Of a stretch of DNA of 64,000 nucleotides, positions 1 to 64,000 are shown in pieces; the stretch's first letter is position 1; the number at the start of each line of letters is the position of its first letter. Origin of the DNA: Lacisediminimonas profundi. Its GTDB lineage: Bacteria; Pseudomonadota; Gammaproteobacteria; Burkholderiales; Burkholderiaceae_D. The DNA is taken from NCBI RefSeq assembly GCF_008831265.1, contig NZ_VTTH01000004.1, forward strand, positions 124,001 through 188,000, in the 5' to 3' direction. Both the position numbers and the translations under genes were made by a program. The notes below the pieces were generated by a model, which worked only from the letters and a program-made list of their open reading frames with translations, had not been told where the DNA came from and searched no databases.

Positions 1-210
1 CGGGCGCAGGAGGACAATGTCGTGCCGGCCGCGCACACCGATGCCTTCGTCGCCAGCCTGCCATCCCCGCCGCACGAAGCGATGATCGCCGGCTCGGACC
101 ACAGCAGCATTCCCTACCTTGAAGCAACCCAGCATGCGGTTGCCGGCTTTCTGCATGCCGGCTTCCGGAATGCCACAGTCCCGAATCCTGCAGCGCCGAC
201 GCGCTGCTGA
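1..210 (+). CDS. C-terminal end of an alpha/beta hydrolase (partial, cut by window edge)
   Basis: The frame is open from base 1 to a TGA at 208-210, so only about the last 69 residues are visible. They read like the end of an alpha/beta-hydrolase fold: an acidic turn QEDNVVP (the usual place of the catalytic Asp), then GSDHSSIP with the likely catalytic His, then a final helix ending AVAGFLHAG. The Asp/His reading follows the general pattern of the fold. The substrate cannot be told because the nucleophile elbow lies outside the window. The tail after FLHAG is unusually long and low in character. Confidence 0.6.
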   Translation, partial: RAQEDNVVPAAHTDAFVASLPSPPHEAMIAGSDHSSIPYLEATQHAVAGFLHAGFRNATVPNPAAPTRC

Positions 211-275
211 TCCTGTCGATATTTTCGGGACCGGTGGTAAATTGATGCGCTGGATCCACTTCGCCTTGCGTCCCC

Positions 276-2645
276 ATGCCCAAAGCAGCCAAATACCTCG
301 TCATCGGCCTCTCGGCCCTGCTGGTAATCGTCGCCGGTGGCGCCGCCTTCATCGCTGCTACCTTCAACCCGAACGACTACAAACCGCAAATCATCGCGCT
401 GGTGAAGGAAAAGAAGCAGCGCACGCTCAGCATTCCGGGCGAGATCAAGCTGAGCTTCTTCCCGAAAATTGGCGCCGACCTTGGCCGGGTCAGCATTTCC
501 GAACACAAGGGTAGCGCTGAATTCGCCAGCGTCGAAAAGGCGAAGGTGTCGCTGGCGCTGCTGCCGCTGCTGTCGAAGCAGCTGATTGTCGACCGTATCG
601 AGATCCAGGGGCTGAATGCGAACATCCGTCGGGACAAGACCGGCGCGACCAATTTTGACGACCTGCTGTCAAAGGAAGAAACCAGCAATCAGCAGCTTCG
701 CTTCGACATCGACAGCATCGATATCGGAAACGCCCGCATTGCGCTGGATGACCAGATGGCCGGGCGCAAGCTCGCGCTTACGGGGCTCCAATTGCAGACC
801 GGGCGCATAGCCAATGCGGTGCCAGGCAAGGCCAGCGTCGCAGCGCGCATCAAGAGCAGCGATCCGGCGCTGGATGCGGCCGTGAGCCTCAAGACCAACT
901 TCACCTTCGACCTCGACCGCAAGCGCTATGCAGTGAACAAGCTCGATGGCGAGCTGAAGGGATCGGCGCTTGGGGTGTCCGAGCTGCTACTGAAGATCGC
1001 TGGCGATGCCGACCTGCGCCCGGATGACAAGCGTTTCGACATCAGCGGACTGAAGCTGTCGGCGAGCGGCAAGCAAGCCGGCCAGCCGGTCGAAGTGACG
1101 CTGGATGCACCCAGGCTTTTGATCGGCGATAACAAGGTCAGCGGCGGCAAGGTCTCTGGTGAAGCGAAAATGTCGCCGGGCGGGCGCAACATCAGCGTCA
1201 GTTTCTCGCTGCCCACTTTCGAAGGCACGCCGCAAGCCTTCCGGCTCCCGAGCGTAACGCTTCAGGCCACCGTCAAGGACGCCATCACCGACGCCAAAGC
1301 CAGCATGGAAGGCAGCTTGGCCGGCGATCTGGACCAGTTGCAGTTCTCGTCACCGAAAATGAATGTCACGCTGTCCGGCAAGCAGGGAACGACGATCATG
1401 GGCGGGACGGTGTCGAGCGCGCTCAAGGCCAACCTGAAAACCGGCCTGATCGACCTGTCCGGCATTGCCGCCAGCATGACACTCCCCAACCCCGGCGGCG
1501 GAAGCATGACGCTGGCTGCCAGTGGCCGTGCGGGTGCCGACCTCAACAAGCAGAGCGCCAACGCCAGCCTGCAAGGCAAGCTGGATGAAAGCAGCTTTGA
1601 TGCGAAGATCGGCCTGGCGAAATTTTCGCCGGCGACCTGGGCCTTCGACATCGACATCGACAAGCTGGATGCGGACCGCTATAGCACCAAGTCGCCCGAG
1701 GGCAGTGCCGCACCGGCAGGCACGCCGGCTGCATCTCAGCCATCGCAGCCATCTCAGCCCGCGCAGCCGATCGACCTTTCCGCACTGCGCGAGCTGCAGG
1801 CAAGCGGCAGCCTGCGGGTCGGTAGCCTGAAGGTCCGGAACCTGCGGCTGGCCAAGCTCAGGCTCGACCTGCGCGCCGCCGGCGGCAAGCTGGATGTCAA
1901 TCCGATCAATGCCAGCCTGTATGGCGGCACGATGGCCGGCTCAGCCTCCGCTGTGGCCGCTGCGACACCGAAATTCTCAGTGCGCCAGACCCTGTCCGGT
2001 ATCAATCTCGGCCCCTTGCTGAAGGACGCGATCGGCAAGGATCCAATCGAGGGGCGCGGCAACGTCATGCTGGATGTGAGCACGGAAGGCGGACTGGCGG
2101 CCCAGTTGAAGAAGAACCTGAACGGCACGGCCCGGCTTGAGCTTCGCGACGGCTCGGTCAAAGGCTTCAATATCGCGCAGGCGATCCGCACCGCCAAGAG
2201 CGGGATTGGGGTCCTGAGCGGGAATGCCCCGACGCAGGCCGGCACCGGTTCCGCTTCCGGGCAGACGGATTTCAGCGAACTGTCGGGCAGTTTCCGCATT
2301 GCCCGCGGCGTTGCCCATAACGACGACCTGCGGGCGAAGTCACCGCTGTTGCGGGCGGATGGATCGGGCGACATCGATATAGGCGAAGACCGCCTCGACT
2401 ACCTGGTCAAGGCTACCGTCGTGTCCACCTTGCAGGGCCAGGCTGGTCCGGAGTTGCAGGCGTTGAAAGGCTTGACGGTGCCGGTACGGCTGTCGGGGCC
2501 GTTCACCGCGATCGGCTACAGGGTCGACTTCAGCGGCCTTGCGACCGAGCTGGTGAAAAAGCAGCTGGACAGCCGCAAGGACGACATCAGGGGCAAGGTC
2601 GAGGAGCAGCTGAAGGGGCAGTTGAAGGGACTGTTCGGGCGGTGA
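276..2645 (+). CDS. AsmA family protein
   Basis: 789 residues. One hydrophobic N-terminal segment (about residues 8-30) anchors a long periplasmic part, the layout of AsmA-family proteins, which are linked to outer-membrane assembly and inter-membrane lipid transport. The N-terminal block (PNDYKPQI, then IPGEIKLSFFPKIGADLG) is characteristic of AsmA. The C-terminal third (about 560-745), with the stretch GRGNVMLDVSTEGG and an LNGTARLELRDGSVKGFN-type segment, matches the AsmA C-terminal domain. A Pro/Ser/Gln-rich linker lies near residues 475-495. The ATG at 276 has a weak ribosome site but is placed exactly before the membrane segment. The gene stands alone, with a 700-bp inverted repeat downstream. 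The exact cellular role is not inferable. Confidence 0.88.
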   Translation: MPKAAKYLVIGLSALLVIVAGGAAFIAATFNPNDYKPQIIALVKEKKQRTLSIPGEIKLSFFPKIGADLGRVSISEHKGSAEFASVEKAKVSLALLPLLSKQLIVDRIEIQGLNANIRRDKTGATNFDDLLSKEETSNQQLRFDIDSIDIGNARIALDDQMAGRKLALTGLQLQTGRIANAVPGKASVAARIKSSDPALDAAVSLKTNFTFDLDRKRYAVNKLDGELKGSALGVSELLLKIAGDADLRPDDKRFDISGLKLSASGKQAGQPVEVTLDAPRLLIGDNKVSGGKVSGEAKMSPGGRNISVSFSLPTFEGTPQAFRLPSVTLQATVKDAITDAKASMEGSLAGDLDQLQFSSPKMNVTLSGKQGTTIMGGTVSSALKANLKTGLIDLSGIAASMTLPNPGGGSMTLAASGRAGADLNKQSANASLQGKLDESSFDAKIGLAKFSPATWAFDIDIDKLDADRYSTKSPEGSAAPAGTPAASQPSQPSQPAQPIDLSALRELQASGSLRVGSLKVRNLRLAKLRLDLRAAGGKLDVNPINASLYGGTMAGSASAVAAATPKFSVRQTLSGINLGPLLKDAIGKDPIEGRGNVMLDVSTEGGLAAQLKKNLNGTARLELRDGSVKGFNIAQAIRTAKSGIGVLSGNAPTQAGTGSASGQTDFSELSGSFRIARGVAHNDDLRAKSPLLRADGSGDIDIGEDRLDYLVKATVVSTLQGQAGPELQALKGLTVPVRLSGPFTAIGYRVDFSGLATELVKKQLDSRKDDIRGKVEEQLKGQLKGLFGR

Positions 2646-2675
2646 GTGGTTGGGACGTTTTGTGGTTTTTAGCTC

Positions 2676-3375
2676 TTTGGCTTGCAGTTCGTGCGGCTGG
2701 GTTTGATGGTTGTCGGTGTGAAGCCGGGAGACACCCCGGCAGGTGTGTAACTTTCTTTTGGAAAAGAAAGTCACCAAAGAAACCAAAGTCAAAACCCACT
2801 TGGCCAACGCCCGCTTCGATCGCCAACCAGACTCGGATGTCTGGGCTAATCCAGTGCGGCGTTCGCGAGCGATGATCCCTCGGCTGTGTGCCGCTTACCT
2901 AATCAGCCAACCCCATGAAGTGTCTTATACCGATGCCCAGCGCACCGTTGACTCTTTATGGTTTTCGAAGCTTCAAACAAGCGACGGAGGGGATCTGTTC
3001 ACGAAAGGCAGAGAGCGGCAAAAAATCGCTTGCGACATCCGCGCCCCCTGACAACCCGCCCTCAAGAGCCAATTAGCGGCTTCGAAAACCATTAAGAGTC
3101 AACGAGCGGTGGTGTGCGGTCGGCGGCATTGAAGTGGGTTGGCTGATCCCGGTCAGAGGCGAACGTGTGGCAGTACCTTCCTCGCGAACGCCGCACTGGA
3201 TTAGCCCAGACATCCGAGTCTGGTTGGCGATCGAAGCGGGCGTTGGCCAAGTGGGTTTTGACGTTTTTTCTTTGGTTCCTTTCTTTTTCAAAAAGAAAGG
3301 AACACACCCGCCGGGGTGTCTCCCGGCTTCACAACCACAACCATCAAACCCAGCCAAACGAACCGCAAGCCAAAT
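2676..3375. repeat. Large intergenic inverted repeat (about 297-bp arms, 107-bp spacer)
   Basis: The arms at 2676-2972 and 3079-3375 are imperfect reverse complements. Nearly identical blocks include the 26-nt segments at 2946-2971 and 3079-3104, and a long block around 2786-2869 matched by about 3184-3262. The least conserved part is about 2870-2905. Each arm holds two smaller palindromes: GCCGGG/CCCGGC (2723-2740 and 3310-3327) and an A/T-rich one (2750-2771 and 3278-3300). The element fills the space between two convergent genes. Short open frames inside it (for example 2743-3051 plus and 3073-3357 minus) are mirror images of each other and are not believed to be genes. No transposase or target-site duplication was seen. 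This 837-bp gap (2646-3482) otherwise holds only the short repeat at 3421-3465. Confidence 0.85.
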
Positions 3376-3420
3376 AGAGGCAAAACAACTAAACCACCCA
3401 CCGATATAACTAATGACCAG

Positions 3421-3465
3421 CCTTTCAGGGAAGGGAGCGTTCGTGGCGTTCGCCCGGCTACGCTA
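3421..3465 (+). repeat. Dispersed 45-bp repeat, copy 1
   Basis: The segment shares a core of about 45 bp with 23969-24014, including TTCGTGGCGT and the end TACGCTA. It lies just outside the large inverted repeat and before the end of the hydrolase gene at 3483. Copy 2 carries a perfect hairpin on its left side that is absent here. Function unknown. Confidence 0.6.
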
Positions 3466-3482
3466 GTTGAACCAGAGCCGAA

Positions 3483-4322
3483 CTATCCCTGCAGAAATCG
3501 GGCAATCGGCTCGATCTGCCCCGGCACATTCAGGCATGGCGCATGGCCGCAGCCCGGTACCGTCAGCAGCGTCGCCTTCGGCCCGCGCTGCGTCATCTCC
3601 TGTGCTGTTTCCGGCGCCAGCAAATCCGAATTTTCCCCGCGCAGCAGCAGCACCGGCATGTCGAGACTGTCGAACTCCGCCTCAAGCACGTAGTCATCCG
3701 GATAGTTGAAGAACTGCTTCACCATGTTCGGGTCGTAATGCGTGGTGATCTTGCCGTCCGGCAGCCGCCGCACCGATGTCTCGGCCATCCGCCGCCACTG
3801 CGCATCGCTTTGCCATCCGTAGGGCGTGTAGACAGTGCGCAGGTACTGCTCCAGCTCGGTCACCGTGTCGAACTGCGGCGGGCTGCCGGCGTAGGATTTG
3901 ATGCGGTCCACGGCGCTTTGCGCGATCCGGCTGCCGATGTCATTGAGCACCAGATGCGAGATGCGCCCACGCAGCGTCGTCGCCGCCGCCTTGATGCCGA
4001 TGGCGCCGCCCATCGACGTGCCGATCCAGCGCACTTGCTGCAGCCCGAGCTGGTCCAGCAGCGAGCGCGCCAGCCCTGCATAGAAGTCCAGGCAGTATTC
4101 CGCGTCCGGGCGCGCACTCCATTGCGAAAATCCGCGGCCGATGGTGTCGGGGCAGATGATGCGGTAACGGTCGGCAAGAGTGGCGGCAATGTCGTCAAAG
4201 TCACGCCCGGTTCGCGCCAGGCCGTGCCACATGACCAGCGGCGGCGCATCGGCCGCGCCCCATTGGACGAAATGGATTTCGCGATCGAGACAACGGAGGT
4301 AGTGCGAGCTTGGCTGCATCAT
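3483..4322 (-). CDS. Alpha/beta hydrolase at the end of an ABC importer operon
   Basis: 279 residues. The nucleophile elbow reads GTSMGG (Ser near residue 104). An oxyanion-type HGLARTGRDFD stretch is near residue 33. A late PVLLLRGENSDLL gives the candidate catalytic Asp, and GCGHAPCL the catalytic His. The frame stays open upstream into livM, but the ATG at 4322 overlaps the livM stop as ATGA and gives a normal N terminus, so I start there. Translational coupling to livM suggests it acts on the imported compound, perhaps an ester or a C-C bond, but the substrate is unknown. The family also includes meta-cleavage hydrolases and esterases. Confidence 0.85.
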   Translation of the reverse strand: MMQPSSHYLRCLDREIHFVQWGAADAPPLVMWHGLARTGRDFDDIAATLADRYRIICPDTIGRGFSQWSARPDAEYCLDFYAGLARSLLDQLGLQQVRWIGTSMGGAIGIKAAATTLRGRISHLVLNDIGSRIAQSAVDRIKSYAGSPPQFDTVTELEQYLRTVYTPYGWQSDAQWRRMAETSVRRLPDGKITTHYDPNMVKQFFNYPDDYVLEAEFDSLDMPVLLLRGENSDLLAPETAQEMTQRGPKATLLTVPGCGHAPCLNVPGQIEPIARFLQG

Positions 4323-5389
4323 TTCGCTCCTTGCGTACGTCCGCGCAGCTTGCCTACCATGCCGGTCGGGAAGAAATACACCGACAGCACGAACAGCACG
4401 CCCAGCCACAGCAGCCAGCGGTCCGGCGACAGCAGCGCCGACAGCCACGCAATGCCTTGGGTGGCGCTGGCGCCGATCGCCATCAGGTCCTGCAGGTAAC
4501 TCTGCGCAAGGGTAAAGATGGTGGTGCCGATCACCGCGCCGTACATCGTACCCATGCCGCCGATCACGACGATCAGCAGGATGTCGATCATGATCTCGAA
4601 AGACAACGAGGCGTCCGGCCCGTTGTACCGCAACCAGATGGCGAGCAGTGCGCCGGCCAGCGTGGCAAACAGTGCTGCCAGTACATTCGACAAGGTGCGG
4701 AAGACCACGGTCCGGTAGCCGATCGCCTCGGCGCGGAAGTCATTCTCGCGAATCGCCTGCAGTACCCGGCCGAACGGCGAGTTGACGATGCGCAGCATGG
4801 CCAGGAACAGCACGACCGCCGCGAAAAAGACGATGTAATAGGTGATGAACCGGCCGTCCAGCGATGCGTTCAGGATTGGTTCCTCGGCCAGCTGGAATGC
4901 GGGCGACAACACTTCCGGCAGCTTGAAATTCAGGCCGTCTTCGCCGCCGGTAAAGTCCGACAGCTGCGAAGCGAGTGTCTGGAATGCAGACGCGACCGCC
5001 AGCGTGATCATGGCGTAAAAGATCGCCCTCACCCGCAGCGAGAACAGCCCGATCACCAGCGACAGCAGCATCGATACCAGCAGCGCGCAGACGATGCCGA
5101 TTCCCAGCGCTGACCAGCTTGCCCCCAGCCTGGTGCTGGCAATCGCCACGCCGTAAGCGCCGATGCCGAAGAACATCGTGTGCGCGAACGAGACGATGCC
5201 CGTATAGCCGAGCAACAGGTCGTAACTGGCCACCAGCACAATGAATATCAGGATCTTGGCCGCTACGTTGAGCGCCTTGGAACCGGGGAAAATGAAGGGC
5301 GCGAAAGCCAGGCAGAAGACGATGACGATCAGCATCGCCGACAGCCAGCGATTTCGTGGCAGGTCGTGGGAGAGCAGGCGGGCAATCAT
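4319..5389 (-). CDS. livM: Branched-chain-type ABC transporter permease LivM
   Basis: 356 residues with about ten hydrophobic segments in the inner membrane. The LivM hallmark GYTGIVSFAHTMFFGIGAYG is near residues 65-84, and the cytoplasmic coupling region reads SPFGRVLQAIRENDFRAEAIGY. It is the second permease of the importer encoded by the genes up to 9232. It follows livH by 18 nt and overlaps the next hydrolase gene by 4 nt. HAAT-family permeases carry amino acids, urea, amides or aromatic acids, so the name gives the family and not the substrate. Confidence 0.92.
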   Translation of the reverse strand: MIARLLSHDLPRNRWLSAMLIVIVFCLAFAPFIFPGSKALNVAAKILIFIVLVASYDLLLGYTGIVSFAHTMFFGIGAYGVAIASTRLGASWSALGIGIVCALLVSMLLSLVIGLFSLRVRAIFYAMITLAVASAFQTLASQLSDFTGGEDGLNFKLPEVLSPAFQLAEEPILNASLDGRFITYYIVFFAAVVLFLAMLRIVNSPFGRVLQAIRENDFRAEAIGYRTVVFRTLSNVLAALFATLAGALLAIWLRYNGPDASLSFEIMIDILLIVVIGGMGTMYGAVIGTTIFTLAQSYLQDLMAIGASATQGIAWLSALLSPDRWLLWLGVLFVLSVYFFPTGMVGKLRGRTQGAK

Positions 5390-5407
5390 GGCTTGGTCAT
5401 CGCTTCA

Positions 5408-6442
5408 TCACCGGTTCGCTACCGGATAAAGACCTTGCGGGCGCCACAGCAGGATGGCAGCCATCAGCAGGATGTTGGAAAACAGCGCCACCTTCGGCGC
5501 CAGAAAGCCGGTGTAATTTGCCAGCAGCCCGACCAGCATTGCGCCGAGGAAGCAGCCGCCGGTCGAGCCCAGCCCGCCGATGATGATGACGATGAAGATC
5601 AGCACGTTCACGCGCGCACCCATCTGCGGCACCACGCCCTGCTGGTACAGGCCCCACATCACGCCGCCCAGCCCGGCCAGCGCCGAGCCGGCGACGAATA
5701 CGCCGACGAACAGCCGGCGGATCCGATAGCCGAGGCTCTCGACCATTTCGCGGTCCTGCACGCCGGCGCGGATCAGCAGGCCCAGCTTGGTCCGGTTCAG
5801 CACCAGCAGCATGGCCACGAAAACCACCAGCCCGACCAGCACCGCAAGCAGGCGGAATTTTTCGATGGCTGCGTCGCCGAGCAGGATGGCGCCGCGCAGG
5901 GTGGTGGGCAATTCGAGCGCGATCAACTGCGGTCCCCAGATCATCTTGATCAGCTCCTCGCCGACCACCATGCCGCCCATCGTGATCAGGATCTGCATCA
6001 GGTGCTGGCCATACACGCGCCGCACCAGCACCCGCTCGAAAACATATCCGAGCAGGCCGGCGCCGGCCATGGCGACCACCGCGGCGATCGCTATCGCGGC
6101 GAGGTTCAGGCCGAGATGGTCTGCGGTGGTCCAGCCGCTCATCAGGCCGAGCACCGACACCGCGATGAAGGCGCCCAGCGCGATGAACACGCCATGGCCG
6201 AAATTGAGCACGTCCATCAGGCCGAAGATCAGCGTCAGGCCGGAGGCGATGATGAAGATGATCATGCCCATCGCCAGTCCGGCCGCGGTCAGCGTGATCC
6301 AGGTCGGCAGCGAGCCGACGAAAGGCAACGCCAGCAAGCCCAGTGCCGGCACCAGCAGCAGCGGCAGCCAGTCGATGGCAATGGCCGGGCCGGCTGCGGA
6401 AGCGGCCGGGGTGGTGGAATCTGTTGCGGGAAGCGCGCTCAT
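5408..6442 (-). CDS. livH: Branched-chain-type ABC transporter permease LivH
   Basis: 344 residues. Family signs are the LTLIFGLMDVLNFGHGVF segment and the C-terminal IIIGGLGSTGGCFLGAMLVG followed by WRPQGLYP, all typical of LivH. A hydrophilic Ala/Ser/Thr-rich N-terminal tail of about 25 residues precedes the first membrane segment. An upstream ATG at 6466 lies inside livF and lacks a ribosome site. The ATG at 6442 has GAGGA five bases ahead and is preferred, leaving a gap of 7 nt after livF. The protein pairs with LivM to form the membrane channel. Confidence 0.92.
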   Translation of the reverse strand: MSALPATDSTTPAASAAGPAIAIDWLPLLLVPALGLLALPFVGSLPTWITLTAAGLAMGMIIFIIASGLTLIFGLMDVLNFGHGVFIALGAFIAVSVLGLMSGWTTADHLGLNLAAIAIAAVVAMAGAGLLGYVFERVLVRRVYGQHLMQILITMGGMVVGEELIKMIWGPQLIALELPTTLRGAILLGDAAIEKFRLLAVLVGLVVFVAMLLVLNRTKLGLLIRAGVQDREMVESLGYRIRRLFVGVFVAGSALAGLGGVMWGLYQQGVVPQMGARVNVLIFIVIIIGGLGSTGGCFLGAMLVGLLANYTGFLAPKVALFSNILLMAAILLWRPQGLYPVANR

Positions 6443-6449
6443 ATGGTCC

Positions 6450-7187
6450 TCACTGGTGGGCGCCAAGCGACAGCCCTAGCAGCCGGCCTTGCAGCGCCTG
6501 GTCTTCAGCCAGCTCCGCCATCGGGCCGGCATGCACGATCTTGCCGTCATCCATCACCGCTACCCGGTCGCCGAGCTGGCGCGCGAAGTTGAAGTTCTGT
6601 TCCACCAGCAGGATGGTGGTCTCGGTCTGCTTCAGCTCGCGGAATGCGGAAATCATGTTGGCGATGATGGCGGGAGCCAGTCCCTTGCTGGGTTCGTCGA
6701 TCAGGATCAGCTTGCGCGGTTCGACGATGGCGCGCGATACCGCCAGCATCTGCTTCTGCCCGCCGGACAGCTTGCCGGCCGGATACGCCCAGAATTTTTT
6801 CATTGCCGGGAATAACTTGAAGATCCAATCGAGCCGGGCGGCATCGATGTCTTCCGCACGGCGCGCGCCGCGTGCGGCCAGCAGCATGTTTTCGCGTACC
6901 GTCAGGTCGGCGAAGATGCCCATGTTTTCCGGCACGTAGGCGATGTCACGCTGCGCGATCTCCGGTGTCGGCTTGCCGCGCAACTCCTCGCCGTCGAAGC
7001 GGATGCTGCCCTGCGACGCCTGCCACAAGCCCATGATGGTGCGCAGCGTGGTGGTCTTGCCGGCGCCATTGCGGCCCAGCAGCATGGTCAGCTGGCCGCG
7101 CGGCACCTCGAGTTCGACCCCGTGCAGGATATGGTAGGCGCCGATGTGGGTGTGCACGCCGGCCAGTTTCAGCAATGGCTCGCTCAT
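6450..7187 (-). CDS. livF: Branched-chain-type ABC transporter ATPase LivF
   Basis: 245 residues. Walker A GRNGAGKTT is near residue 38, the signature LSGGQKQMLAVSRAI near 138, and Walker B LILIDEPSKGLAP near 160. The ending with a switch His (LLVEQNF region) is also as in LivF. The start overlaps the livG stop by 4 nt. It energises the LivH/LivM permease pair together with LivG. Confidence 0.94.
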   Translation of the reverse strand: MSEPLLKLAGVHTHIGAYHILHGVELEVPRGQLTMLLGRNGAGKTTTLRTIMGLWQASQGSIRFDGEELRGKPTPEIAQRDIAYVPENMGIFADLTVRENMLLAARGARRAEDIDAARLDWIFKLFPAMKKFWAYPAGKLSGGQKQMLAVSRAIVEPRKLILIDEPSKGLAPAIIANMISAFRELKQTETTILLVEQNFNFARQLGDRVAVMDDGKIVHAGPMAELAEDQALQGRLLGLSLGAHQ

Positions 7188-7954
7188 GCCGCCTCCTCCA
7201 CCGGCGCCAGTCCGAGATAGGCCTGTTGCACCAGCGGCGAGGCGATCACCGCTTCCGGCTCGCCATCGGCCATCAGCGCGCCGTTGTGCAGCACGATGAT
7301 GCGGTCGGCCAGTTCCCGTACCACGTCCATCTTGTGCTCCACCAGCAGTATGGTCTTGTCGCGCTGCTGCTTGAGCATGCGGATCAGGTCGAGGATCACC
7401 GGCACTTCATCCACGCTCATGCCGGCGGTCGGCTCGTCGAACATGTAGACCGCGGGTTCGAGCGCCATCAGCATGCCGACTTCCAGCTTGCGCTGGTCGC
7501 CGTGCGGCAGGGATGCAGCGGTCGCATCGCGGCGGGCTTCCAGGGCCACCGCTTCCAGTACCTGGTCGGCGCGCGACACCAGGTCCTTGTGGTGGCTCCA
7601 CACATGCAGCAGGTCGAGTCCGAGCCGCTGCCGCGATTGCAGGGCCAGGCGTATGTTCTCCATCACGCTCAGGTGCGGGAACAGGCTGGTGAGCTGGAAT
7701 GCCCGTCCGATCCCGGCGTGGGTGCGGGCCGACGGGGACAGGCCGGATATGTCTCGGCCATCCAGCAACACCTGCCCGGCGCTGGCTTTGAGCTGGCCGG
7801 AAATCAGGTTGAAGTAGGTGGTCTTGCCGGCGCCGTTGGGGCCGACAATCGCGGTCAGCGTCCCCGGCTGGAACGCGCAGGACACCGCGTTGACCGCAAC
7901 GTGGCCGCCGAAGCGTATCGTCAGGTCGCGGGTTTCGAGTGAGGGTGTGGACAT
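7184..7954 (-). CDS. livG: Branched-chain-type ABC transporter ATPase LivG
   Basis: 256 residues. Walker A GPNGAGKTTYFNLISG is near residue 38. The signature region reads LPHGDQRKLEVGMLMALEP near residue 150, a variant with HGDQ where most family members have GQQ. Walker B is YMFDEPTAGM. The frame extends upstream, but the ATG at 7954 with an AGGA nine bases ahead gives the normal N terminus. A 108-nt gap with a strong hairpin separates it from the receptor gene, whereas all later junctions in the operon overlap or are under 20 nt. Confidence 0.92.
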   Translation of the reverse strand: MSTPSLETRDLTIRFGGHVAVNAVSCAFQPGTLTAIVGPNGAGKTTYFNLISGQLKASAGQVLLDGRDISGLSPSARTHAGIGRAFQLTSLFPHLSVMENIRLALQSRQRLGLDLLHVWSHHKDLVSRADQVLEAVALEARRDATAASLPHGDQRKLEVGMLMALEPAVYMFDEPTAGMSVDEVPVILDLIRMLKQQRDKTILLVEHKMDVVRELADRIIVLHNGALMADGEPEAVIASPLVQQAYLGLAPVEEAA

Positions 7955-7988
7955 CTGTGGCGTCCTTGCTGGCGGGCAGCGATTCGGG

Positions 7989-8021
7989 TGCAAAGGGCGG
8001 CCACCGGGCTCACCCTTTGCA
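7989..8021 (-). other. Intercistronic mRNA hairpin between receptor gene and livG
   Basis: A perfect 9-bp stem, TGCAAAGGG paired with CCCTTTGCA (7989-7997 and 8013-8021), closes a 15-nt G+C-rich loop. No T run follows on the minus strand, so it does not look like an intrinsic terminator. Hairpins here commonly protect the receptor mRNA and lower expression of the downstream permease genes; that role is inferred. Confidence 0.55.
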
Positions 8022-8062
8022 TCCCACGGCATTGACGCCGCGCTGCCTGGTCTTGATGTCGA

Positions 8063-9232
8063 TCAGCGCTTGTTGCGGATCGGGATGGTCATCTCTTCCG
8101 GCTTGATCTCGCGCACCAGTTCAGGCACGCCCCACGGGAAAGCAGGATCGACCTTGATCTTGAAGTGATACATCGACTGCATGGCCTGGTGGTCTTCCTT
8201 GCGGAAGGTCATCTTGCCTTTTGGCGTGTCGAAGCTCATGCCTTCCATCGCCGCGATCAGCTTCTCGGTATTGGTGTTGCCAGCAGTCTTCTTGAGTGCT
8301 TCGACCAGCGCCATGCCTGCTGCCATGCCGCCCGCGGTAAAGAAGTCAGGCGGATTCTTGAAGCGCTTGTAGTGCTCGGTCACCAGCCAGTTGTTGGCGG
8401 GATTCTTCGGAATGGCGAAGTAGTAGTAGGCCGCGCCTTCCATGCCCGGGAAATTCTTGTATGCAGTCATGGCCGGCAAGATGTTGCCGCCGGTGGCGAT
8501 CTCGATGCCGTAACGCTTCGGATCGAGGTCGGCGATCTTGAACGGATTGCCGCCGGCCCAGATGATGAAAATGATCTTGCGGCCCGGCTTGCCTTTCAGC
8601 GAGTCGAACAGGCGTTGCGCGCCGGCGGTGAAGTCAGTGGTGTTGCCGGGCAGGTATTCTTCATGCACCAGCTTTGCCTTCTTCAGCGCTTCCTTGAAGG
8701 CTTTCACGCCGTCGCGGCCGAAGGCGGTGTCCTGCGCCATGGTGGCAATCGTCACGCCGGCCTTGTCGAGCGCCACCGCATTGGCGATCGCGTCCTGGGA
8801 AGAGTTGCGGCCGGTGCGGAAGATGTAGCGGTTCCATTTGTCGCCGGTGATTGCGTCTGCAACTGCGGGTTCGACCAGCAGGATCTTCTTGTATTCCTCC
8901 GCCACCGGCAGCATTGCCAGCGCCGCGCCGGAACTGGTCGGTCCTACCGCGATGTCCGCCTTGTCATCCGCGAAGGCTGCAGCCAGCTGTGCCTTGGCCA
9001 CGTCCGGCTTGCCTTGGTTGTCCTTCTCGATCACCACCAGCTTGTTGCCGTTGACCTGCATGGTGCCGCCGGTCGCGTACTCGAGTCCCAGCATCAGGCC
9101 GGTCTGGGTTTGCTTGGCATACGCTTCCAGCGCACCAGTCTTGTCGTAGACGTGGGCGATCTTGATGTCCTTGGCTTGGAGAGAGGCGGCGCAGCACAGC
9201 AAGGCGGCCGCGGCAAACAGGCGGTTTTTCAT
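8063..9232 (-). CDS. Periplasmic substrate-binding protein of a branched-chain-type ABC importer
   Basis: 389 residues. It begins with a cleavable signal peptide (MKNRLFAAAALLCCAASLQA, predicted cut before KDIK), followed by a type I periplasmic-binding fold: IAHVYDKTGALEAYAKQT at the start, GPTSSGAALAMLPVAEE near residue 115, and a DTAFGRDGVKAF segment in the second lobe. The ATG at 9232 has GGAAGA seven bases ahead; the upstream extension of the frame has no signal peptide. It is the first gene of the operon livG-livF-livH-livM-hydrolase. The ligand is not deducible: members bind leucine-type amino acids, urea, amides or aromatic acids. The FIIWAGGNPFKIADLDP segment differs from the well-known leucine receptors. 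Confidence 0.88.
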   Translation of the reverse strand: MKNRLFAAAALLCCAASLQAKDIKIAHVYDKTGALEAYAKQTQTGLMLGLEYATGGTMQVNGNKLVVIEKDNQGKPDVAKAQLAAAFADDKADIAVGPTSSGAALAMLPVAEEYKKILLVEPAVADAITGDKWNRYIFRTGRNSSQDAIANAVALDKAGVTIATMAQDTAFGRDGVKAFKEALKKAKLVHEEYLPGNTTDFTAGAQRLFDSLKGKPGRKIIFIIWAGGNPFKIADLDPKRYGIEIATGGNILPAMTAYKNFPGMEGAAYYYFAIPKNPANNWLVTEHYKRFKNPPDFFTAGGMAAGMALVEALKKTAGNTNTEKLIAAMEGMSFDTPKGKMTFRKEDHQAMQSMYHFKIKVDPAFPWGVPELVREIKPEEMTIPIRNKR

Positions 9233-9302
9233 TGGTCTCTTCCTTTTTATTGGGATGGCGTCGGGATTTCCCCTTGGCGAGATTACTCCAAAGCCTTGCA
9301 CT

Positions 9303-9325
9303 TTGGTATGTAGTAGAAATACCAA
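9303..9325. promoter_or_regulatory. Candidate operator palindrome between the ABC importer and ada-alkA
   Basis: TTGGTAT at 9303-9309 and ATACCAA at 9319-9325 form a perfect 7-bp inverted repeat with a 9-bp centre. It lies in the 175-bp divergent region, 70 bp upstream of the receptor start and 82 bp upstream of the alkA start. Size and position suit a dimeric repressor or activator. The regulator is not identifiable. Confidence 0.4.
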
Positions 9326-9407
9326 TTCGCGGGAGCCTTCGAGGCTCGGGCAACGATGTCCGAAAACGGCTAGACGGTGCCCGGGGGCGCAGCGTATAAC
9401 AAGCGGC

Positions 9408-10934
9408 ATGGACGACCACCCGCAGATGCCAGGCCGCGACAGTTGTTACCGCGCATTGTCGGCGCGCGATGCCCGTTTCGACGGTGTGTTCTTCACCGGC
9501 GTGAAATCGACGGGCATCTACTGCCGGCCGGTTTGCGCAGCCCGCACACCTCGCCTGCCGGGCTGCGAGTTTTTCAGTACCGCCGCAGCGGCGGAAAAGT
9601 CCGGGTTCCGTCCCTGTTTGCGCTGCCGGCCTGAGCTGGCGCCGTATCCGCTTGCGCAGAACCTCGCGCTGGCGGTGTGGCAGCGCATCGCCGGGGGCGC
9701 GTTGAATGAAGGCAGCCTGGAGCAATTGGCCGGGCAGGTCGGGCTGTCGTCACGCCAGCTGCGTCGGGTGGTGCTGCAGCACTTTGGCGTGACGCCGGTC
9801 GAACTGGCGCAGACCCAGAGGCTGCTGTTCGCCAAGAAGCTGCTGCAGGAAACGCAGCTGCCGATGGCTGACATCGCCTATGCCGCAGGATTTGGCAGCG
9901 TGCGCCGCTTCAATGCCCTGTTCTCCCAGCGCTACCGGGTGGCACCGGGCGCCTTGCGGCGCCACGCAGGCCGGGATGATGCGGACGATGACACCATCAC
10001 GCTCCGGCTGGCATACCGGCCACCATTGCCCTGGACCCGATTGCTGGCCTATCTGGCGCCACGGGCACTGCCGGGTGTGGAGTCGATCGAGTCCGGCGCT
10101 GGCGGCCCAGCCTGGTTGCGCTCGGTGCGCATCGGCGACGCCTGCGGCTGGATACGGGCGAGCCATGACGATGCCCGCTCGCAGCTGCGGCTGCAGCTAT
10201 CGCCCTCGCTGCTGCCGGTGATGCAATCGCTGATCAACCGGGTGCGGGAGTTGTTCGACCTGGATGCGAATCCCGCTCGCGTGGCGTCTCATCTGGTGCT
10301 GGATCCCTTGCTCGCGCCTATCGTGCAGGCGGCACCCGGCTTGCGTGTGCCGGGTGCGTTCGATTGTTTCGAGCTGGCGGTGCGAGCGGTGCTGGGCCAG
10401 CAGGTAAGCGTGCCGGGTGCGACCACGCTTGCCGGTCGCCTGGTCCAGCGTTTCGGCGATCCTGCTGCGACGCCTTGCCCAGGCATTTCCCATCACTTTC
10501 CTCGCCCGCAAGTGCTGGCCGCGCTGCCGGCCGACGCGATCGCTGCGATCGGATTGCCCGGACAGCGCGCCGCCACCCTGGTCGAACTGGCGCGCTTCAG
10601 TCTCGAGGGCGGACTCGAACCGAGGCCTGGAACCGCCCTGCCGGAGCTGGTCCGCAGCCTGAGGACCGTGGCCGGCATTGGAGAATGGACAGCGCAGTAC
10701 ATTGCGCTACGCGGGCTGCGCCAGCCCGATGCGTTTCCGGCCGGCGATCTCGGCTTGCAGAAGGCGCTGGCCAGGCGCATCAGTGAAGTCCAGGGAACTA
10801 CCGGGCCGGCACGGCTGGACGAGAGGGCGCTGCTGCAATGTGCGGCCGGGTGGTCGCCGTGGCGCGGCTATGCGGCGATCGCGCTCTGGCAGTGGAAATC
10901 GGAGACGGAGATGGAAAAGGAGAAGTCCACATGA
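9408..10934 (+). CDS. alkA: Ada-type regulatory domain fused to 3-methyladenine DNA glycosylase II (AlkA)
   Basis: 508 residues in three parts. Residues 10-80 are an Ada zinc/methyl-acceptor domain with Cys39, Cys43, Cys70 and Cys73 (CRPVC and CLRC). Residues 85-190 are an AraC-type DNA-binding domain (LSSRQLRRVVLQHFG, then GFGSVRRFNALF). The rest is an AlkA domain with a helix-hairpin-helix (TVAGIGEWTAQYIALRG) and the catalytic Asp at about 447 in FPAGDLGLQ. Known members sense methylphosphotriesters on DNA, activate the regulon and remove alkylated bases. The frame is open further upstream, but the ATG at 9408 gives the expected start. The stop overlaps ogt by 4 nt. Confidence 0.92.
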   Translation: MDDHPQMPGRDSCYRALSARDARFDGVFFTGVKSTGIYCRPVCAARTPRLPGCEFFSTAAAAEKSGFRPCLRCRPELAPYPLAQNLALAVWQRIAGGALNEGSLEQLAGQVGLSSRQLRRVVLQHFGVTPVELAQTQRLLFAKKLLQETQLPMADIAYAAGFGSVRRFNALFSQRYRVAPGALRRHAGRDDADDDTITLRLAYRPPLPWTRLLAYLAPRALPGVESIESGAGGPAWLRSVRIGDACGWIRASHDDARSQLRLQLSPSLLPVMQSLINRVRELFDLDANPARVASHLVLDPLLAPIVQAAPGLRVPGAFDCFELAVRAVLGQQVSVPGATTLAGRLVQRFGDPAATPCPGISHHFPRPQVLAALPADAIAAIGLPGQRAATLVELARFSLEGGLEPRPGTALPELVRSLRTVAGIGEWTAQYIALRGLRQPDAFPAGDLGLQKALARRISEVQGTTGPARLDERALLQCAAGWSPWRGYAAIALWQWKSETEMEKEKST

Positions 10935-11404
10935 ACGCATGGATGAGGCATGACAGCCCCTTGGGCGACTTGCTGGTGGTAGCGAGCGAACGGGGAATCT
11001 GTGGCCTGTATTTCGAGCAGCATAAATATTTCACGGGCGTGCAGGGCAAGGAAAATCCGGAATATCCGCTACTGAGATCCGCAGCAGTGCAACTGGACGA
11101 GTATTTCGGACGTGCGCGTACACGGTTCGAGCTGCCGCTGGATCTTCGTGGAACGCCGTTCCAGTTGCAGGTGTGGGAGGGTTTGCAGCAGATTCCCTTC
11201 GGTGCCGTCAGCACCTATGGGGAGCAGGCGCGGCAGGCGGGACGAAGCCGCGCGGTGCGGGCGGTCGGGGCGGCCATCGGACGCAACCCGGTCTGCATCA
11301 TCGTGCCCTGTCACCGGGTGCTGAGCGCTACCGGTGCATTGGCCGGTTATGCCGGCGGCCTCGAGCGCAAGCGTTATCTGCTTGCGCTCGAGCAGCGGGC
11401 GTAG
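10931..11404 (+). CDS. ogt: Methylated-DNA--protein-cysteine methyltransferase
   Basis: 157 residues. The catalytic motif IVPCHRV carries the acceptor Cys127, and the C-terminal GALAGYAGGLERKRYLLALE is typical of the family. It removes methyl groups from O6-methylguanine in a single-use reaction. The N-terminal domain is present (SPLGDLLVVASERGICGLYF), while the Ada zinc domain is in the preceding gene. Start codon and alkA stop share ATGA, so the two repair proteins are very likely co-translated and jointly induced. Confidence 0.94.
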   Translation: MNAWMRHDSPLGDLLVVASERGICGLYFEQHKYFTGVQGKENPEYPLLRSAAVQLDEYFGRARTRFELPLDLRGTPFQLQVWEGLQQIPFGAVSTYGEQARQAGRSRAVRAVGAAIGRNPVCIIVPCHRVLSATGALAGYAGGLERKRYLLALEQRA

Positions 11405-11417
11405 GTCGGATCCAGCG

Positions 11418-14093
11418 TCAGGCGGCTTTTTTCGCGACGGCCTTGCGTGGGGCCGCGGTCTTCTTGGCTGCGGCTTTCTTTGCCGGCGCTTTCTTCGCTA
11501 CGGTTTTCTTCGCCGCTGCCTTGCGTGCCGGTGCTGTGACGCTTGACGCATCCCCGGTCTCCGCTTCTTCCGTCGCCGCTGCTTTTGCCTTCTTCGCGGC
11601 AGCGCCCGGCTTGGCCTTGCGTTCTTCGAATTCGAAGCTCACCTTGCCATCCGTGCCGCGTACCAGGAAGGCCTTGAACGGCCGGCGCGTGCGCTGCGAG
11701 ACGAAGCCCGGCAGCAGGTCGGTCTTGCCGTCGTTGAGCAGCTTGACCATTTGCTCCGGCAGGATTTCCTGCTGCAGGATGATACGGCCGCTGCGGAAGT
11801 CGCAGCCTTTCGGCCTCAGCACCGAGCGTTCGCAGACATAGGACAGGCCCATCTCGTAGACGCCGCTGCCGCATTTCGGGCAGGGGCCGAGCACGGTCTG
11901 GCCGGTGAAGTCGACTGGCTCGCCGCCCTCGCCTTCGGCGTCGTTCTGGCCAAAGTCGAATTCCAGCTTGAAGTTGTTCAGGTCTTCGTCACGCACGATG
12001 CGCAGTATCGCGGCGAACGGCCGGCCCATCTTCGAACGGAAACCCTGCAGCGGGCCGATGGTGCGGTTCTTCAGCAGTTCTTCCACTTCCGCCACTTCAA
12101 ACTGACGGCTGCCTGGAGTCTTGCTCATCGAGAAAGTGCAGTTGGTGCAGGCGAAGCGGCGGTAATTCTCTTTCACCACGCCGCTGCAGTTCGGGCACGG
12201 CGTCTGCAAGGTCGCGTAGTCGCCAGGTATGGTGTCGTTGTCGTATTCCTTGGCACGCTTGACGATCACCTGCGTCATCTGCGCGATCTCGCGCATGAAT
12301 TCGTCGCGGCTGATCTGGCCACGCTCCATCTGCGACAGCTTGTATTCCCACTCGCCGGTCAGTTCCGGCGCGGTCAGTTCGGACACGCCGAGTCCGCGCA
12401 GCAAGGTCATCAGCTGGAATGCCTTGGCGGTCGGCATCAGCTCGCGGCCTTCGCGCAGCAGATATTTCTCGGACAGCAGTCCTTCAATGATGGCGGCGCG
12501 GGTGGCAGGCGTGCCCAGCCCCTTGCCCGCCATTGCATCGCGCAGGTCTTCGTCCTCGAACAGCTTGCCGGCGCCTTCCATGGCGGACAGCAGCGTCGCT
12601 TCCGTATAGCGTGCCGGCGGCTTGGTGACCAGGCCGTTCGCGTTCACGCTTTCGGTTCGCACCTTCTCTGCAGGGGCGACCGGCACCAGCATGCCGCTGG
12701 TTTCGCCGTCTTCGTTCGAGGCCATGGCCTCGCGGCCGTACACTGCCATCCAGCCGGCATTGGTCATGACCTTGCCTTCGGTCTTGAAGCGATGCCCTGA
12801 AACCTCGGTGTAGCGGGTGGTGACCTGGAACTCGGCGGAGGGGAAGAAGATCGCCATGAATCGGCGCACCACCAGGTCGTACAACTTCTGCTCCGGCTCG
12901 GACAGGTTCTTCGGGGCCTGCGTGGTCGGAATGATGGCGAAGTGATCGCTGATCTTGCTGTTGTCGAAGATGCGCTTGTTCGGCTTGACCCAGTTCTTGT
13001 TGAGGATCTGCGAAGCGAAGGGCTGGTAGTTATTGCTTTCCGACAGCACGCTGAGAGTCTCTTTCACCGAACCGAGATAGTCTTCCGGCAAGTGCCGCGA
13101 ATCGGTACGTGGATAGGTCAGCACCTTGTGCCTCTCATACAGCGACTGTGCCAGCCCCAGCGTGTTCTTGGCCGAGAAGCCGAAGCGGGCATTTGCCTCG
13201 CGCTGCAGGCTGGTCAGGTCGAACAGCGGCGGCGCCGCGGACGTGGTTGGCTTTGATTCCTCGGTGACGGCTCCCGTCTTGCCGCGGCAGGCGGCAACGA
13301 TGGACTCGGCGGCAGCCTTGCTCCACAGGCGCTCGGCGCGCTTCTCCGGATCGGTCTCGTCTTTCTTGTATTGGGGGTCGAGCCAGCGCCCTTCGTAAAT
13401 GCCGGCTGCGCAGATGAATTCGGCACGCACTTCCCAATAGTCGCGCGAGACGAACTGCTTGATCTTTTCTTCGCGCTCGACAACGATCGACAGCGTCGGC
13501 GTCTGCACCCGGCCGACCGTGGTCAGGTAGAAGCCGCCTTCCTTCGAGTTGAAGGCGGTCATTGCACGGGTGCCATTGATGCCGATCAGCCAGTCTGCTT
13601 CGCTGCGGCAACGCGCCGCGTCCGCCAGGGGCATCATCTCTTCGTCGGCGCGCAAATGCTTGAACGCTTCGCGGATCGAGCCCTGTGTCATGGACTGAAG
13701 CCACAGTCGCTTGATCGGCTGCTTTGCCTTGGCGTATTGCGCGATCAGGCGGAAGATCAGTTCGCCTTCGCGCCCGGCGTCGCAGGCATTGATCAGCATG
13801 CTCACGTCCTTGCGCTTGATCAGCCGGTTCAGCACCTTCAGGCGCGATTCGGTCTTGGCGATCGGATTCAGGTCGAAATGCGGCGGAATCACCGGCAAAT
13901 GGGCGAACGACCATTTGCCGCGTTTCACATCGTATTCTTCGGGGACGGCGATCTCGACCAGATGGCCGACGGCCGACGACAGCACATATTCGTCGGATTC
14001 GAAGTACTCATCATGCTTGGTGAAGCCGCCAATAGCCTTCGCGATATCGTTCGCGACCGAAGGCTTCTCGGCGATGATGAGGGTTTTGGTCAT
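11418..14093 (-). CDS. topB: DNA topoisomerase III
   Basis: 891 residues. The Toprim start is LIIAEKPSVANDIAKAI, the acidic metal motif DAGREGE is near residue 101, and the active-site Tyr near 328 lies in LTYPRTDSRHLP. Two Cys-rich modules follow (CPNCSG...CTNC near 630 and CPKCG near 737). The last 50 residues are a Lys/Ala-rich tail of AKK repeats resembling a histone H1 tail. The enzyme is a type IA topoisomerase that decatenates DNA and resolves recombination intermediates. The frame extends upstream, but the ATG at 14093 starts the conserved fold. It lies next to smg and dprA and converges on ogt with only 13 nt between stops. Confidence 0.95.
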   Translation of the reverse strand: MTKTLIIAEKPSVANDIAKAIGGFTKHDEYFESDEYVLSSAVGHLVEIAVPEEYDVKRGKWSFAHLPVIPPHFDLNPIAKTESRLKVLNRLIKRKDVSMLINACDAGREGELIFRLIAQYAKAKQPIKRLWLQSMTQGSIREAFKHLRADEEMMPLADAARCRSEADWLIGINGTRAMTAFNSKEGGFYLTTVGRVQTPTLSIVVEREEKIKQFVSRDYWEVRAEFICAAGIYEGRWLDPQYKKDETDPEKRAERLWSKAAAESIVAACRGKTGAVTEESKPTTSAAPPLFDLTSLQREANARFGFSAKNTLGLAQSLYERHKVLTYPRTDSRHLPEDYLGSVKETLSVLSESNNYQPFASQILNKNWVKPNKRIFDNSKISDHFAIIPTTQAPKNLSEPEQKLYDLVVRRFMAIFFPSAEFQVTTRYTEVSGHRFKTEGKVMTNAGWMAVYGREAMASNEDGETSGMLVPVAPAEKVRTESVNANGLVTKPPARYTEATLLSAMEGAGKLFEDEDLRDAMAGKGLGTPATRAAIIEGLLSEKYLLREGRELMPTAKAFQLMTLLRGLGVSELTAPELTGEWEYKLSQMERGQISRDEFMREIAQMTQVIVKRAKEYDNDTIPGDYATLQTPCPNCSGVVKENYRRFACTNCTFSMSKTPGSRQFEVAEVEELLKNRTIGPLQGFRSKMGRPFAAILRIVRDEDLNNFKLEFDFGQNDAEGEGGEPVDFTGQTVLGPCPKCGSGVYEMGLSYVCERSVLRPKGCDFRSGRIILQQEILPEQMVKLLNDGKTDLLPGFVSQRTRRPFKAFLVRGTDGKVSFEFEERKAKPGAAAKKAKAAATEEAETGDASSVTAPARKAAAKKTVAKKAPAKKAAAKKTAAPRKAVAKKAA

Positions 14094-14365
14094 GTTCAGG
14101 TCTCGGTTGCCGCGGGACGCGGCGGGAGTGTGTGAGTGTATATGCCGCAGCGAAATGCCGCGGTTTATCAGGGGAAACGTCAAGAACCTGCGCGGGCAGA
14201 TCGCCGTCGGGCGACGGAATTGCGGCCAATGATAAGCGCGATATCGCGCCGGCTGCAAGTTTGCTTATATTGGTTGCCTGCAGAAATTCCCGGCACGACA
14301 GGATTTTTCCGGGCTGCGGTCGCAGCCGGATGGCGGAATTTTTCAGTGTGCAGGGACGGGCGCGG

Positions 14366-14836
14366 TCAGTGCAGTTGGCGGGGGCTGCTGTCGTCGTCGT
14401 CGGCAAACAGTTCGTCGAAAATCAGGCCGTCGGGCTCCTTGCCCTGGCTCCATAGAACCATCAGCACGATCACTTTCAGCTTGTCCAGCGAGATCTGGGC
14501 TTCGCTCGCGGCCAGCGCGCGCTCGACCACGATTTCACGCTGCACGGAATTGATCAGCTTGGCCGACTCAAGGAACTGGATGAACCCGATGGCGGCCGAG
14601 CCGAGCGCATCGACTTCACGGTCAACGTAAATGCGGAAGCCGAACGACTCGTGTTCGCTGGGGCGTCCCGACAGCGCGTTGGTCGTTTCGGTAAGATCGG
14701 TCAGCCAGCCCAGAGCCCTGGAGATCTCGTCCTGCTCGAAACCGACGGCCGACAATTTCTTGATCAGCGCATCGGCCTCGGGACAGGCATCCGGCCGGTA
14801 GTACGTTTCGTAGAGGTAGACGAGGACATCAAACAT
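14366..14836 (-). CDS. smg: Smg family protein (DUF494)
   Basis: 156 residues, close to the family norm. It begins [13 protein letters not shown], with ALGWLTDL near residue 43 and the C-terminal [20 protein letters not shown], all typical of Smg/DUF494. The molecular function is not established; the gene sits beside dprA in many proteobacteria, as here. The ATG at 14836 is preferred over a longer open frame because the conserved N terminus begins there. Confidence 0.9.
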
Positions 14837-15026
14837 GGAGCCTACTGTAACGGTTCGTCGATGTCGGCACAAGCGAAGAAAAGGCAAAACCAGCGAGAAA
14901 AGTGACGAAATCAGGACTATTTCGGGCGATTATGGTCAATCCGTTCTCGTTTTCGTGTACGGCTGATCAATCCTGCGGCGCGCTTGCTTCGCTTTCGTCA
15001 ACTCTGCTGCCTGATCGGATTTTCGG

Positions 15027-16166
15027 CTACCCGAGGCGCTGGTAGCGAGCTCCCGGCAGTGCCTCGACCGCACCCTGCATTTCCAGCGCGAGCAGATGCG
15101 CGGCCACGGTGGCGGCGTCGAGACTGGCCCGTTCTGCCAGTGTGTTGATTTCCACCGGGTCGTGGCCCATGACATCGAGCAGCTGTTGCAGGTCCGGCGC
15201 AAGCGGCACCGATCGGGTGGCATTCCGCGCAACTGGCGTAGCCGGTTTGCGCGCTGCCGGCCATCCCAGCGAGGGGCCCAGTTCTTCCAGAAGATCCTCG
15301 GCCGATTCGACCAGCTTGGCACCTTGCTTGATCAGCTGGTGGCAGCCTTTCGCCAGCGGTGAATGGATGGAGCCGGGAACGGCAAACACGTCGCGACCCT
15401 GGTCGGCCGCCAGCTTTGCCGTGATCAGCGATCCTGAGTGTGCTGCCGCTTCCACCACCAGCACCGCACGGGAAAGCCCGCTGATGATGCGGTTGCGGCG
15501 CGGGAAGTTGGCTGGTATCGCCGGCGTCGCCAGCGGGTACTCGGACAGGATCAGTCCTTTTGCTGCAATCCGGTGGGCAAGCGCCCGGTTGCGGGCGGGA
15601 TAGACGATATCGGCGCCAGTCCCGATCACGGCGATGGTCGAGCCGGCACCGTCCCCCGTGGCAGCGAGTGCGCCCAGGTGTGCTGCGGTATCGATGCCGT
15701 GCGCCAGTCCCGACACGACGGTCACGCCGGATTCGCTCAGCACCTGGGCGAAATTCAATGCGTCTTCGGTACCTTGCACTGTTGCGTTGCGGCTGCCGAC
15801 TACCGCCACGGCGGTCCGGGCGAGCAGGGAGAGGTCGCCTTTTGCATACAGCAGCACGGGCGGGTCGGCGGTGTCGAGCAGGGCACTGGGGTAAGCCGGG
15901 TCGGCCAGCGTGAGGATGTGGTTTCCGGCTTGCCCGGCCCACTCGACGGCAAGTTCGATCGCGGCCTTGAGTTCGTCAGTGATCGGCGCCAGCAGCGAAC
16001 GGGCGGACCGTTCCGGCACTACCCGGGACAGGGATGAATAGCTGGACGAAAGTATATTTTCCGGCAGCCCGAAATGCGCAAGGAGCTGGCGCGCGGTGAT
16101 CGCGCCTATCCCCTCGGCATGCAGCAGCCGCAACCAGTGTGAGAGTTCTTCTGCGCCCGGCGACAA
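15027..16166 (-). CDS. dprA: DNA processing protein DprA (Smf)
   Basis: 379 residues. The Rossmann-like core has VVGSRNATVQGTEDALNFA near residue 128 and SGLAHGIDTAAHLGAL, the DprA signature, then EYPLATPAIPANFPRRNRII. A C-terminal winged-helix domain covers about 310-370. DprA binds incoming single-stranded DNA and loads RecA during natural transformation. No ATG fits: the best start is a TTG at 16166, 12 nt after the upstream gene's stop, giving the usual ELSHWLRLLHAEGIG opening. Confidence 0.9.
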   Translation of the reverse strand: MSPGAEELSHWLRLLHAEGIGAITARQLLAHFGLPENILSSSYSSLSRVVPERSARSLLAPITDELKAAIELAVEWAGQAGNHILTLADPAYPSALLDTADPPVLLYAKGDLSLLARTAVAVVGSRNATVQGTEDALNFAQVLSESGVTVVSGLAHGIDTAAHLGALAATGDGAGSTIAVIGTGADIVYPARNRALAHRIAAKGLILSEYPLATPAIPANFPRRNRIISGLSRAVLVVEAAAHSGSLITAKLAADQGRDVFAVPGSIHSPLAKGCHQLIKQGAKLVESAEDLLEELGPSLGWPAARKPATPVARNATRSVPLAPDLQQLLDVMGHDPVEINTLAERASLDAATVAAHLLALEMQGAVEALPGARYQRLG

Positions 16167-16178
16167 TGCTGGCTCGGC

Positions 16179-17288
16179 TTATTCTGGCGAACGGACCAGG
16201 TCGTTGATGCGCACGGCATCGGTCACCTGCATCACCAGGCCATAAGACAGCTTTTCAAAGACGCGGAACACGAACAGCGTGCCGTAGTTGGAATCAGGCA
16301 GCTTGACCGGCAACTGCTCTGCTCCCGCCTGCGGATCCTTGATCATGCGGCCCAACCGGTACAGGTGCAGGACCGTGCCCGGATCGATCCCGTCCTGCTT
16401 GCCGCGGTTGATCACCACCACGTTATTGCGTCCTGCCTGGGTGAGTCCGCCGTACACGGATACGATGCGGGCGTCGACCGCGGCGGCCGGCGCATGTGGC
16501 GCATAGTTCATGGCAATTCGTTGCGGAACCGGTAACAGGCGGGCGCCGGCACTGATTTCCTCGCGCGAGGAGGTGACAACGAAGCGGTGCGCTTCATTTT
16601 CGGCGCGGGCCTGGCGATCCAGCTTGACCACGCCGAGATAGGCCGATTCATAGCCGAGTATGGCGTTGGTGACCGGGTCTTTAAGCGGACGCGCAGGACG
16701 GAAGGCCTGGAAGTTGTTCTCGCCTTTCAGGTCGCCCCGGACGAATAGTTTGTCGCCAAGTCCTGCATTGATACGCCCTTCCTCGGTCGCCAGCACATGC
16801 GGGGCATTATCGAAATCGCCCGGCTCGACGATCAGCGGTTGCGTCAGGAAAGGTTCGATCGCGCCGGAAGGAATGGTGGCGATCGCTTCCCGGCCGAGGG
16901 CTTCAATGCGGGTCTGCGGCGACAGTTTGATTTCCGGCAGCGCACCGGCGGCACTGCCGGATTCGCCAATACGCAGGCGTCCGGCAGCACGGTCGAACAC
17001 CACCACCTGTCCCGGATAGATCCAGTGGGGATCGCGGATCTGTTCACGATTCATGCCCCAGACCTGCGGCCAGCACCACGCATTGGCGAGGAAACGGCTG
17101 GATATGTCCCACAGCGTATCGCCCTTCACTACCCGGTGTTGGCTTGGCGCATCTGTGCGAAAAGCGCATTGCGTGGACTGCGTGGAAGACGATGCCGCCC
17201 TGTCCGCGGCGCTGGCCGGGATAGCGCAAAGGCCGGCGGCAAGCGTCAGCGCAGGAATGGCACGAAGGGCTGTGCTAAACTTTTTCAT
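16179..17288 (-). CDS. Secreted LysM-domain protein
   Basis: 369 residues. A signal peptide (residues 1-27, ending AIPASAAD) is followed by one LysM module near residues 52-100 (HRVVKGDTLWDISSRFL, then IYPGQVVVF). LysM modules bind peptidoglycan. The remaining 260 residues are a conserved unknown region, containing PRSRE-like basic turns and IAMNYAPHAP. It is directly upstream of dprA (12-nt gap), the usual partner of this gene in Burkholderiales, and divergent from def across 123 bp. The ATG at 17288 directly precedes the signal peptide. Confidence 0.85.
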   Translation of the reverse strand: MKKFSTALRAIPALTLAAGLCAIPASAADRAASSSTQSTQCAFRTDAPSQHRVVKGDTLWDISSRFLANAWCWPQVWGMNREQIRDPHWIYPGQVVVFDRAAGRLRIGESGSAAGALPEIKLSPQTRIEALGREAIATIPSGAIEPFLTQPLIVEPGDFDNAPHVLATEEGRINAGLGDKLFVRGDLKGENNFQAFRPARPLKDPVTNAILGYESAYLGVVKLDRQARAENEAHRFVVTSSREEISAGARLLPVPQRIAMNYAPHAPAAAVDARIVSVYGGLTQAGRNNVVVINRGKQDGIDPGTVLHLYRLGRMIKDPQAGAEQLPVKLPDSNYGTLFVFRVFEKLSYGLVMQVTDAVRINDLVRSPE

Positions 17289-17411
17289 TAGTGGTCCGGT
17301 GGCTGGCACAGCAAAATTTCTTGCCAAAGTGAATCAAATTCTGCCGATAAACTCTTGAAGTCGCAAGACAAACCACCATTTGAAGCACTATCCCTGTTGC
17401 GCAAAAGTCGT

Positions 17412-17948
17412 ATGCCCTTGTTAAATATTCTGCGTTTTCCTGACCCGCGATTGCACAAGATTGCCAAGCCGGTAACTGTGTTCGATCAGCGTTTGAAGAC
17501 ACTTGTCGCCAACATGGCCGAGACCATGTACGAGGCGCCCGGGGTCGGCCTTGCCGCGACCCAGGTCGACGTGCATGAGCGCCTGATCGTCATCGACACG
17601 TCGGAGACGCATGATGCGCTGCAGGTTTTCATCAATCCGGAAATAGTCTGGTCCAGTGAAGAACGGCATGTGTATGAAGAAGGCTGCCTTTCGGTGCCTG
17701 GCGTGTACGACGGTGTCGAGCGCCCGTCCCGGGTCAAGGTCAGGGCCCTTGACATCGAAGGCCGGCCGTTCGAGGTCGATGCGGAGGGATTGCTTGCCGT
17801 GTGCATCCAGCATGAGATGGATCACCTGATGGGCAAGGTGTTCGTTGAGTATTTGTCACCTTTGAAGCGCAACCGGATCAAGCAGAGGATGCTGAAGGAA
17901 GAGCGCGAAGAGCGGCGGCACGCACAAAAGACGGCAGCGGCACGCTGA
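17412..17948 (+). CDS. def: Peptide deformylase
   Basis: 178 residues. All three family motifs are present: GVGLAATQ (near 44), EEGCLSVPG with metal ligand Cys92, and [10 protein letters not shown] with the two metal His and catalytic Glu near 133. It removes the formyl group from nascent proteins. The ATG at 17412 gives the standard [14 protein letters not shown] opening. Fmt, which adds the formyl group, follows 105 bp later. Confidence 0.97.
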
Positions 17949-17994
17949 ACGGTCAGGCGGCCGTCCCGCAATGGTTTTGCGGGTGTGCGTGAGT

Positions 17995-18043
17995 GCACGT
18001 ATTGAGCGCACGTATTGAGCGCACATATCGGGCGCACATATTA
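17995..18043 (+). repeat. 13-bp tandem repeat in the def-fmt spacer
   Basis: Two perfect units GCACGTATTGAGC (17995-18007, 18008-18020) are followed by GCACATATCGGGC (18021-18033) and a partial GCACATATTA (18034-18043). The array ends 10 bp before the fmt start codon, so it lies in the leader of fmt. A 7-bp hairpin (CCCGCAA/TTGCGGG, 17965-17983) precedes it. Unit number could vary by slippage. Confidence 0.75.
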
Positions 18044-18053
18044 AAATCCCGGC

Positions 18054-19019
18054 ATGAAAGTCATCTTCGCTGGTACCCCCGAGTTTGCCGCTGTCGCGCT
18101 AAGTGCGTTGCATGACGCCGGCTTTGAAATTCCCCTGGTCCTGACCCAGCCCGACCGCCCCGGAGGTCGCGGCATGCAATTGCAGGCATCTGCCGTCAAG
18201 CAATATGCGCTCGCGCACGGCATGCCCGTGGCGCAGCCGGTCTCCCTCAAGCTCGATGGAAAGTATCCGGACATCGCACGCGAGGCCCACGCCCTGCTGC
18301 ACGCAACCCCGCACGACGTGATGGTGGTCGCCGCCTATGGCCTGATCCTGCCGACTACGGTCCTGTCCATCCCGCCCTTGGGCTGCCTGAACATCCATGC
18401 GTCCTTGCTGCCACGCTGGCGCGGGGCCGCGCCCATTCATCGTGCGATCGAGGCCGGCGACGAGCACACGGGCATCACCATCATGCAGATGGAGGAAGGG
18501 CTGGATACGGGGCCGATGCTGGCGGTGCGCAGCATGCCGATTGCGGACGACGACACCACCGGCAGCCTGCACGACAAGCTCGCGCAAGTCGGCGGCGAGA
18601 TGATTGTCTCGGTGCTGCAGCAACTGCAGTCGGGACCGCTGGCGGCAACGCCGCAACCGCAAGAGGGGATGAATTACGCCGCCAAGATCAGCAAGGATGA
18701 AGCAGCACTGGATTTTGCGGCCGATGCCGTGGTGTTGTCCCGCAAGATCCGCGCGTTCAACCCTTTCCCTGGCGCGTCGGGCCAAGTCGATGGCGTGACC
18801 CTGAAAATCTGGAAGGCGGTTCCCTTGCCCGGTCCGGCGGATGGTGCCAGGGAGCCGGGAATGGTGATTTCAGCCGATGCCGATGGCGTCGTCGTTGCCT
18901 GCGGCAGCGGTGCATTGCGCCTGCTTGAATTGCAGAAGCCGGGCGGCAAGCGCTTGCCGGTGCAGGATTTCCTGAAGGGTTTCGCCCTGTCCGGCAAGCG
19001 CTTTACCTTGCACCGATAA
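18054..19019 (+). CDS. fmt: Methionyl-tRNA formyltransferase
   Basis: 321 residues. N-terminal formyltransferase fold [16 protein letters not shown]. The signature [18 protein letters not shown] near residue 119 includes the catalytic Asn/His/Asp set typical of the family, and [12 protein letters not shown] follows. A C-terminal tRNA-binding domain covers about 210-315. It uses 10-formyl-tetrahydrofolate to formylate initiator Met-tRNA. Downstream partner of def. Confidence 0.97.
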
Positions 19020-19127
19020 AGTCCGCGCGCGCGCGGGCGAATTCCGTGAACGTCCGATGGCCCGCGGCATCCTATCGAAGGACGCCCGCAGCAGCGGGCC
19101 TCGTTTGCAGCAAAGGACAGCCCAGCC

Positions 19128-19979
19128 ATGAAGCCCCGCATCCTGATGTGCGCGCCGGATCACTTCGATGTGGTCTACGTCATCAATCCCTGGATGGAAG
19201 GGAACGTCGCCCATTGCGATCCCGCGCTCGCCATGCGGCAATGGCAGGCATTGTCACGCGCCATCGGCCGGGTGGCGACGGTGGAATCGATCCTTGGCAC
19301 GGAGGGCGTGCCGGATATGGTTTTCACGGCAAACGCCGGGCTCGTGATTGGAGAGAAAGCCATCCTCTCCCATTTTCGTCACATCGAGCGCCAGGCCGAG
19401 GAGCCGCTTTTTGCGAGCTGGTTTGCTGCCCACGGGATGCAGGTGCTGCGCCTTCCGGACGACATTTACTTCGAGGGCGCAGGCGATGCGCTGTTCGATC
19501 GCCGGGAGCCCTTGCTATGGCTGGGCTGGGGCCACAGGTCCAATCTCGGCAGCGCACCGTTTCTCGCCATGTGGCTGGATGTCGTGGTGCAGCCGCTCAG
19601 GCTGGTCGACCCGCGTTTCTATCATCTGGACACCTGCTTCTGTCCACTCGATGGCGGGCGCCTGCTGTATTACCCGGATGCGTTCGATGCCGAGTCGCAG
19701 CGCCGGATCGCGGCACGGGTTCCGGCGGAATTTCGCATTGCGGTCAGCACCGATGATGCCAAGGCGTTTGCCTGCAATGCCGTCAATGTCGGCAGTCACC
19801 TGTTCATGAACCGGGCATCGGCCGCTCTGGTGCAGGCGCTGGAAGCCGCAGGTTATCAGGTTCACCAGACGCCATTGTCCGAATTCATGAAAGCGGGCGG
19901 TGCGGCGAAGTGCCTGACGCTCAGGCTGGACGAGCGGGTCGCGCGCTCCCGCAGCCATCCTCGCCTGATCTCGGACTGA
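19128..19979 (+). CDS. Dimethylarginine dimethylaminohydrolase-like amidinotransferase-fold enzyme
   Basis: 283 residues. The layout is that of the DDAH/arginine-deiminase fold: VFTANAGLV near 65, FEGAGDALF near 115, FYHLDTCFCPL with candidate catalytic His166, NAVNVG near 222, and GGAAKCLTLRL with candidate nucleophile Cys262. Members hydrolyse methylated arginines or related guanidines through a Cys-thiouronium intermediate. Ornithine cyclodeaminase-linked relatives also exist, so the substrate is inferred only at family level. AGGAC lies 10 nt before the ATG. The gene ends 12 bp before the metH leader promoter. Confidence 0.82.
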   Translation: MKPRILMCAPDHFDVVYVINPWMEGNVAHCDPALAMRQWQALSRAIGRVATVESILGTEGVPDMVFTANAGLVIGEKAILSHFRHIERQAEEPLFASWFAAHGMQVLRLPDDIYFEGAGDALFDRREPLLWLGWGHRSNLGSAPFLAMWLDVVVQPLRLVDPRFYHLDTCFCPLDGGRLLYYPDAFDAESQRRIAARVPAEFRIAVSTDDAKAFACNAVNVGSHLFMNRASAALVQALEAAGYQVHQTPLSEFMKAGGAAKCLTLRLDERVARSRSHPRLISD

Positions 19980-20002
19980 TCCGAAGTGCCGTATAATTGT
20001 GC

Positions 20003-20091
20003 TCGCGCCGATTTGATTTGAACAAGTCAAACCCAGCTTGCGGGCGCAAGGGAGATCTTCCGATTTCCCGAATAAATACTGCTAAAGCGGA
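20003..20091 (+). promoter_or_regulatory. SAM-II riboswitch upstream of metH
   Basis: The segment fits the SAM-II (SAM-alpha) consensus. P1 pairs GCGCC (20005-20009) with GGCGC (20043-20047). GATTTGA follows P1. Conserved late elements are AATAAAT (20071-20077) and GCTAAAG (20081-20087). Two variable hairpins are inserted: TTTGA/TCAAA (20017-20031) and GGGA/TCCC (20050-20069). The second copy at 59811-59906 keeps P1 and the late elements but has different paired bases in both inserts, which supports the fold. A TATAAT -10 box lies at 19992-19997. A terminator follows directly, so SAM probably stops transcription of metH. Confidence 0.88.
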
Positions 20092-20100
20092 CCTTGAAAG

Positions 20101-20131
20101 AACCCGGCTCCGCAACAGCAGCCGGGTTTTT
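20101..20131 (+). terminator. Riboswitch-controlled terminator before metH
   Basis: AACCCGGCT (20101-20109) pairs with AGCCGGGTT (20120-20128), followed by a T run. It sits 10 nt after the SAM-II aptamer and 26 nt before the metH ATG, so it is an attenuator of metH and not the end of the preceding gene. Confidence 0.85.
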
Positions 20132-20156
20132 GCATTTCCAGAACGGATAAAGCCAC

Positions 20157-23100
20157 ATGAAACGCGACGCCATCTCTCCTGTTGAAGCAGTCCTGCGCGA
20201 CCTGCTGTCCCGCCGCATCCTGATACTCGACGGTGCGATGGGGACAATGATCCAGCAATACAAGCTCACCGAAGAGGATTACCGCGGCGCGCGTTTTGCC
20301 GATTATTCGGTGCCGGGCAAGCAGTTGTTCCTGAAGGGGAACAATGAGATGCTGACCCTGACCCGTCCCGACGTCATCAGCGCGATTCACGAAGAATACC
20401 TGGCAGCCGGCGCCGACCTGGTCGAGACCAATACCTTCGGCGCCACCTCGGTGGCACAGGACGACTACCACCTGGCTCACCTCGCCTATGAGATGAACGT
20501 GGAGGCGGCAAGACTGGCGCGGGCAGCGTGCGACAAGTACTCGACGCCCGACAAGCCGCGCTTCGTGGCCGGCGCCCTTGGCCCGACGCCCAAGACAGCG
20601 TCGATCTCGCCGGACGTCAACGACCCTGCCGCGCGCAACGTCACCTTCGACCAGCTTGCCACCGCCTACCTGGAACAGACGCGCGGCCTGGTGGATGGCG
20701 GCGCCGATGTGTTGCTGGTCGAGACCATTTTCGACACGCTCAATTGCAAGGCGGCGCTGTTCGCGCTGGAAACTTATTTCGAAGAGACCGGCACCCGCTT
20801 GCCGGTCATGATTTCGGGCACGGTGACCGACGCCTCCGGCCGCATCCTGTCGGGCCAGACCGTGCCTGCCTTCTGGAATTCGGTGCGTCATGCGCGGCCG
20901 CTGACGGTGGGCCTGAACTGCGCGCTCGGTGCGGCGCTGATGCGGCCCTACGCCGAAGAATTGTCGAACATCGCCGACACCTTCGTCTGCATCTATCCGA
21001 ACGCCGGACTGCCCAATCCGATGTCCGATACCGGCTTCGACGAAACACCGGACGTGACCTCGTCCCTGCTGAAAGATTTTGCTGAAAGCGGCTTCGTCAA
21101 CATTGCCGGCGGTTGCTGCGGCACCACGCCGGCGCACATCAAGGCAATTGCGCAGACCGTGGGCGGCATTGCGCCGCGCAAGCTACCGGATGTGCCGTGC
21201 GCATTGCGTCTGTCCGGGCTGGAACCGTTTACCGTGGACGAAAGCTCGCTGTTCGTGAACGTCGGCGAGCGCACCAACGTGACCGGGTCGAAAGCCTTCG
21301 CCCGCATGATCCTGAACGAGCAGTACGACGAGGCGCTGTCGGTGGCCCGCCAGCAGGTCGAGAACGGCGCCCAGATCATCGACGTCAACATGGACGAGGC
21401 GATGCTGGATTCGGTCGCGGCGATGACGCGCTTCATGAACCTGATTGCGTCCGAGCCTGACATTGCGCGCGTTCCGGTCATGATCGACTCGTCCAAATGG
21501 TCGGTGATCGAGGCCGGCCTCAAGTGCGTGCAGGGAAAGTCGGTCGTCAACTCGATTTCGATGAAGGAAGGCGAGGAAGAATTCCTGCGCCAGGCTTCGC
21601 TGTGCCGCCGTTATGGCGCTGCGGTGATCGTGATGGCATTTGACGAAAAGGGCCAGGCCGACACCTTCGCGCGCAAGACCGAGATCTGCGAACGCGCCTA
21701 CCGGCTGCTGGTCGACCGCGTCGGCTTCCCGCCGGAAGACATCATCTTCGATCCGAACATCTTTGCGATCGCGACCGGCATCGAGGAGCATAACAACTAC
21801 GCGGTGGATTTCATCAATGCCACCCGCTGGATACGCGAGAACCTGCCCTATGCGAAGGTCAGCGGCGGCGTGTCCAACGTCAGTTTCTCGTTCCGTGGCA
21901 ACGATCCGGCGCGCGAAGCGATTCACACCGTATTCCTTTATCACGCGATCAAGGCGGGCATGACGATGGGTATCGTCAATGCCGGCATGGTGGGCGTGTA
22001 CGACGACCTCGATCCCGAGCTGCGCGAGCGGGTCGAGGACGTGGTGCTGAACCGCCGGGAAGATGCGACCGAACGGATGATCGAGATTGCTTCGAGCCTG
22101 AAGGCCGGCGGCAAGAAGGAAGAGCAGAACCTGGAATGGCGCAACGCGCCGGTCGAGAAGCGGCTGGCCCATGCGCTGGTGCACGGCATCACCCAGTGGA
22201 TCACCGAAGACACCGAAGAGATGCGGCTCAAGACGAAGGATGCGGGCGGGCGCCCGATCAACGTCATTGAAGGGCCGCTGATGGACGGCATGAACATCGT
22301 CGGCGATCTGTTCGGCCAGGGCAAGATGTTCCTGCCGCAGGTAGTGAAATCGGCGCGCGTGATGAAGCAGGCGGTGGCTCACCTGATTCCCTACATCGAA
22401 GAAGAGAAGCAGGCCGAGGAGAAACGTACCGGCATCGCGGCCAAGGCCAAGGGCAAGATCGTGATGGCGACCGTCAAGGGCGACGTCCATGACATCGGCA
22501 AGAACATCGTCTCGGTGGTCCTGCAGTGCAATAACTTCGAAGTGGTCAACATGGGCGTGATGGTGCCCTGCTCCGATATCCTGGCCATGGCCAAGGCGGA
22601 AAATGCCGACATCATCGGCCTGTCGGGCCTGATTACGCCCTCGCTGGAGGAAATGGCGCACGTCGCGCGCGAGATGCAGCGCGACCCGCATTTCCGCGCG
22701 CTCAAGATGCCGCTGATGATAGGCGGCGCCACCACCAGCCGGGCCCATACCGCGGTGAAGATTGCCCCGCACTACGAAGGGCCGGTGATTTACGTGCCCG
22801 ATGCTTCGCGTTCGGTGTCGGTGGCGCAGTCGCTGCTGACGCCGGAACAGCGCGATTCCTACCTGGGCGAGATCGCCACCGACTACGAGCGCATTCGCCA
22901 CCAGCATGCCAACCGCAAGTCGACGCCATTGCTGTCGCTCGCGGATGCGCGCAAGAACAAGGCGGTGCTGTCTTTCGATGGCGACGCTGCGCCGGTGAAG
23001 CCGAAATTCATCGGCCGCCGCGAGTTCAGGAACGTCGACCTGGCGACAGTGGCGAAATACATCGACTGGGGCCCATTCTTCCAGACCTGGGACCTTGCCG

Positions 23101-23912
23101 GTCCGTTCCCGGCAATCCTGAAGGACGAAGTGGTCGGCGAATCGGCTACCCGCGTCTACCAGGAAGGGCTGGCACTGCTGAAAAAAGTGATCGACGGCCG
23201 CTGGCTGACGGCAAACGGCGTGGTTGCCCTGCTGCCCGCGAACAGTGTCAATGATGACGACATCGAGGTCTATACCGACGACACCCGCACTACCGTTGCG
23301 TTCACCTATTACGGAGTCCGGCAGCAAACGGTGAAGCCGGTGATTGACGGCGTCGCCCGTCCCAACCAGTGCCTGGCCGATTTCATCGCGCCCAAGTCAT
23401 CCGGCCGTGCCGACTACATCGGCATGTTCGCAGTGACTGCCGGCCTGGGCATCGAGAAGTACGAGAAGCGCTTTGAAGACGCCCATGACGACTACTCGTC
23501 GATCATGCTGAAGTCGCTGGCCGACCGCCTGGCAGAGGCATTCGCCGAGTACTTGCATGAACGTGTGCGCAAGGATTTGTGGGGATTCGCCCCGCAGGAG
23601 TCCTTGTCGGCCGAGGAATTGATCAAGGAATCCTATCGCGGCATCCGGCCAGCTCCTGGCTATCCGGCTTGTCCGGAGCACACGGTCAAGGCCGACATGT
23701 TCCGCGTCATGCAGTGCGAAGAAATCGGGATGCAGCTGACCGATTCGTTTGCGATGTATCCCGGTGCGTCAGTGTCGGGGTTCTACTTTGCGCATCCGCA
23801 GTCGAAGTACTTCACGGTCGGCAAGATCGGCATGGATCAGGTGGAGGACATGGCGCACCGGCGCGGCGTATCGCGCGAGCAGCTGGAGCGCTGGCTGGCG
23901 CCGAATTTGTAG
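20157..23912 (+). CDS. metH: Cobalamin-dependent methionine synthase
   Basis: 1251 residues, full length for the family with all four modules. The homocysteine domain has zinc ligands near Cys253 ([10 protein letters not shown]) and in GGCCGTTP near 318. The methyltetrahydrofolate domain covers about 355-640 ([13 protein letters not shown]). The cap and cobalamin domain has the DVHDIGKN motif near 776, whose His binds cobalt. The C-terminal reactivation domain has [12 protein letters not shown] near 1163. It methylates homocysteine to methionine using methyl-B12. Expression is probably set by the SAM-II aptamer and terminator upstream. The partner for reductive reactivation is not in the window. 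Confidence 0.98.
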
Positions 23913-23968
23913 CGGGGAGGAGTGCGGCAGCAATTGCGTCAAGGGCCGATCAACCTAATAGCTCCCTC

Positions 23969-24014
23969 CCTTTCAAGGGGAGGGAGCATTCGTGGCGTGC
24001 GTCGGTCTACGCTA
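23969..24014 (+). repeat. Dispersed 45-bp repeat, copy 2
   Basis: This matches 3421-3465 through TTTCA, GGGAGC, TTCGTGGCGT and the final CTACGCTA. Its left side belongs to a 10-bp hairpin, GCTCCCTCCC (23961-23970) with GGGAGGGAGC (23978-23987), downstream of metH. No T run follows, so it is not called an intrinsic terminator. Both copies lie just after a gene or element end. Confidence 0.6.
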
Positions 24015-24120
24015 TGAATAAGGATATGGGTAATGATCAGCGTCAAGGGGGACGGATGCGGCCGCCGGCGCAGCGGCGCCATCACTGGCGCCCGTCACCC
24101 GGACCGCTCCCCCCTCGCGA

Positions 24121-25149
24121 TCACTCCACCTTGGCGCCCGAGATGCGGACCAGATCGACCCAGAAGCCCTGTTGATCCCTGAGGAACTGCTCAAACTCCT
24201 CCGGCGATGCAGACGGTTCAAGTTCATACCCCATGGAGATGAGCTTGTCCCGGATGACCGGTTTGGACAGGGCCGCTACAAAGGCCCCGTGCAGCGCCAT
24301 CTGGGCGTCACGTGGAATTCCCTTCGGTGCAATGATGCCGAACCAGACGTTAGCGTACTCGAAGTTTTTCAGGCCGGTTGCGCGCAGGTCGGGGATCAGC
24401 GAGGGAACATTCGGCAATGCCTTGGACGGGTTCAGGGTCGAGACGCCGAGAGCACGCAAGCGCCCATCCCTGATCTGGCCTATCACCCCGGCCAGCGGGT
24501 GCAAGCCGAAGTCAACCTGGGAAGTCAGCAGCGCCGTCAGCATTTCCCCGGCGTTCTTGTAGGGAATGTGGTCGGCCTTCACGTTCAACTGGTGCGCCAC
24601 CAGCGCGCCGGCCAAGTGTGCCGTGGTGCCGTTGCCTTGCGAGTTGTAGCGCAATGTCCGGGACTTCATTTGGGCCAGGAAATCCTGCGTATTGGCTATT
24701 TTCGCCTCGGCCGGGACCACCAGTACATTCGGCGTGCTTGCCAGCTTCAGGACCCGGGTGAAGTCCGATTGCGCCGAGTATGGAAGGGTTTTGTACAGCG
24801 CAGGGTTCACGCCCAGCGTGGCGCTGCCGCCCAAGCCCACGGTGTAACCGTCGTTTTTCGCCCGCGCGATGGCGGCGGTGCCGATCGAACCGCCCGCGCC
24901 GGGCTTGTTCTCGATGACCACCGACTGATTCAGATGCGTGGCGACTTCGGGTGCCAGCATCCTGGCCAGGATGTCGTTGGCAGAGCCCGGTCCATATGGA
25001 ATCACCAACGTGATCGTGCGCGACGGATACTTTGCTTCCTGCGCGCTGATGGCCGGTGCCCCCAGCACCAGCGCTGCTGCCATCAGGGCGGTAGCGGTTC
25101 GCCTCGTGGTCAAAAAAGCAGGTAATTTACACCTGACTGATTTCATCAT
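24121..25149 (-). CDS. Bug family tripartite tricarboxylate transporter receptor
   Basis: 342 residues. A signal peptide (about 1-36, ending APAISAQ) leads into the Bug fold: YPSRTITLVIPYGPGSANDI, then VIENKPGAGGSIGTAAIARAKNDGYT, the family's ligand-gripping loops. These periplasmic receptors bind carboxylates for TctA/TctB membrane partners, none of which are nearby, so this is an orphan receptor, common in Burkholderiales. Ligand unknown. GGGGA precedes the ATG at 25149; a second ATG follows immediately. Confidence 0.9.
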   Translation of the reverse strand: MMKSVRCKLPAFLTTRRTATALMAAALVLGAPAISAQEAKYPSRTITLVIPYGPGSANDILARMLAPEVATHLNQSVVIENKPGAGGSIGTAAIARAKNDGYTVGLGGSATLGVNPALYKTLPYSAQSDFTRVLKLASTPNVLVVPAEAKIANTQDFLAQMKSRTLRYNSQGNGTTAHLAGALVAHQLNVKADHIPYKNAGEMLTALLTSQVDFGLHPLAGVIGQIRDGRLRALGVSTLNPSKALPNVPSLIPDLRATGLKNFEYANVWFGIIAPKGIPRDAQMALHGAFVAALSKPVIRDKLISMGYELEPSASPEEFEQFLRDQQGFWVDLVRISGAKVE

Positions 25150-25317
25150 TTCGTCCCCTTTTTTCTATTTTTTGTCACCTGCAGACGCTGCCAGGCATTC
25201 TCCGAATATTGGCGACGGGCATGGGGATGTCAACGCGGGGGCATCTAGCGTTCACATGTCGAAAGCTTGTTCAGAATTCGGACCTCGCGGGTCCCGCCGC
25301 GGACTGAATGGCCCGGC

Positions 25318-26082
25318 TCAGACCGGCTGGCCGTCGACAAACACGATCAGTTCGCCGGGCGATAGCCGGATCCAGGTTTCATTTGTCGTCAGCGGCTCGG
25401 TAACGATGATCGCGACCCGGTCCTCGGGCGTGGTCACCGTCGAGAAGTCGACGCTCATGTCTTCGTCGGACAGCCGGGCTTCGGCGAATGGATACTGGCG
25501 CACGATGTAATACAGGTTAGTCGCGCAGTGTGCGAACAGTGCCGAGCCGTTCGAGAGCATCATGTTGAATACGCCATGCGCTGCGATTTCCTTCGTCAGC
25601 TCCGTCATTGCAGCAGTGAGCTGGTCCAGCGCCGGCAGCTGGTCGCCGAAGCGCTCGCGCAGTTGCTGCAGCAGGTAACAGAATGCGCGTTCGCTGTCGG
25701 TGCTGCCAACCGGGCGGTAGGGGCCGGTCAGTTGCGGGTCGAAGTCCTTCAGGTCGCCATTGTGGGCGAACACCCAGTAGCGACCCCAGAGCTCGCGCAC
25801 GAAGGGATGGCAGTTTTCCAGCGCGATCCGGCCCTGGGTGGCTTTGCGGATATGGGCGATGACGTTTTTCGATTTGATCGGCCACGCCTTGATCAGATCG
25901 GCCACCGGCGAGTCGATCGCCGGCAGGTGGTCGACGAAATGGCGCACGCCCGCGCCCTCGAAGAACGCGATGCCCCAGCCATCGTTGTGCGTGTCGGTGC
26001 GTCCGCCGCGGGTGGCGAAACCGGTGAAGCTGAATACGATGTCGGTCGGGACATTGCAATTCATTCCGAGCAGCTGGCACAT
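25318..26082 (-). CDS. Class II glutamine amidotransferase (YafJ-like)
   Basis: 254 residues. After removal of Met the protein starts with the nucleophile Cys2 (MCQLLGMNCN), the hallmark of Ntn-type class II amidotransferases. NDGWGIAFF near 33, SKNVIAHIRKATQGRI near 71 and WVFAHNGDL near 104 form the glutamine site. No synthase domain is attached, as in E. coli YafJ, so the ammonia acceptor is unknown. EgtC of ergothioneine synthesis has the same fold, but no egt genes are here. Confidence 0.88.
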   Translation of the reverse strand: MCQLLGMNCNVPTDIVFSFTGFATRGGRTDTHNDGWGIAFFEGAGVRHFVDHLPAIDSPVADLIKAWPIKSKNVIAHIRKATQGRIALENCHPFVRELWGRYWVFAHNGDLKDFDPQLTGPYRPVGSTDSERAFCYLLQQLRERFGDQLPALDQLTAAMTELTKEIAAHGVFNMMLSNGSALFAHCATNLYYIVRQYPFAEARLSDEDMSVDFSTVTTPEDRVAIIVTEPLTTNETWIRLSPGELIVFVDGQPV

Positions 26083-26109
26083 GAGGTCGAGGTCCTTCGT
26101 GTTGATTGG

Positions 26110-26814
26110 TTACGGTAGCACGGGGGCGCTCAAAACTACAGCCGGAATGTCGGCATGGCAGCGCCACAGGCTGTGGCCGGACGCCAGGTACTTGCCTTCA
26201 AATGGTGTCAGCACGGCGTCCGGGTCCGGGCACCAGCGTTGTACCTCAGCCGCCTGGCCGGTCAGGTGCTGCAGCGCGGTCGCGAACTCCTGCATGTAGA
26301 GCAGCCAGTTGCTGCGGCATTCGATCCGGCCGCCGAGCGCGATGATGACGGGGAACACCGGATGACCGTGCCAGCGCCGCCCCAGATGCTGCTTGCGCGG
26401 CCAGGGATTCGGATAGAGCAGGTAATGGTGGGACAGGGTCATTCCGGCCGCAGCCATCAGCCGCCAGAAGTCGACCACGTCCGCCCGCAGCATCAACAGG
26501 TTGGCCGGATTGTCGGGTCGGGCCGCTGGCCCGCGCTGCAGGCGTTCCTCGGATTGATCAACGCCGATCACCAGATGGCCGGGATGGCGCCCGGCCAGGG
26601 CCAGGGTCGACCAGCCAACGCCGCAACCTGCGTCCAGGACCAGCGGCGGCCGCCCAGCCTGCCGCCAGGCCGCCTGCATCCGTTCGAAGGCATGCCGGGT
26701 GTGGAGCGATACCGGCTTGCGAAATGGCGTGGCGCGATGCCGGTCGAGGTGCCGCAGCAGATCCGGATGGATGCCGTCCTGGTTGCTGGTTACGGGACGT
26801 GAATTTCCTGACAT
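26110..26814 (-). CDS. TrmB-like SAM-dependent methyltransferase
   Basis: 234 residues. The SAM site is VLDAGCGVGWSTLALAG near 63. The segment YPNPWPRKQHLGRRWHG near 142 matches the TrmB signature of tRNA guanine-N7 methyltransferases (FPDPWPKKRH type). I take it as a divergent TrmB paralogue; the N terminus is shorter than in TrmB, and a second true trmB may exist elsewhere. Start at 26814 removes an upstream extension that runs into the divergent MFS gene. Confidence 0.72.
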   Translation of the reverse strand: MSGNSRPVTSNQDGIHPDLLRHLDRHRATPFRKPVSLHTRHAFERMQAAWRQAGRPPLVLDAGCGVGWSTLALAGRHPGHLVIGVDQSEERLQRGPAARPDNPANLLMLRADVVDFWRLMAAAGMTLSHHYLLYPNPWPRKQHLGRRWHGHPVFPVIIALGGRIECRSNWLLYMQEFATALQHLTGQAAEVQRWCPDPDAVLTPFEGKYLASGHSLWRCHADIPAVVLSAPVLP

Positions 26815-26870
26815 CGGCAGAGTATACGGCAGGAACAAGGGCAGGCGGCCGGTGCCCGCGCCGGTCGCGG

Positions 26871-26892
26871 CATAATGTCGGCATAATATCGG
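26871..26892 (+). repeat. 11-bp direct repeat upstream of MFS gene
   Basis: CATAATGTCGG (26871-26881) is followed at once by CATAATATCGG (26882-26892), and the MFS start codon begins at 26894. Each unit contains a CATAAT that resembles a -10 box. It lies in the 79-bp divergent spacer between the TrmB-like gene and the MFS gene. Possible doubled promoter element or operator. Confidence 0.4.
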
Positions 26893-26893
26893 C

Positions 26894-28234
26894 ATGACGC
26901 AAGTAACCCCCTTCGCCGCCACCGGCCCCGCTGCCGCAACGCCCAAGTTGCTTGATCCGCCGGTCCGGCTGGCGCTGGCGATGTGGGGGCTGGCGGTCGC
27001 CTTCTACCTGTTCGGTTTCTTCCACCGCGTCACTCCGGCAGTGCTGACGACCGAACTGATGCTGGACTTCCAGCTCAGCGCAGCCATGCTGGGCAACCTG
27101 TCGGCGTTCTATTTCTATTTCTATGCAGCGATGCAGTTGCCCACCGGGGTGCTGGTGGACCGGTTTGGTCCGCGTCGGGTGCTGTGGATCGGGGCGATGA
27201 TCGGCGGCGTCGGTGCCTTGCTATTCGCATTTGCCGATACCTTCGCGTCGGCGGCGCTCGGCCGCGGACTGATTGGTGCCACGGTGGCAGTCGCCTGGGT
27301 ATCGATGCTGAAGTTGTGCGCACACTGGTTTGATGCGCGCCGCTTGGGCATGGTGACCGGCGTGTCGCTCGCGGTGGGGACGATGGGCGCCGTCATGGCC
27401 GGTTTGCCGCTGCGGGCGCTGTCGGATGCGCTGGGCTGGCGTCCGGTGATCGGCGCTTCGGGCATCGTTGCCCTGCTGATCGCTGCCGGCATTTTCTTCC
27501 TGATGCGGGACGATCCGGTGCAGCGCGGATTCCGCAGCCAGATACCGGCCGGCGCAGCGTTTCACGCGCCCTCGCTGCGCACCATCCTGTCGGGCTTGGG
27601 GCGAATCTGGGCCTACCGCAACGTGCCCTTGCTGTTCTGGGTGCCGTCGGGAATTTGCGGCGCATTCCTGACCTTCACCGGCTTGTGGGGGGTGCCCTTC
27701 CTGGTGCAACAGCACGGACTAACGCCACGCTCGGCGTCGCTGGTAACGAGCGGCATGCTGATCGCGTTTTCAGTGGGAAGCATTGCCTTCGGCATCTTGT
27801 CCGACCGCATCCGCTTGCGCAAATTGCCCTATGTCATTGGCGGCAGCTTCACGCTGATCAGCTACGGTGTCTTGTACATTTTTCCGGATGGCCGGCTGTC
27901 CGTGCTGGTGCCCCTGCTGCTGCTTGGCGCGGCAGGATCTGGCAGCATGGCAGTGGGATTTCTTTACTCGAGGGAATCGGCGCCGCTGGCCTTGTCGGGC
28001 ACCGTGGCCGGTGCAGTCAATATGGGGGTGATGGTCGGTCCCTTGTTCCAGCAGCCCCTGATCGGGTGGATCCTGGACAAGAACTGGAGCGGGGCCTTGC
28101 TGGATGGCGTGCGGGTGTATGACCTGCATGCGTACAAACTGGCATTCGGCTTGCTGCTGCTGTGGGTGGCGTCGTCCTGTGTCGCCTTGCTCGCCACCCG
28201 TGAGACGCATTGCCGGCAGTACCGGGAGCCGTAG
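26894..28234 (+). CDS. Major facilitator superfamily transporter
   Basis: 446 residues with about twelve hydrophobic segments. FYLFGFFHRVTPAVLTTELM opens the first helix region, and the MFS loop 2-3 motif reads GVLVDRFGPRRVLW near 80. A second half begins near residue 240 with the equivalent loop ILSDRIRLRKLPYVIGG near 299. The carrier type is close to the anion:cation/nitrate-sugar-phosphate branch, but the substrate is unknown. No good ribosome site is seen before the ATG. It converges on DUF3567 with a strong hairpin between. Confidence 0.86.
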   Translation: MTQVTPFAATGPAAATPKLLDPPVRLALAMWGLAVAFYLFGFFHRVTPAVLTTELMLDFQLSAAMLGNLSAFYFYFYAAMQLPTGVLVDRFGPRRVLWIGAMIGGVGALLFAFADTFASAALGRGLIGATVAVAWVSMLKLCAHWFDARRLGMVTGVSLAVGTMGAVMAGLPLRALSDALGWRPVIGASGIVALLIAAGIFFLMRDDPVQRGFRSQIPAGAAFHAPSLRTILSGLGRIWAYRNVPLLFWVPSGICGAFLTFTGLWGVPFLVQQHGLTPRSASLVTSGMLIAFSVGSIAFGILSDRIRLRKLPYVIGGSFTLISYGVLYIFPDGRLSVLVPLLLLGAAGSGSMAVGFLYSRESAPLALSGTVAGAVNMGVMVGPLFQQPLIGWILDKNWSGALLDGVRVYDLHAYKLAFGLLLLWVASSCVALLATRETHCRQYREP

Positions 28235-28243
28235 TCCGGGAAC

Positions 28244-28280
28244 CCGGAACTCCGGGGCAGTTTCGGCCCCGGAGTTCCGG
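28244..28280. terminator. Strong 15-bp hairpin between convergent genes
   Basis: CCGGAACTCCGGGGC (28244-28258) pairs perfectly with GCCCCGGAGTTCCGG (28266-28280) around a 7-nt loop. It begins 10 bp after the MFS stop and ends 10 bp before the DUF3567 stop on the other strand. There is no T run on either side, so it may be a bidirectional terminator or mRNA 3-prime end stabiliser. Confidence 0.6.
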
Positions 28281-28289
28281 CATCACTGC

Positions 28290-28547
28290 TTAATGAAGCA
28301 GGACGGGTTGACTCATCAGTACGTCGTAGTTGCCGAGGAAGGCATCGATGTCCTCCTCGGTTGGCTGGGTCGCGATCAGGTCTTCGACATTTTTCCGGAA
28401 GGCCTCGGCCAGCGTGCCACCGATGAAGATTTCCTTTCGGCAAGCCTTGTCCATGATTTCATAGCCGCCGAAACGCAGCGCGTCACGTCCGTCATCCGGA
28501 ACGAATTCAACGACGCTGTACTGATCGCTGTTATAGATGAGATTCAT
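28290..28547 (-). CDS. DUF3567 family protein
   Basis: 85 residues. MNLIYNSDQYSVVEFVP at the start and GGYEIMDKACRKEIFIGG in the middle match the small DUF3567 family of Burkholderiales, whose function is unknown. GGAG lies 7 nt before the ATG at 28547, which fixes the start against a longer frame. No membrane segment or signal peptide. Confidence 0.82.
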   Translation of the reverse strand: MNLIYNSDQYSVVEFVPDDGRDALRFGGYEIMDKACRKEIFIGGTLAEAFRKNVEDLIATQPTEEDIDAFLGNYDVLMSQPVLLH

Positions 28548-28680
28548 TTGCGCTCCTTTTACGGCAAGGTCAGTGTGCCTGCTCGACACGTCTGTTACGT
28601 AAATGGCGCTGGCGGGCAGGATTTCAAGAACATCCACTATCGATGCTGCCCCTGTCGCATGCAGGAGCCATGCCAAGGTG

Positions 28681-29052
28681 TCAGGCGGAAAGATCCGGCT
28701 CCAGGCTGAGAAGCGCACTGTAAGGTGGTGACGACAGGATCTCCCGCAAACTTGCCATGTGGTCGCGGCTGGCCACGCCGATGAAAATTCGCGATGGACG
28801 GGTGCGCAACAAACGGTTCAGCGTTATTTTCATCACCAGGTTGCCGGTGCAGCAGAGGCAACCGGGGGCGGTGCGGGCAATCGTCAGGTCGGGACCCTCG
28901 GCCAGATGCAGCTTGCCGTCGGGGATTCCTTCCATCAGCACCGCGGTCCGGCCCGGCGGCAGGGCGTAGATCGCCGCGGCAATGCAGGATTCACGTGCAG
29001 AGGCGCTGCCTCCGCTGACGAGGATTGCAGGAATCGGTCCGGCGTCAGCCAC
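28681..29052 (-). CDS. Short CobW/G3E GTPase-like protein with CxCC motif and degenerate P-loop
   Basis: 123 residues. IPAILVSGGSASARESCIAA is where CobW-type GTPases have their P-loop (GxxGxGKT), but here it lacks the Lys-Thr, so nucleotide binding is doubtful. RTAPGCLCCTGNLV near 61 keeps the metal-binding CxCC of that family. The protein stops after about the first third of a CobW domain, with no switch II or C-terminal domain. The start overlaps the response-regulator stop by 8 nt, so it is co-expressed with the two-component genes. Function unknown; a metal-binding accessory role is a guess. Confidence 0.6.
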   Translation of the reverse strand: MADAGPIPAILVSGGSASARESCIAAAIYALPPGRTAVLMEGIPDGKLHLAEGPDLTIARTAPGCLCCTGNLVMKITLNRLLRTRPSRIFIGVASRDHMASLREILSSPPYSALLSLEPDLSA

Positions 29053-29734
29053 CGCGGCGGACTAGCTTTGCCGGTTCCACGCCCAGTTGTTTGAGCTTGC
29101 GATACAGGTGTGTCCGTTCAAGCCCAGTGCGTTCAGCGACCCGTGTCATGCTGCCTCCTTCGCGCACCAGGTGATGTTCGAAATACGCGCGCTCAAAGGC
29201 GTCGCGCGCCTCGCGCAGCGGCAGCTCGAACGAGACGGTAAACCCCACCTCCGCCGGTACGGCCGGCGCGCTGTCTGCGGCAAGCGCTTCGCCTGCGGGC
29301 GCGCTGGCTGCCTGTGCGGGCGTTTCGATCGCACGGATCGGCGTCGCCAGTGCGGGCCGCGCCGGTTCCAGTTGGCGTTGCAGTCCTTGCTGGACTGCTT
29401 TCAGCAGCTTTTGCAGCGAGATCGGCTTTTCCAGGAAATTCAGTGCGCCGATGCGAGTCGCTTCCACCGCGGTGTCGATGGTTGCATGGCCCGACATCAT
29501 GATGACCGGCATGGTCAGCAATCCGTCCCGTTGCCACTCCTTCAGCAGCGTCACGCCGTCGGTGTCCGGCATCCAGATATCGAGCAGGACCAGGTCCGGT
29601 GTCTCGGCGGCACGCATGGCTCGCGCCTGCTGCGCGTTCTCGGCGGTGGTCACGACATGGCCCTCGTCTCCCAATATTTCGGAGAGCAGCTCGCGAATGC
29701 CCATCTCGTCGTCAACTACCAGTATGTTTGCCAT
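29045..29734 (-). CDS. NtrX-like response regulator lacking the AAA+ domain
   Basis: 229 residues. Receiver domain 1-120 with phospho-acceptor Asp52 (LVLLDIWMPDTDG), acidic pair in VVDDE, and Lys in FLEKP near 102. An Ala/Pro-rich linker covers about 125-165. The C-terminal Fis-type helix-turn-helix is near 185-225 (ERTGLERTHLYRKLKQLG). The sequence is NtrX-like at both ends but has no central sigma-54 ATPase domain, so it should bind DNA without driving sigma-54 directly. It follows its kinase gene by 79 nt. Confidence 0.87.
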   Translation of the reverse strand: MANILVVDDEMGIRELLSEILGDEGHVVTTAENAQQARAMRAAETPDLVLLDIWMPDTDGVTLLKEWQRDGLLTMPVIMMSGHATIDTAVEATRIGALNFLEKPISLQKLLKAVQQGLQRQLEPARPALATPIRAIETPAQAASAPAGEALAADSAPAVPAEVGFTVSFELPLREARDAFERAYFEHHLVREGGSMTRVAERTGLERTHLYRKLKQLGVEPAKLVRRGG

Positions 29735-29813
29735 TTATTACCTTCATCCTTCTTTGTTGTGAAGCCCCCTGAGTCGCTGCGTATTCTATTGGATCAGCGC
29801 GTCATCGCCCTTC

Positions 29814-32075
29814 TTAATTAGTCTCGGCTAACTTCATCAACAGGATGAAGATTCTAGCCCCGTTTGTATCCGGCCGATTGTTCAGATCAATACGGCCGCC
29901 ATGTTCTTCAACGATTTTCCTGACCATCGCCAAACCCAGGCCGGTGCCGCGTTGCTTGGTCGTGACGTAGGGCTCGAATGCGCGGGCCAGTATCTTCGCT
30001 GAAAAGCCGGGACCGTTGTCGCAGATCGTCAGGCGCACCGCCGAACGCGGGCTGCCGTTGGCATCTTCATACCGGATCTCTTCAGTGACGACATCGATAT
30101 GGGCCGGGATCGCCTTGTCGGCGCGCTCGAGCACGGCATCTTGCGCATTTTGCAGAAGGTTGTGGATCACCTGGCGCAACTGGGTCGCATCGCCCATGAT
30201 CTTCGGCAGGCCGGGCGCGAGTTGGGTGTGGATGATGTCACGATCGTCGCCGGCGATGTAAAGGCCGAGAATCTCCTCGATCAGCGCGTTGATGTCGAGC
30301 GGCGCCAGCACCGCCGGCGGCGTCTTTGCATAGTCGCGGAAGTCGTCCACCATGCGCTTCATGGCCGTGACCTGGTTGACAATGGTGGTCGTGCCCCGTT
30401 GCAGTATTGCTGCATCCGGTTCGGCCAGCTTGCCTTCGAGCTTCATCTGCAGGCGCTCGGCTGAAAGCTGGATCGGCGTCAGCGGATTCTTGATTTCATG
30501 CGCGAGGCGGCGGGCAACCTCGCCCCACGCAATGGAGCGCTGGGCGGAGATCACGTCCGAAATGTCGTCGAACACCACGACATAGCCGGCGCCGACCGGC
30601 AGGCGGGAGCCGCGCGCCAGAAGCGTCAGCGTGGTGTCGCCATCGGTGCTGGGGGCCTGGCCAGGCACTTCCAGCTGTTGCTGCCAGTGCACGCCGGGCG
30701 CGCCCGGTTCGCCTGCCTGCTGTGCGCTTTGTTCCAGGAATGCCTGGGTGATCGATTGTGCGAAGGAACCCAAGCCATCGATCGACTCCAGGGACTGGCC
30801 GATTTCCTGCTCGAAGTCATGCTGGAGGATGCGCGCGGCGGACTGGTTGCAGGTCTCGATGTGGAACTGCTGGTCGAGCACCATCACGCCGGCCGACATG
30901 TTGGCCAGCACGGATTCGAGATACGCCTTTGCGTTCTCCAGTTCCGCGCGGTTCTGTTCCACTGCTGAGCGTGCGTCGGACAATTGCCGTGTCATCTGGT
31001 TGAAGGATTGCGTCAGCGTGCCCAGCTCGTCGTTGCTGGCCACGATCGGCCGCGGTGACAGGTTGCCTTCGGCGACCGCCTTGGTTCCCTGCGCCAGCAG
31101 CAGGAGCGGCTTGGCAAGTTCGTTGGCAATCAGGAAGGCGCTGGTGATCGCGCCGAAGATGGCGAGCAGCAGCGTCAGCGTCAGGGTGACCAGGTAGATC
31201 TTGCGCAGGCCGGAGCGGCCGAGAGAGCGTTCCTGATATTCGCTGTAGGCGGCGCGCAACGCTTCGGCGTCTGTCGCAAGCTGGGTCGGCACTGTCTGCA
31301 ACAGTTGCAGGTAGCGTTGTTCGCTGGGTACCGGCAGGGCGTTGGAGAGGGTCGGGATGGCGACCACTACCCGTAGCCGAAGCGGGATGCTGTCCTGTGG
31401 CAGGCCCGAGCGCGTGACCGCTTCGCTGCCGCCTTCCAGCGCGGCAAAGGATCGATGCAGCCGGGCCTGGGTCAGCATCGCCGACGACGGCAGGTCGGGC
31501 CGCAGCATGCCCAGCGCGCCGCCATCGGATGCGATGACGCGTCCTTTGCCCGACACGATGACTGCCTCCTGCACCTGGTATTGCTCGCGCAGCCGCGACA
31601 GTTGCGTCACCTGTCCGCCGTCCGCCGAGTCGCCCAGCGCAGTGGCCATGCTGCGCCCCTTCGATGAGAGGTCGGACAGCGCACTGTCGAGGGCGGTACG
31701 GCCGAGCGTCAGCCCTGATTCGAGCGCGGATTCGACGCGCACGTCGAACCAGGATTCGATCGAGCGCGAGACGAACTGCACCGACATCAGATAGATCACG
31801 AGTCCGGGAAGAATGCCGATCAGTGCGAACATCATCACCAGCCGGGCCATCAGGCGCGAACCGAATCTGCGTGCCCGATAGCGGCGGTAGAGCCGGGTCA
31901 GCAGCAGCGTAACCAGTCCGAGCAGCGCGACGGCGATCAGCGCATTCAGTCCGAGCAGCCACGGATAATGCCGATCGAAGAATGCGGAGTTTTCCGAGGC
32001 CGACGCGAGCAGGAACAGCAGTATGCAGACAACCGCGCCGCCCACCACCAGCAAGTACCGCAGCGCGCGTGTCAC
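29814..32075 (-). CDS. NtrY-like membrane sensor histidine kinase
   Basis: 753 residues. Three hydrophobic segments lie in the first 105 residues and another near 290-315, with a periplasmic region between. A HAMP region (ANELAKPLLLLAQGTKAVAEGNLSPRP) is near 315-350, and a PAS domain (LANMSAGVMVLDQQFHIETCN) near 390. The phospho-acceptor is RLAHEIKNPLTPIQLSAERL (His near 525), and ATPase motifs end with DNGPGFS and GTGLGLAMVRKI. It should phosphorylate the NtrX-like regulator that follows. The start overlaps the DUF4390 stop by 4 nt. Confidence 0.92.
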   Translation of the reverse strand: MTRALRYLLVVGGAVVCILLFLLASASENSAFFDRHYPWLLGLNALIAVALLGLVTLLLTRLYRRYRARRFGSRLMARLVMMFALIGILPGLVIYLMSVQFVSRSIESWFDVRVESALESGLTLGRTALDSALSDLSSKGRSMATALGDSADGGQVTQLSRLREQYQVQEAVIVSGKGRVIASDGGALGMLRPDLPSSAMLTQARLHRSFAALEGGSEAVTRSGLPQDSIPLRLRVVVAIPTLSNALPVPSEQRYLQLLQTVPTQLATDAEALRAAYSEYQERSLGRSGLRKIYLVTLTLTLLLAIFGAITSAFLIANELAKPLLLLAQGTKAVAEGNLSPRPIVASNDELGTLTQSFNQMTRQLSDARSAVEQNRAELENAKAYLESVLANMSAGVMVLDQQFHIETCNQSAARILQHDFEQEIGQSLESIDGLGSFAQSITQAFLEQSAQQAGEPGAPGVHWQQQLEVPGQAPSTDGDTTLTLLARGSRLPVGAGYVVVFDDISDVISAQRSIAWGEVARRLAHEIKNPLTPIQLSAERLQMKLEGKLAEPDAAILQRGTTTIVNQVTAMKRMVDDFRDYAKTPPAVLAPLDINALIEEILGLYIAGDDRDIIHTQLAPGLPKIMGDATQLRQVIHNLLQNAQDAVLERADKAIPAHIDVVTEEIRYEDANGSPRSAVRLTICDNGPGFSAKILARAFEPYVTTKQRGTGLGLAMVRKIVEEHGGRIDLNNRPDTNGARIFILLMKLAETN

Positions 32076-32653
32076 CGCCCATCCATCCGGAAGCTGAAAG
32101 TTTTCCAGTCCGAGCTGAGACGCCAGTCGCTGTTATTCATGGCGTTGACCTGGAACGGCTTGGGCAGCTGTCCCACATCCAGGCCCATGCGCAGCGAGAC
32201 CTGGTAGGTCTCGCCGCTCTTGAGGGCGCCACGCGGCGCCACCAGCCAGCGCGGCGGCCTGCGGATCGGGGACAGTGCATCTTCCAGCGTGGCGTAGCTC
32301 TGTTGCAGCCCGCCAGTCGAGATCCGGTACTGGCGTGTCAGCACGTTATACGACAGCCGGGTAGTCTGCGCTGCGCGCAAGGTGGTCTCGTCAAACCAGT
32401 ACCAGCGGGGGCGGGAGATCGCCACCTCGGTAGTGAAATACATCGGGATACCGCGCCCCAGTGCGTCTTCCAGGCCGCGGTTCAGCTCGAAGGAGTAGGC
32501 CGCGGACAGGCGAACGCCCTCCTCGCCGGACTCCAGATGCGCCTGCATCACGTCCACCCCGTCTGCCCGGGCTGGCGCGGGGGCCAGCAGGGCGGACATT
32601 GCGAAGGTCAACGCCAACCAGATCCAGCATGCCTGAAAGAGTCGTCGAGTCAC
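32072..32653 (-). CDS. DUF4390 domain protein, secreted
   Basis: 193 residues. Signal peptide of about 30 residues ending ALLAPAPARADG. The body (LSAAYSFELNRGLEDALGRGIPMYF, RPRWYWFDE) matches DUF4390, found next to rsmB and NtrY-like kinases in betaproteobacteria. Start is a GTG at 32653. The function is unknown; co-translation with the sensor kinase suggests a role in the periplasmic side of that signal. Confidence 0.85.
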   Translation of the reverse strand: MTRRLFQACWIWLALTFAMSALLAPAPARADGVDVMQAHLESGEEGVRLSAAYSFELNRGLEDALGRGIPMYFTTEVAISRPRWYWFDETTLRAAQTTRLSYNVLTRQYRISTGGLQQSYATLEDALSPIRRPPRWLVAPRGALKSGETYQVSLRMGLDVGQLPKPFQVNAMNNSDWRLSSDWKTFSFRMDGR

Positions 32654-32776
32654 TGGTGATGGGGTCAGGGTCGGGCCGCTGTCGGGCAGCGTATCTTATG
32701 GTTATCGGGGGGCTTGCAGTGCCCGGGCATGCCGCTTGCCGTGCGCCTTGCGGGCGTGGCGTTGGTCACCACTTTA

Positions 32777-34084
32777 TCAAACTGGAGCCTTTTGGAACAG
32801 CGCATAGAAAAGCCCGTCGTGATCCTGTTGTGGATTTGCTTCGGGCAGCAGCTGTCCTGGCGCCGGCAGCGGGCGGGCTCCTGTCCGCGCCGCGAAGGCC
32901 TGGGCCTGCAATGCCGATTCTTCGGGCCACAGCGAGCAGGTCACCAGCAGCAGCTTGCCGCCCGGCGCCAGCATGCGCCAGAGATTGTCCAGTATCGAGG
33001 CTGAATGCCGGGCCAGCCGGCTGGCGTCTTCAGGCCGCCGCAACCACCGGATGTCAGGATGGCGGCGCACGATTCCCGAGGCGGTGCAGGGAAGGTCTGC
33101 CAATATTCGGTCGAACGGGGCGCCGTCCCACCAGCCTGCGCCGGCGGCATCGCCCTGCACCAGCTTGGCCGTCAGGCCGGTCCGGTCCAGGTTTTCCTGC
33201 ACCCGCCTGAGCCGGAGCGGGTCGACATCCAGGGCCGTCAGGTCAAGTTCGGCCAGTTCCAGCATGTGGCAGGTCTTGCCGCCCGGCGCAGCGCAGGCAT
33301 CCAGTACGCGCTGGCCGTCGTGCAGGTCAAGCAGAGGCGCCGCCAGTTGCGCAGCAGCGTCCTGCACCGAGACCAGGCCGTCGGCAAAGCCGGGAAGCCG
33401 GGCCACGGGCACGGGCTGCATCACCCGTACCGCCTGCGGGCCGAGCTGGATTCCCTGCATGCCGTGGGCTGCCAGCAGCTCGAGGTATTGCGGGACTTCG
33501 CATTTCCGGCGATTGACACGAAGGGTCAGCGGTGGCGCGGCATTGCCGGCCATGAGTATCGATTCCCATTGTTGCGGCCAGGCCTGCTGCATGCCGCGCA
33601 CCCACCAGTCCGGGTAATTCCAGCGCGCCCGGAGCCTGGAGAGGACTTGCTGTGTGAGTACCTGCTCCTCGCGCAAGATGCGTCGCAGAACGGCATTCAC
33701 CATGCCCTTCGTATGCGCGGTGTGGGGATTGGAGGCGATGGCATCGACCGCCTGGTCGACCACGGTGTAGGGTTCGTATGGACGTTGCGGGTCGAGCAGC
33801 AAGGCGACGGCGCACTGGAGCAGGCTTGCCAGCAGCGCTGGTTGCGGCGGGCGCGCGGCTACCAGCTGGATCACGGCGTCGGCGGTACCCAGGCGGCGCA
33901 TGCAGCGGTAGGCGATGTCCTGCGCCGCACCACGGGTTTCGGGTGTCGTGGATGGATTGAATACCGAAGCCAGGGCGGCCGGCAGCGCCGTGCCCTGCGT
34001 GACTGCGGCAACGGCCTCCGCCGCCAGCAGCAATGCCGCAGCCAGCGACCCCTGCGGCGGGGCTTTTGCGATGTTCGTGCTCAA
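32777..34084 (-). CDS. rsmB: 16S rRNA (cytosine(967)-C(5))-methyltransferase
   Basis: 435 residues. N-terminal NusB-like RNA-binding domain (about 15-155), then a SAM-dependent domain with VLDACAAPGGKTCHMLEL near 260. The two catalytic Cys motifs are DLPCTASGIVRRHPD near 330 and LLVTCSLWPEE near 388. It methylates C967 of 16S rRNA. It starts the run rsmB, DUF4390, kinase, regulator. Confidence 0.94.
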   Translation of the reverse strand: MSTNIAKAPPQGSLAAALLLAAEAVAAVTQGTALPAALASVFNPSTTPETRGAAQDIAYRCMRRLGTADAVIQLVAARPPQPALLASLLQCAVALLLDPQRPYEPYTVVDQAVDAIASNPHTAHTKGMVNAVLRRILREEQVLTQQVLSRLRARWNYPDWWVRGMQQAWPQQWESILMAGNAAPPLTLRVNRRKCEVPQYLELLAAHGMQGIQLGPQAVRVMQPVPVARLPGFADGLVSVQDAAAQLAAPLLDLHDGQRVLDACAAPGGKTCHMLELAELDLTALDVDPLRLRRVQENLDRTGLTAKLVQGDAAGAGWWDGAPFDRILADLPCTASGIVRRHPDIRWLRRPEDASRLARHSASILDNLWRMLAPGGKLLLVTCSLWPEESALQAQAFAARTGARPLPAPGQLLPEANPQQDHDGLFYALFQKAPV

Positions 34085-34118
34085 TTAGGAGAGTACCGGT
34101 TGGAAGGCCGACGGCATC

Positions 34119-34466
34119 TCAGATGCCCCAGGCCACGTTATGGCCGCCACGGTTTGCCGCTCGCAGCATTTCCAGCAGCGGATAGGCGCGGGTGGGGAAA
34201 CTCACTGGCTGGCTGGGTTCGTGCTCATGGTCATCATTGTCGGCGCTTTGATGGGCCTCGACATCGTGCCGGATATCCTCGGAGAGCGCATGCGCCCGAG
34301 CCTCGGCAATCTCCTGTTCCAGCCGCGCAATGGCGGGCCCAGTCTCGGCCGCGGTAATCACGCCACGTTCGCCGGCGGTCTTGCCAAGAAGTTCGAGAAT
34401 ATGGCGGGCGTGTTCACCGTACATCAACACGTCCGCAGCCGCTTTGGATTTGAATGTTACAAGCAT
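34119..34466 (-). CDS. DUF1840 family protein
   Basis: 115 residues. MLVTFKSKAAADVLMYGEHA followed by LLGKTAGERGVIT is typical of DUF1840, a small Burkholderiales family of unknown function. The ATG at 34466 has AGGA five nt ahead; an ATG four codons upstream has none. A His/Asp/Glu-rich stretch (DNDDHEHEP) near residue 75 could bind metal. Located 34 bp from rsmB. Confidence 0.82.
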   Translation of the reverse strand: MLVTFKSKAAADVLMYGEHARHILELLGKTAGERGVITAAETGPAIARLEQEIAEARAHALSEDIRHDVEAHQSADNDDHEHEPSQPVSFPTRAYPLLEMLRAANRGGHNVAWGI

Positions 34467-34496
34467 GGGAGTCCTCATTTTTACGGCCTGATCCGA

Positions 34497-35768
34497 CTAT
34501 GACGATACAGCAGCGCCGGGCGCGCGGCTACGATGCATCGCAAATGCGATTAGCGCAGCCAGTTGCAGCACAACGCAGATTGCCAGTGTGGCTCTCATGG
34601 CATCGATGTGTGACAGGCCCATCAACCTGAAGCCGTCGATCACGATGCCGATGCCCCATTGCGCGATGAAAGCGAACAGGAACACAGTCATGTTATAGGC
34701 GCTGTTTGCGCGCCCGACCAGGTGCTGCGGAAAACTGATGCTGACCTGCGTATGGACCAGTGAGAGGATCGGCGCAAATATGGCGAGCACCATCCAGAGC
34801 AGCCACGCATATTCGCCATTCACCATCACGATAAGCGCCTGCGTCAGCAGCGTGCCCGAGGTGCCGACCGTGAGCACGGTGGTGGCCGGCCAGCGGCCGC
34901 GCCCACCTTGGGCAATAAGCCGCGGCGCCCACCACGCCAGGGCAAGGTAACCAGCCATCAGCGCGAGATTGAAGCCGAACAGCACTTCCGACGCCCGGGT
35001 CGGATCCAGGCCCTGCACCGTGGTCAGCCAAGGGCCGACCCACAAGGTCTGCAGTGCCACGAAAATACCCATGCAGACCGATCCGAGCACCACCATTCGC
35101 TGGAAATAGGCATTCCCGAAAATTTCGCGGTATCCCTGGGGCGGCGCGCCGGGTTGGGTCGCGCGCTGCGGCCGGGGGATCTGGCGTTCGGCCGGCTTCA
35201 GCAGGAAAAATACGGCGGCCGCTACCAGCAGGATCAGGCCGGCCATGAGCCCGAAAATTCCGCGCCAACCGATATGCGGAATCATCAAGGTGACCGGAAC
35301 CGTGGCCGACAGCGCCCCGGCGGTGCCGGCAAACAGCATCCAGCTCGCCAATTGTGCCTGGCGCTCCAGCGCATACCACTGGCGGAACGCCGTCAACGCC
35401 GCCATCAGGCAGGCGGACACGCCAACGCCGATCAGCGCCCGGCCCACCCAAAGGCCTGCCAGGCTGGTGCTGGCGGCAAATACGGCCGCGCCTGCTGCCG
35501 CAAACACCAGCAGCGCTGCCTCGGTTCGCCGTGAACCATACTTGTCCAGCCAGATCCCCATTGGCAACTGGAGCGCGGCGAACGTGATGAAATAGGCGGC
35601 CGACAACAGACCGAGGTCGGAATTCGACAGGTTCAGGTCAGCCAGCAAGGCCGGTGCGATCACCGCGTTGATGGACCTGAATGCATAGGACAACAAGTAT
35701 CCGGCGGCAAAACAGACGAATACCCGGATCGCCAGGGCGCCAGTGAGGTAATTGGGTGGTGCGCTCAT
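34497..35768 (-). CDS. Major facilitator superfamily transporter
   Basis: 423 residues, about twelve membrane segments. The helix 2-3 loop reads MGIWLDKYGSRRTEAALL near 73, the MFS A-motif. A long cytoplasmic loop with RQIPRPQRATQPG separates the halves near 200. YLLSYAFRSINAVIAPAL in the first helix resembles nitrate/cyanate-type carriers. The start overlaps the upstream lipoprotein stop by 4 nt, so the two are translationally coupled. Substrate unknown. Confidence 0.86.
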   Translation of the reverse strand: MSAPPNYLTGALAIRVFVCFAAGYLLSYAFRSINAVIAPALLADLNLSNSDLGLLSAAYFITFAALQLPMGIWLDKYGSRRTEAALLVFAAAGAAVFAASTSLAGLWVGRALIGVGVSACLMAALTAFRQWYALERQAQLASWMLFAGTAGALSATVPVTLMIPHIGWRGIFGLMAGLILLVAAAVFFLLKPAERQIPRPQRATQPGAPPQGYREIFGNAYFQRMVVLGSVCMGIFVALQTLWVGPWLTTVQGLDPTRASEVLFGFNLALMAGYLALAWWAPRLIAQGGRGRWPATTVLTVGTSGTLLTQALIVMVNGEYAWLLWMVLAIFAPILSLVHTQVSISFPQHLVGRANSAYNMTVFLFAFIAQWGIGIVIDGFRLMGLSHIDAMRATLAICVVLQLAALIAFAMHRSRAPGAAVSS

Positions 35769-36301
35769 TGCTGGATGGGACGGAATGACTCGAGGAAGGT
35801 GTCGGCAGCGTCGGTGCTGACCTTGCTAGCCGGGCCGAACACGATCACCTGGTAGGCGCGGTTGCCGCGGGACGCAAAGCGCGCATGCAGCTGGATCGCT
35901 TCGCCGCGCGGCGACTTGCCACTGGCCAGTATCTGACTCATGGGCAGTCCGGCCGCATTGACACTCTTTTGCTGTTGCACCGAGCCGGCGAGGTTGCGTA
36001 CCAGCGCCGCCTGCAATGTGCCTGCTGCCTTCGCCGCCTGTTGTTCGTCCGGCATGACCACGGTGCCGACGGCATAGGTGACGCCATCGACTTCGGCGCC
36101 TCGCATCGTCATGTCGACCTCGATGCCGTCAAGCGTCACTTTCCTGGTGTGCACGGCCGGTTTGGCAGGCATCAGCACGGTATAGGGCGCTTCTGTTGCG
36201 CGTATCTCGCGCCAGTCGAGCGCGGGGGAGCATCCGGACAGCAGGGGAAAGCACAAGGCCGCGCACGCAAGATGTCGCCAGATATGGTTTTTTTTCGGCA
36301 T
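35765..36301 (-). CDS. Putative lipoprotein of unknown function
   Basis: 178 residues. A short signal with lipobox (FPLLSGC, Cys near 24) predicts an anchored lipoprotein. The body has an alternating pattern suited to a small beta-rich domain (YTVLMPAKPAVHTRKVTLDG) and ends DTFLESFRPIQQ, a layout seen in many short periplasmic proteins with no assigned role. The frame is open upstream to 36454 but that part lacks a signal. Coupled to the MFS gene. Confidence 0.75.
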   Translation of the reverse strand: MPKKNHIWRHLACAALCFPLLSGCSPALDWREIRATEAPYTVLMPAKPAVHTRKVTLDGIEVDMTMRGAEVDGVTYAVGTVVMPDEQQAAKAAGTLQAALVRNLAGSVQQQKSVNAAGLPMSQILASGKSPRGEAIQLHARFASRGNRAYQVIVFGPASKVSTDAADTFLESFRPIQQ

Positions 36302-36357
36302 GGCCGTGATGGTAACAGCAGCGGCGGCCGGCTTCAGTCCCGGCGTGCCGGGCCGGA

Positions 36358-36394
36358 ACCAAAAAGAAGCCCGCGAACCTTGCGGTGGCGGGCT
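36358..36394 (-). terminator. Intrinsic terminator downstream of the acyltransferase gene
   Basis: Read on the minus strand, AGCCCGC (36394-36388) pairs with GCGGGCT (36374-36368) and is followed by TCTTTTT. It lies between the acyltransferase stop at 36503 and the lipoprotein start at 36301 and separates the two minus-strand units. Confidence 0.7.
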
Positions 36395-36502
36395 AAAACT
36401 TCCAGGGAGTGGTGCTTCGGTGAAGAACCGGTTCCATCGTAGAACGTAGCTCATCTCCGATATTGCGCAAACGCAAGGAAGTTACCTTTGCGCGCAGACT
36501 GG

Positions 36503-37624
36503 TCAATCCTTGGCCATGGCGAGTTCGCTGGCGGACAAGGCTTTGCGGTCCGCCAGCCGGTTGAACATATGGCGAAATGGCTGTTCGATGAAGCGGTATG
36601 TCCAGCCGGACAGGATCAGCAAGGTGGCGACGAAGCTCAGCAGGACGGCGCCCCTGAATGCCGGCGATTCAGTCCGATGCGCCAAGTTCTCGAAGATCAT
36701 CACCAGCGGCATGTGCATCAGGTAGATCGAATAGGAGCGCTCGCCCAGGATTTGCAGCGGCCGGGTTTTCAGTACGCCGGCCAGCCAGCCATGGTCCCCG
36801 CTCACCCCCAGAATCAGCAGGGCGAATGCGAAAGGAAACCCAAACGCCAGCATGGGCCGGCCGTCGACCAGCATCAGCAGCGCCAGCAGCAGCAACGAAC
36901 CGGCGACCGTGAACAGGGTGCCACCAGTATTCCGGATTTGCGAAAAATGCCAGCACAGGGTGCCCAGGAAAAAAGAGAAAACCGTGCGGGGAAAGCCGAA
37001 GTCATAGGTCAGCGACAGGCAACCGCCCACGGCCAGGCAGTTGTGCACCGTGACCGCCCCCCAGGCCGATATCGCCAACCCGGCGATCGCGAGCAAGGCG
37101 AACATCACGACCCGCGTGCGGCCACGGAAAAGCAGGCAGACGCCTGCGAACAGCAGGTAAGTGAAGAACTCGGTGCTGATGCTCCAGCTCGGCGTGTTGA
37201 TGACCAGGTCCTCAAACAGGCCCATGCCGTGCGTGAAAGTGGCCACCGCCAGCAACTGTAGCGGATCCGGCACGAAATAATCGAGCGTGCCCGGTGCCCT
37301 GAGAAATGCATCGTGTCCGGAGAATGTTGCAATCCGCTTTGCCAGCACGATGCCGTTCTGCACCAGGATGAAGAACAGCGTGGTGAACCAGAGCAGGGGT
37401 AGCAGGCGCCCGGTGCGGCGGATGAAAAACGAGCGAAAATCATCGCTGTCATTCATCCGGCTGGAGTAGGCTGCGCAGATGACGAATCCGCTCAGCACGA
37501 AGAACAGGTCGACGAACAGGTAACCGTTGCGCAGCACCGACCATTCGGCGGTGCCGATCTTGAGGTGGTACAGGGCAACGATCAATGCAGCCAGACCGCG
37601 TCCCCCCTCCAGTGATTTGATCAT
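36503..37624 (-). CDS. Acyltransferase 3 family membrane protein (OafA/YrhL-like)
   Basis: 373 residues with about ten hydrophobic segments. The start SLEGGRGLAALIVALYHL holds the family's conserved Arg and His. FVDLFFVLSGFVI near 38 and RRTGRLLPLLW near 69 are also typical. GERSYSIYLMHMPLVMIF near 291 closes the domain. Members acetylate cell-surface sugars such as O-antigen or exopolysaccharide; no sugar-synthesis genes are adjacent, so the target is unknown. Confidence 0.88.
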   Translation of the reverse strand: MIKSLEGGRGLAALIVALYHLKIGTAEWSVLRNGYLFVDLFFVLSGFVICAAYSSRMNDSDDFRSFFIRRTGRLLPLLWFTTLFFILVQNGIVLAKRIATFSGHDAFLRAPGTLDYFVPDPLQLLAVATFTHGMGLFEDLVINTPSWSISTEFFTYLLFAGVCLLFRGRTRVVMFALLAIAGLAISAWGAVTVHNCLAVGGCLSLTYDFGFPRTVFSFFLGTLCWHFSQIRNTGGTLFTVAGSLLLLALLMLVDGRPMLAFGFPFAFALLILGVSGDHGWLAGVLKTRPLQILGERSYSIYLMHMPLVMIFENLAHRTESPAFRGAVLLSFVATLLILSGWTYRFIEQPFRHMFNRLADRKALSASELAMAKD

Positions 37625-37658
37625 CGGTGTTTTCCGTTGGTCCGACGGCGCTCTGCGG

Positions 37659-38417
37659 TCAATATGACATTTTCAAGAACTCTGCGGCAGCGAAGCGGCC
37701 CTTGAGCACATAGGTGTCGTCGTCCGGATGTATTCCATCGGGCATCAGCGTCCTGATAGCCTGCCCGTTCAGATAGGTCAGCAGGTACTGGTACTGATCG
37801 ATCAGGTTCAGCCGCTCGGCGGCCGCGACCTCCTTCATTCCCGTCACGTATTGGTCAAGGCCGGCACCGGTCTGGTCGGTTGGGTTGGGTGTCTCGAAGA
37901 TCACATTCTTTCCCTGCTGCTTTGCAATCTGTGCAAGCGAGGTCAGGCAAGTCTTGTATGCGCTGACCGACTCGCCGATATCCGCGCGCTGGTCATTGAT
38001 CGCGTGATTGATGATGACGAATTTCGCGGTCGAGTTTCTCATTTGCGTAGGCCAGTCCGGGTGCGTGCCATCGGTTCCACCCAACAGCTGGCAGGCAGTG
38101 GTGCGGCTGACGCCCTCATTACGAACCGTGTAGCGTGCTGCAGCAGGCAATAGCGAGGCAAAAATCGAGGGCGCCGGTTGTGCTACCCGGGTGCCGCTGG
38201 TGCCGCTCGCAAATCCCCAGACCGTCGAATCGCCGTAGTAGTCGATTTCCTGCACCACGCTGCTCGCGGCAGAGGTCGGCTTCAACGGCGTCGTGTTGGA
38301 CGCCACTGCCGCATCTGCGGGAGCAGCAGCGATTGCGCCATCGCCGCCGCCGCATCCAGCCAGGGTCAATGCTACTGCGGCCGCCGCCACCAACTCCAAT
38401 ATCGTTTGCACTTTCAA
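37659..38417 (-). CDS. SGNH/GDSL-type esterase lipoprotein
   Basis: About 252 residues. A lipobox (LTLAGC) is followed by a Gly/Ala-rich linker. Block I is DYYGDSTVWG (nucleophile Ser), then an INHAINDQ block (Asn), and a late GIHPDDD carries the Asp/His pair; this is the SGNH set. It probably deacylates a cell-surface or polymer substrate. The start is uncertain: TTG at 38417 has GGAGG five nt ahead, GTG at 38411 has it eleven nt ahead, and the upstream ATG at 38501 gives a non-signal extension. It lies 34 bp from the acyltransferase gene, suggesting an add/remove acyl pair. Confidence 0.8.
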   Translation of the reverse strand: MKVQTILELVAAAAVALTLAGCGGGDGAIAAAPADAAVASNTTPLKPTSAASSVVQEIDYYGDSTVWGFASGTSGTRVAQPAPSIFASLLPAAARYTVRNEGVSRTTACQLLGGTDGTHPDWPTQMRNSTAKFVIINHAINDQRADIGESVSAYKTCLTSLAQIAKQQGKNVIFETPNPTDQTGAGLDQYVTGMKEVAAAERLNLIDQYQYLLTYLNGQAIRTLMPDGIHPDDDTYVLKGRFAAAEFLKMSY

Positions 38418-39052
38418 ACCAGCCTCCTTGGAAAATTCAGCGCCGATGCAAAGGCACGCGCAAGCATCGCGCGCGGGGAAATATGGATTCCCCCTGCGCA
38501 TCCATGATCAAAGAATTTTTCGGCTTTTCACTTGTGCCAAATTAAGGCCGGGAGGCTTTCCGCTTAATAAGCCTCGTTGCACGCGGAGATCCAATTGCCA
38601 AGGTAAAAGTTTTATTTTTCTGCGGCAATTATTCCATTCGAAAACGGCATGTTCGCGGCTCGGCAGCGCCTGAATTTCCCTATGAGCTCGAGTTTGTGCC
38701 CGCGCAAGTTTCCATTCGGATTCGAGGCCTGCAGCCGATGTTTTTTTCCATGCTTGATTGACCACAAGATTGCCGTGTGGCGTCGCCAGTACAGTGGCTT
38801 CACATCAACAGGCATTGCCTGGTTGATCGGTTGACCGATGAGCTTTCGGTCCTGTCGGAGGGCCTCTGCTGCAGCCCGCAGTGTCCCTCGCTCAGGACCG
38901 GGGAAAACATCCCCAGCGAGCAGGCGACAGCGATGTCGTGAAGCCATCTGCGGGACGTTGAGGGCACGCATTTTCGCAGATGCTGGCGTCCATCATCCGG
39001 TTCCTTTTGCTTGTAGCAAGCCTGTTTATAAACCTGAGTGAGGAAACCTGAA
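38418..39052. other. Gene-free divergent intergenic region
   Basis: 635 bp between the SGNH gene (minus) and a lipoprotein gene (plus). Open frames here on both strands lack ribosome sites and recognisable domains. A/T-rich patches lie near 38501-38550 and 38600-38650. Two small palindromes are seen: GAGGCTT/AAGCCTC (38552-38575) and GCTTG-TAG-CAAGC (39009-39021). TATAAA at 39027-39032 is a possible -10 box for the plus-strand lipoprotein gene. No RNA gene was recognised. Confidence 0.5.
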
Positions 39053-39877
39053 ATGTTCAAGCGCAAGAATGTCCTGTTAGCGGTTGCCGTGTCGATGCTT
39101 CTCGCTGCTTGCGGCGGCGGCAGTGACACGCCGGTTACCGCAGTGAGTAGTCCCGCGCCGTTGATTCCTACCGCCACTCCGCCCACAGCCGACAATTCCG
39201 TGCTGAGCGGATTTCTCCGCCTGACCAGCGATCAAGTGATGTTCAGCAACACGGTCATCACTGCCGACCAGCTCGCCAGCTTCCCTGGCGATGCCGGCCC
39301 CTTCACGACTGGCACCAATGCCCCGCTGACGCAATTCGGCATGCGCATTTCTCCGATTGGAATGGATACGGCCGATGGCCAGGCCAAGACCGCCCGCATC
39401 GCGATCGACTTGACCGAGAAGGCAGCATCGGCCGCTCCCGGCGAGCAGGCTGAACAGCTGCAGCTGATGATCGACAAGGTCACGCTGACGGTGAGCCCGG
39501 CAGGCGCGTTCAGTGTTGCGGTTCCGGCTGGCGCAAAGGTCTATGTTCATTACGTGCCGGCGACTGGCGCGGCAGTCGATGCCACGGCCGATGCAGCTGA
39601 TCTGGTCCGGCTCGACGCAGTTGCTGGCGATGGCACCAGCAACATGCTGGTGCTGGACCTGGAAACGGCGATCACCCGGGCGCTGGCCGGAGCAGCAGGG
39701 CTGGCAACGGCCAAGAACATGGCCGGCAAGTTCGACATGCTCGCCACCTTGTCGAACGTGGCAATGCGCAAGGCCGACGAGACCACGCCGGTAGTGGGAA
39801 CCTCGATCACTGTCACCAATGCTGGCCAGGCTGCTGTCGTTGGCGCTGGCGTTGCGGGTGTGATCAACGTTCAATGA
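39053..39877 (+). CDS. Putative lipoprotein, unknown family
   Basis: 274 residues. The signal ends MLLAACGGG, a clear lipobox with Cys near 19, then a Pro/Thr/Ser-rich linker. The remainder is Ala/Thr/Val-rich, predicted beta-rich, with an AKVYVHYVPATG segment near 160 and no recognised catalytic motif. Start at 39053 follows GAGGA by 10 nt; the ATG at 39038 overlaps that site. An intrinsic terminator follows. It is likely an outer-membrane or periplasmic lipoprotein of a single-gene unit. Confidence 0.75.
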   Translation: MFKRKNVLLAVAVSMLLAACGGGSDTPVTAVSSPAPLIPTATPPTADNSVLSGFLRLTSDQVMFSNTVITADQLASFPGDAGPFTTGTNAPLTQFGMRISPIGMDTADGQAKTARIAIDLTEKAASAAPGEQAEQLQLMIDKVTLTVSPAGAFSVAVPAGAKVYVHYVPATGAAVDATADAADLVRLDAVAGDGTSNMLVLDLETAITRALAGAAGLATAKNMAGKFDMLATLSNVAMRKADETTPVVGTSITVTNAGQAAVVGAGVAGVINVQ

Positions 39878-39900
39878 TCGCTGCGGGACGCGTGACGGGA

Positions 39901-39928
39901 AAAGGAGCGGCTTGGCCGCTCCTTTTTT
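39901..39928 (+). terminator. Intrinsic terminator after the lipoprotein gene
   Basis: AGGAGCGGC (39903-39911) pairs with GCCGCTCCT (39915-39923) around a 3-nt loop and is followed by six Ts. A matching A run on the left means it could also act for the convergent minus-strand gene ending at 40014. Confidence 0.88.
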
Positions 39929-40013
39929 GCAGAGGCTGAATGGATATTCAGAGGGCTGATGGCAGGGGCGGCTTCCTCGCGCGCGAAGATGGTTTTGCCG
40001 CCCCGTGCCGGTA

Positions 40014-40805
40014 TCAGACCACGCGCACGTTGATGTCGGGCAGTCCGTCAATGTGCCCTTGCATCAGGTCACCCCTGACCACCGGGCCGACATTTTCCGG
40101 CGTGCCGGAGTAGATGATGTCGCCTGGCTGCAGTTCGAAGGCTTCCGACAGCTTGCTGATTTGTTCGGCGACCGACCAGATCATCTGCTTCAGATTCGAG
40201 TTCTGCTTTACGGTGCCATTGACCTTGAGCGAGATCGCACCCTGTTTGAAATGACCGACATTCGAGACCGGATGGATCGGACCGATCGGGGCCGAACGGT
40301 CGAAGCTCTTGCCGATCTCCCAGGGCTTTTTCTGGTCGCCCATTGCCCGCTGCAGGTCGCGGCGCGTCATGTCCAGCCCGACCGCATAGCCGAAAACAAG
40401 GTCAAGCGCCTTGTCCATTGGAATATTGCGCCCGCCTTTTGACAGTGCCGCGACCAGTTCGATTTCGTAATGGTAGTTCTTGGTCAGTGGCGGATACGGG
40501 TGGTCAACCGTCTTTCCTGGCATGACCAGCTGGATTGCGTCGGTTGGCTTCTGGAAGAAAAACGGTGGCTCCCGCGTCGGGTCTGAACCCATCTCGCGCG
40601 CGTGCGCCGCATAGTTGCGGCCGATGCAGTAGATGCGCCGCACCGGGAACATGTCCGAGCTGCCGACAATGGGGATCATCGTGTGCGCCACCTTGAACGG
40701 CGTTTTGGCGTCGCCGCTGGCCGTGGTCGGCAATGCGCATCCTGCTACGGCGCCTACGCCAGCAGTGGCAACGGTCTTGAGCAGGCTCCTGCGTCTGTCA
40801 TCCAT
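40014..40805 (-). CDS. Fumarylacetoacetate hydrolase family protein with twin-arginine signal
   Basis: 263 residues. The domain begins IYCIGRNYAAHAREMG near 58 and has the metal site of the FAH fold: YEIELVAAL near 112 (two Glu) and GYAVGLDMTRRDLQ near 138 (Asp). Such enzymes cleave or decarboxylate 2-keto acids, for example fumarylpyruvate. Unusually, the protein starts RRRSLLKTVATAGVGAVAGC, a twin-arginine type signal with a lipobox-like Cys, so it should be exported folded. GGAG is 7 nt before the ATG at 40805. It lies beside the Lrp gene but is transcribed away from the metC-like cluster. Confidence 0.85.
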   Translation of the reverse strand: MDDRRRSLLKTVATAGVGAVAGCALPTTASGDAKTPFKVAHTMIPIVGSSDMFPVRRIYCIGRNYAAHAREMGSDPTREPPFFFQKPTDAIQLVMPGKTVDHPYPPLTKNYHYEIELVAALSKGGRNIPMDKALDLVFGYAVGLDMTRRDLQRAMGDQKKPWEIGKSFDRSAPIGPIHPVSNVGHFKQGAISLKVNGTVKQNSNLKQMIWSVAEQISKLSEAFELQPGDIIYSGTPENVGPVVRGDLMQGHIDGLPDINVRVV

Positions 40806-40902
40806 TCTTGTCTCCTCTGTTTTTTGGGGTTTTACGACGGATTCATTATGCAACATCTGCGGATGCGGACCGCGCCAACTGTTTCAATCGTGCAATCGCG
40901 GT

Positions 40903-41403
40903 TCAGCCGGCATGGCCAAGCGGTAGTGCGGTCGTATATTTGATCTGCTCCATGGCAAACATGGAGCTGACATCCGACAGCGCGGCGCCCTGGATCAGGG
41001 TTTTGTAGATCCGGTCGTAATCCTCGATGCTGGAGACCACGACTTTCAGCAGGTAGTCGGTGTTGCCGGCTACCCGATAGAACTCGGTCACCTCAGGCAG
41101 GGCACTTACCAGCCTGTGGAAGGACGCGAACCATTCGATATTGTGCTCATTGGTGCGTATCGAAATGAAAACCGTCACGCCGACATTCAGTTGGGCAGGG
41201 TCCAGCAATGCGACCCTTTTGCGGATTACCCCGCGCTCTTCCAGCTTTTGAATGCGGCGCCAGCAAGGCGTCGGGCTGAGTCCCACCCGCTCTCCCAGCT
41301 CCGCTACCGACACCGTCGCATCTTCCTGCAGGATGGAGAGGATCTCCCGATCGAAGCGGTCAAGTTTTTCAGATGGGATTCGCATATTGGAAGAAACATC
41401 CAC
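40903..41403 (-). CDS. Lrp/AsnC family transcriptional regulator
   Basis: 166 residues. A winged helix-turn-helix (LDRFDREILSILQEDATVSV, then VGLSPTPCWRRIQKLEERGVI) is followed by the AsnC ligand domain (VTEFYRVAGNTDYLLKVVV). These regulators usually respond to an amino acid and control a divergent gene, here the MetC-like lyase. Two palindromes in the 120-bp spacer are candidate sites. The start at 41403 is used; a second ATG lies six codons in. Confidence 0.92.
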   Translation of the reverse strand: MDVSSNMRIPSEKLDRFDREILSILQEDATVSVAELGERVGLSPTPCWRRIQKLEERGVIRKRVALLDPAQLNVGVTVFISIRTNEHNIEWFASFHRLVSALPEVTEFYRVAGNTDYLLKVVVSSIEDYDRIYKTLIQGAALSDVSSMFAMEQIKYTTALPLGHAG

Positions 41404-41413
41404 TAAAAGTTAG

Positions 41414-41435
41414 TATGGTAGTAAAAAATACCATA
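41414..41435. promoter_or_regulatory. Palindrome next to the Lrp-type regulator gene
   Basis: TATGGTA (41414-41420) and TACCATA (41429-41435) form a perfect 7-bp inverted repeat around GTAAAAAA. Lying 10 bp before the regulator start codon with an A-rich centre, it suits an autoregulatory Lrp-type site. Inferred. Confidence 0.45.
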
Positions 41436-41487
41436 AAGCCCGGTTATTGCCGATGAAATTGAAATTCCATTCCGCGGCCGCTGCGTA

Positions 41488-41518
41488 GAATATTTCCAGA
41501 TAATTCAACTGGATATTC
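41488..41518. promoter_or_regulatory. Imperfect palindrome overlapping the start region of the metC-like gene
   Basis: GAATATTTCCAG (41488-41499) and CTGGATATTC (41509-41518) face each other around ATAATTCAA. It ends 5 bp before the ATG of the lyase gene, where bound regulator would block expression. The sequence differs from the palindrome near the regulator gene, so two proteins may be involved. Confidence 0.4.
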
Positions 41519-41523
41519 CGTGT

Positions 41524-42762
41524 ATGCAAAACCAGCCTGTGGACTACTCCTTGCCCGGCACCTGCACCAAGCTTGCCCATATAGGACGTTCTTCTGCCGA
41601 CCATTCGGGCATGGTCAATGTCCCGGTTTACCGCGGCTCGACCATACTTTCCGGAACGCTGGAAGAGTGGGAATCGCGCAAGACTGCGGGCAATCCGATG
41701 GCAAGCTACGGCCGCTTTGGCACGCCGCTTACCCGGTCCCTGGAAGATGCGATCAGTGAACTGGAAGGGGGATATCGGTCAATCGTGTTTCCCTCCGGCC
41801 TTTCGGCCTGTACCCATACCCTGCTGGGCCTCCTGAAAGCTGGCGACCATGTGCTGATGAGCGACAGCGTATACGGGCCGACCCGTATTTTCGCGGAGCG
41901 GGTGCTGAGCCGGTTGCAGATTGCCGTCGAGTATTTCGATCCCCTCGATGCGGCCGGCATGGCTGAGCGGGTAAAAGAAAATACGAGGGTGGTTTATGTA
42001 GAGTCCCCGGGTTCGCTGACCTTTGAAGTGCAGGATATTCCGCAAATTGCGCAAATAGCCCACAGTGCGGGTGCCTTCGTCGTGATGGACAACACTTGGG
42101 CGACGCCACTCTATTTCCGGCCGTTCGAGCACGGGGTGGATATTTCCGTCCACGCCGCAACGAAATATATCGTGGGGCATTCCGACGCCCTGCTTGGCGT
42201 GGCAACCGCGAACGAGCGAGCCTGGCCCGCCTTGCAGGCCAGCGCTTTCGATTTTGGCGAAACTGCCGGACCGGATGACATATTCCTGGCGCTGAGAGGA
42301 CTTCGTACCCTCGCGGTTCGCATGCAGCGGCATTGGGAGAATGGCGTATTGCTGGCTGAAAGACTCAGGCGCCATGAGGCCGTGGAGAAGGTCTTGCATC
42401 CAGCCCTGGCGAGCGATCCGGGACACGCTTTATGGAAGCGCGACTTCCATGGCGCCAGCGGATTGTTCGGCATCATCCTGAAGCCCATGTCCCGGCATCA
42501 ACTTTCTACCTTGTTCAAGAGTTTCAAGCTGTTCGGGATCGGTTTGTCGTGGGGCGGGTTCGAGAGCCTCGCATTGCCGGTCGATTCGGTGACCAGAAAT
42601 TTCGGCCGGCGACTGCCGGGTGGACCCATGTTACGCATCCACGCCGGCCTTGAAAGCACGGATGACCTGATCGCCGACATGGTCCAGGCGCTCGATGCCG
42701 CTTCCCGTTGCGCGAATGAAGATGGTGAGGTGGCGTGCAATATTTTGCGTGAGGTCGGATAA
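41524..42762 (+). CDS. metC: Cystathionine beta-lyase-like PLP enzyme
   Basis: 412 residues. Cys/Met-metabolism PLP fold: YGRFGTPLTRSLEDAI near 61, FPSGLSACTHTLL near 89, DNTWATPL near 193, and the PLP-lysine motif VHAATKYIVGHSD near 213. The C-terminal SWGGFESLALP near 340 is typical of MetC. It should cleave a carbon-sulfur bond of cystathionine or another cysteine conjugate to pyruvate, ammonia and a thiol. Neighbours are catabolic and no SAM-II aptamer is upstream, so the enzyme may serve degradation of a thioether and not methionine synthesis. The gene symbol gives the family. Confidence 0.85.
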   Translation: MQNQPVDYSLPGTCTKLAHIGRSSADHSGMVNVPVYRGSTILSGTLEEWESRKTAGNPMASYGRFGTPLTRSLEDAISELEGGYRSIVFPSGLSACTHTLLGLLKAGDHVLMSDSVYGPTRIFAERVLSRLQIAVEYFDPLDAAGMAERVKENTRVVYVESPGSLTFEVQDIPQIAQIAHSAGAFVVMDNTWATPLYFRPFEHGVDISVHAATKYIVGHSDALLGVATANERAWPALQASAFDFGETAGPDDIFLALRGLRTLAVRMQRHWENGVLLAERLRRHEAVEKVLHPALASDPGHALWKRDFHGASGLFGIILKPMSRHQLSTLFKSFKLFGIGLSWGGFESLALPVDSVTRNFGRRLPGGPMLRIHAGLESTDDLIADMVQALDAASRCANEDGEVACNILREVG

Positions 42763-42853
42763 CATTCCGGTTGTTCTGGAAGATTAACTGGCGTGCAGGC
42801 TGCCATCGCGGCGAGCAGGCAGCCTGGCTTGTGGTTACAAGGCATTGAATCAA

Positions 42854-43699
42854 ATGGAAAACATGAAACCAATACTGGATCATGCAGTCATCAACGTCCG
42901 TGAAAATCTGGACCAGGCGGTCGATACATTCACGCGCCTGGGATTTTCCCTGACACCGCGCGGATATCACACGCTTGGATCCAGCAACCACTTATGCATA
43001 TTCGGGGAGAATTACCTCGAATTGCTAGGTTACGAATCTGCCGCAAGCCGGCCTGAACTTGCGAAGCAAGTTCAAGGCCTGGGCGGCCTGGTATTCAAGG
43101 CGGATGACGCCGAGGGCCTGTTTCGAGAAATCCAGGCACGCGATATTCCGGTGGACGCGCCGCGTGAATTTCATCGGCCGGTACAAACAAAGTCGGGGAC
43201 GGAAGAGGCGCGTTTCCGGACCGTCAACCTGGCCCCCCATCTGGTTCCAAATGGGCGGGCATTTTTTTGCCATCATCTGACACCACACCTGGTCTGGCAG
43301 CATGAATGGCAGGAGCACCCTAACGAAGTCACCGACATCATCGGATTTGTCATCGCCAGTGAAGATCCGGCGCGTTCGTGCGCGCTATACGAAAAATTGT
43401 TCGACACGGAATGCGCCGATGACGGACGCGACTGCAAAATCCTCGCCGCCGGCAAGGCCGCGATTCACTTCATGACGCCGGCCGCCGCACAGGCGCGTTT
43501 CGGTCCAGGTACATCCGCAGCGCCGGATGGGACGGACCGGATGGTGGCAGTTGTCTTGCAGACGAAGTCGCTGCAAGCTGCACGACTGGCAATCGCGCAG
43601 GGCGGAGTGGCGTCGGTCGCTGGCAGCGACTACATCCTGGTTCACGCCGGGCAGGCCATGGGTGCCGCCGTGATGTTTGTTGAACGGGAATGCCTGTGA
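42854..43699 (+). CDS. VOC (glyoxalase-like) family protein
   Basis: About 281 residues. Two VOC repeats: DHAVINVRENLDQAVDTFTRLGF with the metal His near residue 10, and a second half from DIIGFVIASEDPARSCALYEKLF near 160. GENYLELLGYE near 52 carries the expected Glu. The layout matches the long glyoxalase-like-domain group, of unknown chemistry. Start chosen at ATG 42854; the frame has a TTG at 42845 and another ATG at 42863. It overlaps the next gene by 10 nt. Confidence 0.8.
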   Translation: MENMKPILDHAVINVRENLDQAVDTFTRLGFSLTPRGYHTLGSSNHLCIFGENYLELLGYESAASRPELAKQVQGLGGLVFKADDAEGLFREIQARDIPVDAPREFHRPVQTKSGTEEARFRTVNLAPHLVPNGRAFFCHHLTPHLVWQHEWQEHPNEVTDIIGFVIASEDPARSCALYEKLFDTECADDGRDCKILAAGKAAIHFMTPAAAQARFGPGTSAAPDGTDRMVAVVLQTKSLQAARLAIAQGGVASVAGSDYILVHAGQAMGAAVMFVERECL

Positions 43700-44856
43700 G
43701 GCCGGCTGCAATGCAGGCCGTGATGCCCGCTGTGATGTCCGCTGCGATGTCACCCTTGATACCGGACTACTGGGACTGCTTTGCCCTTGACTACAGCGGA
43801 GCGCGTGAAAAATTCCGTCTTGCTGCGCAAGCGGCGGGAGCCCGGTTGTGCGCCTACCAACATCCAGAACAGTTGGCGCCAGATGGGAGCGCGCTGAGCA
43901 TCGATGTCGCGCACCTGGGCAATCCTGCCGCAGCAAAACAGTTGCTTATCGTCAGCGGCACCCATGGCCTGGAAGGGGCGGCAGGATCCGCGGCGCAGAT
44001 CGCATGGATGAAGAGCGGCGGCGCGCAGGCATTGCCCGCAGACCTGGGCGTGCTTCTTGTCCATAGCCTGAATCCCTATGGCCATCAGCATGGCTCGCGC
44101 ACCACGGAAAATAACGTGGACCTGAATCGCAATTTCGTGAACCACAATGCGGCCTATCCGCAGAATCAGGCTTACGCGTCATTGCATGAAAAGATCATTC
44201 CGGACCACTGGACCGAGGCACGGATCCAGCAGGCGGACGAGGCTGCCCGGCTGTACGGGGAGCAGTTCGGGGCGGATGCTCTCTACAACGCACTGGCCAG
44301 CGGCCAGTACAGTCATCCCGATGGCCTGGTGTATGGCGGCAGCCAGCGCGAGTGGTCGAACCGAACGCTGGAAACGATAGTCCAGGTCCATCTGGAGCAT
44401 GCCAGGCAGGTCGGTTTCATTGATTGGCATACCGGTATCGGTGATTATGCCGAACCCTTTTTTTTATGCTTCAACGAAGATGGCGGTAAATTGCAGGCCC
44501 GGGCGGCCAGCTGGTGGGGAGCAGACCGCGTCCTCGGACAGCGCCCGAATGGAATGGCGCGGCCAAACTATCAGGGTCTGGTTTTCTTCGGGCTCCAGGA
44601 ATTTTTGGGAGACCGGCCCGTGGTCGGGGCAGTGATCGAGTTTGGTACGCGTGGCCTCGGTACCCGCTATTCGCTGCGGCTGGATCAATGGTTGCGCCAC
44701 AAATCGCATTTGCATCCCGATCCCATGCGGGATGCACACTTGCGCAGCGATTTGCTGGATGCGTTTGTCCCGGTTTCGAACAGCTGGCGCAGGTCGGTGC
44801 TGCGCCACAGTATGGAAATTACACAACAGGCTATCGCGGGCGTGAGCGCGTGGTAG
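43690..44856 (+). CDS. DUF2817 / M14-like metal-dependent hydrolase
   Basis: 388 residues. Zinc-peptidase-like set: SGTHGLEGAAGS near 90 (His and Glu ligands), ENNVDLNRNFVNHN near 140, the second His in FIDWHTGIGDYAEP near 245, and a late Glu in VGAVIEFGTRGLG near 313. The family resembles carboxypeptidase A but without a propeptide or signal, so it is cytoplasmic and probably splits an amide or short peptide. The N terminus has five Met in 20 residues (ATGs at 43690, 43711, 43723, 43735, 43747), making the start uncertain. Confidence 0.82.
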   Translation: MPVRPAAMQAVMPAVMSAAMSPLIPDYWDCFALDYSGAREKFRLAAQAAGARLCAYQHPEQLAPDGSALSIDVAHLGNPAAAKQLLIVSGTHGLEGAAGSAAQIAWMKSGGAQALPADLGVLLVHSLNPYGHQHGSRTTENNVDLNRNFVNHNAAYPQNQAYASLHEKIIPDHWTEARIQQADEAARLYGEQFGADALYNALASGQYSHPDGLVYGGSQREWSNRTLETIVQVHLEHARQVGFIDWHTGIGDYAEPFFLCFNEDGGKLQARAASWWGADRVLGQRPNGMARPNYQGLVFFGLQEFLGDRPVVGAVIEFGTRGLGTRYSLRLDQWLRHKSHLHPDPMRDAHLRSDLLDAFVPVSNSWRRSVLRHSMEITQQAIAGVSAW

Positions 44857-44887
44857 CCATCATTAAAACCCCCAGGAGAATATTCAG

Positions 44888-45901
44888 ATGAAAGCAATGG
44901 TTTTGCGGGAGCACGGCGGCGGCGAGAAAATGAAGCTGGAGACAGACTTCCCGAATCCGGTGGCAGGCGAAGGCGATGTCGTGATCAGGGTAAAAGCATC
45001 GTCGCTCAACTATCACGATGTGTTCACCCGGCGCGGCATGCCGGGCATTAACCTGCCGTTCCCGGTGATCATGGGCCTGGATGTCGCTGGCGAGATCATT
45101 GAAGTCGGGCCCGGCGTCGAAGGATGGGCAGTCGGCGACCGCGTGCTGGCCGACCCGTCGAACAAGGTCGAAGGCGGCTTGATCGGCGAAACCGTGCACG
45201 GCGGCCTGGCCGAACGTTGCCGCGTGCGCGCACATCAGCTGATCCGCATCCCCGACGGCGTGCCTTTCGAGCAAGCCGCGGCGCTGCCTGTGGCCTACGG
45301 CACCGCGCACCGGATGATGCAAAGCATCGGACAGATCAAGGCAGGCGAGAAAGTGCTGATTCTCGGCGCCAGCGGTGGTGTCGGCGTATGTTGCGTGCAG
45401 CTGGCCAAGCTGGCGGGTGCCGAGGTGATCGCCTGCGCCGGGACGGAAGAAAAGGGCGCGCGCCTGAAAGAACTGGGCGCCGACCACATCATCCTTTACA
45501 CCCAGACCGATTTCATGAAGGCGGTGCATGAGCTGACAGGCAAGCCTGGCCGCAACCGCACAAAAGTATCGGGCGGGGTGGATGTCGTCGTGAACTTCAC
45601 CGGCGGCGATACCTGGGTCAAGTCACTGCGCTGCCTGCGCCTGGGCGGCCGGTTGCTGACCTGCGGGGCGACGGCAGGTTTCGATCCCAAGGAAGACCTG
45701 CGCTATGTCTGGAGCTTCGAACTCCAGATCCGGGGCTCCAACGGCTGGGACAGGAGCGACCTGGTTGCTCTGCTGGACCTGGTGAATAGCGGAAAACTCA
45801 AGGCTCCCATCGACCGCATATGGCCGCTGGAGGACGCCGCCGCGGCGCTCGACACCATCGAGCAGCGCAAAGTGTTCGGCAAAATCGTGGTGGCATCATG
45901 A
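44888..45901 (+). CDS. Zinc-binding-dehydrogenase/quinone-oxidoreductase family protein
   Basis: 337 residues, medium-chain dehydrogenase fold. GroES-like half opens MKAMVLREHGGGEKMKLE, with VIMGLDVAGEIIEVGPGVEGW near 57. The NAD(P) site is LILGASGGVGVCCVQLAK near 155. The usual catalytic zinc Cys/His pair is not evident, which suits the zinc-free quinone-reductase/enoyl-reductase branch. GGAG lies 8 nt before the ATG, and the stop overlaps the thioesterase start as ATGA. Confidence 0.88.
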   Translation: MKAMVLREHGGGEKMKLETDFPNPVAGEGDVVIRVKASSLNYHDVFTRRGMPGINLPFPVIMGLDVAGEIIEVGPGVEGWAVGDRVLADPSNKVEGGLIGETVHGGLAERCRVRAHQLIRIPDGVPFEQAAALPVAYGTAHRMMQSIGQIKAGEKVLILGASGGVGVCCVQLAKLAGAEVIACAGTEEKGARLKELGADHIILYTQTDFMKAVHELTGKPGRNRTKVSGGVDVVVNFTGGDTWVKSLRCLRLGGRLLTCGATAGFDPKEDLRYVWSFELQIRGSNGWDRSDLVALLDLVNSGKLKAPIDRIWPLEDAAAALDTIEQRKVFGKIVVAS

Positions 45902-46323
45902 GCGCGCGCCTGACGACGCAGGAAATCCAGGAAAAACTCGACAGCTCGCCATTCATGAGTTTCCTGGGCATGACAGTGACTGACATCGATTATGAGCAGG
46001 GACTGCTGACGATGCGCATTCCCATGCGTGCGGAATTCGAGCGCGGCCGTGGCAGCGGCCAATGGCATGGCGGACCAATTGCCGCGATCATCGACACCGT
46101 TGGCGATTACGCGGTGGGAATGCTGCACGGGCGCGGCTTGCCGACGGTCAACTTCCGGGTCGACTATTTCCGGCCGGCGATCAATACCGCGCTGATTGCA
46201 GTCGCCAAGGTGCGGAGAAACGGACGCAGCGTTGGCGTGGCCGACGTCGATATCTACAACGAGTCGCAGGTGCTGCTCGCGGTAGGACGGGCGACCTATT
46301 CGACGCTGGAAGCAGGCGGCTGA
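45898..46323 (+). CDS. PaaI-type hotdog-fold thioesterase
   Basis: 141 residues. A hotdog domain with SGQWHGGPIAAIIDTVGDYAV near 52, the conserved HGG and Asp of PaaI thioesterases, then LPTVNFRVDYFRPA. It hydrolyses acyl-CoA. Being co-translated with the dehydrogenase and followed by an acyl-CoA ligase 113 bp later, it likely releases or edits CoA esters made by that ligase. Confidence 0.9.
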   Translation: MSARLTTQEIQEKLDSSPFMSFLGMTVTDIDYEQGLLTMRIPMRAEFERGRGSGQWHGGPIAAIIDTVGDYAVGMLHGRGLPTVNFRVDYFRPAINTALIAVAKVRRNGRSVGVADVDIYNESQVLLAVGRATYSTLEAGG

Positions 46324-46436
46324 TCACCGGCGGATCACCAACGGCAATGTAATGCAGGCATCATGACAGGCTTTGCCCGGCGGCTATCAATGACGGGCAC
46401 GCCTGGCGATCATTCAGTAAAGGAGTGGAAATCAGC

Positions 46437-47972
46437 ATGTCACAGCGCTGGAACAACATTGGGGAGTTGAGTGATCCGGGCGAACAGCCGGATCGCCCCG
46501 CGATCATCGATTTGCGCGATCGAGACAAGCCGCGCACCTACACCTACGCCGAATTCGATGGGTATTGCGGCGGTGTCAGCCATGCGCTCGTTGCAGCCGG
46601 ACTGAAGCGGGGCGCGCGCGTTGCGATTGCATCGCTCAACAGGGCGGAATTCCTGTTCGCCTATTTCGGTATCCAGCGTGCCGGCATGGTTGTGGTGCCG
46701 ATCAACATCAAGCTTCCCAAAGACCGGATCGACTACATCCTGGATGACGCGGCCATTGAATTTGCGTTTGTCGATGGCGCGAGCCGGGTTCAGCTGGATG
46801 GCCGGGTCCCTGTGATTGATTTTGACGGCGATGACGACCAGGGTTTCTCGTCACGGGTAAAACCGGCCCGCTTCGATACCGTGAAAGTCGGCGAGCAGGA
46901 GATCGGGCAGATCATTTATACCTCGGGCTCGACCGGGAATCCAAAAGGCGTCCTGCTGCCCCATTCCGGGCAATTGTGGGTGGTGTCCCGCACCGCACTG
47001 CCGGCAACCCCGGAGCCGGAACGCTATCTTCTTGCGCAGCCCTTGTTCCACATGAATGGCCTGATCCTGGCCAAGCGCACATTTGCCAGCCGCGGCACGC
47101 TGGTGATACTGCCTTCATTCGACGTCTCCACCTATGTCGATACGCTGGAGCGTTACCAGATCAATGCCCTGTCGGCGATCCCGACCATGTTCGCGCGGAT
47201 TTTCCGCAATCCCGAATTGCTGGAGAAGCGCGATTTGTCCTCGTTGCGGCGGGTGTCGCTTGCGTCCGCGCCCATGACCCTGGCGCTATGGGAGCGCATC
47301 AAGGCCGCCCTGCCCGGCGTCCGGCTTACACATGGGTATGGCTCGACCGAAGCCGGCGCCGGGAATTTCGGGCCGCATCCCGACGGGCGGCCTTCGCCGC
47401 CCTTGTCAGTCGGCTACGCCACCCCGGAAACCGAGATCAGGCTGGTCGATGGACCGGATGAAAACGAGGGTGTCCTGGTTTCGCGCAATCCGGCCATGTT
47501 CACCGGCTACCAGAACCTTCCGGAGAAAACCGCCGAAGTGTTGCAGGATGGCTGGTATTACAGCGGCGACATCATGCGGCGCGACGAGGACGGTTTCTAT
47601 TTCTTTGTCGGGCGCGCTGACGACATGTTTGTCTGCTCGGGTGAAAACATTCATCCGGGCGAAGTGGAAAAAATGCTGGAGAAGCATCCGCAAGTCCGGC
47701 AGGCTTGCGTCGTGCCCTTGAGCGATGAAGAGCGCGGCCAGATGCCGGTGGCTTTTCTCGTGCCCAAGCCCGGCACACAGATAAATTTCGAGGACATCAA
47801 GGCGTTTGCGCTGGCGAACGGCCCCGCATACCACTATCCACGGCGGGTACAGGTCGTTGACGAATTGCCTTTGGCCGGCACGGCCAAGGTCGATCGCAAT
47901 CTCCTGAAAAACCGAGCCAGGGAATTGGAGACGACAGCAGCATGGACGAGCGGAAATGCGGCTAACAGCTGA
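46437..47972 (+). CDS. AMP-dependent acyl-CoA synthetase/ligase
   Basis: 511 residues, normal for the class. IIYTSGSTGNPKGVLLPHSG near 160 (phosphate loop), LTHGYGSTEAGAG near 298, GWYYSGDIMRRDEDGFYFFVGRADDMF near 375 and a C-terminal ENIHPGEVEKMLEKHPQV. The catalytic Lys is in TAKVDRNLLK near 485. It activates a carboxylic acid to its CoA thioester; the acid (aromatic or aliphatic) cannot be told. An AGGAG lies 12 nt before the ATG at 46437. Confidence 0.92.
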   Translation: MSQRWNNIGELSDPGEQPDRPAIIDLRDRDKPRTYTYAEFDGYCGGVSHALVAAGLKRGARVAIASLNRAEFLFAYFGIQRAGMVVVPINIKLPKDRIDYILDDAAIEFAFVDGASRVQLDGRVPVIDFDGDDDQGFSSRVKPARFDTVKVGEQEIGQIIYTSGSTGNPKGVLLPHSGQLWVVSRTALPATPEPERYLLAQPLFHMNGLILAKRTFASRGTLVILPSFDVSTYVDTLERYQINALSAIPTMFARIFRNPELLEKRDLSSLRRVSLASAPMTLALWERIKAALPGVRLTHGYGSTEAGAGNFGPHPDGRPSPPLSVGYATPETEIRLVDGPDENEGVLVSRNPAMFTGYQNLPEKTAEVLQDGWYYSGDIMRRDEDGFYFFVGRADDMFVCSGENIHPGEVEKMLEKHPQVRQACVVPLSDEERGQMPVAFLVPKPGTQINFEDIKAFALANGPAYHYPRRVQVVDELPLAGTAKVDRNLLKNRARELETTAAWTSGNAANS

Positions 47973-48039
47973 CCGTGGATCCATTACTTTGCACAGGCCG
48001 AATCGCGTGCCTGCCTATTACCTCAACATGGGAAGTTTC

Positions 48040-49041
48040 ATGAGAAGCATTTTCAAGAGCGCTGTACCAAGCCTTGTTTCGAGCCTGCTGGCAGTAGGCA
48101 GCATGGCCGTGCTGGCCACGTCTGTCCAGGCGCAGGCACTGGACTATCCGAACAAGCCAGTGAGCATCATCGTTTCGTTCCCGCCCGGCGGTTCGTCGGA
48201 TTATTTCACCCGCCTGGTCGCCAATAACCTGGCAAAGACGTGGGGACAAGCGGTTGTGGTCCAGAACCGTCCCGGCGCAGGCGGCAATCTCGGCGCCCAG
48301 GCTGCTGCGCGTTCGCCGGCTGATGGCTATACGATCTTCATGAGCTCCATCAACACCCATGCGATCAACCCGGCCTTGTACAAGAACCCGGGATACGACC
48401 ACATCAAGGATTTTGCGCCGGTCTCCAAGATCGCGACGGTGCCCAATGTGCTGGTCGTGAACCCGGACGTGCCGGTCAAGTCGGTTTCAGAGTTGCTGGC
48501 TTACTTCAAGGCCAATCCGGCCAAGGCTTTCTATGCCAGTTCGGGCGCCGGCACCTCGCCACACCTGTCGTCCGAGCTGTTCAAGAGCATGACCGGCACA
48601 CCGATTGCGCATGTGCCCTATAAAGGCAGCAGCCCGGCCCTGACCGATGTAATGGCCGGTGTCGTGCCAATGGCCATCGAAAACCTGCCGGCGGCGATTG
48701 CCAACATCAAGGCTGGCAAGTTGCGGGCGCTGGCAGTCACTTCACCGAAGCGCTCCGTCGAGCTTCCTGACGTGCCGACGATGATAGAGGCCGGCGTGCC
48801 CGGCTATGAGGTGACCTCGTGGTGGGGCGTGTTCGTTCCAGCCGGCACGCCGCCGGTAATCATCAAGAAGATCAACGCCGATATCGTCCATTTGCTCAAT
48901 TTGTCCGAAGTGAAAAAGAGCATTGCCTCGCAAGGCGCGACACCCGCACCGTCCACGCCGGAAGAACTGGCCGGCCTGGTCACATCCGAAACGGCCCGCT
49001 GGGGTAAAGTTGTACGTGATGGAAACATCACGGTGAACTGA
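48040..49041 (+). CDS. Bug family tripartite tricarboxylate transporter receptor
   Basis: 333 residues. Signal peptide 1-31 (ending ATSVQAQA), then YPNKPVSIIVSFPPGGSSD and VVQNRPGAGGNLGAQAAARSPADGYT, the Bug ligand loops, and HVPYKGSSPALTDVMAG near 190. It follows the acyl-CoA ligase by 67 nt and ends the plus-strand run, so it probably captures the acid that this cluster uses. No TctA/TctB genes adjoin. Start at 48040 has GGGAAG 4 nt ahead; longer starts overlap the ligase gene. Confidence 0.9.
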   Translation: MRSIFKSAVPSLVSSLLAVGSMAVLATSVQAQALDYPNKPVSIIVSFPPGGSSDYFTRLVANNLAKTWGQAVVVQNRPGAGGNLGAQAAARSPADGYTIFMSSINTHAINPALYKNPGYDHIKDFAPVSKIATVPNVLVVNPDVPVKSVSELLAYFKANPAKAFYASSGAGTSPHLSSELFKSMTGTPIAHVPYKGSSPALTDVMAGVVPMAIENLPAAIANIKAGKLRALAVTSPKRSVELPDVPTMIEAGVPGYEVTSWWGVFVPAGTPPVIIKKINADIVHLLNLSEVKKSIASQGATPAPSTPEELAGLVTSETARWGKVVRDGNITVN

Positions 49042-49097
49042 AACCGGGCCAGGCCGGCAACAGGCAATCGACTTGCCGGCTTGGCCGCATTACAGGA

Positions 49098-49126
49098 AAA
49101 AGCCCTTCAACGCGGAGGGCTTTTTT
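49098..49126. terminator. Bidirectional intrinsic terminator after the Bug receptor
   Basis: AAAAGCCCT (49098-49106) pairs with AGGGCTTTT (49116-49124) and a T run continues to 49126. An A run on the left makes it work in both directions, between the Bug gene and the convergent comM. Confidence 0.88.
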
Positions 49127-49186
49127 CACTGGTCGCCACCTCGGTGTCGCCCGTGGCCGGATGGGCGGTCGCTTGACCGGCCTGCT

Positions 49187-50701
49187 TCAGTCGCGCGGAC
49201 GCAAGGCTCGCCGATACTGGATCGCCTCTCCCACATGGGCCGCCGAGATCATCTCGCTCCCGGCCAGGTCGGCAATGGTGCGCGCCAGTTTCAGTACCCG
49301 ATGCGCTGCGCGGGCCGACCATGCGAAGCGCGTCATGGCGCTGCGCAACAGATTTTCGGCTGCCGGTTCGGTGCGGCAGACTTGTTCGATCGCGGAAGGC
49401 GTCAGCTCCGAATTTGCCCTCCCCTGCCTGGCCAGTTGCAAGGCATGGGCAGTGGCAACGCGCTCGGCTATCGCTGCCGACGGCTCGCCGGCAGCGGCGT
49501 TGCGTAACTCATCCTGTTCCACTACTCCCACCTCCAGTTGCAGGTCGATGCGGTCCAGCAGCGGTCCGGACAGCCGGGACTGATAGCGGTCGATCGCATC
49601 CGGCGAACATCGGCAGCGAACTACCGGGTGCCCGAGGTAACCGCAGGGACACGGATTCATTGCTGCGACCAGCTGGAAACGGGCCGGAAAATCAGCCTGG
49701 CGGGCCGCGCGCGAGATCGTGATCCGGCCGGACTCCAGCGGTTCACGCAGCACTTCCAGCACCCTGCGGTCGAACTCCGGAAGCTCGTCGAGGAACAGCA
49801 GGCCGCGGTGTGCCAGCGAGATTTCGCCCGGGCGCGGCGGGCTGCCACCGCCGACCAGTGCCACCGCTGATGCCGTGTGATGCGGCGCCCGGTAGGGCCG
49901 CAGCCGCCATCGTTCAACCTGGAAGCCGCTGGTGAGCGATTGCACTGCCGCCGACTCCAGGGCTTCCTCGTCGGTCATCGGCGGCAGTATCCCGGACAGG
50001 CGGGCGGCAAGCATCGACTTGCCGCTGCCCGGCGGACCGACCATCAACAGGCTGTGGCCGCCGGTGGCCGCGATTTCCAGCGCGCGCTTGGCCCGCGCCT
50101 GTCCCTTCACCTCGGCCAGGTCTAGGCACGCGGCCAGGCCTGGAGGGTGCTCGGCGATGTGGCGGGCCAGCCGGGCGCTGTCGTCGCGGGCGGCGAAATG
50201 CGCCGCCACTTCGAGCAGGGAGCGGGCTGGATAGACCAGCGCATCCCGTACCAGCGACGCTTCTGCGGCATTGGCTAAGGGCAGGATGAATGCACTGGCA
50301 GCACCCTCCCTGTGCATTGCGTAGGTCATTGCCAGCGCGCCGCGGATCGGCCGCAGTTCGCCGGACAAGGACAATTCGCCGGCGAATTCGTGCCGGTCCA
50401 GGTCCCTGGCCGGTATCTGTCCGGACGCCATCAGGATACCGAGCGCGATCGGCAGGTCGAAGCGCCCGGACTCCTTGGGCAGGTCGGCCGGCGCGAGGTT
50501 GACGGTGATGCGGCGGTTGGGAAATTCGAAGCCGGCATTGAGCAGCGCGGCCCGGACCCGGTCGCGCGCTTCCTTCACCTCTGCTTCGGGCAGGCCGACG
50601 ATGGTGAATGCGGGCAAGCCGGTGGCAAGGTGGACCTCCACCGTGACCCGCGGGGCTTGCATTCCAGTCAGTCCACGGCTTTTAAGGACGGCCAGGGTCA
50701 T
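49187..50701 (-). CDS. comM: YifB/ComM family Mg chelatase-like AAA+ ATPase
   Basis: 504 residues. N-terminal Lon-S5-like domain (VEVHLATGLPAFTIVGLPEAEVKEARDRVRAAL), Walker A GPPGSGKSMLAARL near 217, Walker B LLFLDELPEFDRRVLEVL near 290, and MNPCPCGYLGHP near 345. ComM is a hexameric helicase that drives branch migration during natural transformation. The genome also has dprA, in another part of the window. ATG at 50701 fits. Confidence 0.93.
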   Translation of the reverse strand: MTLAVLKSRGLTGMQAPRVTVEVHLATGLPAFTIVGLPEAEVKEARDRVRAALLNAGFEFPNRRITVNLAPADLPKESGRFDLPIALGILMASGQIPARDLDRHEFAGELSLSGELRPIRGALAMTYAMHREGAASAFILPLANAAEASLVRDALVYPARSLLEVAAHFAARDDSARLARHIAEHPPGLAACLDLAEVKGQARAKRALEIAATGGHSLLMVGPPGSGKSMLAARLSGILPPMTDEEALESAAVQSLTSGFQVERWRLRPYRAPHHTASAVALVGGGSPPRPGEISLAHRGLLFLDELPEFDRRVLEVLREPLESGRITISRAARQADFPARFQLVAAMNPCPCGYLGHPVVRCRCSPDAIDRYQSRLSGPLLDRIDLQLEVGVVEQDELRNAAAGEPSAAIAERVATAHALQLARQGRANSELTPSAIEQVCRTEPAAENLLRSAMTRFAWSARAAHRVLKLARTIADLAGSEMISAAHVGEAIQYRRALRPRD

Positions 50702-50929
50702 GGTTTCCGATGCTTCCGGGGAAAGCTTCGGATCATCGGCGGGTGGTGTGGCCAGGGGAAGGAGTATTAGGCGTGCGGCGGGATCAGGTGTCCGGCGTGG
50801 AAACGATTTGTCGGCTACCGGTCAGGGACGGCCCTCTACTTCCGCTTCGAGTTCCACCACCAGCACTTCCCGCGAGTGCCCAGCCACCGGCAACCGGTAG
50901 CCAAGTAACAACAAGACATCGCAGATTGA

Positions 50930-51061
50930 TACTTTCGCAACACACAATATGGCTACCGCATAGTGGCAGTCGTATATTACGAACATCAGAAGATGTACAT
51001 CCGTCACGTCTTCACGCACGCGGAGTACGACAAATGGACACAGGAAAATCGAAAAAAATGA
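50930..51061 (+). pseudogene. higB: Remnant of a HigB-type toxin gene (C-terminal part only)
   Basis: The frame encodes about 43 residues, among them GYRIVAVVYYEHQKMYIRHV and FTHAEYDKWTQENRKK, closely similar in order and spacing to the end of E. coli HigB (RVVAMVFFESQKCYIREVMTHKEYD, cited from memory). In-frame stops at 50906 and 50927 cut it off from any N terminus, and no ribosome site or start lies in the fragment. The other frames upstream do not supply the missing 60 residues. The stop overlaps the higA ATG as ATGA, the usual toxin-antitoxin arrangement. Confidence 0.72.
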
Positions 51062-51480
51062 ACTCGATAGCCCAATCAGGCGGGATGCCCGCGCTTGCGC
51101 GGGCCTGGGCAACCGTGCAGGAGGCGGTTCCCATGCATCCGATTCGCAGCAACAAGGATTACGAGGCCGCGGTCAAGCTTGCCGACCAGCTGGTGGATAC
51201 CATCGGGGATGACGAGGGTCACCCCTTGTTTTCGATGCTGGATCTGTTGACCGACCTGATCGAAGCCTGGGAACGGAAGAATGTCGTGATTCCCGATGCG
51301 CCGCCCCGGGAGGTGTTGCGTCACCTGATCGAAGCCAACAAGCTGAAGTACAAGGACCTGGAAGGCATCGCCTCGCAAACCTTGTTGAGCGACATTCTTG
51401 CGGGGCGCAGGAACATCAGCAAAGCAGTCGCCAAAGGATTGGCGCAGCGTTTCAACGTGAGCGTAAACGCCTTCGTCTGA
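51058..51480 (+). CDS. higA: HigA-like antitoxin with C-terminal helix-turn-helix
   Basis: 140 residues. N-terminal dimerisation region, then IRSNKDYEAAVKLADQLVDT, and a C-terminal Xre-type DNA-binding segment (LSDILAGRRNISKAVAKGLA near 107-126) as in HigA partners of HigB. The ATG at 51058 overlaps the higB-fragment stop; the ATG at 51034 gives eight more residues but no ribosome site. With the toxin broken, it may be an orphan regulator. It is intact and still shows normal domain order. Confidence 0.82.
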   Translation: MNSIAQSGGMPALARAWATVQEAVPMHPIRSNKDYEAAVKLADQLVDTIGDDEGHPLFSMLDLLTDLIEAWERKNVVIPDAPPREVLRHLIEANKLKYKDLEGIASQTLLSDILAGRRNISKAVAKGLAQRFNVSVNAFV

Positions 51481-51540
51481 AACATGCCCTGACTGCCGCG
51501 GGATCAAAGCCCGCCGGGCAATCGTCTCGCCGGCAAACGC

Positions 51541-51786
51541 TCAGGGCCGGTCCTTGAATGCCGCTTCAAGCTCTGCCACTCGCGCTTCCAGCTGTTCCAG
51601 GCGGGCGCGGGTCTTGGCCAGGACTTGCGCCTGGATATCGAATTCTTCCCGGGTCACCACGTCCAGCCGTGCCAGGCCTTGGGTCATCATCGCCTTCACA
51701 TTCTTTTCAATATCCCGGGCCGGTGAGTTCTCCAGCGCCTGGTTGATCCTGGCCTGGAAATTCTGAAAAAAGTTGGTCTTGTCCAT
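51541..51786 (-). CDS. ubiK: Ubiquinone biosynthesis accessory factor UbiK (BMFP family)
   Basis: 81 residues. MDKTNFFQNFQARINQALE at the start, then ARDIEKNVKAMMTQGLARLDVVTREEFDIQ, and a C-terminal coiled coil with heptads (RLEQLEARVAELEAAF). This matches the UbiK/YqiC family, needed for efficient aerobic ubiquinone synthesis. The start at 51786 drops an upstream extension with no match. It is divergent from the nitrogen-regulated operon. Confidence 0.9.
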   Translation of the reverse strand: MDKTNFFQNFQARINQALENSPARDIEKNVKAMMTQGLARLDVVTREEFDIQAQVLAKTRARLEQLEARVAELEAAFKDRP

Positions 51787-51809
51787 TTTGGTGTGCCCGG
51801 GATGAGTGC

Positions 51810-51856
51810 TGCATCTTTTTGGTGCGGCAAATCGGAGCACGATCCACTTGGGTGCA
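51810..51856 (+). promoter_or_regulatory. Candidate NtrC enhancer sites upstream of torF-glnK-amtB
   Basis: TGCATC-N5-GGTGCG at 51810-51826 matches the NtrC consensus TGCACC-N5-GGTGCA at 10 of 12 positions. A second, weaker site at 51840-51856 keeps GGTGCA on the right half. Relative to the start site expected from the sigma-54 box, the centres are about 146 and 116 bp upstream, a usual enhancer distance. Confidence 0.6.
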
Positions 51857-51937
51857 ACGACTTGCGCGTAAATGTCTACCCATGCACAGCTGCGGCGCTG
51901 GGGAATCGGAATGATACCGGAAAGCCGTTTTCAGGGC

Positions 51938-51953
51938 TGGCACGCTCCCTGCT
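51938..51953 (+). promoter_or_regulatory. Sigma-54 promoter (-24/-12) of torF-glnK-amtB
   Basis: TGGCACGCTCCCTGCT contains the invariant GG (51939-51940) and GC (51951-51952) separated by exactly 10 bp, and differs from the sigma-54 consensus TGGCACG-N4-TTGCW only at one T. It is 75 bp before the porin ATG. NtrC-like sites lie upstream. Nitrogen-limited activation is inferred. Confidence 0.82.
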
Positions 51954-52027
51954 AAATGTTGCACGGTGCTCACATATTGTGCTGCCTGATCAATCCGATT
52001 CCGATTATTCACGACTAGGGATATGCC

Positions 52028-53189
<1,162 letters not shown>

Positions 53190-53202
53190 CTGGAGAAATC
53201 TG

Positions 53203-54732
53203 ATGAAAATTACACTATCAAGCATGCTGGCCGCCGGCGCCCTGGCGCTGGCAGTCGGCTTCTCCGGCATGTCGTCGGCAGCCGACATGCCAAAGGCAGA
53301 CGCACCGGCTGCGTCGGCACCCGCTGCAGCAGCCCCCGCAGCCGCGGCAGCAGCACCGGCAGCATCGGCAGTTGCTGCACCCGCTGCCGCAGCAGCACCG
53401 GCCGCAGCAGCACCCGCACCGACACCCAACAAAGGTGACACGGCCTGGATGATGACTGCGACCCTCATCGTCATCATGATGGCTATCCCCGGCCTGGCAT
53501 TGTTCTACGGCGGCCTGGTCCGTTCCAAGAACATGCTGTCGATCCTGATGCAGGTGTTCATGGTGTTCTCGCTGATCATCGTCCTGTGGTGCATCTACGG
53601 CTACTCGCTGGCGTTCACCGAGGGTGGCAGCTTCATCGGCTCGTTCGACCGGCTGTTCCTGAAGGGCATTACGGGCGAGACCAACACTGCCACCTTCAGC
53701 AAAGGCGTGGTGATTCCGGAGCTAGCCTTCGTCGCCTTCCAGGCATCGTTTGCGGCCATTACCTGCGGACTGATCGTTGGCGCCTTCGCCGAGCGCGTCA
53801 AGTTCTCGGCCGTGCTGCTGTTCTCGGTGCTGTGGTTCACGTTCAGCTACCTGCCGGTTGCCCACATGGTCTGGTTCTGGCCTGGCCCGGATGCCTTTAC
53901 TGACGCTGCTGCCGCAGAAAAAGCGACCGCTGCCGCCGGCTGGCTGTTCCAGAAGGGTGCGCTTGATTTCGCCGGCGGTACCGTCGTGCATATCAACGCC
54001 GCTGTCGCTGGCCTGGTTGGTGCCTACGTGATTGGCAAGCGTATCGGTTATGGCCGCGAAGCCATGGCACCGCACTCGCTGACGATGACCATGGTCGGTG
54101 CTTCGCTGCTGTGGGTGGGCTGGTTCGGTTTCAACGCCGGCTCGGCGCTGGAAGCCAGCGGTTCGGCTGCGCTGGCCTTCATCAACACCCTGCTGGCTGC
54201 GGCTGCGGCAACAGTGGCCTGGGTCTTCGCCGAGTGGATGTCCAAGGGCAAGCCTTCGATGCTGGGTGCAGTCTCCGGCGCATTGGCCGGCCTGGTTGCC
54301 ATCACGCCTGCGGCTGGTTTCGTCGGCATCATGGGCGCCCTCGTAATCGGGCTTGTGGCTGGCGTCGTCTGCCTGTGGGGCGTCAACGGCCTCAAGAAGA
54401 TGCTGGGTGCGGATGACTCGCTCGACGTCTTCGGGGTGCATGGCGTGGGCGGCGCACTGGGCGCCATCCTGACCGGCGTGTTTGCTGCGCCATCGCTCGG
54501 CGGCACCGGCATCTACGACTATGTCGCCAACAAGGTTGCGCCCGACTATTCGATCGCCGGCCAGGTCTGGATTCAGTTCCAGGGCGTGCTGACGACCGTG
54601 ATCTGGTCCGGCGTGGTGGCATTCATCGCCTTCAAGCTGGTTGACCTTGTGATCGGGCTGCGCGTGCCGGAAGACCAGGAACGCGAAGGCCTGGATATCA
54701 CCAGCCACGGCGAGTCCGCGTATCACGTGTGA
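53203..54732 (+). CDS. amtB: Ammonium transporter AmtB
   Basis: 509 residues. Signal peptide about 1-25, then an Ala/Pro-only periplasmic stretch (about 28-72) before the first helix, unusual in length. The channel core has eleven membrane segments, with conserved AHMVWFWP (near 224), GGTVVHINAAVAGLVGAY (near 260) and the second His in FGVHGVGGALG (near 410). It transports ammonium, blocked by GlnK at high nitrogen. An intrinsic terminator follows at 54784. Confidence 0.96.
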   Translation: MKITLSSMLAAGALALAVGFSGMSSAADMPKADAPAASAPAAAAPAAAAAAPAASAVAAPAAAAAPAAAAPAPTPNKGDTAWMMTATLIVIMMAIPGLALFYGGLVRSKNMLSILMQVFMVFSLIIVLWCIYGYSLAFTEGGSFIGSFDRLFLKGITGETNTATFSKGVVIPELAFVAFQASFAAITCGLIVGAFAERVKFSAVLLFSVLWFTFSYLPVAHMVWFWPGPDAFTDAAAAEKATAAAGWLFQKGALDFAGGTVVHINAAVAGLVGAYVIGKRIGYGREAMAPHSLTMTMVGASLLWVGWFGFNAGSALEASGSAALAFINTLLAAAAATVAWVFAEWMSKGKPSMLGAVSGALAGLVAITPAAGFVGIMGALVIGLVAGVVCLWGVNGLKKMLGADDSLDVFGVHGVGGALGAILTGVFAAPSLGGTGIYDYVANKVAPDYSIAGQVWIQFQGVLTTVIWSGVVAFIAFKLVDLVIGLRVPEDQEREGLDITSHGESAYHV

Positions 54733-54783
54733 TTGAATCACCAAGGTAGTCTCCTCCGGCAGTATCCCGTTCGCGGGTTTCAG

Positions 54784-54811
54784 AACGCCTCCCTCGGGAG
54801 GCGTTTTTTTT
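54784..54811 (+). terminator. Intrinsic terminator after amtB
   Basis: AACGCCTCCC (54784-54793) pairs with GGGAGGCGTT (54796-54805), and eight Ts follow from 54804. Together with the sigma-54 promoter it bounds the three-gene nitrogen operon. Confidence 0.92.
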
Positions 54812-54951
54812 GGCTGAAGCCTGGTATTGCCGCGGTACTTTAAAAACCTGGCGTCCGTCCCCACCTCTGGTGCCAGCCCCGCTGCAAGCCGAACTCCGCG
54901 TGCATCCGGGAATACCGCTAGAATCTTGCCATCCTGTACCGAAAGCATCTT

Positions 54952-56250
54952 ATGGTTCCCCACCTGGTCACCGCCCTGAACGGCCCCCTGCTCGACCTCG
55001 AGAAGAAAATCCTTGCTGCAACGCCCGCGATCGAACGCTGGTTCCGCCTCGAATGGCAGGAGCACACACCGCCGTTCTACTGCTCGGTCGACCTGCGCAA
55101 TGCAGGATTCAAGCTGGCGCCGGTCGACACCAACCTGTTTCCGGGCGGATTCAACAACCTTTCTCCGGAAATGCTGCCGCTGGCGGTGCAGGCGGCGATG
55201 GCGGCGATCGAGAAATACTGTCCGGACGCCAAGAACCTGTTGCTGATTCCGGAACGTCATACCCGTAACACCTTCTACCTGCAAAATGTCGCGCGCCTGA
55301 TGCAGATATTCCGCCAGACCGGCCTGAATGTGCGGCTGGGCTCGCTGTCGGAAGGTGTGCGCGAACCAACGCCCATCGAGCTGCCGGATGGAACGACCAT
55401 CGTCCTCGAACCGCTCGAACGCCAGGCAAATGGACGCCGCGTCGGCCTCAAGAATTTCGATCCCTGCACGATCCTGCTGAACAACGACCTGTCGGCCGGG
55501 CTGCCGTCGATACTCGAGAACCTGAACGAGCAGAACCTGCTGCCGCCGCTGCATGCGGGATGGGCAGTGCGGCGCAAGAGCAATCACTTTGCCGCCTATG
55601 ACGAGGTGGTCAAGAAGTTCGCCAAGCTGATCGATGTCGACCAATGGATGCTGAATCCGTATTTCGCAAAATGCAGCGGAATCAATTTCCACGAGCGGAC
55701 CGGCGAGGACGCACTGGCCGTCAGTGTCGACGCGGTGCTGGCCAAGATCCGCAAGAAATACAAGGAATACGGCATCAAGGAAACACCGTTCGTGATCGTC
55801 AAGGCCGATGCCGGCACCTATGGCATGGGCATAATGACCGTGCGCGATTCGAGCGAAGTGCGCGACCTGAACCGCAAGCAGCGCAACAAGATGTCGGTCG
55901 TCAAGGAAGGGCTGGAAGTCTCGGACGTGATCATCCAGGAGGGCGTGCACACCTTCGAGCACATCAACGATGCTGTGGCCGAGCCCGTGGTCTACATGAT
56001 CGACCGTTATGTGGTTGGCGGTTTCTACCGCGTGCATGCCGAACGCGGCGTGGACGAGAACCTCAACTCGCCGGGCGCGCATTTCGTGCCGCTGGCGTTC
56101 GCTCACCAGCATGCGCTGCCCGACCTGCTGGCCAAGCCGGGGACCGCCGCCCCGAACCGTTTCTACATGTATGGCGTGGTGGCGCGGCTGGCGCTGCTGG
56201 CAGCGTCGATCGAGCTTGAGAAGACCGACCCCAATCCGGAAATTTATTGA
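54952..56250 (+). CDS. gshA: Glutamate--cysteine ligase (ferrooxidans-type GshA)
   Basis: 432 residues. The sequence follows the proteobacterial GshA family first named from Acidithiobacillus ferrooxidans: PPFYCSVDLRNAGFKLAPVD near 39, NLFPGGFNNL near 62, RRKSNHFAAYDEVVKKF near 204, and FVIVKADAGTYGMGIMTV near 283. It is unrelated to the E. coli-type GshA. It makes gamma-glutamylcysteine, the first step of glutathione synthesis. Its stop TGA shares one base with the gshB ATG. Confidence 0.92.
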   Translation: MVPHLVTALNGPLLDLEKKILAATPAIERWFRLEWQEHTPPFYCSVDLRNAGFKLAPVDTNLFPGGFNNLSPEMLPLAVQAAMAAIEKYCPDAKNLLLIPERHTRNTFYLQNVARLMQIFRQTGLNVRLGSLSEGVREPTPIELPDGTTIVLEPLERQANGRRVGLKNFDPCTILLNNDLSAGLPSILENLNEQNLLPPLHAGWAVRRKSNHFAAYDEVVKKFAKLIDVDQWMLNPYFAKCSGINFHERTGEDALAVSVDAVLAKIRKKYKEYGIKETPFVIVKADAGTYGMGIMTVRDSSEVRDLNRKQRNKMSVVKEGLEVSDVIIQEGVHTFEHINDAVAEPVVYMIDRYVVGGFYRVHAERGVDENLNSPGAHFVPLAFAHQHALPDLLAKPGTAAPNRFYMYGVVARLALLAASIELEKTDPNPEIY

Positions 56251-57188
56251 TGAAGATTGCCTTTGCCGCCGACCCGCTTCCAGGTTTCAAGACCTACAAG
56301 GATTCCACCTACGCAATGATGGTCGAGGCGGCCGCGCGCGGCCACAGCTTGCATGTGTTCCAGCACAAGGACATGGCGATCGTTGGCGGCAAGGTGGTCG
56401 CGACCGTGCAGCGTATCGAGCTGACCGGCGATCTGCTCGACTGGTATCGCGCCGATGCGCCCGAGAACCATCCCTTGTCGGCATTCGACGCGGTGGTCGA
56501 ACGCACCGATCCGCCGTTCAACATGGAATACATCTATGCGACTTACCTGCTGGAATTGGCGGAGTCGCAGGGGGTGCGGGTTTTCAACAAGCCTGAAGCG
56601 ATCCGCAGCCATAATGAAAAGCTGAGCATCGCCCAGTTCTCGCAATTCACTGCGCCGACCATTGTCACCAGCGACGAACGGCGCATCCGTGCTTTCCATG
56701 CCGAGCATCGCGACGTGATACTCAAGCCGCTCGACGGCATGGGGGGCGCCGGGATCTTCCGGGTCGACCGCGAGGGCATGAACCTGGGCTCGATCATCGA
56801 GCTGCTCACCAAAAATGGCCAGCGCACCATCATGGTCCAGCGCTACATTCCCGAGATCGTCAAGGGCGACAAGCGGGTGCTGGTAATCGGTGGCAAGGTG
56901 GTTCCGTACAGCCTGGCGCGGATACCGCAGGCGGGCGAAGTGCGCGGCAACCTGGCCGCCGGCGGCAGTGGTGTTGCGCAAGCGCTGTCGGAGCGCGACC
57001 GCGAGATTGCCGGGACGCTTGGCCCGATTTTGATGGGGCGCGGCCTGTTGCTGGTAGGATTGGACGTGATCGGCGACTATCTGACCGAAGTCAACGTCAC
57101 GAGCCCGACCTGTTTCCAGGAGATACACCAGCAAACTGGTTTCAACGTCGCAGGCATGTTCATCGACGCGCTTGAAGAATTGATGTAG
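56250..57188 (+). CDS. gshB: Glutathione synthetase
   Basis: 312 residues, full length. ATP-grasp fold: KIAFAADPLPGFKTYKDST at the start, VERTDPPFNMEYIYATYLLE near 89, VILKPLDGMGGAGIFRVD near 154, and a C-terminal EVNVTSPTCFQEI near 280. It adds glycine to gamma-glutamylcysteine. Coupled to gshA by a one-base overlap, so the whole glutathione pathway is one unit. Confidence 0.96.
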   Translation: MKIAFAADPLPGFKTYKDSTYAMMVEAAARGHSLHVFQHKDMAIVGGKVVATVQRIELTGDLLDWYRADAPENHPLSAFDAVVERTDPPFNMEYIYATYLLELAESQGVRVFNKPEAIRSHNEKLSIAQFSQFTAPTIVTSDERRIRAFHAEHRDVILKPLDGMGGAGIFRVDREGMNLGSIIELLTKNGQRTIMVQRYIPEIVKGDKRVLVIGGKVVPYSLARIPQAGEVRGNLAAGGSGVAQALSERDREIAGTLGPILMGRGLLLVGLDVIGDYLTEVNVTSPTCFQEIHQQTGFNVAGMFIDALEELM

Positions 57189-57239
57189 CCGCAGGGGGCA
57201 AACAGCCCAGGCGGCCATCACCGGGAAATCGGCACACAT

Positions 57240-57647
57240 ATGGTTGGCATTCTGCTTCTGACGCACGCACCACTGGGTCAGGCATTCATCGACGCGGCAA
57301 CGCACGTGTTCCGCGGCCGGCCCGAGCGGCTGGAGGCGATCGACGTCTCCGCCGACCAGGACACGGCCGAGGTGCGGCGGCTGGCTAGCGAGGCGATCGA
57401 AAGGCTCGATGACGGCGGCGGCGTGCTGGTCATCACCGATGTAATGGGAGGAACGCCGTGCAACTGCACGCTGCAGTTGTGCCAGCCGGGCCATGTCGAG
57501 GTGATTGCCGGCATCAGCCTGCCGATGCTGCTGCGCGCGATCACCTACCGCAACGACACCATCGATGTCGTTATCGAGATGGCCCTGGCCGGCGCCCAGA
57601 ATGGCGCAGTGCGGGTGGATAACCGGGTGCGCCTGTCACCGACGTAA
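57240..57647 (+). CDS. PTS fructose/mannose-type EIIA component
   Basis: 135 residues. EIIA-Man fold with the phospho-acceptor His9 (VGILLLTHAPLG), and ITDVMGGTPCN near 63. The expected EIIB and EIIC membrane partners are absent from the window, and HPr and enzyme I follow, so this looks like a regulatory PTS of the betaproteobacterial type. 51 nt from gshB. Confidence 0.88.
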   Translation: MVGILLLTHAPLGQAFIDAATHVFRGRPERLEAIDVSADQDTAEVRRLASEAIERLDDGGGVLVITDVMGGTPCNCTLQLCQPGHVEVIAGISLPMLLRAITYRNDTIDVVIEMALAGAQNGAVRVDNRVRLSPT

Positions 57648-57691
57648 GCAGACCAACAACCAACAACATCAACGATAGCAGCGATACCGAC

Positions 57692-57961
57692 ATGATCGAG
57701 CAGGAAGTCGAAATCATCAACAAGCTGGGCCTGCATGCCCGCGCCTCGGCCAAGTTGACCCAACTGGCCGCAAAATACAAGAGCGACGTCTGGATGAGCC
57801 GCAACACGCGGCGTGTCAACGCGAAGTCAATCATGGGCGTGATGATGCTGGCCGCCGGCAAGGGCTCGACCGTCAAGCTGGAAATCGACGGACCGGACGA
57901 GGAAGACTGCCTGGACGCCCTGCTGTCCCTGATCCGCGCACGATTCGGCGAGAGCGAGTGA
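57692..57961 (+). CDS. ptsH: HPr phosphocarrier protein
   Basis: 89 residues. Catalytic His15 in NKLGLHARASAKL and a Ser46 in NAKSIMGVMMLA, the site used by HPr kinase. Typical length and fold. Receives phosphate from enzyme I, encoded by the next, overlapping gene, and passes it to the EIIA. Confidence 0.96.
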   Translation: MIEQEVEIINKLGLHARASAKLTQLAAKYKSDVWMSRNTRRVNAKSIMGVMMLAAGKGSTVKLEIDGPDEEDCLDALLSLIRARFGESE

Positions 57962-59736
57962 AACCGGATCCCGCTCAAATGAACAAGACCGGTTCGTCGT
58001 TTACGCTGCACGGCATTCCGGTTTCGCGCGGCATCGCCATCGGCCGTGCCCACTTGTTTGCGCCGGCGGCGCTCGATGTCCAGCATTACCTGGTTCCGGA
58101 AGAGCAGGTCGAGAACGAAGTGCAGCGACTGCAGGATGCGCTGGCCACCGTGCATCGCGAGCTGCAGACGATCTGGACCGACCTGCCGGCCGATGCGCCG
58201 GCCGAGCTCGGCGCTTTCATCGATGTGCATGCGCTGATCCTGTCGGACCCGATGATTTCCGAAATTCCGCTGGAGATCATCCGCAAGCGACACTACAACG
58301 CCGAGTGGGCGCTGGTGACCCAGATCGATGAATTGTCGGCGCAGTTCGAGGAGATCGAAGACGCCTACCTGCGCGAGCGCAAGAACGATATCGGGCAGGT
58401 CGGCGAGCGCGTGCTGAAAGTGCTGACCGGCACTGCAAGCAAGCTTCCCGAGGCCGGTGCCGACGAGTCGATGGCGCACATGATCGTGGTCGCCCACGAC
58501 GTTTCCCCGGCCGACATGCTGCAGTTCCGTCATGGCGCATTTGCCGGTTTCATCACGGACCTGGGCGGGCAGAACTCGCATACGGCGATTGTTGCCCGCA
58601 GTCTCGACATACCGGCCGTGGTCGGCCTGGCCAATGGTTCGACGCTGGTGCTGCAGGACGACTGGATCATTATCGACGGCGACGCCGGCGTGGTCATTGT
58701 CGATCCTTCGCCGCTGGTGCTGAAACAGTACCGCGATCTCCAGCAGCGCCTGATCCGCGAACGCAAGAAGCTGAGCCGTCTGCGCAAGACGCCGGCCGTC
58801 ACAAAGGACGGCACCCCGATCGACCTGATGGCAAACATCGAACTTCCGGAAGACTGCGCCACCGCGATGGAGGTGGGGGCGAGCGGCGTCGGATTGTTCC
58901 GTTCCGAATTCCTTTTCCTCGGCCGCATCCACGCCGGCCGGCTGCCGACCGAGGATGAACAGTTCGAGTCGTACCGCAAAGCGGTGCTGGCGATGAAGGG
59001 GCGGCCTGTCACGATCCGCACGCTCGACATTGGCGCCGACAAGCCGCTGCACCATGCCGATGAAACGGCGCTCAATCCTGCGCTCGGGCTGCGGGCGATC
59101 CGCTATTGCCTGGCCGAGCCGCAGATGTTCCTGACGCAGCTGCGGGCAATCCTGCGGGCATCCGCTTTCGGTCCTATCCATCTGCTGGTGCCGATGCTGG
59201 CGCATGCATTCGAGATCGAGCAGACGTTGGCAATGGTGGCGCAGGCCAAGGCCCAGTTGCGCGAAGCGAAGTGCAAGTTCGACGAGCAGATTCCGGTTGG
59301 CGCCATGATCGAGATCCCGGCCGCCGCGCTGGCGCTTCCCTTGTTCGTCAAGCGCCTGGATTTCCTGTCTGTCGGCACCAACGACCTGATCCAGTACACG
59401 CTTGCGATCGATCGCGTCGACCACGAAGTCGCCCACCTCTACAACCCGCTGCATCCGGCGGTGCTGCAGCTGATCGGGATGACGATCTCGACTGGCGCCA
59501 AGGCCGGCAAGCCGGTTGCCGTTTGCGGCGAGATGGCCGGCGACGTCCGCCTGACCAGGTTGCTGCTGGGTATGGGGCTGCGCGAGTTTTCGATGCACCC
59601 GACGCAGATTCTCGCGGTCAAGCAGGAGGTGCTCAATACAGATCTCGGCCGGATCACTGCCCAGACCCGCAAGATCCTGAAGGCCTACGAGCCGGAAGCG
59701 ATTGCGGAGGCGGTGGCACAGTTGCGGGAGATGTAA
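57958..59736 (+). CDS. ptsI: Phosphoenolpyruvate--protein phosphotransferase (enzyme I)
   Basis: 592 residues from a GTG that overlaps the ptsH stop as GTGA; an ATG at 57979 gives a seven-residue shorter protein closer to relatives. Start of the fold is HGIPVSRGIAIGRAHLF. The active-site His is in GGQNSHTAIVARSL (His208 from the GTG). The PEP site is GASGVGLFRSEFLF near 305, DIGADKPL near 362, and GTNDLIQYTLAIDR near 475. It starts phosphate flow from PEP to HPr and on to the EIIA. Confidence 0.95.
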   Translation: MKPDPAQMNKTGSSFTLHGIPVSRGIAIGRAHLFAPAALDVQHYLVPEEQVENEVQRLQDALATVHRELQTIWTDLPADAPAELGAFIDVHALILSDPMISEIPLEIIRKRHYNAEWALVTQIDELSAQFEEIEDAYLRERKNDIGQVGERVLKVLTGTASKLPEAGADESMAHMIVVAHDVSPADMLQFRHGAFAGFITDLGGQNSHTAIVARSLDIPAVVGLANGSTLVLQDDWIIIDGDAGVVIVDPSPLVLKQYRDLQQRLIRERKKLSRLRKTPAVTKDGTPIDLMANIELPEDCATAMEVGASGVGLFRSEFLFLGRIHAGRLPTEDEQFESYRKAVLAMKGRPVTIRTLDIGADKPLHHADETALNPALGLRAIRYCLAEPQMFLTQLRAILRASAFGPIHLLVPMLAHAFEIEQTLAMVAQAKAQLREAKCKFDEQIPVGAMIEIPAAALALPLFVKRLDFLSVGTNDLIQYTLAIDRVDHEVAHLYNPLHPAVLQLIGMTISTGAKAGKPVAVCGEMAGDVRLTRLLLGMGLREFSMHPTQILAVKQEVLNTDLGRITAQTRKILKAYEPEAIAEAVAQLREM

Positions 59737-59772
59737 GGCGCCGCAGGCCCGGGCGGAGCCCAGGCCCATGGT

Positions 59773-59799
59773 TTGACCCGTCACCCCACATCGTATATT
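59773..59799 (+). promoter_or_regulatory. Candidate promoter of metX leader
   Basis: TTGACC (59773-59778) and TATATT (59794-59799) are separated by 15 bp, somewhat short for sigma-70. It directly precedes the SAM-II aptamer at 59811, so the leader would begin a few bases before P1. Confidence 0.5.
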
Positions 59800-59810
59800 C
59801 TTGATGCCAC

Positions 59811-59906
59811 TGCGCCGATTTGAACGGCGGCCGGAAGGGTAACCGACCCGGCCTACACAGCTTGCGGGCGCAGGGGGCCAGTCCCCATATAAATACGGCT
59901 AAAGCG
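59811..59906 (+). promoter_or_regulatory. SAM-II riboswitch upstream of metX
   Basis: P1 pairs TGCGCC (59811-59816) with GGCGCA (59867-59872). GATTTGA follows, then a variable hairpin GGCCGG/CCGGCC (59829-59853). After P1 come a second insert GGGG/CCCC (59873-59886), ATAAAT (59889-59894) and GCTAAAG (59898-59904). The parts align with the copy before metH while the insert stems have changed with pairing kept. metX is the usual partner of this riboswitch class. A terminator follows. Confidence 0.92.
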
Positions 59907-59929
59907 AGCTACCTGGCAGGTTCCGGATT

Positions 59930-59963
59930 AGCCCGACAAGCTGAATGCTTTTCGGGCTTTTTT
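59930..59963 (+). terminator. Riboswitch-controlled terminator before metX
   Basis: AGCCCGA (59930-59936) pairs with TCGGGCT (59952-59958), and a T run follows. It sits 23 nt after the aptamer and about 40 nt before the metX ATG, the same layout as upstream of metH, and so would be formed when SAM is bound. Confidence 0.82.
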
Positions 59964-60003
59964 GTTTTCTGGCGTTTTGTCCTTTCGCATTCCACCATCG
60001 AAG

Positions 60004-61164
60004 ATGAGTTCAATCGGTATCGTCGCCCCGCAGTCCATGCATTTCAGCGAACCGCTGCCGCTGCAGGGCGGCGCCTTGATCGGCGACTACACCATCGTCT
60101 ACGAGACCTATGGCACGCTGAACCAGGACCGCTCCAATGCGGTGCTGGTCTGCCATGCGCTGAACGCTTCCCACCATGTCGCCGGGTATTACGAAGGTCC
60201 CGACGGCGCCAGGGTCGTCGGCTGGTGGGACAACATGGTCGGTCCCGGCAAGCCGGTCGACACCGACCGTTTCTTTGTCATCGGCGTCAATAACCTCGGC
60301 TCGTGTTTCGGCTCGACCGGACCGATGCATGTCAACCCGGCGACCGGCAAGCCCTACGGTGCGTCCTTCCCGGTGTTGACCGTGGAAGACTGGGTGCATG
60401 CGCAGGCGCGGCTGGCAGACCGCCTTGGCATCAGTCAATTCGCGGCGGTGATGGGCGGCTCGCTGGGCGGCATGCAGGCAATGGCCTGGAGCATGCTGTA
60501 CCCGCAGCGGCTGCGCCACTGCGCCGTGATCGCGTCGACGCCCAAGCTGTCGGCGCAGAACATCGCTTTCAACGATGTTGCCCGCCAGGCGATCCTGACC
60601 GATCCCGATTTCCACGGCGGCGATTTCTACGCCCATGGCGTGGTGCCGCGCAGCGGCCTGCGGGTGGCGCGCATGATCGGCCACATCACCTACCTGTCCG
60701 ACGACGACATGGCCGAGAAATTCGGCCGCGAGCTGCGCGCCGGCGACTACCAGTTCGGCTTCGGCATCGATTTCGAGATCGAGTCCTACCTGCGCTATCA
60801 GGGCGACAAGTTTTCCGAATACTTCGATGCCAACACCTACTTGCTGATCACCAAGGCGCTCGACTATTTCGACCCGGCCCGCGACCATGGCGGCGACCTG
60901 ACCCGCGCGCTCGCGGGCACGCAAGCGGAATTCCTGCTGGTCTCGTTCAGCACCGACTGGCGCTTTGCGCCGGCGCGCAGCCGCGAGATGGTGCAGGCGC
61001 TGGTCAACAACCGGCGGCGGGTCGTGTACGCAGAGATCGATGCGCCGCACGGCCACGATGCCTTCCTGCTTGAAGACAGCCGCTATCACGCGGCGGTGCG
61101 CGCTTACTACGAGCGGGTGTGGGACGAGATCAGTGGCAGCGGCGCGCAGCGGAGGGTGGCATGA
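60004..61164 (+). CDS. metX: Homoserine O-acyltransferase MetX
   Basis: 386 residues, alpha/beta-hydrolase fold. Nucleophile Ser153 in [11 protein letters not shown], Asp318 in FSTDWRFAP and His351 in PHGHDAFL form the triad. [12 protein letters not shown] near 45 and [11 protein letters not shown] near 98 are also typical. It acylates homoserine in methionine synthesis. Many proteobacterial MetX use succinyl-CoA (MetXS), so acetyl or succinyl cannot be settled by reading. The ATG at 60004 gives the expected N terminus. The stop overlaps metW by 4 nt. Confidence 0.95.
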
Positions 61165-61775
61165 ACTTCGACGACCTGCTGGCACAGCGTCCCGACCTGG
61201 CCTTCATCGCGCACTGGGTGCGCGAGGGATCGAGCGTGCTCGACCTCGGGTGCGGCGACGGCGTCATGCTCGACTACCTGCAAAGCGACAAGCAGTGCAG
61301 CGGATATGGCGTCGAGATCATCGACCAGAAAATCCCGCTGTGCATCGCGCGCGGGGTGTCGGTGATCCAGCAGGACCTGGAAGCGGGACTTGCCATTTTC
61401 GCCAACGAATCCTTCGACACCGTGCTGTGCCTGTCCGCGCTGCAGATGATCAAGGATGTCAAGGACGTGCTGCGCGACATTGCCCGGGTCGGGCGCGAAG
61501 CGATCGTTTCCTTCCCCAATTTCGCCTATTGGCAGCATCGCATGTCCTTGCTGCAGGGACGCATGCCGATCTCGAAAAGCCTGCCCTACCAGTGGTATGA
61601 CACGCCCAACCTGCGCTGCGCAACGATCCCTGATTTCGAGGAACTTGCCAACGAGGTCGGGCTCGAAGTGCTGGAATGCGTCTCGCTCGATGAAGCTGGC
61701 CGGCCGGTGACTTTCCTGCCCACCTGGCGAGGTAGCCTGGCCGTATTTCGCCTCCGCAAGAAGACGCCTGCATGA
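61161..61775 (+). CDS. metW: Methionine biosynthesis protein MetW
   Basis: 204 residues. SAM-methyltransferase-like motif [16 protein letters not shown] near 27, and [20 protein letters not shown] near 140, characteristic of MetW, which is translated with MetX and is thought to support its activity. ATGA overlaps tie it to metX on one side and to the AmpG-like carrier on the other. Confidence 0.93.
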
Positions 61776-63283
61776 ACCTGCCCCAATACACAGGCCAGGC
61801 GCAGCCCAAGCTGCTGCGCTCGAAGCTGTTCTGGGTCAGCCTGTTGTATTTTTCGGAAGGCTTTCCGCTCGGTCTGTTCTACGACCTGTTCCCGGTCTAT
61901 TTCCGGCAACAGGGTGTCGAGCTGAACAAGATCGGACTCCTGTCCCTGCTCGGCCTGTCGTGGACCCTGAAATTCCTGTGGGCGCCCCTGATCGACTTCA
62001 CCCGCCGGCATCGATGGTGGATGGCGGCGGCCGATGTCGGCATGGGGCTGGTGATGATTGCGATCGCTCGCGAGGCCGGCTTCGGACCGTGGGTATGGGT
62101 CGCCATCGGCGTCTTCACCGCGCTCTCGGCCACCAATGACATTGCCATCGACGGCTACACCATCGAGCGCCTGAACAAGCAGGAACTGGGGCTGGCGAAT
62201 GGTTTCCGGATCGGTTTTTACCGGGTCGGCATGCTGGCTGCAGGCGTGCTGCTGTGGTTGTCCGACCATGTGGGCTGGAACAGCACCTATGGGGTGACGG
62301 CGCTGCTGTTCCTCGTGATGGCGATCGTCGTGATGCTGGCGCCGAAGGAGCCGGACCGTCCGGCGCGCGAAGCGCAGGCGGACCTGCGCAGCGAACTCAC
62401 CGCGCTGGTGCGCCAGCCGGTGCTGATGTCTGCCCTTGGCCTGTTCCTGCTTGGCTTGCTGTGGCCGCTGGTCACTGCGCTCGACCCGGCCTGGATCGCC
62501 GGCGTCAAGCGCGCATGGTGGTTCAGGTCCATCCCGGTGGCGCTGATCATTGCGTCCGCATTGTTGTTTTCACGCGCGTTCCGCGGCCGGTCGAAACAAC
62601 TGGCCCGAACATCGGAACAGGGGCCGATGTTCGGCGCCATCGTGTCATTGTTGAACCGGCGTCATGCCTTGATCCTGATCGGCTTCATCCTGATCTTCAA
62701 GCTGGCCGACTCGTCGATCGGCTTCATGATCAAGCCCTTCTGGGTCGACAGCGGCTTTACCAACACCCAGATCGGACTGGTGTCGGTCAATGTCGGCCTG
62801 GCACTGTCGATAGGCGGCGGCGTGCTGGGCGGCTGGTACACCGACCGGGTCGGCATCTTCCGCGGCCTGTGGGTGCTCGGCCTGTGGCAGGCGCTCTCGA
62901 ACCTTGGCTATGTCGTTGCCGCCTTCATGATTCCTGCTGCGCCGCAGGGCACCGAGATCGCACCGCATCTGCAGGCGATCATGTATTCCGCCAGTGCGAT
63001 CGAGTCATTCACCGGTGGGCTCGGGACCGCTGCTTTCCTGGCTTTCCTGATGGCGATCGTGGACAAGTCGCGCGCCACCACGGAATACGCGATCCTGTCC
63101 TCCATCTTCGCTTTCTCGCGCTCGATCGCGGGCTGGGCCGGCGGGGTCGGTGCGCACGAGATGGGCTACGCGAATTACTTCCTGCTGACCTTCGTGCTTG
63201 CATTCCCAGCTTATGCCTTGCTGCCGTGGATCAAATCAGTGCTGGCCGGGCATGAAGAGCCGGCCTCGCAGCCCAGTCCCTGA
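61772..63283 (+). CDS. AmpG-like MFS transporter
   Basis: 503 residues, about twelve to fourteen membrane segments. LLYFSEGFPLGLFYDLFPVYF near 26 and LTKFLWAPLIDF-like helix 2-3 (KFLWAPLIDFTRRHRWW) match the AmpG/acetyl-CoA-transporter group. ATNDIAIDGYTIERL near 121 is the group's third helix. AmpG imports muropeptides, but the position behind metX-metW by a 4-nt overlap is unusual, so the substrate is open. It is probably under the SAM-II control of the operon. Confidence 0.85.
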   Translation: MNLPQYTGQAQPKLLRSKLFWVSLLYFSEGFPLGLFYDLFPVYFRQQGVELNKIGLLSLLGLSWTLKFLWAPLIDFTRRHRWWMAAADVGMGLVMIAIAREAGFGPWVWVAIGVFTALSATNDIAIDGYTIERLNKQELGLANGFRIGFYRVGMLAAGVLLWLSDHVGWNSTYGVTALLFLVMAIVVMLAPKEPDRPAREAQADLRSELTALVRQPVLMSALGLFLLGLLWPLVTALDPAWIAGVKRAWWFRSIPVALIIASALLFSRAFRGRSKQLARTSEQGPMFGAIVSLLNRRHALILIGFILIFKLADSSIGFMIKPFWVDSGFTNTQIGLVSVNVGLALSIGGGVLGGWYTDRVGIFRGLWVLGLWQALSNLGYVVAAFMIPAAPQGTEIAPHLQAIMYSASAIESFTGGLGTAAFLAFLMAIVDKSRATTEYAILSSIFAFSRSIAGWAGGVGAHEMGYANYFLLTFVLAFPAYALLPWIKSVLAGHEEPASQPSP

Positions 63284-63306
63284 GCCTGCGGCCGGCCCGT
63301 CCGGTC

Positions 63307-64000
63307 TCAGGATGTGAAGTCGTAGCTGATCGTCAGCGGCGCGTGGTCGGAAAAGCGGGCGTCCTTGTAGACCGAGGCTGCGCGTGCGGTGGCCGCGACG
63401 CCCGGGGTGGCAATCTGGTAATCGATCCGCCAACCGACATTCTTGGCCCAGGCCTGGCCGCGGTTGCTCCACCACGTGTAGGCTTCCCCGGTCGTATCCG
63501 GATGCAGCAAGCGATAGACGTCCCGCCAGCCGGTTTCGTCGAACAGCGTGGTCATCCAGGCGCGCTCCTCCGGCAGGAAGCCCGAATTCTTCTGGTTGCT
63601 TTTCCAGTTCTTCAGGTCGATCTCCTTGTGGGCGATATTCCAGTCGCCGCAGATCACGACCTCCCGGCCACATGCCGCCAGCATTTCAAGGTGCGGCAGG
63701 AAGCGCGCCATGAAGCGAAATTTCGCCTGCTGCCGTTCATCGCTGGATGATCCCGAGGGACAGTAAAGCGATATCACCGAGAGATTGCCGAAGTCGCATT
63801 GCACATAGCGTCCCTCGGCATCGAATTCCTCGTCGCCGAAGCCGATCTGCATGTGATCCGGCTTCAGGCGGGAATAGACGCCGGTGCCGGAGTAGCCCTT
63901 CTTGGCCGCGAAATGGAAGGTGCCGTTGTAGCCGTGCGGAGTGAGGAACTCCGGCGTCATGTCGCCGGACTGGGCCTTCAGCTCCTGCACGCAGATGAAA
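63307..64000 (-). CDS. xthA: Exodeoxyribonuclease III, partial (N terminus beyond window)
   Basis: The C-terminal 230 or so residues are in view; the frame is open to the right edge, where FICVQELKAQ begins, matching the early ExoIII active-site Glu. Later motifs are VISLYCPSG, VICGDWNIAHKEIDLKNWK near the middle, and the His of SDHAPLTISYDF at the end. AP-endonuclease of base-excision repair, complementary to the AlkA of this window. Confidence 0.92.
   Translation of the reverse strand, partial: FICVQELKAQSGDMTPEFLTPHGYNGTFHFAAKKGYSGTGVYSRLKPDHMQIGFGDEEFDAEGRYVQCDFGNLSVISLYCPSGSSSDERQQAKFRFMARFLPHLEMLAACGREVVICGDWNIAHKEIDLKNWKSNQKNSGFLPEERAWMTTLFDETGWRDVYRLLHPDTTGEAYTWWSNRGQAWAKNVGWRIDYQIATPGVAATARAASVYKDARFSDHAPLTISYDFTS

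Follow-up and report, generated by a model that had tools for sequence, protein, structure and literature searches.

The long inverted repeat between the asmA gene and an alpha/beta hydrolase gene in the window (the whole 64,000-nt stretch of Lacisediminimonas profundi DNA analysed here) is probably, with a likelihood that we put at about 0.72, one copy of a dispersed, protein-free, non-autonomous mobile element of ~0.7-0.9 kb that works like a very large REPIN. Its conserved feature is a module of short hairpins inside each arm, and since the two facing modules make up the invariant part of the element, they are likely to be its recognition signal, as in REPINs. The preliminary description had named a dispersed non-autonomous element as one option, for which copies at no fewer than 46 places in the same genome and empty sites in species of the same genus now give strong support.

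The element and its hairpin modules

Features of the locus, in positions of the window, were as follows.

276..2645, + strand: asmA gene (Pfam AsmA, E 9e-70), converging on the element
2646..3452, no strand: whole element including outer layers; ends approximate, with edges differing from copy to copy
2676..2971, + strand: left arm, inverted repeat with 3079-3375
2723..2782, + strand: left structured module, reading inward (hairpins A, B and C, then CCAAAGAAA); covariance model R1 match G000:C4:126723-126782:+, E 1.7e-17
2723..2740, + strand: hairpin A of the left module, GCCGGG/CCCGGC (sequence, helix counts and fold); overlaps and excludes hairpin B
2751..2770, + strand: core of hairpin C of the left module, CTTTCTTTT/AAAAGAAAG (repeat search, fold and helix C covariation)
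2827..2844, + strand: further small hairpin CCAGAC/GTCTGG of a conserved arm block (sequence; within a 36-nt block)
2946..2971, + strand: left half of the innermost inverted repeat (repeat search)
2972..3078, no strand: central spacer, differing among copies
3079..3375, - strand: right arm, inverted repeat with 2676-2971
3079..3104, - strand: right half of the innermost inverted repeat (repeat search)
3267..3327, - strand: right structured module, facing the left one; covariance model R1 match G000:C4:127267-127327:-, E 3.9e-20
3304..3319, - strand: hairpin B of the right module, then a T-rich stretch (pattern scan); terminator-like in the sense of the hydrolase transcript
3376..3452, - strand: right outer layer, A/C-rich on the + strand, with a CTCCCTTCCCTGAAAGG-type palindrome at its end
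3483..4448, - strand: alpha/beta hydrolase gene (Pfam Abhydrolase_1, E 1.5e-22), converging on the element

Likeness to other copies ended on the left at the asmA stop codon (2643-2645) and on the right at ~3452. An inverted-repeat search returned outer arms at 2673-2869 and 3181-3377 (197 nt, 89% complementary) and an inner pair at 2946-2971 and 3079-3104 (26 nt, 96% complementary, with 107 nt between), and the arm stretches just outside the inner pair (~2870-2945 and ~3105-3180) were far more weakly complementary. The preliminary description had placed two arms around a 107-bp spacer, which is exactly the gap found, and its view that similarity is strongest in an outer block and in the innermost 26 bp held as well. 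It had also taken an arm identity of 60% as the level below which the inverted repeat should be doubted; a Blastn alignment of the element to its reverse complement spanned 758 columns at 76.8%, above that level.

None of the open reading frames wholly within the element exceeded 102 aa or was accepted by the codon model. A classical IS or transposon in the region was rejected on this absence of a supported gene. Searches against Rfam gave no family at E ≤ 5 in positions 2400-3700 of the window and one chance-level miRNA match (E 0.99) at eight other loci.

The G+C content of the module is ~48% (29/60 in one module of this genome). Hairpin B occurred in variants such as CTCGCCC/GGGCGAG, ACACCC/GGGTGT and GCGCCC/GGGCGC, and hairpin C is A/T-rich, with NNNCTTTCTTTT/AAAAGAAAGNNN followed by CCAAAGAAA. 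Because hairpins A and B overlap, they are mutually exclusive; predicted folds contained A plus C in both modules of the window and in one module of the same-genus genome G002, and B plus C in a Variovorax module.

Covariation was evaluated in an alignment (A1) of 27 distinct modules, chosen by hand from 60 unique ones. Across these representatives, the pairs of helices B and C formed in 94.7% of cells and 7 of 19 pairs had double-sided changes, with a covariation of 0.237 compared with 0.071 ± 0.010 after shuffling and at most 0.068 with the partner slid. For helix C alone, covariation was 0.229 compared with 0.050 in the control, and 5 of 12 pairs had double-sided changes in the 27 sequences. 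The count for helix A (60/60) is partly built in, because the search pattern itself demands hairpin parts; the shuffled and slid controls back the counts for B and C, though A1 came from the same pattern-selected set. Judged from these sequences, the covariation shows a selected palindrome, compatible alike with RNA and with single-stranded or cruciform DNA.

Copies in the L. profundi genome

The genome of L. profundi (4.5 Mb, 17 contigs) was searched with several parts of the element. The left arm gave at least 55 matches, 40 of them at 90-100% identity including itself, with 40 of 79 candidates scored. The 36-nt arm block that holds the CCAGAC/GTCTGG hairpin occurred 44 times with 0-3 mismatches, compared with 0 occurrences of the reversed control, and the list of copies obtained with the element centre agreed with those from the arm queries. 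Copies were retrieved at 46 places, to which a model search added 5 more, and 33 of the 46 were taken as full copies, with the fixed order left arm, spacer and right arm. Across these 33 copies, the inner arm blocks showed 94-97% per-column identity, yet the two halves of one copy differed there, indicating that whole units were copied.

Covariance model R1 found at least 95 modules at E ≤ 2.4e-15, with 150 of 2257 candidates scored, and 29 weaker rows represented the opposite strand of hairpin C. Since only part of the first-look candidates were scored, the copy counts are lower bounds. Modules were mostly paired: among 44 neighbouring pairs less than 1.5 kb apart, 42 were face to face at 473-697 bp, 0 were back to back and 2 ran in the same direction. 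Such face-to-face pairs held 84 of the 95 modules, and 9 modules were single, 5 of them near contig ends.

A subfamily of six copies (L132, L133, L142, L145, L155 and L160) kept the left arm and had a different right half, which was common only in ~50-65 nt around the module and in several copies contained short internal direct repeats. Composite copies at L165:3345-5158 (G000:C11) and L138:3462-4405, which have three consecutive right arms or repeated left-arm pieces ~97 bp apart, were perhaps formed by recombination between copies. Many copies of L120-L165 were flanked, outside the modules, by an outer palindrome layer (GCTCCCTCCCTTTCAAGGGCTGAGC...) with two sequence types beyond it, and this layer may be an older REP-like repeat. 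Modules also lay within a few hundred bases of the ends of contigs C3, C4, C5, C7 and C11 of this genome (G000) and of many contig ends in G001 and G002, the genomes of the same genus. Assemblies thus appear to be broken by the element, which sits at their contig ends and can yield spurious small ORFs.

Placement, empty sites and transcription

Gene calls from a simple codon-usage ORF finder, rather than an annotation, were used to evaluate placement. In the L. profundi genome, copies with both neighbours were located between convergent genes in 27 of 43 cases, between tandem genes in 16 and between divergent genes in 0 (3 more places lacked a neighbour), whereas element-free neighbour pairs in the same DNA were convergent in 31, tandem in 166 and divergent in 48 of 245 cases. 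Assuming independent places, the chance of at least 27 convergent copies was ~1e-14 to 1e-12, and that of zero divergent ones 8e-5 to 2e-7. The position between converging genes, which the preliminary description had reported for this copy, is the commonest setting of the family here. Similarity to the outer consensus began no more than 3 nt from a stop codon at 4 of 56 sides, including the left side of the copy in the window, and otherwise further out.

Rough counts in other genomes, made with a mixed codon model, placed modules with both neighbours between convergent genes in 15 of 43 cases, between same-direction genes in 26 and between divergent genes in 2. Across 77 modules in those genomes, 45 of the 62 cases that were classed had the nearest upstream gene directed at the module, and 7 modules overlapped a predicted gene. 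With merely 15 of 43 convergent elsewhere, the convergent excess is established for the L. profundi genome alone; on these rough counts the avoidance of divergent sites holds in the other genomes too, and the convergent excess there is modest.

Orthologous sites in the two same-genus genomes were largely empty. The convergent asmA/hydrolase pair was found in G001 with 32 bp between the stop codons, compared with 837 bp in L. profundi. Twenty-one convergent places qualified for this comparison; a joined query was run for the first 16, and the orthologous convergent pair was intact in G001 or G002 at 12 of them (17 pairs). The spacers of these 17 pairs ranged from -17 to 351 bp (median 72) and contained a module in 0 of 17 cases by a pattern test, compared with spacers of 828-1227 bp at the 12 places in L. 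profundi. At the remaining 4 places, only the left gene was found (L154 and L156) or no match was kept (L132 and L139). At L144, the terminator hairpin of the relative was still present to the right of the element, indicating that the element was added to the spacer. The two relatives are 83% (G001) and 81% (G002) complete, and absent genes may reflect assembly gaps.

A comparison of 172 L. profundi genes flanking copies with 29 module regions of G001 and G002 kept 11 matches from 7 places, of which only L125 fits a shared site, its matching genes lying next to modules at two G001 contig ends; this suggests a module at the same site in G001 and speaks against recent gain at that place. Positions also turned over in another genus, where 46 genes beside the modules of genome G212 had no match in 8 module regions of genome G306. 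Given the empty sites and this turnover, strict conservation of the copies as ancestral terminators is not supported. The copies look like recent insertions, and independent loss in the relatives, although possible, is less simple than gain here.

Both the placement bias and the empty sites agree with a parasitic unit on which selection acts as a filter; copies between convergent 3' ends would survive because little harm is done there. A similar tail-to-tail bias of Pseudomonas repeats is explained as the least harmful location in the part of that report on which we draw (PMC2718517).

Base composition around the modules bears on what an inserted copy might do. Over the 90 nt outside the module, the entry strand contained A 6, C 14, G 39 and T 41%, and the exit strand A 41, C 39, G 14 and T 6%. 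G+T exceeded 60% over 70 nt on the entry side in 78 of 78 modules of this genome, compared with 7% of control windows, and in 75% of 116 modules of other genomes, compared with 11% of control windows. Rho prefers C-rich, G-poor RNA, and the composition of the exit side (C 39%, G 14%) fits this feature of Rho-dependent terminators. Each converging transcript would meet a hairpin module first, in the same orientation, and read-through would then cross a C/A-rich, G-poor stretch resembling a Rho loading site, where, given the preference of Rho, it could be stopped before the opposite gene. Because of this order, hairpin module and then Rho-loading-like stretch, the unit once in place would act as a two-way barrier at gene ends, a role that is plausible and that we hold with less certainty than mobility. 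In positions 2400-3700 of the window, a pattern scan found 3 terminator-like sites compared with 2.1 expected by chance, which is not a clear excess and counts against the barrier, and 1 of the 2 modules scored as terminator-like in sense.

The same observations could be explained by a bidirectional terminator or antisense barrier that was selected by the host and spread through usefulness rather than selfishness. In its favour are the 3'-3' placement in this genome, the strand asymmetry, the covarying hairpins and the fact that both genes of a convergent pair end at a module in sense, but species of the same genus do with short spacers (median 72 bp) between the same genes, positions are mostly not common to relatives, least harm has been offered as the explanation of the Pseudomonas bias, and one module of the two here lacks a terminator-like score, so that we regard host selection as unlikely. 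The filled and empty sites form a set at which one can measure what a large hairpin costs or brings when it lies between convergent genes.

Mobilisation, related repeats and distribution

Bacterial MITEs (NEMIS, RUP, ERIC and others) resemble the element, in the part of the literature consulted (PMC3733652), in being protein-free, having inverted repeats, lying between genes and having RNA-structure potential. The element could accordingly be a strict MITE, that is, a deletion derivative of a terminal-inverted-repeat transposon moved by the DDE-type enzyme of that transposon. It shares with MITEs the lack of coding capacity, since no predicted gene was found inside the copies at the 46 places except for one overlapping call at L122, and it is multi-copy, with inverted repeats at both ends and empty sites. 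However, neither the sharp common end nor the target-site duplication of MITEs was found. Outer similarity stopped at points that differed from copy to copy, unlike the ends of a cut-and-paste transposon, and in 33 copies the longest repeat shared by the flanks was 6.61 nt compared with 6.65 nt for mismatched flanks, a comparison limited by indistinct edges and by the possible decay of older duplications. At ~0.8 kb the element is also larger than the 70-300 bp given for bacterial MITEs in the same part of that source, and no parent transposon was found. Among 153 listed genes beside modules in other genomes, of which 117 were scanned, the 25 most-matched of 150 Pfam families included no transposase and were ordinary metabolic ones; a single transposase may lie among the other 125. 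We consider a strict MITE improbable. Neither excision nor transposition of a copy was observed.

In layout, the element corresponds to a very large REPIN. As far as the published account was available to us (PMC3116915), REPINs are replicative units of two hairpin sequences in inverted orientation, extragenic and present in many copies, with commonest REP spacings of 71 and 110 bp, conserved 16-mers, ties to RAYTs and random distribution in extragenic space. The element shares the inverted pair of palindromic units (42/44 face to face, 0 back to back), but differs from that account in its 60-71-nt modules 473-697 bp apart, in lacking a GTAG/CGTC tag and a linked RAYT, and in its 3'-3' bias in the L. 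profundi genome. The GTAG or CGTC tetranucleotide that ends the 20-40-nt palindrome of REPs was absent as an invariant feature from the 27 aligned modules, and the cognate RAYT gene flanked by the repeat had no counterpart, as the single Y1 transposase gene of the genome contained no module core in its 3.3-kb locus. Because these two defining REP features are missing, we class the element as a non-autonomous repeat element that is neither a REPIN nor a MITE.

TIR repeat families and TIRtrons likewise have long inverted repeats, some as dimers, and are unrelated to GTAG REPs, but their TIRs, as described in the part of the source consulted (PMC3733652), flank Y1 transposase genes, whereas the Y1 gene of L. 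profundi is not flanked by modules. Membership of the REP/REPIN or TIRtron group, with mobilisation by a RAYT/TIRYT Y1 transposase, would explain the inverted hairpin doublet, its extragenic location and the arms that differ from species to species. The consulted parts of two reports (PMC3116915 and PMC3733652) describe REPINs of this layout as well as RAYT-like genes that lie between long TIRs and in some cases come with repeat families, and a Y1 match was found in 58 of 72 module-bearing genomes compared with 121 of 204 others (P 0.0015). Such membership is nevertheless doubtful, to the same degree as a strict MITE: the conserved tag is missing, the module exceeds published lengths about two- to threefold and the spacing published distances four- to tenfold, the Y1 gene of this genome lacks flanking modules, and 14 of the 72 module-bearing genomes had no Y1 match at E ≤ 1e-5. 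With these 14 exceptions and a Y1 gene that is not beside a module, the link to RAYTs as drivers is one of association only.

Two further families were compared from partial descriptions. The Pseudomonas fluorescens R0-R200 families are, in the portion of the report consulted (PMC2718517), intergenic like the element, with several inverted repeats around a core and a tail-repeat-tail bias; at 50-352 bp, they are set apart from it by description alone. BRE, the Beta-proteobacterial repeat element of Hot et al. 2011, is similarly spread over Betaproteobacteria, including the motif-carrying Rhodoferax and Acidovorax, but is given for Bordetella in the part of that paper used here as 75-91 bp, 69% G+C and single or tandem (PMC3110155), whereas the module is ~48% G+C and paired face to face, so that the two differ in size and composition as far as described. 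No description of the element was found in the open-access literature searched, where five of its sequence words had no text match either; absence from print is not implied.

For the non-autonomous mobile element that we favour, an enzyme supplied in trans would recognise the paired hairpin modules, which would probably be folded as single strands on recognition, as is supposed for REPIN ends, and would then copy the whole unit. It should be possible to find the mobiliser, for which the covarying A/B/C module offers a defined candidate recognition site.

The two arms of a copy show little sign of evolving together as a duplex. Arm identity was 0.878 within one copy and 0.861 between copies (P 0.003 by permutation), and the two arms of one copy often had different hairpin-C types. 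Since the arms of one copy are barely more alike than those of different copies, arms seem to recombine among copies, and the long duplex, which the preliminary description had offered as its other option for ending or protecting both converging transcripts, does not look like a maintained feature. Thus, although RNA of positions 2646-3480 folds at -524.8 kcal/mol compared with -283.6 ± 8.4 in 20 shuffles (z -28.8), an element whose arms are kept complementary so that an ~800-nt transcript hairpin protects or processes RNA is very improbable, given the arm identities, the mixed hairpin-C types and the six copies whose right half matches only ~50-65 nt around the module.

In other genomes the likeness is confined largely to the modules. 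The whole 700-bp element had any match in 6 of 60 relatives, L. profundi included, and outside this genome the matches were short pieces of 52-145 nt. In G001, G002 and other genera the arms differed, and a block near each outer end was common; among the matches listed, named carriers of the motif of this block were Variovorax, Rhodoferax, Acidovorax, Curvibacter, Ramlibacter, Comamonas, Herminiimonas and others. When the class was sampled evenly, the module was detected at E ≤ 0.001 in 72 of 276 genomes and 63 of 216 genera, L. profundi included, and in a sample of the phylum, matches at E ≤ 1e-5 were present in 24 of 150 genomes.

Facing pairs recurred in these genomes. At 186 hand-selected places in 52 other genomes, chosen in part mainly from rows with a likely neighbour and giving incomplete tallies, face-to-face neighbours numbered 41 and came from 23 genomes, whereas 4 neighbours were back to back (37-82 bp) and 2 in the same direction. 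A pattern search of 212 loci outside L. profundi, some overlapping, gave 30 facing neighbours, 1 back to back and 1 same-direction, and two of the 30, merely 66 bp apart, are probably one hairpin read on both strands.

Taken jointly, these data hint at an unnamed superfamily of mobile elements over much of the Gammaproteobacteria (in the GTDB sense), a reading that we offer tentatively, as possible rather than probable. Only the facing pair of 60-71-nt modules, with mutually exclusive hairpins A and B, would be conserved, and the rest would be replaced between species; the enzyme would differ both from a linked RAYT and from a classical TIR transposase, and 3'-3' junctions would be where the element gathers in genomes like that of L. 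profundi, forming two-way transcription barriers there. Dozens of copies here and presence in about a quarter of the sampled class genomes, with no name in the literature searched, would amount to an annotation blind spot.

A phage origin was rejected, as the motif had no exact match in viral contigs and 50,697 phage records had no match to a Variovorax copy or to the centre of the window's element. Escherichia coli had no match to a Variovorax module, and plasmid records had none to the element of the window itself. Three Pasteurella multocida plasmid records, two of them labelled mixed culture, matched 15% of a Variovorax copy at 88%, and these may be contamination. Seven Paraburkholderia replicons of 1.9-2.6 Mb each had 37-40 places that matched a short part (7-9%) of the Variovorax copy. 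In family f194, which belongs to another class (G338-G443), the module model gave matches of 31-39 bits, of which two in G351 occurred as facing pairs at a distance of 344 bp; these may be distant relatives or convergent hairpins. Facing pairs more than 750 bp apart were seen twice at loci outside L. profundi, and only the one in G002 contained a predicted gene. This face-to-face pair (L288:3678-5307, G002:C24) has 324-nt arms that are 92% complementary and encloses a 222-aa ORF (4163-4831, - strand) with no significant Pfam match, possibly a cargo gene or a captured host gene.
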